Origin: an uncultured Thalassolituus sp.
GTDB taxonomy: Bacteria; Pseudomonadota; Gammaproteobacteria; Pseudomonadales; Oceanobacteraceae
Direction of reading: 5' to 3'
DNA length: 35,161 nt
Assembly: GCA_913054055.1 (NCBI GenBank)
Contig: CAJXIT010000002.1
Span: 1 to 35,161 of the forward strand
Below the pieces are notes generated by a model. That model saw only the letters and a program-made list of their open reading frames with translations, was not told where the DNA came from and made no database searches. This document shows, in pieces, positions 1-35,161 of this stretch (positions within the stretch are counted from its first letter, which is position 1; every line of letters starts with the position of its first letter). A program made the translations under genes and the position numbers.

Positions 1-39
1 CTCATCGCAAGTTTTTTAATTAAAATTCTCTAAATATGG

Positions 40-384
40 TTAACCAGCTCTAAAGATTGGTATTACACCTGAATCAGAACAGGCACTATCTGATTTACTT
101 CCATCATCGTAACCTATATTTAAACTTTCTCCCTTCGCATATGCGGTTAATATCCGTGAGTACATACGATTTAATATCTCTGGATCCATATTTTTATCCA
201 GCTCAAAGAATGCTGGGCTACAACCTCCTGCATGTGATGCTGGTTGATTACTTAGGGTCACATATACCACTCCATTCGGATAAGTTAATACACCGGTAAT
301 CTGACCCATGATGTTATTGTTATAACCAGCAAAGGCTAGGTTCCCAGAAAAAAGTAATACTAATCCAAATAGATAGTTTTTCAT
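40..384 (-). CDS. Small secreted protein, unknown function
   Basis: A 114-residue protein with a clear Sec signal peptide: Lys at position 3, a hydrophobic core, and an AFA cleavage site near residue 19. The mature part is about 95 residues and holds two cysteines, one in HAGGCSP and one in SACSDSG, which could form a disulfide after export. Its layout (secreted, two Cys, IGYDDGS near the C-terminus) resembles small periplasmic or secreted proteins common in Vibrio and Shewanella relatives, but I cannot name the family. It is a lone gene: no close partner on its strand, and the next gene is divergent at 602. The start is the ATG that begins the signal peptide. It is probably real because of the signal peptide; its function is unknown. 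Confidence 0.65.
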   Translation of the reverse strand: MKNYLFGLVLLFSGNLAFAGYNNNIMGQITGVLTYPNGVVYVTLSNQPASHAGGCSPAFFELDKNMDPEILNRMYSRILTAYAKGESLNIGYDDGSKSDSACSDSGVIPIFRAG

Positions 385-431
385 TTAATATACACTCTTG
401 ATTATTGAAGATCTGTAAAGTAGATCTGGAT

Positions 432-480
432 GAACTGTAAAGGACATCTGAACTGTAAGGATAAGAACTGTAAGGACACC
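432..480. repeat. Three short tandem copies of GAACTGTAAGGA
   Basis: Three adjacent copies of a 15-18 bp unit built on GAACTGTAA(A)GGA lie at 432-449, 450-464 and 465-480. The array is in the 217-base non-coding stretch between the small secreted gene and the broken RAYT gene. A 78-codon minus-strand frame crosses it but shows no recognisable domain. The role is unknown. Confidence 0.6.
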
Positions 481-601
481 CATCATAAGTAAAATTAGTT
501 AGATCGTAAATGCCGTCTTTTAAACTTAATGCATAATCCTGATTTCTATACTCCACTGTATACGATTTAATGCATTAACTGCTATTTCTAAGTGCATTGC
601 T

Positions 602-1667
602 ATGACGAAAGCGCGTTCGCAACAAGTTTGTTTGGAAGCTACACCTTACTATCACTGCGTGTCTCGCTGTGTCCGTAAAGCCTATTTATGTGGCATTGAT
701 TTTGTAACCAAACAAAACTATGAACACCGCCGTGTTTGGCTTGAACAAGAGATTTTAAAACAAGCACAAGTGTTTTCTATTGATGTGGCGGCGTATGCGG
801 TTATGTCAAATCACTATCATGTAGTACTGCACATTAATAAAAAAACAGCTGACAGTTGGTCACTGGATGATGTGATCGAACGTTGGCATACCCTGTATAA
901 AGGCAATCCATTAAGTCAGCGCTATTTAAAAGATCCAAATTTCTCTGACGCTGAATTATTAAAACTCACAGAGTTTGTTGAGAAGTGGCGTAAACGCTTA
1001 ATGGATATTAGCTGGTTCATGCGCCGCCTAAACGAATTCATTTCTAGGCAAGCTAACTATGAAGATAATTGCACAGGCCGATTATCATCTTCGCCATCCA
1101 TGGCTACGACCCTTCGGGCAACCTAGCGGTTGTGCAAATTGATCCTTCAATTTGTGGGAGGGAAGATTTAAATCACAAGCTTTGCTAGATGAAAAGGCAT
1201 TAGCCGCTTGCTTAGCGTATGTGGATTTAAACCCAGTTCGTGCAAAAATGGCAGACACTCCTGAAGATTCAGAATACACATCTGTTAAAACCAGAGCAGA
1301 GAAAGCCAAATCAGCCCACTCCCCCAACCACCCTAATCAGCAAGAAAAATCACTCATGCCATTTATTGGTAATCCACGGCAAGATATGCCAGATGGTTTA
1401 CCCTTCAAATTAACCGATTACTTAGAATTGGTTGAGCTAACAGGCAGAGTGATTCGTGAAGATAAACGCGGCCATATTGAAAAACACCAGCCCCCTATTT
1501 TGCAAAGGCTTGACATTGAAGCGGAAAGCTGGATGAAAATGACAACCAGCTTTGAAAAAACGTTTAAAGATCTAGTTGGAAACCCTACTTTAATGGATAC
1601 CGCAATCGCTTTGCTTGATAGAAAGCGACGGCCCGGCATTCAAAACTGCAAAGCCTTACTTGGCTAA
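602..1667 (+). pseudogene. REP-associated tyrosine transposase (RAYT, Y1_Tnp family), disrupted
   Basis: RAYTs are single-copy, HUH/Y1-type single-strand transposases thought to mobilise REP palindromes. The first 160 codons (602-1081) encode the catalytic half: YYHCVSRCVRKA near residue 16 and the HUH motif NHYHVVL (His71-Tyr-His73). The second half resumes at 1155 one frame later, with WEGRFKSQALLDEKAL and AYVDLNPVRAKMADTP, the conserved C-terminal part of the family. In intact relatives CTGRF runs directly into WEGRFKS, so here a 70-base insertion separates them and adds a frameshift and an in-frame stop at 1124-1126. Rejoined, the protein would be about 331 aa, the usual length of this subfamily. 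I did not assign the catalytic tyrosine. Both halves read cleanly otherwise, so the disruption looks recent. Confidence 0.88.
1082..1154 (-). repeat. REP-like hairpin element inserted in the RAYT gene
   Basis: This stretch is absent from the expected RAYT reading frame and is built of back-to-back inverted repeats: GCCAT/ATGGC (1093-1104), CCC-TTC-GGG (1110-1118), GCAACC-TAGC-GGTTG-T-GC (1118-1135) and AAATTGA-TCCT-TCAATTT (1136-1153). On the minus strand the first palindrome is preceded by GTAG (GTAGCCATGGATGGC), the arrangement of a classical REP: a GTAG or GGAG tetranucleotide next to a short palindrome. It carries no ORF. The exact ends are uncertain by a few bases, because T residues at both junctions can be assigned either way. 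Confidence 0.7.
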
Positions 1668-1878
1668 AAGCACTTTATTTTTATATTCCAGCAATAATCA
1701 CTACCCGTGAGCTTCGACATGCCCACCATTCAGTGAGCATTTAATAAGTCTAATCTATTGGCTTATATTTAGAGTAAATATCCTTATTTACCACCCACAA
1801 AACATCGGCCCAACCTAACACACAACCAATAAATGAAGTGTGGCAATTTTTCACCCCTTCAATTTTTAGAGTGAGTGT

Positions 1879-1943
1879 CCTTTGTAGTTATCCTTTGTAG
1901 TTATCCTTTGTAGTTATCCTTTGTAGTTATCCTTTGTAGTTAA
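1879..1943. repeat. Five tandem copies of a 13-bp unit (CCTTTGTAGTTAT)
   Basis: Perfect 13-bp tandem repeats start at 1879, 1892, 1905, 1918 and 1931; the last copy differs at its final base. The 3' end of the candidate immunity gene runs into the array: its last codons and its stop (1914-1916) are made by the repeat. The unit is not a multiple of three, so contraction to fewer than three copies would change the C-terminus. Confidence 0.9.
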
Positions 1944-2327
1944 TTCTATATCAGGCAAACAGAATTGATATGGGCCTACATCTGGGTATCTACTTTTTGG
2001 CAAACCAAATGGAGTGATCTCAATAGCATACTTCCCTTCACCCCATAAACATAATTTACAGAGTACAACGCATTCATATAAAAAAGGCCGTATACGAGAA
2101 AAGTAATCATTATTAATAATCAAATCTAACTCCTTGATGAAAGCCTTAATATCATTGGCAGAGGTATAAAATGTCGGCGAATCAGTATCAATTAATCTCA
2201 ATAACATGAGATCATCTTCAGATACAAAGTCATCCAAAAGTTTAAAGAAGTCAGGGTGAAAGCATGCGTACTCTGTTGCTCTTTTACTTTCACAGCTAAG
2301 ACCTGAAACTACTGAGAATAATACCAA
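1914..2327 (-). CDS. Candidate immunity protein for the upstream CdiA-like toxin
   Basis: A 137-residue, probably cytoplasmic protein with no signal peptide and no family I recognise. It is acidic and rich in aromatic residues, with a central amphipathic part (DIKAFIKELDLIINN) and a C-terminal half containing GKYAIEITPFGLP. It is called immunity by position: it is the first gene after the variable C-terminal end of the CdiA-like protein, 50 bases downstream on the same strand. In CDI systems that slot holds the cognate immunity gene. The start is a TTG (2325-2327), supported by a strong Shine-Dalgarno GGAGG at 2337-2341 with 9 bases of spacing. The tail is encoded by the 13-bp repeat array and is probably not structurally important. 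Immunity function is an inference. Confidence 0.6.
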   Translation of the reverse strand: MVLFSVVSGLSCESKRATEYACFHPDFFKLLDDFVSEDDLMLLRLIDTDSPTFYTSANDIKAFIKELDLIINNDYFSRIRPFLYECVVLCKLCLWGEGKYAIEITPFGLPKSRYPDVGPYQFCLPDIELTTKDNYKG

Positions 2328-2348
2328 CTTTACCTGCCTCCAATTAAA

Positions 2349-2370
2349 ATGCTAGGAGCCCCCCTAGCAT
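2349..2370 (-). terminator. Hairpin between toxin and immunity genes (attenuator/terminator-like)
   Basis: Perfect 8-bp stem ATGCTAGG/CCTAGCAT (2349-2356 with 2363-2370) with a 6-base loop. On the minus strand it is followed by TTTTAATT, so it resembles a weak intrinsic terminator. It starts 8 bases after the toxin stop codon and ends 8 bases before the immunity Shine-Dalgarno. It could set the toxin:immunity expression ratio or protect the upstream mRNA; this role is inferred. Confidence 0.6.
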
Positions 2371-2377
2371 CGCCAAA

Positions 2378-5300
2378 CTATATAGTACCAGGGAACACGT
2401 TAATAATATCTCCGCGTTCATTCGTAATGATAGTTAAAATCGATGTATTGGATAAACCGGATGGTGCAGGGGTCACACCAATAATCTCTCCAACATCCAC
2501 TTGCCTAATAAATTTACTATCAACTATTTCACCATCAAATCCATACTGATTATACACTGGGGTTGAAACTACATCAGCTCGTTGTAGCAAGTCTTTAACA
2601 GATTGATTAGAAATACTAAACTTACTTTTATTATCTCCAGATGTTGCCCCATGTCCATGCTTATTCAAAGCGTAATCTAACCCTTTGAACTCACTATCAG
2701 TTGAACTAGTTGGATCCCAAGTATCTTTAGATAAATTTATTCTAGATTGAGCAGTACCTGGGTCAAAATCTGGCAATGATAATTTTTCAGGATTTACTTC
2801 AACTCCAATAGCATTAGGAGCGGAAAGAATAATATCTTTCTGCTCTGGTGAAACATTCTCCCATTCAGGGGCATTAGGGTTGCTCACCCAATCATTCAAT
2901 TCAATTTCAGGCGGTAAACTCGAAAGTGTTTGCAGCTTTGTAACCACGCCCGCTGGAACGATCAAACTCAGAACACTGGCACCGCCGATTATTGCATTTT
3001 GCTGTTGGTCATCTAACTCATTCCAGTAGCGAGTGATTGTTTCGCCACCTTCAGTTTGCATAACAACCTGTACACCCGCCGCAACCTTCTCACCAACGGC
3101 ATTTAATACACCCGCAACACGCTGTGTTTCTTCAGGAAACTCACCAGCAACCAATTCCACTGCTGCTGCTGTAGCGTCACCCATAGCTTGCGAAAGCGGA
3201 TCGTCACCGCGGCCAATTGCTTGCAGGCCTTCATACAAACTACCTTCTTGAACACTCACATAACTTGTATATGCCGCAACGGCTACGATAGATATTAAGA
3301 ATAATGCATTATTCTCTGCTGCATTCGCTCCTGTGGTCGCCGCTATATTGACATCACCGCCAAGTGTAAAGGCCGTTAACGCAGCACCTAGCTTCGCCAT
3401 ATCAACGCCACTGGCTTTAAAAACTTGGGCTTGCTCCATTACAGCAGCTTGATCTAATACCACATCATCAGCTGTTTGCTCTGCTATCCAAGTTTCTAAG
3501 TCATCCTTTAAATTTGCTTCATAAAGTTGTCCTATTGCTTCACCAACAACTGCTCCGCCCATACCAGAAACACAACCTAGTTCAGAATCTCCACCTTGCA
3601 ATTCAGTTGTCAGAGTTCCTGTTAAGCAGCCTACACCAGCATGGGCAACATACTGAATGGCGGTATCTATATTGCCATTATGCTTCGCCATACCGATTTC
3701 ATTGGCCAACTCTTCACCTAACTTACTAATCGCAGACTGAGCCATGGCTTGCACAAAACCATCACCAAAATCATCAATATCGCCACCATTAACAATTACG
3801 CTTACTGATGATTGAATAGCAGAATTAACCGTAGCTTGTACAAGCTGTTGAGTTAAACCTTGAGTTGCAGTATTTGTAACAGCACCAACCGTAGTAGAAC
3901 CTGCCTCAACCGCTGAATTGATTGCATTAGTATCCGCTTGGAAAAACGCCGTATCGGCCATGGCCGAGTTAGCACCTGAAATGGCACCCGCGGTCACCAT
4001 AGAAACCGCAAGCGATCTCATATTGTCTTTACTGGATAAAGATTTAAGCGTGCTCTCTAAACTGTTGCCGTTAGCAAGACTAATAGAGGCAGTAGTAACA
4101 ATTGATGTGAAGCCTGCCGCAGCCGCTGCTCCTAATACGGTTGTAGTACCACCAACCGCAGTGCCAATAGCACCCGCCGCTGGCCCAGCAGCAATAGCAA
4201 CTGCAATGGTTAATACAGCAATGGCTGCTGGACTAAGCGTGGTATCCGATTCATACCAAGTGTCATTAAGATTTAATACTTCAATGAATTCTGCGCTATT
4301 TTCATCGCGCAGTTGAGCCATCCAGCCAAGGCCTTCAAAGCCGTTTAATACATCAATTTGCTGTGAAACAGTAAGTTCTGGATCACCTGTATATTCAACC
4401 GTGACCCCAGTTAACGCTTCAACCGCTAAACCACCCACAATGGTATTGGGCACGCCTGTTTCTCGATTATGACCATAGCTTTTTGTTTCTATGGTAAACA
4501 TGCCTTCTTTAACACTGCTATAGCTGTAGTGATCGGTCTCTGTGGTCATTAATAAATTAACACCACCATTTGCCGCTCTGACCTGAGTACCTTCGTTACT
4601 GGTTATATCGACGGATCTTAAATTAATATCACCGTAATCCGTGCTTAACTGAATATCTTTACCCGCATCCAACAAACTACGAATCGCAACCGTTTGATAC
4701 ACAGAGGTGTCTATTTCTTTTTTACCAAATTTAGCGCTGGCTGTTTCTTGGGATTGACCAAGGGCATCAATAATGGTGATACCAAGACCCGCCAAGATTT
4801 TGATGGCACCTTCTGAGCTGACCAGTTCGGCAGCGTCTAACGTAATTGCGCCTCTGGCAATTAGTTCAATGTTGTCTTGTGCGGACAATGACGATTGTAA
4901 AAAGGTTAGATCTGAGCGATCCACAGTCCATCGGCCTTCTCGGCCAGAAAAACTAGAACTTATAGGAATAGTACCAATTAGAATGCTGCCATCGGCATTA
5001 AAAGTAATGGCACCTTCATTAGCACCTACCAAACTGCCGAGAACACTGATATCCCCACGACTTTGAAAACTAATATCGCCGTTATCAGATTCAACCGTAG
5101 TTAGTTGGCCATATGTTGTGCCTGATTTACCACTTAAATCATAGCGATGCACAATGGTGCCTAACTCTATACTTGCAGCACCAATACTAATGTCACCCTC
5201 TGCGTTTAAATGCGTCGACAATAAAGACACATCTCCACCAGCCAGAATTTGTAAATCGCCACTGGATTCAATTTGTGAGTTTGTGGCATTAAAATCACCA

Positions 5301-6007
5301 GCTAAGTTTACAAAAGAATCACGACCAAACTTGACGCTTACGTCTTCGATATTTAGCGAGCCGAAGTTTACGTCTGCACCAAATTCAGCTGTAACACCTT
5401 CTACCACTCGGCTTAAATACGTGGCTTGTTTTAAATATAAAACGGGGACAATGACTTGCTGACCATAAACGGTTCGCAACTCTGGCCAAATCATATCGGT
5501 AGTGGCGGCTTCCCTTGATTCAGTTAACACTTGACCAAACGAATACCCACCATTTTCTTGAAAGCTTTTTGCATTGTCATACAAGGCTTGAATCTGCTCG
5601 GCTTCATCTTGATATTCAAGAGTGTCTATTAACTTCCTGCCTAATAGATTGTATATCTGCCCACGAAGCATTCGAACTTGAGCAAAAGGTGAACCCGCAT
5701 ATTTATGGGGGTCGTCTGTATTTGGATGCATATACGCATAAAAATCTTCTGCCGAAGGGTATCCAGATTGGACACTCGTATCGAGTTGAGGCACAGCGAC
5801 AAACTGATATTGCTCAACTGCTGAAGAGCTGGTCAAGTCTGGCGCGTAAATCAAACTATTTTGAATTTCACTATTTGATAATGTATTGGCTACAGCAGGC
5901 GCTGTTATCGAAAACAACATAAAAAACGTTGTAACAGCAGCCGTTATTCTGTGCCAAATTCTAAACTTGGAGGTATCCATAATTATTTTATTCACTGATT
6001 TAGCCAT
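2378..6007 (-). CDS. CdiA/FHA-like exported protein, second half with C-terminal toxin
   Basis: About 1209 aa from ATG 6007; the frame is open from 6040, but only this ATG follows the upstream stop (2-base gap, GGTGG 8 bases upstream). Layout: a signal peptide ending APAVA near residue 40; a region at ~105-205 matching the conserved FHA/CdiA stretch before the repeats (GRKLIDTLEYQDEAEQIQAL ... TTDMIWPEL ... VPVLYLK); short beta-helix repeats (DLQILAGGDVSL, EGDISIGA) at ~225-490; an Ala/Gly-rich DUF637-like region at ~595-775; AENN at 897-900, a variant of the VENN pretoxin motif; then a variable C-terminal domain from ~1085. That domain has LNKHGH (His1117, His1119), FIRQVDVGEIIG and a terminal TIITNERGD...FPG, a pattern like BECR-fold RNase toxins of polymorphic systems. 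There is no TPS domain here; it is on the preceding protein. Toxin activity is inferred. Confidence 0.82.
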   Translation of the reverse strand: MAKSVNKIIMDTSKFRIWHRITAAVTTFFMLFSITAPAVANTLSNSEIQNSLIYAPDLTSSSAVEQYQFVAVPQLDTSVQSGYPSAEDFYAYMHPNTDDPHKYAGSPFAQVRMLRGQIYNLLGRKLIDTLEYQDEAEQIQALYDNAKSFQENGGYSFGQVLTESREAATTDMIWPELRTVYGQQVIVPVLYLKQATYLSRVVEGVTAEFGADVNFGSLNIEDVSVKFGRDSFVNLAGDFNATNSQIESSGDLQILAGGDVSLLSTHLNAEGDISIGAASIELGTIVHRYDLSGKSGTTYGQLTTVESDNGDISFQSRGDISVLGSLVGANEGAITFNADGSILIGTIPISSSFSGREGRWTVDRSDLTFLQSSLSAQDNIELIARGAITLDAAELVSSEGAIKILAGLGITIIDALGQSQETASAKFGKKEIDTSVYQTVAIRSLLDAGKDIQLSTDYGDINLRSVDITSNEGTQVRAANGGVNLLMTTETDHYSYSSVKEGMFTIETKSYGHNRETGVPNTIVGGLAVEALTGVTVEYTGDPELTVSQQIDVLNGFEGLGWMAQLRDENSAEFIEVLNLNDTWYESDTTLSPAAIAVLTIAVAIAAGPAAGAIGTAVGGTTTVLGAAAAAGFTSIVTTASISLANGNSLESTLKSLSSKDNMRSLAVSMVTAGAISGANSAMADTAFFQADTNAINSAVEAGSTTVGAVTNTATQGLTQQLVQATVNSAIQSSVSVIVNGGDIDDFGDGFVQAMAQSAISKLGEELANEIGMAKHNGNIDTAIQYVAHAGVGCLTGTLTTELQGGDSELGCVSGMGGAVVGEAIGQLYEANLKDDLETWIAEQTADDVVLDQAAVMEQAQVFKASGVDMAKLGAALTAFTLGGDVNIAATTGANAAENNALFLISIVAVAAYTSYVSVQEGSLYEGLQAIGRGDDPLSQAMGDATAAAVELVAGEFPEETQRVAGVLNAVGEKVAAGVQVVMQTEGGETITRYWNELDDQQQNAIIGGASVLSLIVPAGVVTKLQTLSSLPPEIELNDWVSNPNAPEWENVSPEQKDIILSAPNAIGVEVNPEKLSLPDFDPGTAQSRINLSKDTWDPTSSTDSEFKGLDYALNKHGHGATSGDNKSKFSISNQSVKDLLQRADVVSTPVYNQYGFDGEIVDSKFIRQVDVGEIIGVTPAPSGLSNTSILTIITNERGDIINVFPGTI

Positions 6008-6009
6008 CC

Positions 6010-8670
6010 TTAGTTCCACCAATCCAAGTCTTCTAACCAACTATTCATTGTTGCCACCATGCGATCAAAATAAGCACCCATTTGTTCTAGGAGGCTGTAA
6101 TCGGTCTTGATTTGCTTATCAATGAATTGACAATCTCTTACAGGAATAAAAATAGTAATCCCTCCTACATCAATAGGCACCTGTAAATCCGGAGCATTCG
6201 GGTCGCAATTTTCATCACTCTTAATATATTGAATGGTCGTTAGCTTATTACTCTGTTCATCAATAGTTTTACTTTCACTGAATCCATCGTAAGAGTCCCA
6301 AGCAAAAAGGTCTTTAACAAGATCTTCAACAAACGCGTCAAAGGCTTCAATAGTTGTCATACTTACATCGACACCGTCACCTAAAACAACATTACCACTG
6401 CTGTCGTAGGAAAATTTTTGACCCGCAGCATTACCACCAATGGAAAAAAGAGAATCAAGCTCGGTAGGGTCTGATTTAGTGATTTCTAAATGGTGAGTCG
6501 GTATGTCCCTGGTCCAGCAACGATCCCAACCAAAAGAACCACAGCTGCGAGATTCATCATGATAGGTTGTGTAATAACCTTCAGCGAAGCCTCCGCCACT
6601 TTGAACACCGTAATAGTTAACCTTATTGGCTAGAAACTGTCCGTTACCACCAATTTCAAAATGAGATGCTTTGTTCGAAAATCCATGATATGCCCTTGCC
6701 GTGAAATCGCCCACTGACATGATTAATCCAGGTGGGGAGTAAGCGACTATAGAGTCTTTATACTTCAGTAACGGTGAACCATCAGGGTGATCTTCTTCAG
6801 AATACTCTTCTAGAATAGACAGTACTCGGTATCGTTCATTAATGATAATTGGGCTATCAAATTGAACCGTGTTATCAGACACAATGCCAGCAGAGGAATT
6901 TAATAAATATTTTTGTGTTTGGATCTGTATTGAGTTAGTTGCATGCATACCAACTTGGTTGACTCGGCCCTCTTGAAACTCAAAGTCATTTGGGTCTTGA
7001 GATGGGTCTATTTGCTCCCAGTATGGGTTAATATTTTCAAAGGCCGTTGCTTTTACAAATATATTATTGCCCAGTATAAGTGAGTGCATACTGCCCTCAA
7101 ATTGTTCCTCACTTAAATCAAACTGCATTCCATCTTTATAAAATGTACCAATTTTGTACCCATCCGGCATGATCAGGTCGCTACTCTTATAATCTAATAG
7201 CGTACTAACGTCACTTTCGTCGGGAACAAATGGTGTACGAGAACCATTTCTAACTAAACCATCCTCTGCCTGTAGATGAACGGTAGAAGCCTTGAACCTT
7301 CCTCCGAATTCGTTAACGAGGTTGTTTTTAGCATAACCTTCAATTTTCATAGAGGCCGCTAATCTACCTCGGTTATATACATTCTTCCCCCCCAACCCTA
7401 GGTTGTCTGACATTATCTTGATATAAGCACCAATATATAATTCATCCGTGGCAACTAAGGAGATATGAGGCGCATCTATTAAACTAAAGTCTGTAACGCT
7501 ATACGTTACCGTATGATTCACAGATCTCCAGCAACGCTTCCAGCCAAACGCACCACAACGGTAAGACGTTCTGGACTCTACCTCGTCTGTCTGAAGTGAT
7601 ATATATTTAGACGCAAAATTTAGCCCTCCAGTTGAGCGAATCAGAACAGTATTATTTGAAAATATATTAGACCCAATGGCTGTAAATTCACTTTCGTCGC
7701 TGAATATTTGTAAAGATACCCCTTCTTGGGCTATATGGTTTTTATCCACATAACTCTCTTTTTCTGCATCCCAACTCCTATAACGAATCGAGCTTAATGC
7801 ATCTGTTCTTGTATCAATTTCAGTATTGAATATTAACGGATACGATGACCAAATTTTTGCAGACACCGCATAAATATTCCCCTCTAGTGAACTCTCTCCC
7901 TGGCTTGCTGAGCTAGATAATAAATTCTGTGTATTAAAGTCCCAAACAACATCTCCCAACGCAGCGACAAAACTGGCAGAACCTATGGTCTTATCGCCAG
8001 TGCTACTCGCCTGAAACCCACCTTCAGCAAGTTCTTCAGCCGCTTGATGTGTATTAACGTCACCCGCTAAATTAAATTGATCTACGATAACTTCTACGCC
8101 CAACGCACCCTCTGCAGTTAAACCATTAACGGTTACTGTACCGCCAATCAAGGGTTTCAAGGCGCCTACATCCGCAATGGATTCATTAAGAGGTAATACA
8201 GAATGTGTGTCGGCGTTGACGCGATTAGCAACAGCCAGTGTTACGCGAAAAGCATTATTGATGACACAAGCATTACACTCTATTGACCCTGTAGCAGATG
8301 TAGATATGAACATGATATCGGCCAAAGGTCCGACAATCTCGATATCGGAAAGGGTAATACTGTCAGATTCGATGATGATAATATCAGCCGCAGGTACTTT
8401 CACATCATCAACAAATGATGATGTATTTAATATTCTTAAACGCCTATCGCCTGTGACATCAAAACTATCAAATTTATTTACCGATATACCTGCAGCATTG
8501 GCAGGCCTAATCTCTAGAAAATCATCGACCGTATTATCCGTCAGTTGGAAGAACGAAACTTCATCATCCTGACCGGAGGAAGGAACAATGCTATTGGCTA
8601 TTGTCCCTGATGAGACAAATATAAAGAACGTAATGATTACGCCCTTAATGAAAGTGATGGTATTCTGCAT
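6010..8670 (-). CDS. TpsA-like exported protein with degenerate TPS domain, first half of split CdiA/FHA
   Basis: An 886-residue protein with a signal peptide (cleavage near residue 25, TIA/NSI). Residues 52-72 (LEIRPANAAGISVNKFDSF) match the TPS signature I-x-x-PNAxGxSxNxFxxF, and residues 130-149 (IECNACVINNAFRVTLAVAN) match the later TPS motif CxGCxFINxxRxTLxxG. TpsA proteins use this domain to engage a TpsB/Omp85 pore. The rest lacks obvious long FHA repeats. Two copies of a motif C-G-x-F-G-W-x-R-C-W occur at 372-381 and 710-719. It ends with DLDWWN two bases before the ATG of the next gene, so the two are almost certainly co-transcribed and translationally coupled. No TpsB gene lies in the window. 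The name rests on motif reading; overall similarity to canonical TpsA is weak. Confidence 0.75.
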   Translation of the reverse strand: MQNTITFIKGVIITFFIFVSSGTIANSIVPSSGQDDEVSFFQLTDNTVDDFLEIRPANAAGISVNKFDSFDVTGDRRLRILNTSSFVDDVKVPAADIIIIESDSITLSDIEIVGPLADIMFISTSATGSIECNACVINNAFRVTLAVANRVNADTHSVLPLNESIADVGALKPLIGGTVTVNGLTAEGALGVEVIVDQFNLAGDVNTHQAAEELAEGGFQASSTGDKTIGSASFVAALGDVVWDFNTQNLLSSSASQGESSLEGNIYAVSAKIWSSYPLIFNTEIDTRTDALSSIRYRSWDAEKESYVDKNHIAQEGVSLQIFSDESEFTAIGSNIFSNNTVLIRSTGGLNFASKYISLQTDEVESRTSYRCGAFGWKRCWRSVNHTVTYSVTDFSLIDAPHISLVATDELYIGAYIKIMSDNLGLGGKNVYNRGRLAASMKIEGYAKNNLVNEFGGRFKASTVHLQAEDGLVRNGSRTPFVPDESDVSTLLDYKSSDLIMPDGYKIGTFYKDGMQFDLSEEQFEGSMHSLILGNNIFVKATAFENINPYWEQIDPSQDPNDFEFQEGRVNQVGMHATNSIQIQTQKYLLNSSAGIVSDNTVQFDSPIIINERYRVLSILEEYSEEDHPDGSPLLKYKDSIVAYSPPGLIMSVGDFTARAYHGFSNKASHFEIGGNGQFLANKVNYYGVQSGGGFAEGYYTTYHDESRSCGSFGWDRCWTRDIPTHHLEITKSDPTELDSLFSIGGNAAGQKFSYDSSGNVVLGDGVDVSMTTIEAFDAFVEDLVKDLFAWDSYDGFSESKTIDEQSNKLTTIQYIKSDENCDPNAPDLQVPIDVGGITIFIPVRDCQFIDKQIKTDYSLLEQMGAYFDRMVATMNSWLEDLDWWN

Positions 8671-8925
8671 ACAAAGCCTATTAAACAGATTGCTATTGCA
8701 ATGTTTAAGGAATTAAAAAGGGAGGGACTCTTTGATTCCATTCAAAGGAAGATTTTTCCATAGTGGCCAGATACTACCAGAAACCATTTAGATTGAAAAT
8801 ATTAGAGACACATACTGATGTGAGCTTGTTTGTAATTTTTAAAATCGCTTATAAAACTTGACTATATTTTGCACGCAAACAACTCACACAGCCCAAAGGA
8901 AGGTATAACAGATGTACACGTAGAT

Positions 8926-9201
8926 TTAGTAGTACTTTTTAAATAACGCTGGCGTAATTCGATACGCACATTCAATTTCTAAACATTCCATATCAATTAG
9001 CAATACTGCCAAAGCCAAAAAATTCTCTTCAGCATAATAAAAAAGGTCCTTTAAACTACCACCCACTTGCTTAATATTTTCTTTTAGCAATCTACCTGCT
9101 ATAGAAAAAAAGAACTGTTCGCCATCTTCATTGGCCACTTCAAAATGAACATCCTGTTCTTGGTTCTCCAGCCACATGCTGGCCATAAACCAATCACTCA
9201 T
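8926..9201 (-). CDS. Small hypothetical protein (91 aa)
   Basis: An acidic 91-residue protein, probably cytoplasmic, with no signal peptide. It begins MSDWFMASMWLENQEQDVHFEVA; the centre is amphipathic (FSIAGRLLKENIKQVGGSL) and the end is ALFKKYY. A weak AAGAG lies upstream of the ATG. It sits 255 bases upstream of the TPS gene on the same strand and could be its leader cistron, but the spacing argues for a separate unit. I do not recognise the family. The size and composition resemble small orphan or immunity-type proteins; that is only an impression. Confidence 0.5.
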   Translation of the reverse strand: MSDWFMASMWLENQEQDVHFEVANEDGEQFFFSIAGRLLKENIKQVGGSLKDLFYYAEENFLALAVLLIDMECLEIECAYRITPALFKKYY

Positions 9202-9254
9202 AATATTTTACTCTTAATTCAGTTACTGCAAAAAATCTTTTATACACGCTTTAT

Positions 9255-9278
9255 GTCGGATAGCGTGCCTTATCCGAC
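9255..9278. other. Inverted repeat GTCGGATA/TATCCGAC
   Basis: Perfect 8-bp arms (9255-9262 and 9271-9278) with an 8-base loop, about 54 bases upstream of the 91-aa gene. It may be an operator or a second hairpin between converging transcription signals; no T-run follows. Confidence 0.5.
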
Positions 9279-9288
9279 TTACAGTCAC

Positions 9289-9322
9289 AAAAAAACCGAA
9301 TCATTTCTGATTCGGCTTTTTT
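9289..9322. terminator. Bidirectional rho-independent terminator
   Basis: Stem CCGAATCA/TGATTCGG (9296-9303 and 9308-9315), loop TTTC, flanked by an A-run on the left and T6 on the right, so it can terminate on either strand. It lies 3' of the acyl-CoA dehydrogenase at 9364-11148. The same core occurs at 11813-11839 behind the paralogous dehydrogenase. Confidence 0.9.
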
Positions 9323-9323
9323 A

Positions 9324-9349
9324 TATCGCTCACAGGGTGAGCTCCTACA
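9324..9349 (-). repeat. REP element (GTAG head, GAGCTCAC/GTGAGC palindrome)
   Basis: On the minus strand the sequence reads TGTAGGAGCTCACCCTGTG followed by AGCGATA: a GTAG tetranucleotide followed by a palindrome with arms GCTCAC/GTGAGC. This is very close in form to the well-known Pseudomonas REP that begins TGTAGGAGC and ends GCGA. It sits between the dehydrogenase stop and its terminator. Related copies are at 15217-15366. Confidence 0.75.
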
Positions 9350-9372
9350 ATTTTAATCAAAGATTAAAATTG
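9348..9372. other. Hairpin over the dehydrogenase stop codon
   Basis: Perfect 11-bp stem CAATTTTAATC/GATTAAAATTG (9348-9358 and 9362-9372) with a 3-base loop. The right arm covers the last codons (Gln-Phe) and TAA stop of the dehydrogenase, and the left arm touches the REP. It may stabilise the mRNA 3' end. Confidence 0.6.
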
Positions 9373-11148
9373 ATCAGCTTCCATGGCGTATAGGCAATCT
9401 GCACCGCCTTTAACGGATTCAGTTAAAGAGATGTATCTTGGCAATAGACGCTGAGTGAAGAAGCGAGCGGTTGCTAGTTTGTTCGCATAGAAAGGCTCTG
9501 AACCTTCTTTTTCAAGTGCTTTTTCAGCCATCATTGCATACATGTATGCAAACGATGTGTAACCAAATACTTGTAGGTATTCAACTGAAGATGCTCCGAT
9601 TTCGTTAGCGTTACCCTGTGCTTTTTCTACAACCCACTCTGTTAAAGAAGAAAGGTTAGCCAAAGCTGCTTTTAATGGCGTGATGAATTCAGCCATTTTA
9701 GGGTTGCCTTCTTGCGACGCAACAAATTCGTTGATCTCATCAGCGTAAACTTTGAAGAATGCGCCACCGTTAGCAACAATTTTACGACCAATCAAATCAA
9801 GAGACTGAATGCCGTTTGTGCCTTCGTAAATTTGAGTAATACGAATATCACGTACGTGTTGCTCTTGGCCCCACTCACGAATGAATCCGTGACCACCAAA
9901 TACTTGCTGACCAGCAACCGTTGATTCTAATGCTAGATCCGTTAAGAAAGACTTAACCACTGGCGTTAGCAATGAAATCATGGCTTCAGCTTTCTTTTTA
10001 GTCTCTTCGTCATCAGAGAATTTAGAAAGGTCTAACCATTTAGATGCGTATGTAGAGAACGCACGAGAACCTTCAGTGTTGGCACGCATGGTTAAAAGCA
10101 TACGGCGAACGTCAGGGTGTACAATGATCGGGTCAGCTGATTTCTCAGGTGCCACTTTACCCGTTGGTGCACGAGACTGTAGACGATCGTTGGCGTATAA
10201 CACAGCATTTTGATAAGAGTTTTCAGCAATACCCAAACCTTGAATACCTACTGCAACACGCTCGTAGTTCATCATGGTGAACATGGCTGCAAGGCCTTTA
10301 TTTTCTTCACCAATCAACCAGCCTTTCGCGCTGTCAAAGTTCATGACACAAGTAGCAGACGCTTTGATACCCATTTTGTGTTCAATAGAACCACAGCTTA
10401 ATGTGTTTTCTTCACCTAAAGAACCGTCGTCGTTAACCATCACTTTAGGTACTAAGAATAAAGAAATGCCTTTAGGACCCGCTGGTGCATCCGGCAGTTT
10501 TGCAAGTACAAGGTGGATGATGTTCTCCGCCATGTCGTGCTCGCCCCAAGTAATGAATATCTTGGTTCCAGAAATGGCAAAAGAACCGTCTGCATTTGGT
10601 TCCGCTTTAGTACGGATAATACCTAAGTCAGTACCGGCATGTGGCTCGGTCAAATCCATTGCACCAGACCATACGCCTGAGTACATGTTTGGAAGGTATT
10701 TTTCTTTAAGCTCTTGGCTACCGTGTGCGTTTAGAGACAAACATGCACCGGCTGTTAGCATTGGCGCTAGACCAAACGATACACAAGAACCTTGGATCAT
10801 TTCTTCAACTTGGCCAACCAGCATTTTAGGCATGCCCATTCCGCCAAACTCAGGGTTACCACCTAGGCCACCCCAACCGCCTTCGCTATAAGTAGCGTAA
10901 GCTTCTTTAAAGCCATCTGGCGCCGTTACTTTTCCGTCGTTCCACTGAGAGCTTTGCTCATCACCGGTACGGTTTAAAGGCGCAATCACACCTGTGGCGA
11001 TTTTACCCGCTTCTTCTAAGATTGCGTCAGCTGTATCTGGATCTACAACCTCAGCAAGACGAGCATTATCAGCCCACATTTTAGGTGCATCAAAAACTTC
11101 ATTTAACAAGAAGCGCACATCGCGCAAAGGAGCGTTATATTCAGGCAT
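9364..11148 (-). CDS. Acyl-CoA dehydrogenase, ~600-aa FadE type
   Basis: FAD-dependent dehydrogenation of acyl-CoA to trans-2-enoyl-CoA, the first step of beta-oxidation, in the cytoplasm. The 594 residues carry the family order: N-terminal helical domain; TEPHAGTDLG (~167-176) and GTKIFITWGEHD for FAD and substrate binding; FGGHGF at 417-422; and IYEGTNGIQ with the catalytic base Glu442 in the usual YEGT position. An extra ~140-residue C-terminal domain marks the long form, as in Pseudomonas FadE1/FadE2 (PA0506/PA0508) and the DmdC-type methylmercaptopropionyl-CoA dehydrogenases. Sequence alone does not decide chain length or a DMSP role. It is paralogous to 11893-13698. The ATG start MPEYNAPLRD matches its paralogue (MPEYKAPLRE). 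Confidence 0.93.
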   Translation of the reverse strand: MPEYNAPLRDVRFLLNEVFDAPKMWADNARLAEVVDPDTADAILEEAGKIATGVIAPLNRTGDEQSSQWNDGKVTAPDGFKEAYATYSEGGWGGLGGNPEFGGMGMPKMLVGQVEEMIQGSCVSFGLAPMLTAGACLSLNAHGSQELKEKYLPNMYSGVWSGAMDLTEPHAGTDLGIIRTKAEPNADGSFAISGTKIFITWGEHDMAENIIHLVLAKLPDAPAGPKGISLFLVPKVMVNDDGSLGEENTLSCGSIEHKMGIKASATCVMNFDSAKGWLIGEENKGLAAMFTMMNYERVAVGIQGLGIAENSYQNAVLYANDRLQSRAPTGKVAPEKSADPIIVHPDVRRMLLTMRANTEGSRAFSTYASKWLDLSKFSDDEETKKKAEAMISLLTPVVKSFLTDLALESTVAGQQVFGGHGFIREWGQEQHVRDIRITQIYEGTNGIQSLDLIGRKIVANGGAFFKVYADEINEFVASQEGNPKMAEFITPLKAALANLSSLTEWVVEKAQGNANEIGASSVEYLQVFGYTSFAYMYAMMAEKALEKEGSEPFYANKLATARFFTQRLLPRYISLTESVKGGADCLYAMEADQF

Positions 11149-11570
11149 TATTAATCCTCTTTAATTCCTAAATGACCGCCACCACACAACTTTGGAGGTG
11201 GTCAGCAGTCAAACCCTGTAATAATCGGTGGCATATTCTACACCAAGCAAGCAAAAATCACCCGTTTTTGGACGAATAAATCATGAATGCGGTGTAAATA
11301 TTCACCCTGAAGAGCCTTTCAATGATCCACCTGGATCAATAGTGCACCGTTATGGATCTTGATTGTCTCACTAATGTGCAAGTTAAGCGGAACCTCGCTA
11401 CCTACCCTCAACATACTCCCAGCTTCAGAGTCACAAGCTTTAAACGACATCATTCACCTATATCAACCATATTCCAGGCTGACTGATACTAAGTCCGCTT
11501 ATTCCCTTAATAATTGAACCATTTAACACACAACCAACGTATGTAAATAAAACACACACAAGGGCGTCAC
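11149..11570. other. Divergent intergenic region with a 16-bp palindrome
   Basis: 422 bases between the dehydrogenase start (minus) and the DUF6435-like gene (plus), so it should hold both promoters. A perfect palindrome TGATCCACCTGGATCA lies at 11323-11338 and could be a regulator site. A direct CAAAAA-N7-TTTTTG symmetry lies near 11251-11269. I see no tRNA, no further ORF and no clear PsrA-type box. Confidence 0.45.
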
Positions 11571-11744
11571 ATGTTTTCATTTTTAAAACCGAATCCAGAA
11601 AAAAAACTTAAAAAGCAGTATGCAGAGACATTAGAAAAAGCCATGCAGGCTCAAAGATCAGGAAACATCCGACTGTACTCCCAGCTCAGTACCGATGCAG
11701 ACGCTATTTACAAAGAAATTCAGCTATTAGGCGTTAGACAATAG
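11571..11744 (+). CDS. Small DUF6435-like protein (57 aa)
   Basis: ATG at 11571, TAG at 11742-11744, 57 codons, with a Shine-Dalgarno AAGGG 7 bases upstream. The protein starts MFSFLKPNPEKKLKKQYAET, continues with LEKAMQAQRSGNIRLYSQLS, and ends with DAIYKEIQLLGVRQ. This is the pattern of the DUF6435 / Lacal_2735 family of short, charged helical proteins (MFxxFKxDPxKKLxKxYxxLLExAMxxQRxGDIxxYxxL). The function of that family is unknown. It is encoded between, and opposite to, the two acyl-CoA dehydrogenase genes. Confidence 0.85.
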   Translation: MFSFLKPNPEKKLKKQYAETLEKAMQAQRSGNIRLYSQLSTDADAIYKEIQLLGVRQ

Positions 11745-11806
11745 GGTGCGCTTAAAATGATTAGCGTCGCAAAGGTTAATCATAATAAACATTTTCCTTT
11801 AAACAC

Positions 11807-11839
11807 AAAAAAGCCGAATCATTTCTGATTCGGCTTTTT
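11807..11839. terminator. Bidirectional rho-independent terminator
   Basis: Stem GCCGAATCA/TGATTCGGC (11813-11821 and 11826-11834), loop TTTC, with A6 on the left and T5 on the right. It serves the dehydrogenase at 11893-13698 (minus) and can also end the DUF6435-like transcript (plus). Its core is identical to the terminator at 9296-9321. Confidence 0.9.
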
Positions 11840-11892
11840 AGATTTAAAAGGAGCAGCATGACGGCTACTCCCTTACCACTCTATGGGCTAGA

Positions 11893-13698
11893 TTAGAACG
11901 CGAAGTGTTCTTCATCTAGGTCCATAAGTGTATCTGAACCAGCAACCATAGTGGCAGCGTGTGCTTTAGTACGAGGCAAGATACGAGAGAAGTAGAAGCG
12001 AGCTGTTGTTAGCTTAGCTTTGTAGAAGTCTTCTTCTGAAGTACCGTTTGCTAGAGCAACTTGAGATGCTTTAGCCATTTTAGCCCATAGGTAAGCCAGT
12101 GTTACGTAACCAGAGTACATTAGGTAGTCAACAGAAGCAGAACCTACTTCGTTACGATCTTTCATTGCAGACATACCAATCTTCATAGTTAGGTCGCCCC
12201 ACTCTTTGTTTAGCTCAGTAAGCTGTGCAACGAAAGGCGCTAGCTCTTCGTTATCCGCTTCTTCTTTACAGAAGTTGTGAACTAATTTAGTGAACTGCTT
12301 AAGAGCTGCACCTTGAGTCATAAGAACTTTACGACCTAGTAAGTCAAGCGCTTGGATACCAGTCGTACCTTCATAAAGCATAGAGATACGAGTATCACGA
12401 ACGATTTGCTCCATGCCCCACTCAGCGATGAAACCGTGACCACCGAATACTTGCACACCGTGGTTAGCAGCTTCAAAACCCACTTCTGTTAAGAACGCTT
12501 TAGCGATTGGTGTTAAGAAACCAAGCATGTCATCAGCGGCTTTTTTCTCTTCTTCAGAAGTGCCGTAATGAACGATGTCGTTTTGTTGAGATGTTAGGTA
12601 TACCAGGGCACGACCACCTTCAGCAAACGCTTTTTGTGTAAGAAGCATCTTACGAACGTCTGGGTGAACAATGATTGGGTCAGCCGCTTTTTCAGGAGCC
12701 GCAGGACCAGTCAATGCACGCATGGCTAAACGGTCTTTCGCGTAGGCTAATGCACCTTGGAAAGAACCTTCAGCAGCCGCAACACCTTGAAGTGCAGTAC
12801 CGATACGCGCTGTGTTCATGAAAGTGAACATGGCGTTTAGACCTTTGTTTTCAGGTCCGATTAGGAAGCCTTTCGCGCCATCGAAGTTCATTACACAAGT
12901 AGAGTTACCGTGGATACCCATTTTGTGTTCGATAGAACCACACTGAACAGCGTTTTTATCGCCAGCTTCACCGTTAGCATCTAAGTTGAACTTAGGTACG
13001 ATGAATAAAGAAATACCTTTAGTACCTTCTGGAGCACCTGGTAGACGTGCTAGAACGATATGAATGATGTTGCCAGACATGTCGTGCTCACCAGCCGAGA
13101 TAAAGATCTTAGTACCAGAGATGGCGTAAGAACCGTCAGCATTTGGCTCAGCTTTTGTTTTAAGAATACCTAGGTCAGAACCACAGTGAGGTTCAGTCAG
13201 ACACATGGTACCTGTCCACTCACCGCTTACTAGTTTAGGCATGTAAGATTCGTTTTGCTCTGGTGTACCCCAACGAGAGATCGTGTTCATCGCACCGTGA
13301 GATAGACCTGGGTACATACCCCAAGACCAGTTAGATGTACCAACCATTTCAGACATAACGATGCCTAATGATTCAGGTAGGCCTTGACCACCCACTTCTT
13401 CTTTGTGAGTCATTGAAGGCCAGCCAGCTTCTACAAACTGCTCGTAAGCCGCTTTAAAGCCAGTAGGCGTCGTAACAGAACCGTCTTCGTGACGAGTACA
13501 ACCTTCTTCATCACCTACTTTGTTAAGTGGCGCAAGAACGTTTTCACAAAATTTAGCACCTTCAGTGATGATCGCATCTACCATATCCGGTGTAGCAACA
13601 TCAGCAAACTGTGGAAGGCTAGCGTAGTGAGCTGGCATATCCAGCAATTCATCTGTTACGAATTTAATTTCACGTAAGGGAGCTTTATATTCTGGCAT
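11893..13698 (-). CDS. Acyl-CoA dehydrogenase, ~600-aa FadE1 type
   Basis: Second long-form acyl-CoA dehydrogenase (601 aa), a beta-oxidation enzyme transferring electrons from acyl-CoA via FAD to ETF. Motifs: LTEPHCGSDLG (~167-177), GTKIFISAGEHD, FGGHGF (418-423) and LYEGTTGIQ with catalytic Glu443. Length and motifs match Pseudomonas FadE1 (PA0506, 601 aa), a known member of the PsrA regulon. Two PsrA-type boxes lie about 150 bases upstream. Its paralogue is 9364-11148; the pair share start region, layout and terminator, which suggests an old duplication. ATG start MPEYKAPLRE. Substrate range (medium/long chain versus methylmercaptopropionyl-CoA) cannot be read from sequence. Confidence 0.93.
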   Translation of the reverse strand: MPEYKAPLREIKFVTDELLDMPAHYASLPQFADVATPDMVDAIITEGAKFCENVLAPLNKVGDEEGCTRHEDGSVTTPTGFKAAYEQFVEAGWPSMTHKEEVGGQGLPESLGIVMSEMVGTSNWSWGMYPGLSHGAMNTISRWGTPEQNESYMPKLVSGEWTGTMCLTEPHCGSDLGILKTKAEPNADGSYAISGTKIFISAGEHDMSGNIIHIVLARLPGAPEGTKGISLFIVPKFNLDANGEAGDKNAVQCGSIEHKMGIHGNSTCVMNFDGAKGFLIGPENKGLNAMFTFMNTARIGTALQGVAAAEGSFQGALAYAKDRLAMRALTGPAAPEKAADPIIVHPDVRKMLLTQKAFAEGGRALVYLTSQQNDIVHYGTSEEEKKAADDMLGFLTPIAKAFLTEVGFEAANHGVQVFGGHGFIAEWGMEQIVRDTRISMLYEGTTGIQALDLLGRKVLMTQGAALKQFTKLVHNFCKEEADNEELAPFVAQLTELNKEWGDLTMKIGMSAMKDRNEVGSASVDYLMYSGYVTLAYLWAKMAKASQVALANGTSEEDFYKAKLTTARFYFSRILPRTKAHAATMVAGSDTLMDLDEEHFAF

Positions 13699-13847
13699 GG
13701 AAACCTCTGATATAGGCCTGGGTTCATTTATAAAAGAACCATTAATAGGGCCGAATAGTTGTTCAATTTAAAACCTAAAAACCTAGGTTCTCTCTCATTT
13801 GTCGGTATTCGCATCCAGTTAACCAACAGGAGCACCGACACAAACTT

Positions 13848-13874
13848 CAAACAAGTGTTTGAAACATACGTTTG
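13848..13874. promoter_or_regulatory. Two abutting PsrA-type operator boxes
   Basis: CAAAC-AAGT-GTTTG (13848-13861) and GAAAC-ATAC-GTTTG (13861-13874) both fit the consensus reported for Pseudomonas PsrA, (G/C)AAAC-N2-4-GTTT(G/C), and share one base. PsrA is a TetR-family repressor released by long-chain fatty acids or acyl-CoA, and the FadE1 gene PA0506 is one of its targets. Site position upstream of the FadE1-like gene supports fatty-acid induction. The regulator gene itself is not in the window. Confidence 0.7.
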
Positions 13875-14141
13875 CAAGTGCCGCTTGTCAAGCTTAAACC
13901 TGATCAAAATCGATCAAATAAAGAGCAAGTATAGGTCAGAATTCCCAGCATGAAAGGTTTGTTTTTAAGCAATTTAAAGCCAAACACCTTGATTTATATG
14001 GGCTGTAGAGCAGCGCGCCCGTTAAAGCCCTCCCGGTCATCACCTGGCGTAATTGACCCACACAGAATTATGGCATTAATATGAAATTTTAAGGCTCAGG
14101 CTCACAATAAGCCTTTGATAATTTGAGGGTAAAATAGAGGG

Positions 14142-14171
14142 GCTGGCCAAATAAAGCGCTATTTGGCCAGC
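14142..14171 (-). terminator. Long hairpin downstream of crotonase gene
   Basis: Perfect 12-bp stem GCTGGCCAAATA/TATTTGGCCAGC (14142-14153 and 14160-14171) with loop AAGCGC, 15 bases after the crotonase stop. The minus-strand tail (CCCTCTATTTTACC) is only moderately T-rich, so it is a probable rather than ideal terminator. Confidence 0.65.
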
Positions 14172-14185
14172 TAAGTGGATCTTAC

Positions 14186-15001
14186 TTATCTAAAGCTATT
14201 GCGGTCTTGAAAAGGTTTTGGGGCCTTTCCTTTCGCTAATCCATTTGCCATAGCAGTACGTTGATTTTTGCGGCCCAGAAGACGTAATTGGGTCAGCCGC
14301 TCCCATAACAATGCGCCACGGGTGTCCTTCTTCCATGTTTTCTTAAACAAGTATTTGGTGGCTGCAATGGCATCAGGGCTTTTTTCAGCGATCACCGCTG
14401 CCAAAGCTTCTGCTTCGGCCATTGGGTCGTCACTTACTTTACTGATCAAGCCATACTCAGCCCCTTCTTCCCCGCTGAAGAACCGACCTGTCATGGTCAG
14501 CTCCTGCGCGATATCGACTCGGGTAAGGCGAGACAAGGTCACCATGCCGCTCATATCTGGAATCAAGCCCCATTTCATTTCCAAAATAGACAAGTTCGCA
14601 TCGGGCGTCGCTATGCGGTAATCACAACATAAAATGATTTGCATGCCGCCACCAAAACAATTGCCATGCACCGCCGCAATCACCGGCACAGGGAGGTCAC
14701 GCCAAATATGCGCCACACGCTGAAACATGTTGTCTTTTCCCCAAGGTAGCTTGGCAAAAAACTTAGGGATCATGGTAGGGGTTTTAGATACCGCGCCAAA
14801 GTCTAACCCTGCACAAAATGACGGGCCTTCACCGGACATAATCACGGCGCGTATAGAGCGGTCTTTACGGATTTTTTTTGCAGTGGCTACCAATTCAAGA
14901 AACATTTGTTGGTCTAAGCCATTATGCTTTTCTGGTCGGTTTAAGCTGACGTAAGCAATTTTATTTTTTACTTCTAATAAGACACGTGAAGAGTCAGTCA
15001 T
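14186..15001 (-). CDS. Enoyl-CoA hydratase/isomerase (crotonase) family protein
   Basis: A 271-residue crotonase-fold enzyme acting on CoA thioesters. The oxyanion-hole motifs are SFCAGLDF (61-68) and GNCFGGGM (113-120). At the active site Glu141 and Asp149 (EMKWGLIPD) have the same 8-residue spacing as Glu196/Asp204 of delta3,5-delta2,4-dienoyl-CoA isomerase (ECH1), while the hydratase second glutamate is also present as Glu167 (QELTMTG). The ECH1 Asp176 position is Gln121. It could therefore be a hydratase, an isomerase for unsaturated fatty acids, or another crotonase; a double-bond isomerase is plausible. It lies beside beta-oxidation genes but has its own hairpin and a gap on each side. 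ATG start MTDSSRVLLE. Confidence 0.88.
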   Translation of the reverse strand: MTDSSRVLLEVKNKIAYVSLNRPEKHNGLDQQMFLELVATAKKIRKDRSIRAVIMSGEGPSFCAGLDFGAVSKTPTMIPKFFAKLPWGKDNMFQRVAHIWRDLPVPVIAAVHGNCFGGGMQIILCCDYRIATPDANLSILEMKWGLIPDMSGMVTLSRLTRVDIAQELTMTGRFFSGEEGAEYGLISKVSDDPMAEAEALAAVIAEKSPDAIAATKYLFKKTWKKDTRGALLWERLTQLRLLGRKNQRTAMANGLAKGKAPKPFQDRNSFR

Positions 15002-15216
15002 GGTATTTGTCTTGTTATATTAAGTTAAGAATCAAAGATGCACTGATGATTTCATACTTTAATTTTTCAAGCTAGCGATTAGCATTTATAAAAGCTTACC
15101 GCTTTGTACAAGTTAAATACTGATTAAAACGCCTTGCCTAAACATTTTGGCTTAAGGTGTTAGATGTTAGATGCAGATGTTATGTATTTAAAAATGTATG
15201 GGCTCAGCGTGCCCCT

Positions 15217-15366
15217 TGTGGGTATGCTTGCAAGCGATAAACCTAGCTCAAAACAATACTGTGACAAGGCTAACGGATTCGCGTGCGAGCACGCTCCTAC
15301 ATTTATATTCAAACCCGCTCAGATTTTGATTTACCAAAAAACTGTACGAGCTTGCTTGCAAGCGAA
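15217..15366. repeat. Cluster of three REP elements in alternating orientation (BIME-like)
   Basis: Within the 370-base gap between SDR and crotonase genes (15002-15371) are three GTAG/GTAC-type REPs: plus-oriented TGTGGGTATGCTTGCAAGCG at 15217-15240; minus-oriented at 15278-15301 with perfect stem GCGTGC/GCACGC ending CTCCTACA; plus-oriented TGTACGAGCTTGCTTGCAAG at 15343-15366. The alternation is that of a bacterial interspersed mosaic element, and the last copy ends 6 bases before the SDR stop codon. The sequence form matches Pseudomonas-type REPs. The remainder of the gap (15002-15216) is AT-rich with no gene seen. Confidence 0.75.
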
Positions 15367-15371
15367 ATCCC

Positions 15372-16187
15372 TTATTTCACAAAACGATCTGCCAACCCAA
15401 CCAGTTTTTGCATGGTCCAAGCAAAGGCCGTTGGAAAGTACCTTGAGTTAGCATATGAAATTTTGGCAACCAATCCGGGGATAATAATGAATTTATTTTT
15501 CTTGATGCCTTTTACCGTTGCCTTTGCAACATGTTCAGGGCTAAGCAATCCCCCAATATTTTTGATGAAACGTGTTTCGGGTAAAATATGTTCAGCCTCA
15601 TTAGTTACCATGGGTGTATCTACTTCGGGTGGACATAATACGGACACACCCACACCGGATCGATACAATTCTTGGCGCAATGCTCCCGCCATGCCAATAA
15701 CAGCATATTTAGAAGCACTATAAGCACTGTAACCATAAGTAGTCATCAACCCTCCCAATGAACTGACAAAACAAACCTGACCTTTACCTTGCTTGATCAT
15801 ATCCGGTAAAAAGGCTTTTGCCACGGCGCGACTGCCCATGACATTTATGTTCATAATGTCATTAAAGTCTTGATCTGATTGATCCATAAAACGAATGCTT
15901 TGCACAATGCCTGCACTTAAGATCAATAGATCCAACGGGCCTGTTTTTGTTTTAATTTCGGCCACGCACTTTTCTAGTTCGGTCTGGTTTGCCACGTCCA
16001 CACTGTAGGTTAATACCTGCTGGTCTGCGGTGAGACATAAAGGCGCGCACTCAGCCGCCGCTTCGTCTAATCGAGCCTGGTTGCGAGCCATTAAAATCAC
16101 ATTGGCCCCCTGCTTTACATAGGCTTTTGCTAAATCTAATCCGATACCGCTTGAACCGCCTGTTACCAACACATTTTTAAATTTCAT
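15372..16187 (-). CDS. SDR family oxidoreductase, 3-ketodihydrosphingosine-reductase-like
   Basis: A 271-residue classical short-chain dehydrogenase, NAD(P)-dependent. Rossmann motif TGGSSGIG (9-16), NxN (Asn114), Ser142/143 and YxxxK (Tyr156, Lys160, in YSAYSASK). After the catalytic part, CPPEVDTPM and NEAEHILPETRFIKNIGGLLSPEHVA follow the pattern of KDSR/FVT1 reductases (CPPDTDTPG ... E ... P.ET ... PE.VA), and the C-terminus has hydrophobic stretches that could dock to membrane. Bacterial members of this branch are rarely characterised; substrate could be a long-chain ketone or 3-ketoacyl derivative. It is next to lipid-degradation genes. Basic Arg35 after the second strand (LMARNQ) suggests NADPH. 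Confidence 0.85.
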   Translation of the reverse strand: MKFKNVLVTGGSSGIGLDLAKAYVKQGANVILMARNQARLDEAAAECAPLCLTADQQVLTYSVDVANQTELEKCVAEIKTKTGPLDLLILSAGIVQSIRFMDQSDQDFNDIMNINVMGSRAVAKAFLPDMIKQGKGQVCFVSSLGGLMTTYGYSAYSASKYAVIGMAGALRQELYRSGVGVSVLCPPEVDTPMVTNEAEHILPETRFIKNIGGLLSPEHVAKATVKGIKKNKFIIIPGLVAKISYANSRYFPTAFAWTMQKLVGLADRFVK

Positions 16188-16307
16188 AAAACTGACTGCT
16201 ATCTATATTATTTTTGTAAGGCTTAAATATCATCAAGCCAAGCGTAAAGGAATACTAATGCATCTCATATCAAAAAAGATTGTTAAATCAAGACAATGCC
16301 ATAGCAA

Positions 16308-16351
16308 ATTAAGCCCCTATGCATGATGCTTAAAACACATAGGGGCTTAAT
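16308..16351 (-). terminator. Terminator hairpin downstream of amidohydrolase gene
   Basis: Perfect 14-bp stem ATTAAGCCCCTATG/CATAGGGGCTTAAT (16308-16321 and 16338-16351) with a 16-base loop, 17 bases after the amidohydrolase stop. The minus-strand 3' side (TTAATTTGC) is weakly T-rich. Confidence 0.7.
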
Positions 16352-16368
16352 ACGGGTTTAACTAAGTG

Positions 16369-18105
16369 TTATTGAGCAGGAATAAAGGTTCCAAAGCCCA
16401 TTTCATGACCTAGCGCTGGATTAAGCTGCTCATTTTCTACGGCCAGTTTTCCGTTAATCACCACATGTTTAACCAAGCCTGGGTTACGATTGACTAAACG
16501 CTGCAAACCAAAGTTTTCCATTTCATCCCAATGTACGTCTTCTAGGTTTTGGTCAAACCCTTTAGGGTCAAGTACCACAACATCCGCTCGATCACCCACG
16601 CAGATCCGGCCCGCTTCGATGCCAAGCCAGTTAGCAGGGTCACCTGTCATTCTCCATACGGCTTCTTCCATGGTCATGACCGGTTTATTTTCTTCAATGC
16701 TTTCATTCACCAGCTTTAACATTCTTAATGGCAAGTTATAGAATGCCATGTTGCGAATATGCGCACCCGCATCGCTGAAAGTAATCAAAGATTTTTTATC
16801 TTTTACCATGCCTTTTAACACATGTTTTCTGTGATTACCCACTGTGGTTACCCAACGCAGTTTTTGGCCATGTTCAACCACTAAGTCTAAAAACAGATCC
16901 ACAACGTGTACCTTGCGTTGCTTGGCCACTTCATCAAAGTTTTTCCCAACCACAGTTTCATCTGGGCAAGCTAAAATTTGAGCATCACCAAAGTCACGTT
17001 GCCATACTCTTGGGCTCAGTTTTTCACCGTAAAACTTTCTAAAATCGCGACGATATTTTTCATCTTTTAATAAGTTATTACGCTCAACGGCATCTTTTAA
17101 ATCTAATGCCAATTCCCCTGCACCAAACTCTTCAAAAAACACCACATCAATACCATCCGCATACACTGTGAATGGTGTTGGCAATACCTGCCAACGAAAA
17201 TCCCCATTAAAGAAGTTGGTTACCTTGGCAGAGAGATTTGCTAACATGCTTAAAAAACGGCTGCCTTTTAAATCCATTCGACTTATAAGCGTGGTTTTTA
17301 AACGCTTTTTAAACAGCCCCATACATTCGCTCATGTACTGAGTAATTTGTAAAATTTCTGCAGCGTTTGGCGCCCCTTGATGAACACGATTGTATTTTCG
17401 AACCAGATTATTTAAACGAGATACTTCTTTCCAGTGGGCGTAAGTGCTGGGTAGGCTTTTAGACCATTCACGGTCGCCGTCTACCTTGTCCCATTTCAAA
17501 CACATGGTAGATAAACCTAAAAAACCCTCGTCGAGTGCTTCTTTCAAATTGGCTTCCATGTGTTGCATTTCATTTTCGGTGGGCTTGATATTGATATCGG
17601 TGGCTCGGCTTAAACCCATACTGCCCACGCGCATATCGCTATGCCCTAAAAAGCTGACAACGTTTGGGCCTAAAGGATGTTGCTGAGCAAATTCGACCCA
17701 CTGCTTAGGCGTACTCCATGTTTTATGTTGCTTTAAAATAGGCAGTACTTTTTCGCGGGGCACAGTTTCTACTCGGGTAAAAATATCAGAAGCGTCTTCG
17801 GTATCACTGCACACCATACTTAATGAACAACTGCCCACTAGAACGGTGGTCACACCATGGCGAACCGATTCACTTAAACTAGGGCTCACTATCAATTCAG
17901 AATCGTAATGGGTATGGCTATCAATAAAACCTGGGGTGACCCATTTACCTTGAGCATCAATGACTTTCATCACATCTATTTCACTGATGGCTTCCGACGT
18001 AACTGAAGCAATTTTATTGTCTTTGATGGCCACATTTTGAATAGAAGAGCCCTTGCCTGTGCCATCAAAATATCGGCCGCCCTTGATAATAATGTCGTAC
18101 TTCAT
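16369..18105 (-). CDS. D-aminoacylase-like amidohydrolase
   Basis: A metal-dependent amidohydrolase of the N-acyl-D-amino-acid deacylase group, about 578 aa. HxH metal motif in FIDSHTHYD (His64, His66), a metal-binding Cys in VLVGSCSLS (Cys93, where D-aminoacylases have GNCG), and the late Asp in SDAGAH, the usual position of the catalytic aspartate. The C-terminal KHVVINGKLAVENEQL is the typical closing strand of the urease-like superfamily. The substrate is unknown; N-acyl-D-amino acids are only one possibility because the central region differs. The frame is open from a GTG at 18111, but the ATG at 18105 has a correctly spaced AGGGG, so I chose it. It is divergent from an AraC-family regulator that may control it. 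Confidence 0.85.
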   Translation of the reverse strand: MKYDIIIKGGRYFDGTGKGSSIQNVAIKDNKIASVTSEAISEIDVMKVIDAQGKWVTPGFIDSHTHYDSELIVSPSLSESVRHGVTTVLVGSCSLSMVCSDTEDASDIFTRVETVPREKVLPILKQHKTWSTPKQWVEFAQQHPLGPNVVSFLGHSDMRVGSMGLSRATDINIKPTENEMQHMEANLKEALDEGFLGLSTMCLKWDKVDGDREWSKSLPSTYAHWKEVSRLNNLVRKYNRVHQGAPNAAEILQITQYMSECMGLFKKRLKTTLISRMDLKGSRFLSMLANLSAKVTNFFNGDFRWQVLPTPFTVYADGIDVVFFEEFGAGELALDLKDAVERNNLLKDEKYRRDFRKFYGEKLSPRVWQRDFGDAQILACPDETVVGKNFDEVAKQRKVHVVDLFLDLVVEHGQKLRWVTTVGNHRKHVLKGMVKDKKSLITFSDAGAHIRNMAFYNLPLRMLKLVNESIEENKPVMTMEEAVWRMTGDPANWLGIEAGRICVGDRADVVVLDPKGFDQNLEDVHWDEMENFGLQRLVNRNPGLVKHVVINGKLAVENEQLNPALGHEMGFGTFIPAQ

Positions 18106-18111
18106 ACCCAC

Positions 18112-18234
18112 CCCTGATTTATATTTATTTTTAGTGAGCCCTCAGATTAGCGTCAACACCTAAGTAGTTCTTGTCATTTGACGACACTTAACACAAGATA
18201 TTGAACCTAATACGACAACCTTTAGCCTGCTGAC
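18112..18234. promoter_or_regulatory. Divergent promoter region, amidohydrolase / AraC regulator
   Basis: 123 bases between divergent genes. TTGTCATTTGACGACA (around 18172-18187) is an imperfect inverted repeat with TGTC/GACA arms and is a candidate site for the AraC-type regulator. No footprinted consensus is known to me for this subfamily. Confidence 0.35.
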
Positions 18235-19248
18235 GTGAAACAACACTATTTAATAAGAAGCGGCGCACTGTCGGGGTTTGAGCATCAGGTAAAAGCCCTG
18301 AACGGGGACCCTGATTATTTACTCGCCCAATGCGGTTTGAGTTCCGAAAATCTGTCTCACCCTGACACCATGATTGCTTTTAGTACTTTGGTGGAGTTAC
18401 TGGAACTGGCCGCGGATCAATTGAACTGCCCTGACTTTGGCTTAAAACTGGGGATCAGCCAAAGCGCCGAGGCATTAGGTAGCCTGGGGATTTTGATATT
18501 GCATTGCCGTACCATTCGCGAAGCCTTAACAGGGGCTCAGCGATTTATGGCCGTTCACAGCCAAGCTGAATACTGGCGATTACAAGAATCTGAACACTTA
18601 GCCTTTGTAGAACGCTTTAGTGTCTCGCAAGACGTGAGCCATGCCCGACAATTTAAAGAACTGTCGTTTGCTGTCTGTCTAAAATTAGTGAAAACCCTAA
18701 TCAAAGGCAAGGTGAAACTGGAACGGTTAGAACTGGCCCATGCGCCGATTTCTGATGTGTCCAGTTATAAAAAACTATTTGGTTGCGACGTGTTATTTAA
18801 CCAAGAGCATGACCGCATAGTGGTTCAGCGGCATGTATTAGATTATGAAATTTTGACCTTAAGTACCGCTAATAAACAGCTTTTAGAAGCCCACTTATCA
18901 AACACACTGAAACAATATGACGATGACATTGAACGGCAAATCACCACAATCATTTTGCAAACCCTAGGCATTCAAGAGATGAGCTTGGACAACGTAGCCA
19001 ACCTGTTACAGCTCAATAAGCGCACTCTACAGCGCAGGCTGAAGGCACAAGATCTAAGCTTTAAGCACATACTGAGGGATGTACGCATTAAAACCGCTTG
19101 CTGGCACTTAGAGGCCAGCACCATGGACATCACCCTACTGTCAGAAACCTTGGGCTATAACGATGTAAGCGCTTTTTCAAAGGCTTTTAAAGCTGAAACG
19201 GGTGTCTCCCCTTTACAATGGCGACAGCTAAAAAAGGCAAAAACGTAA
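18235..19248 (+). CDS. AraC-family transcriptional regulator (Arabinose_bd/HTH_18 type)
   Basis: A 337-residue regulator of the OruR/ArgR-like AraC group: N-terminal ligand-sensing domain (~20-200, with GLKLGISQSAEALGSLG and FGCDVLFNQEHDRIV), C-terminal double helix-turn-helix (~250-335), including SLDNVANLLQLNKRTLQRRL and a second HTH ending LGYNDVSAFSKAFKAETGVSP. It starts at a GTG (18235) with a poor Shine-Dalgarno; I found no better start that keeps the N-terminal domain. Its divergent neighbour, the amidohydrolase, is the likely target. The inducer is unknown. A related regulator is at 29347-30408. Confidence 0.88.
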   Translation: MKQHYLIRSGALSGFEHQVKALNGDPDYLLAQCGLSSENLSHPDTMIAFSTLVELLELAADQLNCPDFGLKLGISQSAEALGSLGILILHCRTIREALTGAQRFMAVHSQAEYWRLQESEHLAFVERFSVSQDVSHARQFKELSFAVCLKLVKTLIKGKVKLERLELAHAPISDVSSYKKLFGCDVLFNQEHDRIVVQRHVLDYEILTLSTANKQLLEAHLSNTLKQYDDDIERQITTIILQTLGIQEMSLDNVANLLQLNKRTLQRRLKAQDLSFKHILRDVRIKTACWHLEASTMDITLLSETLGYNDVSAFSKAFKAETGVSPLQWRQLKKAKT

Positions 19249-19320
19249 GACAAAAACCCTGTTTTTTAAGCTTACAGCTACATATGTCGCAAAATATGAC
19301 TTAAATCAACTAAACAGATT

Positions 19321-19339
19321 GCAAATCATTCTTATTTAC
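19321..19339. promoter_or_regulatory. Possible Fur box upstream of bfd
   Basis: GCAAATCATTCTTATTTAC is a near-palindrome (GnAAATnA...TnATTTnC) resembling gammaproteobacterial Fur sites such as GCAAATnATTnTnATTTGC. It ends 39 bases upstream of the bfd ATG. Fur control of bfd is known in Pseudomonas aeruginosa; here it rests on sequence likeness only. Confidence 0.5.
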
Positions 19340-19378
19340 ACTAATATTTGTTTATTGATTAAGGGATCGGACATTCAA

Positions 19379-19567
19379 ATGTACATTTGTCTATGTAAAG
19401 GCATTACAGACAGCCAGATTCAAACCGCCATTGAAAAAGGCGCTGACTACAAAGCCCTGCGTGATGAACTGGGTATCGCAACCGATTGCGGCCAGTGTGG
19501 CAACTCGTGTAAAGACATGATTAAGTCGAATCAAGGTGTTCAGTTTTATAGTGCTTCTCGCTCTTAA
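19379..19567 (+). CDS. bfd: Bacterioferritin-associated ferredoxin
   Basis: A 62-residue [2Fe-2S] protein that docks to bacterioferritin and delivers electrons to release stored iron. Cluster ligands are visible in the family pattern: CLC at 4-6 (MYICLCKGIT) and CGQC at 37-40 (DCGQCGNSC). The frame is open upstream to 19319, but the ATG at 19379 gives the family length and has GGA 7 bases before it. It is monocistronic, with a candidate Fur box upstream and a strong terminator downstream. No bacterioferritin gene is in the window. Confidence 0.92.
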   Translation: MYICLCKGITDSQIQTAIEKGADYKALRDELGIATDCGQCGNSCKDMIKSNQGVQFYSASRS

Positions 19568-19592
19568 CCGGTAATCCTAAATCCGTTTCCGA

Positions 19593-19625
19593 AAGCCCAA
19601 GATATTGCTTATCTTGGGCTTTTTT
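19593..19625 (+). terminator. Rho-independent terminator after bfd
   Basis: Perfect 12-bp stem AAGCCCAAGATA/TATCTTGGGCTT (19593-19604 and 19610-19621), 5-base loop, followed by a T-run. It is 26 bases after the bfd stop. Confidence 0.93.
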
Positions 19626-19648
19626 ATTGGTGGTTGATTTATGCACAA

Positions 19649-19782
19649 GGCCAGCCCTCTGGCCGATTCATATGCCGATTCATCGCGCACGGGGTGCACT
19701 CGTACGAGGCCAGCCCCCTGGCCGATTCAGTATGCCGTTTCATCGCGCACGGTGTGCGCTCGTACGAGGTCAGCCCCTGACC
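19649..19782. repeat. Array of alternating hairpins, period ~60 bp
   Basis: Two hairpin types alternate. Type A: GGCCAG-n4-CTGGCC at 19649-19664 and 19708-19723, and GGTCAG-ccc-CTGACC at 19768-19782, where both arms changed together (C to T with G to A). Type B: GCGCAC with GTGCAC or GTGCGC at 19685-19699 and 19745-19759, each preceded by CATC and followed by TCGTACGAGG. The repeat unit is 59-60 bp. Type B reads on the minus strand as CGTACGAG followed by a palindrome and GCGATG, similar to the TGTACGAGC-headed REP at 15343. It lies between the bfd terminator and the methyltransferase gene. A 61-codon frame across it is not a gene. Confidence 0.8.
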
Positions 19783-19837
19783 GATTCCCCGCCATCTAAT
19801 CATTCATGTTAAACTGGCCAAAAGGAGTTCCTCACCC

Positions 19838-20572
19838 ATGGCCAAGTCCATTTTCAAAACCTACGACCAATACGGCACCATCGAGGTATTGGACAGTGGC
19901 GCTAAACGTTATTTAACCTTTGGTAACGAACACGAACAAAGCCTACAAGTTAAAGCCACCCCACATATTCCTCAGCACGAATATGGCCGCGCCATTATGC
20001 TAAGCCTATTGTTCTGCCAACCAAAATCCGTTTGTATTATGGGCCTGGGGGGCGGCACGCTGACGCAAGCATTTTTACATGCGCTGCCTGATGCAGACAT
20101 TCACACCGTTGAATTGCGAAGCATGGTGGTGAAAGTGGCTAAACGCTTCTTTCAAATAGATAAACACACTCATCTGAATATTCATAACCAAGATGCCAAT
20201 GACTTTTTAGGCGAGACTCAACAACAATTTGATATTTTAGTCGCGGATATTTATTTACAAGATGGCATTGATCACGGTCAGTTACAGGCCGATTTTATCA
20301 AAAAATCAGAACGGGTTTTATCGGATACTGGCTGGTTGGTTTTAAACTACTGGCTGGATCATGATCTCAGCCCTGCCCTTTTAGAGCAGTTGCAAGCAAG
20401 CTTTGAATGCTTGTATGTGTGTAATAGTGGCGGTGGCAATACAATTATTTTTGCAGGAAAAACTCAACCACCAGCGGATTATTTAGATAAGACCAAGGTT
20501 AAGCCTTTGGCTAAAACCTTGGGGTTTTCATTAAATTACTATTTAAAGCGATTACGAGCGTTTACTGCGTAA
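19838..20572 (+). CDS. Spermidine synthase-like methyltransferase-fold protein
   Basis: A 244-residue protein of the spermine/spermidine synthase superfamily. The Rossmann SAM-type motif IMGLGGGTLTQAF (~68-80) is followed by the acidic strand end HTVELRSMVV and by DILVADIYLQDG. It lacks the N-terminal tetramerisation domain of bacterial SpeE and is shorter (SpeE ~285 aa), and the putrescine pocket is not convincing, so polyamine synthesis is not certain. This group is often annotated as spermidine synthase or fused-MFS/spermidine-synthase-like. Shine-Dalgarno AAGGAG sits 9 bases before the ATG. Its tail overlaps the convergent protease gene by 21 bases, so both stop codons lie in the other gene. 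Confidence 0.82.
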   Translation: MAKSIFKTYDQYGTIEVLDSGAKRYLTFGNEHEQSLQVKATPHIPQHEYGRAIMLSLLFCQPKSVCIMGLGGGTLTQAFLHALPDADIHTVELRSMVVKVAKRFFQIDKHTHLNIHNQDANDFLGETQQQFDILVADIYLQDGIDHGQLQADFIKKSERVLSDTGWLVLNYWLDHDLSPALLEQLQASFECLYVCNSGGGNTIIFAGKTQPPADYLDKTKVKPLAKTLGFSLNYYLKRLRAFTA

Positions 20573-22339
20573 TCGTATGGCAAAGATCATAGCAAAGGCC
20601 ATTAAATAAAACGGATCCATTGCACCACTTTTTCCACTACGCGCTATGACTATTTCTGGAGCATTAGGGTCAACGTATTCTTCGTTATCACCTGAGCCAA
20701 CACTTCCGATTGATGTTTCTAATTTCATAGCGGAAGTATCAGAAACATTAAACGTTTCTAATTGGTTACACGATGACTCACTTGCATCATTGGCAGGCAA
20801 TTCGGTACAAACACGTAAGTTTGTTAAATAAGCCGCATCTTCACCTGTGCTAATCGAATCATCTTTAATATAGATAAACTGAATGCGATTAACGTCGTCA
20901 GGCAAGTCAATACTGGTTGTTTGCCAATCATTGGTGGTGACAAGGTAACTTTGATTTTCATTAACGGTAACCAACAAAACATCAGACCCTGTCTCGGCGT
21001 CTACTCGGCTGTCGAATTTTAAATATAAATCTCCACTATCGGGGCCTTTAACATAAGTTAATAATATTGATCGCTCTTCGTGAGTTATTACACCAGAGCG
21101 CAATACCGTGCCTTTTTCAGTGTCTTTTACTTCAAACCAAGGCTCTGCATGTTCTGTATTTTCATTGGTGCCACTGTAAAACTCCCATGCCACACCAAGT
21201 GCATCGGTTTCTAAGTCGTATAATACTTTTGAGTTTAATCGAATACCAAAATCTTCACCGCCTGCATTTAAAACAAGTTCGTCATTATGCTCACCTAAAA
21301 AGCTGCCTACGGCATTAATCTCAATGTCGGTTTGTGAGTTTGCAGGGACGGTTAAACTGGATGTTGAAACAGGGTATTCAAAAAAGTGATCTTCACCGGA
21401 TGACATGCTGGCACTGTTAATGGTTTGAGATACATTACCACTGTTAATCATTTGATAGCTTTCAGGTTTTTTGCGGCCGTAACCTAAGAAACCAATTTTA
21501 TTTGGGCCAACAAGGCTTAATCCAGTTTGGCGCTCTTCAATCCAATCTAAAAAAGCACCCACTTCTGTGTAAGCACCAAAACTTCCTGAAACGCCACAGC
21601 CTCGACCCCAGCTAACCACCCCTGTTAAGACCCAGTTTCCAGTATCATCAAGCATCATTGGGCCGCCACTGTCACCCTGACAAGAATCTTTTCCGCCGCC
21701 TACTTCTCCGGCACAAATCAGCTTGTCCCAGTAGCCCGAAAAAGGTTGCCCATAGGTACTTAAGCAAACAGAATCGGCCTGAAAACTCACATCCACTTCT
21801 AACAAGTTTATGGGGCTGCTATTAAAATTGCCGTCTTCAGTTAAACCCCAGCCAATGACTCTAACCGAGTCATTTTGCGCCAAAGCCTGATTCGCAGCAC
21901 TATCAATTAAGGATATGGGTGTCTTTGTTGAAGCCGTAGACAACTTAATAATGGCCAGGTCACTGCCTAGAGTATCTGTATTGTAATCATGATGAATCGC
22001 GAACCACTCTGCCGTGCGCTCCTCACCTGGAGTGCCATCCACCTGGTTAGTGGCTCCAATATACATTTTAAAACTGGTAAAGCTTTCATCTTCTAAACAA
22101 TGGGCAGCGGTGATGACCCATTCACTGCTAATTAAGGAGCCACCACAGAAGTGATAGCTTTGACCGTTTGATTGAATCTTTTGCAAACTCACCATCCAAG
22201 GGTAAGTTTCCGTGGTATCCGTACCACCAATAATGCGGGCATTCACACCTGTGAAATCTGATTTATCATCCTGTGCATGTGATAATCCGCTGAAAATCAC
22301 CGTCATTATGACTAAAAGTACGAAACGTAATGAGTCCAT
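20552..22339 (-). CDS. Secreted trypsin-like serine protease with C-terminal TM tail
   Basis: A 595-aa S1-family endopeptidase. Signal peptide (cleavage near SHA, ~22); activation site Arg35/IIGG; catalytic triad His80 (TAAHC), Asp127 (DLAIIKL), Ser224 (GDSGGP); Asp218 six residues before the serine predicts cleavage after Arg/Lys. After the protease (~270) comes a choice-of-anchor-like beta domain (IGFLGYGRKKPESYQMINSG), then a beta-jelly-roll-type domain ending KDDSISTGEDAAYLTNLRVC. The end is SGKSGAMDPF, a hydrophobic stretch and RLRSKRS: a GlyGly-CTERM-like sorting tail, though the Gly-Gly is degenerate. Such Vibrio proteins use type II secretion and rhombosortase. A tandem paralogue is at 22591-24474. 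Confidence 0.93.
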   Translation of the reverse strand: MDSLRFVLLVIMTVIFSGLSHAQDDKSDFTGVNARIIGGTDTTETYPWMVSLQKIQSNGQSYHFCGGSLISSEWVITAAHCLEDESFTSFKMYIGATNQVDGTPGEERTAEWFAIHHDYNTDTLGSDLAIIKLSTASTKTPISLIDSAANQALAQNDSVRVIGWGLTEDGNFNSSPINLLEVDVSFQADSVCLSTYGQPFSGYWDKLICAGEVGGGKDSCQGDSGGPMMLDDTGNWVLTGVVSWGRGCGVSGSFGAYTEVGAFLDWIEERQTGLSLVGPNKIGFLGYGRKKPESYQMINSGNVSQTINSASMSSGEDHFFEYPVSTSSLTVPANSQTDIEINAVGSFLGEHNDELVLNAGGEDFGIRLNSKVLYDLETDALGVAWEFYSGTNENTEHAEPWFEVKDTEKGTVLRSGVITHEERSILLTYVKGPDSGDLYLKFDSRVDAETGSDVLLVTVNENQSYLVTTNDWQTTSIDLPDDVNRIQFIYIKDDSISTGEDAAYLTNLRVCTELPANDASESSCNQLETFNVSDTSAMKLETSIGSVGSGDNEEYVDPNAPEIVIARSGKSGAMDPFYLMAFAMIFAIRLRSKRS

Positions 22340-22590
22340 CTACTGCTGTTCCTAAAGCCCAAATGGGCATTGTCTTATTCTATTGCGCTCAGTATAAAGT
22401 AGAGCATTAGGCTTTGTCGTTAATTCATTAGGGCTAAAAGTGAAACAAAAGTTCAATATCAGAACCATTACTCACTATACGGGCGGGTCTTGAGGATGGA
22501 TCTTAGAAAGCCTCAATAGAAGAGGTGTAATAGGAGAGATTCTGTCAGCACATGCGGGCATGCCTATTCAGGCCAGCACACTTTAGGTAT

Positions 22591-24474
22591 TCATGGGTGT
22601 CTACGTCGAACCAGCCCCATCAAAGCTATTAATGATAACCAAGCTAAACTGCCTCCGCTTAACCGTGCGGCTGGAGGTCGATTATCACCATATTCCACAT
22701 CACTACTGCTTCGGCTAGCGTATTCAATTGGGTAATCACTGTAATCTTGAAGCGTACACACGGACTCCCAAGTGTCAGTGGGAAGAGGATCGTCTGCAGA
22801 TGCGATATCAGCCTCACTGGAATAGGCAGCAGCAGATGAGCAGGTTGCCTCTACAGAAGGGTCAGTACAAATTCTAAAGTTATCCAAATAAGCAGCGTCA
22901 TCTCCACTGCTTAAGCTGCTGTCCTTGTAATATAGATGCATGACATGATTAATGTCTTCAGGTAACGCCACACTATAACTTTTCCAACTATCATTCATGC
23001 CTGCATATAGAAGGCTGTCTGGATTCACACGCTCTTCATTAATGTATAAATATAATGCATCCAATGAATACGCCGTCACACTGCTGTCTACTTTCGCATC
23101 GAATTTTAAATAATGAGGATCATCACTACCTGAACCAGCTAGATAGGTTAACAACACGGATCGTTGGCCATGGCTGATTTGACCTGATTTCAAAACCGAA
23201 GCATTACGATCGTCATCGGCCACAGTAGTCGCTTGCCAAGCTTGAGCATGTTCCGAGAAGCCAAAAGTACCACTGTATACGGCCCAATCAACATCTAAAG
23301 CTTGCGCACCAATTTGATTTAAAACTTTACTATTTAACCCTTGATGCACAATTTCGCCCCCAATATTAAATTGCATATCGCCATTAAATTCACCAACAGC
23401 ATAACCCGTTGCATTGACTTTAAACGTACACGCATAACCTGCAGGGATGGCGTCTCCTAGTAACCAGTTTTCGGCATCAATGGAAAACGTATTTAAATAA
23501 GATTGCTCAATGGATTTATCCGTCACGGCTGCATTCTCAGAGCCCAAGTTCATAATGGTATAGGTTTGTGCTTTGCTTTTACCTTCACCTAAAAATCCAA
23601 TTTTTTCAGGACCCAAAATAGTGACACCATTTCTGCGTTGCGCTATCCAGCTCTCAAACGCAGGCACTTCTGTATAGGCACCGTATTTACCAGCTTGAGC
23701 ACAGCCACTTCCCCAGCTCACTAACCCTGCCAGTCCCCACTCACCATTGGCTTGAACCACAATTGGGCCACCACTGTCACCTTGGCAAGCATCTTTACCG
23801 CCAGATGGTTCGCCTGCACAAAAACTTCTTTCCCAGTATCCGTTTAATCCCAAAGAGCCGTATGTGGATTCACACACACTGTCTCGCTGATAACTGACAT
23901 CAACCTGCTGTAATTCATATGAAAAGCTTTGGCTGACACCTTCTTCTGTTAACCCCCAGCCCAACACTCGCATCTGCTCATTTTGGCTTAAGCCATTACG
24001 AGACGCTTGATCAATAATTTTAATGGGGGTTTTAGAAGAAGCACGGTCTAACTTGATAATGGCAATATCGCTGTAAAAGCGATTGGAGTCATAATCGTGA
24101 TGAGTTTGTATCCAACTGGCGCTACGAAATTCTGCCCCGCTGGCTGAGCCTAAATTTTTTGCACCAATCAATAAAGATAATTGGCTAGCTTCAGTATCTT
24201 CTAAACAATGGGCAGCGGTTAACACCCAATAGCGTCCGATCAAAACACCACCACAGAAATGCCCTCCTTTCTGAATAGATACCATCCAAGGGTAACTCTG
24301 ATCGGTATCGCCACCACCTATAATTCGAGAAACAATTCCGGTGGGCGATGAATCACTAGCCGTGAATGAAACACGGCTCTGTTCATTGTTTTGTGAAACG
24401 ATATCCGCTGAATTTGCTACCAATGAAGCAAAAAATAGAGGGAATAAAAACACAACTGCTAAATACGTTTTCAT
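22591..24474 (-). CDS. Secreted trypsin-like serine protease with GlyGly-CTERM tail
   Basis: A 627-aa S1 protease paralogous to 20552-22339. Signal peptide (~23 residues, VANSA); zymogen cleavage Arg50/IIGG; triad His89 (TAAHC), Asp136 (DIAIIKL), Ser234 (GDSGGP); S1 pocket Asp228, so trypsin-like specificity. Then the same two accessory domains (IGFLGEGKSKAQTYTIMN; KDSSLSSGDDAAYLDNFRIC). The C-terminus LSGGSLAWLSLIALMGLVRRRHP has SGGS, a hydrophobic span and a basic cluster: a canonical GlyGly-CTERM signal (rhombosortase-processed, type II secreted in Vibrio). The tail is clearer than in the paralogue. The two genes are 251 bases apart in the same direction and probably have separate promoters. 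Likely role: extracellular or surface proteolysis. Confidence 0.94.
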   Translation of the reverse strand: MKTYLAVVFLFPLFFASLVANSADIVSQNNEQSRVSFTASDSSPTGIVSRIIGGGDTDQSYPWMVSIQKGGHFCGGVLIGRYWVLTAAHCLEDTEASQLSLLIGAKNLGSASGAEFRSASWIQTHHDYDSNRFYSDIAIIKLDRASSKTPIKIIDQASRNGLSQNEQMRVLGWGLTEEGVSQSFSYELQQVDVSYQRDSVCESTYGSLGLNGYWERSFCAGEPSGGKDACQGDSGGPIVVQANGEWGLAGLVSWGSGCAQAGKYGAYTEVPAFESWIAQRRNGVTILGPEKIGFLGEGKSKAQTYTIMNLGSENAAVTDKSIEQSYLNTFSIDAENWLLGDAIPAGYACTFKVNATGYAVGEFNGDMQFNIGGEIVHQGLNSKVLNQIGAQALDVDWAVYSGTFGFSEHAQAWQATTVADDDRNASVLKSGQISHGQRSVLLTYLAGSGSDDPHYLKFDAKVDSSVTAYSLDALYLYINEERVNPDSLLYAGMNDSWKSYSVALPEDINHVMHLYYKDSSLSSGDDAAYLDNFRICTDPSVEATCSSAAAYSSEADIASADDPLPTDTWESVCTLQDYSDYPIEYASRSSSDVEYGDNRPPAARLSGGSLAWLSLIALMGLVRRRHP

Positions 24475-24646
24475 TATATAAAAAGAGCCTACCTATCTTC
24501 TTTCTAATAAGAGTAAGTATAGGCACAGGCGCCGAAAGCGATTGGAATTCACTATTCGGTTTTGTCATAACAAAATTTTGCTTATAGCTCGGTAACACTG
24601 AAATGACCTGCTAAGCTAAAAGTAGGTATATATTTAATGACGCAAA

Positions 24647-25423
24647 TTGGATGCTGTTATGCCACTGCTTTTAATTCTTATGGTTTCTTTAACACTCGCT
24701 GGCTGCGGCAGTGATAGTGAAGGCGGCTCAGCTGAGTTTAACGGTTTATGGACAGGCACCATTACTGAGACGGTGGGTGCAACCGACACAGAGTTCGCGG
24801 TGTTTTTATTATTTGACGGACCCAATGTATTTGTTTTAAGAGAAGATGAAGCCCTCATTGGCGACTATGAAGACGAAGGCAATGGACACTTAACCATAGA
24901 CAGTGAAGTCTTCAGCTATGCCACCCCTGATACAGACAATAATGTTTATGTAGGTGTACGCAGTAATTCTCGCATTGAAATCGAATCCCTTTTTGCTACA
25001 GAAATCACACTTTACGGTACCTATGAAGCCACTTCTAGAACAGGCAGCATGAGCTTAGATTTAGATACAGGTTTAGTCGATGACATCAACATTGAACGGG
25101 TGACTGGCACTTGGGAAACAACGGATTCAGTTTTATACATTAATGACTTAGGCGGGTTTATCGGCAATGGCAATGATTGCCGTTGGGAAGGTGATATTAC
25201 GGGTTTAAGTAATACTTTTTTGAAATTAAACATTGAGCGTCAAGGGGCTGGATGCGATACCTTTTTACAGCCAGAAAACAGTTTAGTAGAAGGCTTAGCC
25301 TTTATTGATGGCGAAGGTTCTTTACACTTTTTAGTTCACGACAATAACAATCTGCTTTGGCAACAATTTGATGCGGCTGCCGCTACGGCCGTGGTTGTCG
25401 AAGAGGAAGGCGCTGCCGAATAA
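24647..25423 (+). CDS. Putative lipoprotein, unknown function
   Basis: 258 aa from a TTG (24647); an internal ATG at 24659 is the alternative start. Lipobox LTLAGC (Cys about residue 20) followed by GSDSEGGS, typical of an outer-membrane lipoprotein. The mature part is acidic and beta-rich with several W/Y-containing strands (FNGLWTGTITETVG, LYGTYEATSRTGSMSLDLD), similar to lipocalin- or YceI-like small barrels, but I recognise no family. The n-region lacks the usual Lys/Arg in either start. In frame just upstream are CGC AAA (Arg-Lys), cut off by a TGA, and an ATGAC two bases out of frame, so the true start may have been damaged. Divergent from the protease gene; convergent with the GST gene. 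Confidence 0.75.
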   Translation: MDAVMPLLLILMVSLTLAGCGSDSEGGSAEFNGLWTGTITETVGATDTEFAVFLLFDGPNVFVLREDEALIGDYEDEGNGHLTIDSEVFSYATPDTDNNVYVGVRSNSRIEIESLFATEITLYGTYEATSRTGSMSLDLDTGLVDDINIERVTGTWETTDSVLYINDLGGFIGNGNDCRWEGDITGLSNTFLKLNIERQGAGCDTFLQPENSLVEGLAFIDGEGSLHFLVHDNNNLLWQQFDAAAATAVVVEEEGAAE

Positions 25424-25456
25424 TACTATCCGGCTGTTTCACTTGCGTTAACAATG

Positions 25457-26113
25457 TCACTCTACATTTGGAAAGTAAGTGGGCTCATCCCCCTCTTTCC
25501 AAGCGGGGTATTTTTTCATAATCCCCACAAACAGCTCACCTTCTAATAAACCATTCAGCCATTGCCTCAAATTATGGTATTGCTTTTGTTGATCAAACCA
25601 CTTCTTATCTACATGGGCAAACTGCCGCACGAAAGGAAAAACTGCAATATCCGCCAGAGTCATCTGATTACCCATTAAAAACGTATGATCAGATAACTTG
25701 TCTTCAAGTTGAGCTAAGAAGCCTTTAGCTTTTTCTCGGTAATACTCTTCATCCTGTTCAAATCGATCAGAATATTTATAGCGATCCAATGCCCACTTAA
25801 AGTCCCCGTCATTTTCAGAAATTAATGCATCGGATTCAGCTTGAATACTTTCAGCATACATGGTTTCAGATAATTCAGTATTGAGTGAAAATGCCCAGCG
25901 AGCAATATCAATACTCTCATCAATGATCTGACCGCTATTAAGTTGCAGTACAGGCACGGTTGCTTTTGGACTTATTTTTATCATGGATTGAGGTTTATCT
26001 TTTAAAACCACCTCACGCAATTCTAATTCACCATTAGGTAAACATAATTGAATGGCCAAGCGTGCACGCATGGCATAAGGGCAACGACGAAAGGAATACA
26101 GAGTGCCTAACAA
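25457..26113 (-). CDS. Glutathione S-transferase family protein
   Basis: 218 residues. Thioredoxin-fold N-terminal domain (1-~80) with FRRCPYAMRARLAI, Cys11 in the CPYA position, and cis-Pro/GSH-binding KATVPVLQL and DESIDI; all-alpha C-terminal domain with LADIAVFPFVRQ. The Cys-type active site suggests a thiol-transferase or dehalogenase-like activity rather than classic Tyr/Ser conjugation. The substrate is unknown. The start is a TTG (26113), because no ATG gives the beta-strand YSFRRCP; GGA lies about 9 bases upstream. Located downstream of fdxA on the same strand, 109 bases apart. Confidence 0.85.
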   Translation of the reverse strand: MLGTLYSFRRCPYAMRARLAIQLCLPNGELELREVVLKDKPQSMIKISPKATVPVLQLNSGQIIDESIDIARWAFSLNTELSETMYAESIQAESDALISENDGDFKWALDRYKYSDRFEQDEEYYREKAKGFLAQLEDKLSDHTFLMGNQMTLADIAVFPFVRQFAHVDKKWFDQQKQYHNLRQWLNGLLEGELFVGIMKKYPAWKEGDEPTYFPNVE

Positions 26114-26119
26114 GATAGA

Positions 26120-26150
26120 AATCCAAAGAAATAGTTTAACACTTTGGATT
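26120..26150 (-). other. Inverted repeat before the GST start
   Basis: Arms AATCCAAAG (26120-26128) and CTTTGGATT (26142-26150), 13-base loop, 6 bases upstream of the TTG start of the GST gene. The arm nearest the gene contains its only Shine-Dalgarno-like GGA, so it may be a fdxA 3' hairpin or a translation-limiting element. Confidence 0.45.
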
Positions 26151-26222
26151 TTAACATAAGTTTACGGGATAGATGAGGTACTTCGTGAATGCAGTACTCC
26201 TTAATTTGAATAAAGTATTGCT

Positions 26223-26546
26223 CTAACGCACTAGCTTATCCAGCTTGCCTTCAACACCATCCCACTCATCGGCATCATTTAGCTTATCTTTCATCTCTGT
26301 GATGTTTGGCCAAACTTCAGCCAGCTCTGCATTTAATTCAATGAATGCTTCTTGCCCTGCTGGTAATTCATCATCTGCAAAAATCGCTTCAGCCGGACAT
26401 TCAGGTTCACACAATGCGCAATCAATGCATTCGTCGGGGTGAATCACCAGAAAGTTTGTGCCTTCGTAAAAACAATCCACTGGGCAGACTTCGACGCAGT
26501 CGGTGTATTTACACTTAATACAATTTTCGGTTACAACAAAAGTCAT
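26223..26546 (-). CDS. fdxA: Ferredoxin FdxA, 7Fe-8S type
   Basis: A 107-residue ferredoxin with one [3Fe-4S] and one [4Fe-4S] cluster. Cysteine pattern: [18 protein letters not shown] in the first half (Cys9, 12, 17, 21, 25) and [13 protein letters not shown] in the second. Length and the acidic, Trp-containing C-terminal extension ([21 protein letters not shown]) are typical of proteobacterial FdxA (Azotobacter FdI type). It is a soluble electron carrier. Positioned between a FAD-dependent oxidoreductase (upstream, same strand, 66-base gap) and a GST; functional coupling to the oxidoreductase is possible but unproven. Confidence 0.95.
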
Positions 26547-26612
26547 GTTTCAATCTCTTATTAAAATAAGGGCCCTGCAAAACATGACCCTTTACCTCTT
26601 ATTTGCTTAAAC

Positions 26613-28289
26613 TTAAGCTGCCTCTGTTTTTGTGCCGTCTTCTGGCTTGGCTTCTTGTTTTGGTTCTTGGTAGTTTTTAAACAACGCCATAACCTGCTTA
26701 CCGTTCTTCAAACCTAGCAAGCACATGGTGCTCATTACACCGCCCATCAATGCACCACCCACACCAGCGGTCATGGCATCCGACCCAGTTAAATATAGGT
26801 TTTTAATAGGCATTTGTGGATGCAAGCACGATTCTTTAAAACGCTCAACAAAGTGATCAAGGGCCAACATTTCACCACCACTGTTCTTTTGATACCAGTT
26901 GGTAGAAAGTGGCGTAGACAATTCTGAATAAACCAGTTTGTCACGTAACTGCGGGTGGCGTTCGAATAATTTTTCCATTAAACGGTCTGATAAATCTTTT
27001 TTAAATGCTTCGTAATCTTCTCCACGCTGCTGCCATTCAGTGCCATCCCATTTTTCAAACCACTCCATTTGTGCAGGGGTAACAATTTCAACCGTTGATT
27101 TACCCGGAAAGCGATTTTCCCAGTCAGGATCTTTCGATGATGGGAATGAAATATAAACCAAAGGAAATTCTGCATTGGGATCTTTACGGTAAGCATCAAG
27201 ATTCTTCTCGTGATCCCCATCAGGGTAAATCCAAAGGTTGGCATTGCTTAACCCTAATTCTTCAGATGTGCCATTAAATCCAGCGTAGATACCTAAATGC
27301 GCGCTTGAACGGTATAAGTTCTTTTTCCAGCTTTCTACATTGTGTTTCTTTTTAGACGCTTCAGGCAATAACTTTTCAATGGTATTCATAAAGCCGGCGT
27401 TAGTGAAAACCGTGTCAGCAAAAATTTCACTGCCGTCGGCCATGCGCACCCCTTTTGCCACATTGTTCTCTACAATGATTTCTTCCACATCGGCATAGGT
27501 GAACACTTCACCACCGGATTTTTGAATCGTTGGAATAATGGTACGTGCAATATCCGCCGCGCCGCCCACTGGGTATGCGCCACCGGCTAAGTAATGCTTG
27601 GCTATTAATGCGTGCATTAAAAAAGAAGCGTCACGGGGCGTTTGACCATAGTTACCCCACTGCCCTGTTAATACTGAAATTAACTCTTGGTTTTGTGTCA
27701 TGCCCTCAAGTACTTCACGGGTATTTTTGAAAAATTCCTTAGATACTAAAAACGGGCGAATCAAGTTGTAGCACTTGCTCATCCATTTAGGCATGGCCTG
27801 GCCGGCAAAAAACTTAGGGGTTTCAGAACTGATTTTGCGGATCAACTGAACGTAGTCCGTGATCATTTGGCGATCTTCAGGAAAATGTTTGCTGAGCTCA
27901 TTTATGAAATTTTCGCGGCCTGCAACAAAGTGAAACTCTTTATCTTTAAGGATAATTTTGTCATACACCTCATCCATAGGAGCCCACTTTAAGCGCCCTT
28001 CACTGATCACATCAAACATGCGCTTCATGGTAGATGGCTTATGCACTTCACCTATGTAGTGCACACCCACATCCCATTCAAAGCCTTCTCGCTCATAGGC
28101 ATGGGTGTATCCGCCGGCCGTATAGTGCTGTTCTAACACACAAACTTTTTTACCCAATAACGACAACAAAGCAGCATTGGTCAATCCACCGATACCAGAA
28201 CCCACGACGATGGCGTCATAATGATCATCAGCACGACCTGGGCGATAACGCTTACCTGTGCGGACTTTTACCTTTTTAGCTTTAGCCAT
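26613..28289 (-). CDS. CrtI/RetSat-like FAD-dependent oxidoreductase
   Basis: 558 aa. N-terminal dinucleotide motif VVGSGIGGLTNAALLSLLG (~28-46) with Glu53 ending strand 2, then GGYTHAYEREGFEWDVGVHYIG, the signature of the phytoene desaturase / all-trans-retinol 13,14-reductase group, and the closing FAD motif NLYLTGSDAMTAGVGGALMGG. A Lys/Arg-rich N-terminal extension (MAKAKKVKVRTGKRYRPGR) precedes the Rossmann fold. Family members saturate or desaturate polyenes. No other carotenoid gene is nearby, so a lipid polyene substrate is as likely. It is divergent from a PadR regulator, with two matching operators between them, so it is probably induced by a PadR ligand. Confidence 0.88.
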   Translation of the reverse strand: MAKAKKVKVRTGKRYRPGRADDHYDAIVVGSGIGGLTNAALLSLLGKKVCVLEQHYTAGGYTHAYEREGFEWDVGVHYIGEVHKPSTMKRMFDVISEGRLKWAPMDEVYDKIILKDKEFHFVAGRENFINELSKHFPEDRQMITDYVQLIRKISSETPKFFAGQAMPKWMSKCYNLIRPFLVSKEFFKNTREVLEGMTQNQELISVLTGQWGNYGQTPRDASFLMHALIAKHYLAGGAYPVGGAADIARTIIPTIQKSGGEVFTYADVEEIIVENNVAKGVRMADGSEIFADTVFTNAGFMNTIEKLLPEASKKKHNVESWKKNLYRSSAHLGIYAGFNGTSEELGLSNANLWIYPDGDHEKNLDAYRKDPNAEFPLVYISFPSSKDPDWENRFPGKSTVEIVTPAQMEWFEKWDGTEWQQRGEDYEAFKKDLSDRLMEKLFERHPQLRDKLVYSELSTPLSTNWYQKNSGGEMLALDHFVERFKESCLHPQMPIKNLYLTGSDAMTAGVGGALMGGVMSTMCLLGLKNGKQVMALFKNYQEPKQEAKPEDGTKTEAA

Positions 28290-28330
28290 GTTGCCTTCCT
28301 TTAAATAGTGATTTGCTGCTCAATCCTCAT

Positions 28331-28346
28331 ATGCAACAAATTGCAT
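28331..28346. promoter_or_regulatory. PadR-type operator 1 (ATGCA-N6-TGCAT)
   Basis: ATGCAACAAATTGCAT is a perfect inverted repeat 42 bases upstream of the oxidoreductase ATG. PadR-family repressors bind such ATGnnn...nnnCAT dyads beside their own gene. The second site shares the same half-sites and spacing. Confidence 0.65.
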
Positions 28347-28375
28347 AATTCCGTCAGAATACCACTGAATTTCAG

Positions 28376-28395
28376 ATATGCAACTTTATGCATAT
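28376..28395. promoter_or_regulatory. PadR-type operator 2 (ATATGCA-N6-TGCATAT)
   Basis: Arms ATATGCA (28376-28382) and TGCATAT (28389-28395) with a 6-base spacer, 40 bases upstream of the PadR ATG. The centre is 47 bases from operator 1. The two sites would let one regulator control both divergent genes. Confidence 0.65.
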
Positions 28396-28434
28396 AGATT
28401 ATACTCAACCTCAAGCCATATGACCGGATAGAAC

Positions 28435-28971
28435 ATGTCCCTTAAACACGCCATTTTAACCCTACTAGAAACGGAAGAAGGGTCAGGTTACGATCTGCTG
28501 AAGCGCTTTAAAGATCGCTTAGGGTTCTTTTGGAATGCTAGCCATCAGCAAATTTACCTTCAGTTAAAGAAGATGAGTGAAGAAGGCCTAATTGAGTTTG
28601 AACATGAAACCCAAAAAGGCAAACCTAATCGCAAGGTTTATCACGTGACAGATCAAGGGAAGCAAACCCTAATGGACTGGATTCATGGCTCAGTAAAAGT
28701 GGACAAAGTAAATGATGCGATGCTGGTGAAACTCTATGCAGGACACTTAGTCAATCCAGAGGTGCTTTTAGCTGAAATTCAAAAACACACTGACATTCAC
28801 CAGCGCATGCTAAATACGTTTTTAGCCTTAGAGCAAGACTACCTGTCATTAGATGATCAAGAAAAACCTCAGTACGCACTGCCCTACCTAACATTGCGTA
28901 AAGGCATACTTGGAGAGCAAGCTTGGTTAACTTGGGCGCAAGAAGTGAATGCCTATTTGAAACAGCTTTAA
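28435..28971 (+). CDS. PadR-family transcriptional regulator
   Basis: 178 residues: winged-helix PadR domain (~1-80; AILTLLETEEGSGYDLLKRF ... QIYLQLKKMSEEGLIEFE ... GKPNRKVYHVTDQG) and a Vir_act_alpha_C-type helical domain (~90-178) for dimerisation. PadR proteins are usually repressors that sense phenolic or other small molecules. Divergent from the CrtI/RetSat-like oxidoreductase, with two dyads between them, so probable targets are that gene and itself. ATG start with GGA 7 bases upstream. Confidence 0.9.
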   Translation: MSLKHAILTLLETEEGSGYDLLKRFKDRLGFFWNASHQQIYLQLKKMSEEGLIEFEHETQKGKPNRKVYHVTDQGKQTLMDWIHGSVKVDKVNDAMLVKLYAGHLVNPEVLLAEIQKHTDIHQRMLNTFLALEQDYLSLDDQEKPQYALPYLTLRKGILGEQAWLTWAQEVNAYLKQL

Positions 28972-29346
28972 GATCCCCCCCTCCCTATCATGATCTGGGG
29001 CGAAATATCTTAGGGGCATATCAAGCATGACAAATGACTGAATCAAAATACGTTAAGCAAAAAAAGCCACACCTACTCTCTGATTAAGCCAACAAAAGTA
29101 TCTGAAAAAGACACCCTGTATTTGTAAAAATTATGTTTTTATAAATTGTTTTCATGATCGTTAATAAACGTTATTCAGAAATGCTTCTACAAGCCCCATT
29201 TCTTATATCCATCCCGCTATAAATGGCAAAAAATACGACAAAATAATGAAAAAAAGATGTTCATTTTGAACATAAACCGATAGCCTTACCGAAATATAAA
29301 AAGCCATATAAAAATAAAAAACAGTCTTTGTATTAGGTTCCGCCAC
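28972..29346. other. AT-rich intergenic region upstream of AraC gene
   Basis: 375 bases between PadR and AraC genes, both rightward. Nothing convincing: no RNA gene or ORF seen. CGTTAATAAACG (near 29159) is a short imperfect palindrome that could belong to the AraC promoter, and the A/T-rich final 100 bases probably hold that promoter. Confidence 0.4.
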
Positions 29347-30408
29347 ATGACAGCAGATGCTCCATTACACATGGGAATGGCTACCACTAAATTCATTAAT
29401 TCGGCAAATAAAGAACTTGGTGTACCTGTTTCAAATATCAAACCCTTGGTTAAGTTACTGGTCTCCGATGGTGTTGAGCTTGAAGATTTGCTACAAGGCA
29501 CGGATATCCACTTAAAAGATTTCCTGGATATCAATCATCACATTAGTTTTCAACAGCACATGCAGTTGATTCTAAATGCACGACGCTTTACCAAAGACCC
29601 AACCTACGCCTTAAAATTAGGGCAACAGTTCTTTATTAATCATGATGGCATATTAGCGTGTCGCGTGATGAGCAGTAAAAATACGCAGCAAGCCATGGAG
29701 CTGCTATCCCAATATCAAGCACTGCTCACTGGGTTACTTAATTTAAATTTTGAAATCAGTGGCAATTATGGGGTGCTATCGTTAACTGAAGTATTCCCAT
29801 TAGGCGAAGCTCAGTTTCATTTTATTGAGTATGCTTTATCAGCCATTTTCTCAATTGGAAAGTTCTGCCTAGGTGATAAAAACCTCCATGTGATTTTTGA
29901 ATTTGAATGCAAAGATCAAGGCCATACAAAAGAATTTGAAGCATTTTTAGGCAACCCTGTTCGCTTTAATTGTGACGCAAACAGAGTATTGATTCCCAAA
30001 GAGACATTAACAAAGTCCATTATATTTTCGGATGAAGCGTCCGCTGAAAATATTGAAAAAATGTGTCACCTGCATTTAAAGCAATTGGCTAACGACACAG
30101 AAATTATTCAAAAAGTAAAATCCAATATGCGTGGCATGCCCTTCAATCAAATTAGCTTAGAAGCCCTAGCTGATCGCATTCATATGAGCCCAAGAACACT
30201 CCGTCGTCATCTACAAGGCCAAGGGGTTTCTTTCAAAGCATTACTCGAAAACGAACGCAAAAACATTGCAGTGAAGCGCATCAACAAACAAGATATTTCA
30301 ATCGAAAAATTAGCCGACTTACTGGGCTACAACAGTGCCTCTAGTTTTAGTCGAGCCTTTAAACGTTGGTATGGGGTTTCACCCAACCACTACAAACAAG
30401 ATCAATAA
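29347..30408 (+). CDS. AraC-family transcriptional regulator (Arabinose_bd/HTH_18 type)
   Basis: 353 residues, same architecture as 18235-19248: N-terminal sensor domain (~30-220; DFLDINHHISFQQHMQLIL, FGKF-like SIGKFCLGDKNLHVIF) and C-terminal double HTH (~260-353; SLEALADRIHMSPRTLRRHL, then IEKLADLLGYNSASSFSRAF with GVSPNHY). The next gene, a secreted hydrolase 172 bases downstream on the same strand, is a candidate target. A related pair (AraC regulator and secreted lipase-like gene) is a common arrangement, but the link here is from position only. ATG 29347; a later Met at 29371/29377 is possible. Confidence 0.88.
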   Translation: MTADAPLHMGMATTKFINSANKELGVPVSNIKPLVKLLVSDGVELEDLLQGTDIHLKDFLDINHHISFQQHMQLILNARRFTKDPTYALKLGQQFFINHDGILACRVMSSKNTQQAMELLSQYQALLTGLLNLNFEISGNYGVLSLTEVFPLGEAQFHFIEYALSAIFSIGKFCLGDKNLHVIFEFECKDQGHTKEFEAFLGNPVRFNCDANRVLIPKETLTKSIIFSDEASAENIEKMCHLHLKQLANDTEIIQKVKSNMRGMPFNQISLEALADRIHMSPRTLRRHLQGQGVSFKALLENERKNIAVKRINKQDISIEKLADLLGYNSASSFSRAFKRWYGVSPNHYKQDQ

Positions 30409-30580
30409 CGACAACTTAATCAATTTGGCCATTAAAGCATCAACACTTGTCCTAAAGTGTTATGGCGAGATTCTTTATGGCCACTAATATTATCAGAGCC
30501 TGATGCGCTGGAAGCGTATCACTCCGGTGTTTTAGGCTGCAGGATGCAAAAATAAAAATAACGCATTAAAAAGGCCCCTA

Positions 30581-31687
30581 ATGAAAAAACTGACTCGTTC
30601 GATCTTATCTGCCTGTGCAATTGCCACTAGCCTATTTATGGCCAGTTCAGCAATGGCCGATAACTGCTACATCATGGTCCACGGCCATGGAACCCAAGGT
30701 AATGTTAAAAGTGGTTCTAACCAACCTGCTTTAGATTACTGGCGCGACTCCCATTTTGATGAATACAAAAACAGTGACTTTTTAGCTTACTTACTTGGCC
30801 CTAACGATAACTATGGCATTGTGGGTTACGATTCAACGGATGAGAGCGGCTACCCTTACTGGCGCGATGAAACCGCTGGTGAAATTGCCCGTCAAATCAC
30901 AGCCATTAAACAAGGTAACGGTGACGGTTACACCCATGATCAAGCCGGTACTCAATGTGCTGCCAGCGATGATTTTTGGGTAGTAAGCCACAGCCAAGGT
31001 GCTCAGCAAATGACATTCATTTCTGGCAACGCCGCTTCTGGTTCACCTTATTACAACACAGCGTTTAACAGTGCTGGCTCAGCTGTGGCAACCCCATACA
31101 GTACAGCCATGCAAAACATTTTAGGCGTGTTCACTTTAGGTGGTGCCATCGGCGGAACAGAGGGTGCTGACCGAGTATGTAATGGCAATTGGTTAGATTC
31201 ATTAATCAACGTGGCTTTCTTAGGTAAAGACTGCAACGACAGTGTTAAATGGATGCAAACCAACGATTCATACTTAGCACGTAATCTAATTGGTTCTAAC
31301 TTGGCTGCACCTATGTATGTGATGGGTGGCTACAAAAGCTTTCCAGGCATTGAAGGCGCATCAGCTGGATTCCTTAACGGCGAAGACGATGGCTACATTA
31401 ACCTAGCTTCTCAACTTAGCTGTGCAGGTTCGCCTAAACGTTCTTTGTGGGATGATGCTAACCAATACAAAACCTTCTTTGGTATTGCATACGGTAGCCC
31501 TAAATTCCGCTGCAACAACAGCAATAAAGGCACACCGCGTACTTACAGCATGGCCAGTGTTTACACTGACCACGATGCTGAACGTAACGGTGGTATTTCA
31601 TCACCTAGCTATACCAGCATTGAAAATGGTTTAAGCTGTGGTAATGGGAAAAACATGGCAGGCCGCATCGCGTCTTGCACACAGTAA
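30581..31687 (+). CDS. Secreted alpha/beta-hydrolase (lipase/esterase-like)
   Basis: 368 aa with a strong signal peptide (AMA/DNC, cleavage after residue 26). HGHG at 34-37 (YIMVHGHGTQG) fits an oxyanion-hole strand and VVSHSQGAQQ (nucleophile candidate Ser138, S-x-S-x-G) a nucleophile elbow. Candidate acid and histidine: GEDDGYINLASQL and YTDHDAERNG. Eight Cys in the mature part suggest disulfides in an extracellular enzyme. The substrate is unknown; lipase, esterase or polyester depolymerase are all possible. It is followed by a hairpin and then an exported protein of unknown function, which may be its partner. Confidence 0.78.
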   Translation: MKKLTRSILSACAIATSLFMASSAMADNCYIMVHGHGTQGNVKSGSNQPALDYWRDSHFDEYKNSDFLAYLLGPNDNYGIVGYDSTDESGYPYWRDETAGEIARQITAIKQGNGDGYTHDQAGTQCAASDDFWVVSHSQGAQQMTFISGNAASGSPYYNTAFNSAGSAVATPYSTAMQNILGVFTLGGAIGGTEGADRVCNGNWLDSLINVAFLGKDCNDSVKWMQTNDSYLARNLIGSNLAAPMYVMGGYKSFPGIEGASAGFLNGEDDGYINLASQLSCAGSPKRSLWDDANQYKTFFGIAYGSPKFRCNNSNKGTPRTYSMASVYTDHDAERNGGISSPSYTSIENGLSCGNGKNMAGRIASCTQ

Positions 31688-31717
31688 AAGAAACCGTTAG
31701 ACGTTTCTCGCTGCAAT

Positions 31718-31743
31718 ACCCGGTGGCTAGTTAGCCACCGGGT
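31718..31743 (+). terminator. GC-rich hairpin after the secreted hydrolase gene
   Basis: Perfect 12-bp stem ACCCGGTGGCTA/TAGCCACCGGGT (31718-31729 and 31732-31743), two-base loop, 31 bases after the stop. The tail (CTCTTAC) lacks a T-run, so it may reduce rather than end transcription into the next gene, 34 bases further. Confidence 0.65.
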
Positions 31744-31776
31744 CTCTTACAAAATAACAATAAAAAGTAGTCCAGT

Positions 31777-32841
31777 ATGAATGTCAAAATTCTGTTGAGT
31801 GTCGGTGTTGTTTCAATCATCTCTTTGGGGTTATTTGCTCTTAATAAGCCTGTAAGTGTCATTGCATCAAACAGCTTTGATCAGAAGGCTCCTGCTGCAA
31901 ACGAATTGGCAACTTTTAAAGTACCCGTTTTAGAAACATCACAAACGGCCACAATCATATCGCCAAAACTACCTTTAAATATAGATACACCCAGTATTAG
32001 CCCAATTGAGCGCTTTAGAAATCAAGCGGTAAAAACCGAATTAAAAACACGATTAGTTGAAGAACACGATCAATTCACCCGCTACCCTTCTGAAAATCGA
32101 GCATTCGAAAATGAACAACAAGACCCAGTCAAGCAACGCTATGATGTGGATGAGCGCACCACCATGAGCGACGATCATTCTATGGGACTCACCATTTGGA
32201 GTGATGAAAAGTTTTATTTGCTTAACGACACGGTAAACGTATTCGCCCATATACAAGATGCGGAAGGAAAAAAACTTGCCACCACGTTTAACAGCACACT
32301 GATTTATGATGAAAAAGATATTCTAGGGGAGATTCAACTTAAAGATGAGAATGGCGATGGTACATACCATGGCGCCATCACCCTGACACAGCAGAACACC
32401 TTTTCTAAAGGCCCTGGCATATACAAGGTAAGAATTCAGGATATTAAAAATCAATTAACCGATTCATTAACGTTCACTTTCTCGCAACCAGATATTTATT
32501 TAACCGGCGAATACAAAGAGAAAATTGATAACAACGGAAACCTGTTAATTGACGCAGAAGTGAATGTGAGTGCCAATAGCAATTTTTATATTCAGGCCTC
32601 GCTTTACAGTTCAACTAACGTGGCCATTGGGATAACTCAATTTAGCCAACAACTCACAACGGGCTCCCATTGGGTGCCACTTAGCTTTTCTGGCTTAATG
32701 ATTCAAGACGCCAATGAGGCTGGCCCTTATGTTTTAAAAAATGTATCTGTCGCCAAGGTCACCATGCCTATGCAGCGCGGCCCATTAGTTGAGCCAGACT
32801 TTCAAACGGATTCCTATGCTTTGGATGAGTTTGGTAATTAA
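31777..32841 (+). CDS. Exported or membrane-anchored protein, unknown function
   Basis: 354 residues. One N-terminal hydrophobic span (~5-22) serves as signal peptide or anchor; then a low-complexity linker (~30-130) and two Ig-like or beta-sandwich segments (~135-235, with DENGDGTYHGAITL; ~240-340, with NNGNLLIDAEVNVSANSNFYIQASLY). The ATG follows 89 bases after the hydrolase stop, with the hairpin between; co-expression is plausible. It might be a chaperone, substrate-binding or surface partner of the hydrolase. I do not recognise the family. Confidence 0.7.
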   Translation: MNVKILLSVGVVSIISLGLFALNKPVSVIASNSFDQKAPAANELATFKVPVLETSQTATIISPKLPLNIDTPSISPIERFRNQAVKTELKTRLVEEHDQFTRYPSENRAFENEQQDPVKQRYDVDERTTMSDDHSMGLTIWSDEKFYLLNDTVNVFAHIQDAEGKKLATTFNSTLIYDEKDILGEIQLKDENGDGTYHGAITLTQQNTFSKGPGIYKVRIQDIKNQLTDSLTFTFSQPDIYLTGEYKEKIDNNGNLLIDAEVNVSANSNFYIQASLYSSTNVAIGITQFSQQLTTGSHWVPLSFSGLMIQDANEAGPYVLKNVSVAKVTMPMQRGPLVEPDFQTDSYALDEFGN

Positions 32842-32849
32842 CCCCTATC

Positions 32850-32901
32850 GGCCAGAGGATACCCAAAACATTTGCTACGCAAACGGCGCATGCTACTGGC
32901 C
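32850..32901. other. Convergent intergenic hairpin (GGCCAG...CTGGCC)
   Basis: Outer arms GGCCAG (32850-32855) and CTGGCC (32896-32901) enclose an inner hairpin TTTGC-TAC-GCAAA (32871-32883). The outer arms are the same as type-A hairpins in the 19649-19782 array. Possibly a shared element or a bidirectional 3' end. Confidence 0.4.
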
Positions 32902-32944
32902 TCCTAAGAGTACACCATACTAAATAAATGCTTCGGCTAATGTC

Positions 32945-33670
32945 TCAGGTATAAGCCTTTCTAAGAAATGATGTTTTATACGCAAATATTTTCATTAGCA
33001 ACCACATCAAAGTGAAACTGGCCAATAATATGTAGAGCCAATTAATATCCGATGAGAAGGTATAGCGAACCAAGGCCAACATACCAAAATAATTAATCAC
33101 CGAATATTGCACCCAGCGACTAATATCCAACAACCTTGGGTTCAAGCTGTCATTCGCCATGTTCGATAAAGCACATAGCTTTCTTGCTAAATACAAACTG
33201 CTTAGACAAAACGCCATCACCACTATGCCCACCAGTAAAAATGACAGCCAAATCATCCACTCTGACCAGCCTTCCACTTGCGCGGACTTTGCTGGACCAG
33301 ACCATAATGCATCCCAACTCACAGCTAATACCAAAGCAACGCTGATATAAGTATGGCCTGATTCATGATCAGATTCTGACAACCCTTTAAACTCATCCAC
33401 CAAAAACCATACAATTAATACAAACGCCAAAATTCCCACCAATGGTGTGATTACAGGCAAAGCTTGCAAACTAAAATAGGTAAATAAGTAACCAATCATA
33501 GGAAACAAAGTGTGAGTCGCCGAAACCCCTACCACCCACTTTGCTGCTACTTTTTTATCTACCATAGCCGGTGCTCGCATAAACGTAGCAATGGCCACGT
33601 CAATGCCTATTCCTAGTCCCATGATCAGGCAGGCGAATAAAAAATGTATAAACCAAGATTGCTCAATCAT
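32945..33670 (-). CDS. Polytopic membrane protein
   Basis: 241 aa, six or seven hydrophobic spans. N-terminal LIMGLGIGIDVAIATFMRA and mid-protein LVLAVSWDALWSG repeat a G/S-x-D-x-A pattern that recalls the DAxAxG repeats of MntP/LysE-type exporters, so a six-TM transporter fold is possible but weakly supported. The ATG begins 4 bases after the cytochrome stop on the same strand, so both are very likely one operon. No clear Shine-Dalgarno, which fits translational coupling. Function unknown. Confidence 0.7.
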   Translation of the reverse strand: MIEQSWFIHFLFACLIMGLGIGIDVAIATFMRAPAMVDKKVAAKWVVGVSATHTLFPMIGYLFTYFSLQALPVITPLVGILAFVLIVWFLVDEFKGLSESDHESGHTYISVALVLAVSWDALWSGPAKSAQVEGWSEWMIWLSFLLVGIVVMAFCLSSLYLARKLCALSNMANDSLNPRLLDISRWVQYSVINYFGMLALVRYTFSSDINWLYILLASFTLMWLLMKIFAYKTSFLRKAYT

Positions 33671-33674
33671 ATGA

Positions 33675-35126
33675 TCACATTTTATTCTCTGACCAGTTCA
33701 GACGAATATCCCAAACATGTCGGTGGGCTTCTTTTAGGGGCGGAACTTCATTATCAATGCTTCTAAACACATTACTGTTGGGTTTAATAATCGCATCACG
33801 TCCATACAAAAAACTTTGTTCTTTCACTATGCTGTAATACGCTTTGTTTAAATCCAATGCTCTTTCTTTAGATGGCGTAATTAACGGGTAAATCGATTCT
33901 AAACTTGAGATTTCATTTGTTTTGATTGAACCATCTTCATTAAACCAACGATCAATCATTTCTTGGTTCTGCCTAAATTCATCACCACCATTTACTCGCT
34001 GCATGTAGGTTAGATATTCACCTACTTGCTCATCTTGATATTTTTCATTACTAGAGAGATTAGGCACATCCATAATTTTGGTTAAATCTAAGTAACCCCA
34101 TCCTTCTGCACCGGCTACTTTACGAGGAAATGAAAATGTTTGGTCAATTGTGGTTCCAATTGTTTTATGGCAACCAGCACAGAAAAACTGCTCTTCTTTT
34201 GATTGCTGCCTTAATGCCCCATGCTCATCTTCGATGAATCCCCATATCATCCAACCAAAACCATTTGCGAACCCTCTATCACCAAAATCAGATACGGCGG
34301 GCAGGTTTTCAAAATGTTTTTCCTTGGCTTCTCCGTAATAGGCTTGACGAATCCGTCCCATAGAAAAGAATGTATGCTTTTTCATATAACGTAATTCTTT
34401 CATACGCTTAGATGGCTTAACCGAACCATCTTCATTAAGCCCTACGTAACGTACACTATGTAAAAACTCCGTACCTTGCGGATACAGCATATGAGCAACA
34501 TTTACGTCTTTTGCATCACCTACATAATAATCTAAACGCCTTACAGTCTTGACTGAATGCTCAATCACTCCGTTACCATTTACATCTAAATTTAATTTCT
34601 TTTCGTTAATTTCAGGGGTTGTGGTTTCTTGCAGATCCAGCATGGCCATTTCAACTAAAGCTAGATTCACGTAATAAGTATCTAAACTAGTTTCACCTTT
34701 TTCTTGATAAAATGCATTTGGCAAACGAATCATTACATCATCTGTTGAGCCATTGGTGGGCCAGAATGTACTTGGCATGGGTTTATAGTTAAATGCTACC
34801 CACATGCTGCCATCTAATGCTAAGCCCTTTTCATCAAACGCAGCAGCACCGTCTGCTAAGTTTTTAATTTCAGGCACAACACCAGACCATTGGTCCGATT
34901 TCATCCATTGAACAAGCGGCGAATAATTGTCTTCATCAATGTATTGCAAGATGGTGTTATCAGAAATGTCTTTTATATCTTCTGTGCGATCTATAAATAA
35001 ATTTTTCCAACTATTACTCAAACCTACATCAGAAAATTCATAACTCCCTTGTAAGCCACCGTCACCCATTTGGTTGGATCGTTTTTTATCATCATAAGAT
35101 TGATGACACACATAACAAGGGTTGTG
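33675..35126 (-). CDS. c-type cytochrome, at least di-heme, 5' truncated at contig end
   Basis: A long hydrophilic protein, presumably periplasmic, of which 484 codons are visible. One heme motif is CAGCH at 34167-34181. A second, CYVCH, is at 35103-35117, upstream of the first GTG that opens a shorter frame; the real reading frame continues to the adapter boundary (HNPCYVCHQSYDD), so the GTG at 35111 is not the start and the true N-terminus is missing. Middle region: PSTFWPTNGSTDDVMIRLPN and NLDVNGNGVIEH (calcium-binding-like). The family is not recognised. In an operon with the membrane protein downstream, suggesting a periplasmic electron-transfer pair. Confidence 0.82.
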   Translation of the reverse strand, partial: HNPCYVCHQSYDDKKRSNQMGDGGLQGSYEFSDVGLSNSWKNLFIDRTEDIKDISDNTILQYIDEDNYSPLVQWMKSDQWSGVVPEIKNLADGAAAFDEKGLALDGSMWVAFNYKPMPSTFWPTNGSTDDVMIRLPNAFYQEKGETSLDTYYVNLALVEMAMLDLQETTTPEINEKKLNLDVNGNGVIEHSVKTVRRLDYYVGDAKDVNVAHMLYPQGTEFLHSVRYVGLNEDGSVKPSKRMKELRYMKKHTFFSMGRIRQAYYGEAKEKHFENLPAVSDFGDRGFANGFGWMIWGFIEDEHGALRQQSKEEQFFCAGCHKTIGTTIDQTFSFPRKVAGAEGWGYLDLTKIMDVPNLSSNEKYQDEQVGEYLTYMQRVNGGDEFRQNQEMIDRWFNEDGSIKTNEISSLESIYPLITPSKERALDLNKAYYSIVKEQSFLYGRDAIIKPNSNVFRSIDNEVPPLKEAHRHVWDIRLNWSENKM

Positions 35127-35127
35127 C

Positions 35128-35161
35128 AGATCGGAAGAGCGTCGTGTAGGGAAAGAGTGTA
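35128..35161. other. Illumina TruSeq adapter sequence at contig end (artefact)
   Basis: All 34 terminal bases read as the TruSeq read-2-side adapter: AGATCGGAAGAGCGTCGTGT at 35128-35147, then AGGGAAAGAGTGTA. This is the well-known library adapter, not genomic sequence. Only sequence up to 35127 should be taken as genomic. Confidence 0.97.

Follow-up and report, generated by a model that had tools for sequence, protein, structure and literature searches.

A tandem array of GTAC-headed REP-type repeats, probably spread by a RAYT, in the genome of an uncultured Thalassolituus

Organisation of the array

The window, i.e. the complete 35,161-nt stretch of DNA analysed, comes from an uncultured Thalassolituus sp. 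(assembly GCA_913054055.1, contig CAJXIT010000002.1), and contains between a bfd-like gene and a methyltransferase-fold gene a series of short hairpins which, as read from the sequence at 19649-19782, are spaced at a 59/60-bp period. The features of this gap, together with a related repeat further along the window, are as follows.

19379..19567, + strand: bfd-like gene (BFD-type [2Fe-2S] protein), upstream neighbour (PF04324, E 5.8e-10)
19591..19623, + strand: terminator-like hairpin of bfd, upstream of the array (14 pairs, then a T-rich tail)
19649..19664, + strand: hairpin B of a first, incomplete unit (GGCCAG CCCT CTGGCC), without a preceding TCGTACGA head (sequence)
19685..19699, REP on - strand with one G-T wobble there: hairpin A of unit 1 (GCGCAC GGG GTGCAC; sequence, pattern search)
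19700..19707, no strand: shared palindromic head TCGTACGA of unit 1, each strand reading GTACGA (sequence, pattern search)
19708..19723, + strand: hairpin B of unit 1 (GGCCAG CCCC CTGGCC), then the tail GAT (sequence, pattern search)
19724..19744, no strand: inter-unit spacer, near-identical to 19665-19684 and unlike the spacers of other arrays (sequence comparison)
19745..19759, - strand: hairpin A of unit 2 (GCGCAC GGT GTGCGC; sequence, pattern search)
19760..19767, no strand: shared palindromic head TCGTACGA of unit 2 (sequence, pattern search)
19768..19782, + strand: hairpin B of unit 2 (GGTCAG CCC CTGACC), carrying the compensatory change (sequence, covariation)
19838..20572, + strand: spermidine-synthase-like / methyltransferase-fold gene, downstream neighbour (PF01564, E 1.1e-8; PF05175, E 1.9e-6)
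32847..32909, - strand: long-loop REP with a GGCCAG/CTGGCC stem, a loop holding approximately 40 nt and a decayed head that reads TTAGGA on the - strand (sequence, alignment)

Three GGCCAG-type hairpins, spaced by 59 and 60 bp, are interleaved with two GCGCAC-type hairpins, and TCGTACGA separates the two kinds in both complete units, a central feature of the element which the preliminary description does not mention. The period of about 60 bp and the joint change of both arms to GGTCAG/CTGACC in the last copy, as given in the preliminary description, are both present in the sequence, and the GCGCAC/GTGCGC pairing described there holds for the second copy (19745) but not for the first (19685), in which the second arm is GTGCAC, leaving one C-A mismatch on the + strand that is a G-T wobble on the - strand. 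As the spacer is near-identical within the array and unlike those of other arrays, the window array probably grew by local duplication.

A dispersed family of fused dimers

Copy numbers in the window's own genome were obtained from pattern, BLAST and covariance searches. The array gave 53 blastn matches, the pattern GCGCACNNNGTGCGCTCGTACGAGG with at most three mismatches gave 43 against 0 for the reversed pattern, and the head-and-tail pattern TCGTACGAN{14,17}CGAT, which fixes the GTAC head by design, gave 75 against 0. These 75 half-elements, of the form TCGTACGA-hairpin-CGAT, make up about 38 dimers, either solitary or in tandem. The dispersed unit of approximately 45 bp has the structure ATC-hairpin A-TCGTACGA-hairpin B-GAT, in which two inverted REPs point their heads inward and the GTACGA heads share four bases within the 8-bp palindrome, such that each strand presents one correctly headed hairpin with the layout GTAC-GA-6-bp stem-loop-stem-GAT. 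Solitary units, for example on contigs C9, C10, C24, C41, C56, C92 and C127, consist of the 45-bp piece alone between unrelated flanks, which identifies the fused dimer as the dispersed unit. Arrays occur in the window and on C77, C81, C147, C247 and C264, those on C81, C147, C247 and C264 being regularly spaced like that of the window, and their spacers are alike within an array and different between arrays, which points to local duplication as the origin of the arrays.

Nearly all distinct units (37/38) lie outside ORFs of at least 150 aa, and among the units that could be scored the flanking ORFs were convergent in 13 cases, in the same direction in 14 and divergent in 1. The GTAC head is found in nearly all aligned units, with GTAG in a few copies of the same genome (L016, L081). 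The latter locus, on C12, is a single GTAG-headed REP whose flanks are near-identical to those of locus L166 in the sister genome G003, and looks like a case of vertical inheritance.

The repeat at 32850-32901, noted earlier as a similar GGCCAG/CTGGCC pair, does have the same stem but is not a plain copy, given its long loop insert and decayed head. The insert (TAGCATGCCCC ... TTTGGGTAC) is found in both orientations within REP hairpins with other stems, in the window's genome and in the sister genomes G004 and G006. It is an imperfect palindrome of 38-40 bp, with copies at L258, L254, L251, L256 and L259 (own genome), L249 and L253 (G004), L190 (G006) and 32850-32901 of the window, among them the hairpins nearest the RAYT gene on C13; the column identity of the insert alignment is understated, since the copy on C101 was aligned in the opposite orientation. 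The insert may be a modular loop or, alternatively, a small element with REP loops as its target.

Pairing of the stems and the case for a local role

In an alignment of 33 units, whose selection for five or more paired positions in each hairpin leans somewhat towards pairing, 96.3% of stem cells were paired, two-sided stem changes numbered 39 against 9.9 in shuffles, and the covariation score was 0.275 against 0.068 in shuffles and at most 0.05 in slid versions. The 75 half-elements, chosen by head and tail alone with the stems left unspecified and therefore a fair sample for pairing, had 93% Watson-Crick stem positions against 68% (maximum 74%) when arms were shuffled between copies; six Watson-Crick pairs were present in 55/75, and 72/75 had at least five of six positions paired with G-T counted. 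Matching second arms occur for GCGCAC, GCGCAG, GCTCAC, GGTCAC, GGCCAG, GGTCAG and GGGCAG. The compensatory change in the window is one of many across the copies of the family, and the selection on the folded form that had been suggested from it is supported by the genome-wide covariation. Stems of 6 bp are common by chance, but the absence of matches to the reversed head-and-tail pattern and the excess of two-sided changes over shuffles reduce the probability of coincidental inverted repeats to a vanishing level.

The strand on which the fold might be selected was assessed from the stem mismatches of the 75 half-elements as a test of RNA against DNA selection, and no bias was seen, with G-T and A-C mismatches about equal (10 vs 9). 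As + strand RNA, a 146-nt stretch of the array folds better than all 200 shuffles (z -3.2), with a weaker fold for the - strand (z -2.2). This fold, and the gap of 55 bp between the array's end and the methyltransferase start codon, would suit a local RNA-level element, such as a UTR structure, an attenuator or an mRNA-stability element, between the two genes. However, the array is absent from the bfd-methyltransferase gap of the sister genomes G002, G004, G005 and G006, in which the genes are adjacent, and from that of G007 and G008, in which a bacterioferritin-like gene (read from the sequence) lies between them. Further, dozens of copies of the unit lie at unrelated sites, a terminator-like hairpin belonging to bfd itself precedes the array (weak by count, with one found and an average of 0.9 in shuffles), a search for a sigma-70-like promoter at the locus found none, and the balance of G-T and A-C mismatches shows no sign of selection on one RNA strand. 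A local RNA-level element is therefore very improbable, and the action between bfd and the methyltransferase gene proposed in the preliminary description is rejected as the main role of the array. Its absence from the locus in six sister genomes indicates that it is most likely a species-level insertion and not a conserved control element. There were no matches to Rfam families in the window at the gathering score.

Relation to known REP systems

REPs are strictly defined by a 5' tetranucleotide GT(A/G)G (PMC2817692, PMC3686654), and as the head here is GTAC the family is filed as a REP variant rather than a strict member. Other features of REPs are present, namely a G+C-rich stem-loop just after the head with complementary changes, dispersed and mostly intergenic copies, albeit with 75 half-elements below the >100 per genome that is typical, and a RAYT gene, on C13, flanked by inverted copies. 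The GTAG-1 type REPs associated with group 3 RAYT/TnpAREP in the Pseudomonas, Xanthomonas and Marinomonas REPtrons (PMC3733652, PMC8266576) have the same layout of head, GA, short perfect stem, short loop and tail (GAT/GAA), are likewise intergenic, form inverted pairs and tandem arrays, and have copies flanking the RAYT gene; they differ in their GTAG/GTGG head, whereas the present family has GTAC, a single overlapping head for two REPs and fewer copies. The REPs of E. coli have a bulged stem and a GTAG head (PMC8266576), in contrast to the short, unbulged stems and GTAC head found here, and CGTC REPs, with an unpaired CGTC head, a stem of 8-9 bp and no transposase association, are unlike these RAYT-flanked repeats with 6-bp stems.

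The alternating REPs and regular head-to-tail repetition of BIMEs are seen in the 59/60-bp window array, as they are in the regular tandem arrays of E. coli with their alternating REP orientation, and the window array is a BIME-like array of REP-type repeats. The earlier guess of a compound REP-type element is supported by the many genomic copies, the covariation and the RAYT gene flanked by copies. In REPINs the heads are outside with a spacer between them, corresponding to Di Nocera's HH dimers. As with REPINs (Bertels and Rainey 2011, PMC3116915), an inverted REP doublet is the apparent spreading unit and tandem clusters include the flanks, but the solitary units of the window's genome are fused, with heads inside and no spacer, and in the sister genome G002 both arrangements are seen. 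In the TT dimers (PMC3733652), too, two REPs are inverted with the head ends turned towards one another; the closest described lie 1-2 bp apart, whereas the heads here overlap by four bases, an overlap which is possible only because GTAC is its own reverse complement.

RAYT genes associated with the repeats

Three Y1_Tnp genes are present in the window's own genome. That at C13:17794-18237 matches NF047646, the NCBI model for the REP-associated tyrosine transposase (RAYT), with E 1.3e-37, and is intact, with an HIH motif and a candidate catalytic Tyr in the expected C-terminal region as read in the sequence. Copies of the family, both long-loop and ordinary units, lie to either side of it, the nearest hairpin on each side having the long insert in its loop. 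Its near relatives whose flanks were read, in the window's genome and in G006, are flanked by REP-type hairpins. A second intact-looking RAYT (C110:3439-3876, L195) is flanked by ordinary GTGGGA-headed REPs (GTGGGAGGGCGCTTGCGCGCGAT), indicating that two REP systems coexist in this genome.

A spread of the units by another enzyme, or by recombination alone, with an incidental association to the RAYT, would accord with the contribution of local duplication evident in the array spacers and with the sister genomes G005 and G007, which carry units and in which no RAYT was found. These are drafts, 90% and 72% complete respectively, and the flanking of RAYTs by REP-type hairpins in the window's genome and G006, together with a fused-head RAYT locus in Marinomonas aquimarina, makes such a coincidence quite unlikely.

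Distribution and head types among sister genomes

Across ten genomes of the genus, covariance-model matches, counted on both strands of the nearly symmetric unit, numbered 128 in the window's genome, 109 in G002, 156 in G007 and 46 in G005, and 0-7 elsewhere. Fused-head units are present in the copies read from G002, G005 and G007. The GCGCAC..GTGCGC hairpin has an ordinary TGTAGGA head in the copies read from G003 and G009, identical hairpins bear unfused GTAC or GTAG heads in G006, and heads-outside dimers stand side by side with fused dimers in G002, such that some hairpins are shown to have exchanged GTAC and GTAG heads. At L313-L320 of G002, the same hairpins build both fused heads-inside dimers and heads-outside REP dimers, the latter with short gaps of about 2-24 bp. 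RAYTs at L198 (G006) and L196/L199 (G002) are flanked by copies of one hairpin, headed GTAG or GTAC according to orientation, and the G002 RAYT copy is split, with an internal stop. An association of head type with tail base (GTAG with GAA/GAC, GTAC with GAT), hinted at by RAYT flanks, found no support (Fisher p 0.75 in G006 and 0.27 in G002).

A wide spread through the order was discounted, since in 391 other genomes, among which the window's genus was represented by G001 and G009 only, the fused head-and-tail counts did not exceed 8 and on the whole resembled the reversed control. One genome of the same order, G072, has a different repeat, TCGTACGATTAGGAAAATAATTCGCGAT, with at least four occurrences (e.g. 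C2:9295-9322). No pair of a filled and a clean empty site with an exact boundary was found among the genomes compared.

BIMEs of E. coli are bound by the host proteins gyrase and IHF. REPs of other species also bind host proteins (PMC2817692), and persistence of the present repeats as BIME-like exapted sites through such binding rather than RAYT action would suit their intergenic position, mostly downstream of genes. The strong turnover of copies and stems from species to species and the flanking of RAYTs better fit a mobile element, making exaptation an unlikely main explanation, albeit one compatible with spread by a RAYT.

A second fused-head family in Marinomonas

Among 80 RAYT relatives from other genomes, that of Marinomonas aquimarina is surrounded by five TCGTACGA heads with stems unlike those of the window family, and this genome has 69 fused-head half-elements against 0 in the control, mostly with other stems. 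In M. ostreistagni, head-and-tail matches numbered 8 against 1 in the control. A tree of 87 RAYTs unites the M. aquimarina protein with two Marinomonas RAYTs having GTAG-headed flanks (support 99/96) and the RAYT of the window's genome with those of G006 (support 93/91), and its well-supported branches force the fused-head label into two changes. These separate clades favour separate origins of the fused-head arrangement in the window's genus and in Marinomonas, the alternative being loss or transfer of the repeats.

Proposed mechanism and implications

The repeats were probably moved by a RAYT, and it is highly likely that the window array consists of tandem REP-type repeats whose units were spread by the genome's own RAYT. 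The substrates of group 3 RAYTs are single-stranded DNA hairpins that are short and generally perfect, and in Marinomonas the REP head lies two bases from the stem (PMC8266576). In the likely mechanism, the C13 RAYT would recognise the folded single-stranded hairpin and its head, and would cut and join next to the hairpin, thereby dispersing units to intergenic sites; the stems would be maintained through paired changes because the fold is what is recognised, and arrays would arise when a unit is duplicated locally together with its flank. The head of the Marinomonas sp. MWYL1 RAYT substrate selects the cleavage site by complementarity, and with an engineered GTAC head cleavage shifted to GA and GT (PMC8266576), from which GTAC heads are predicted to guide cleavage by the present RAYT to GA or GT and not to CT or CA. 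Against this reading stand a head other than GT(A/G)G, the abolition of cleavage by the Stenotrophomonas RAYT with GTAC (PMC8266576), a copy number below the >100 typical of REPs, and the units in G005 and G007 without a RAYT match. In a search of the openly accessible literature, GTAC was found with RAYT and REP sequences only as that engineered mutant (PMC8266576).

A broader and more tentative proposal, which may well prove incorrect, is that these repeats form a natural REP subclass whose guide head has switched from GTAG to GTAC, with cleavage at GA/GT instead of CT/CA, the self-complementary head allowing two inverted REPs to collapse onto one as a compact mobile unit, with separate origins in the window's genus and in Marinomonas.

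The prevailing view, that the REP head directs RAYT cleavage through base complementarity in the manner of IS200/IS605 elements, was tested on engineered substrates; a natural GTAC family with GTAG-headed sister hairpins and adjacent RAYT genes provides a ready-made comparison for head guidance. That a REP pair can dispense with its spacer entirely, as the fused heads suggest, is relevant to the identity of the mobile unit, and GTAC-headed families such as this one would escape any REP search based on GT(A/G)G.
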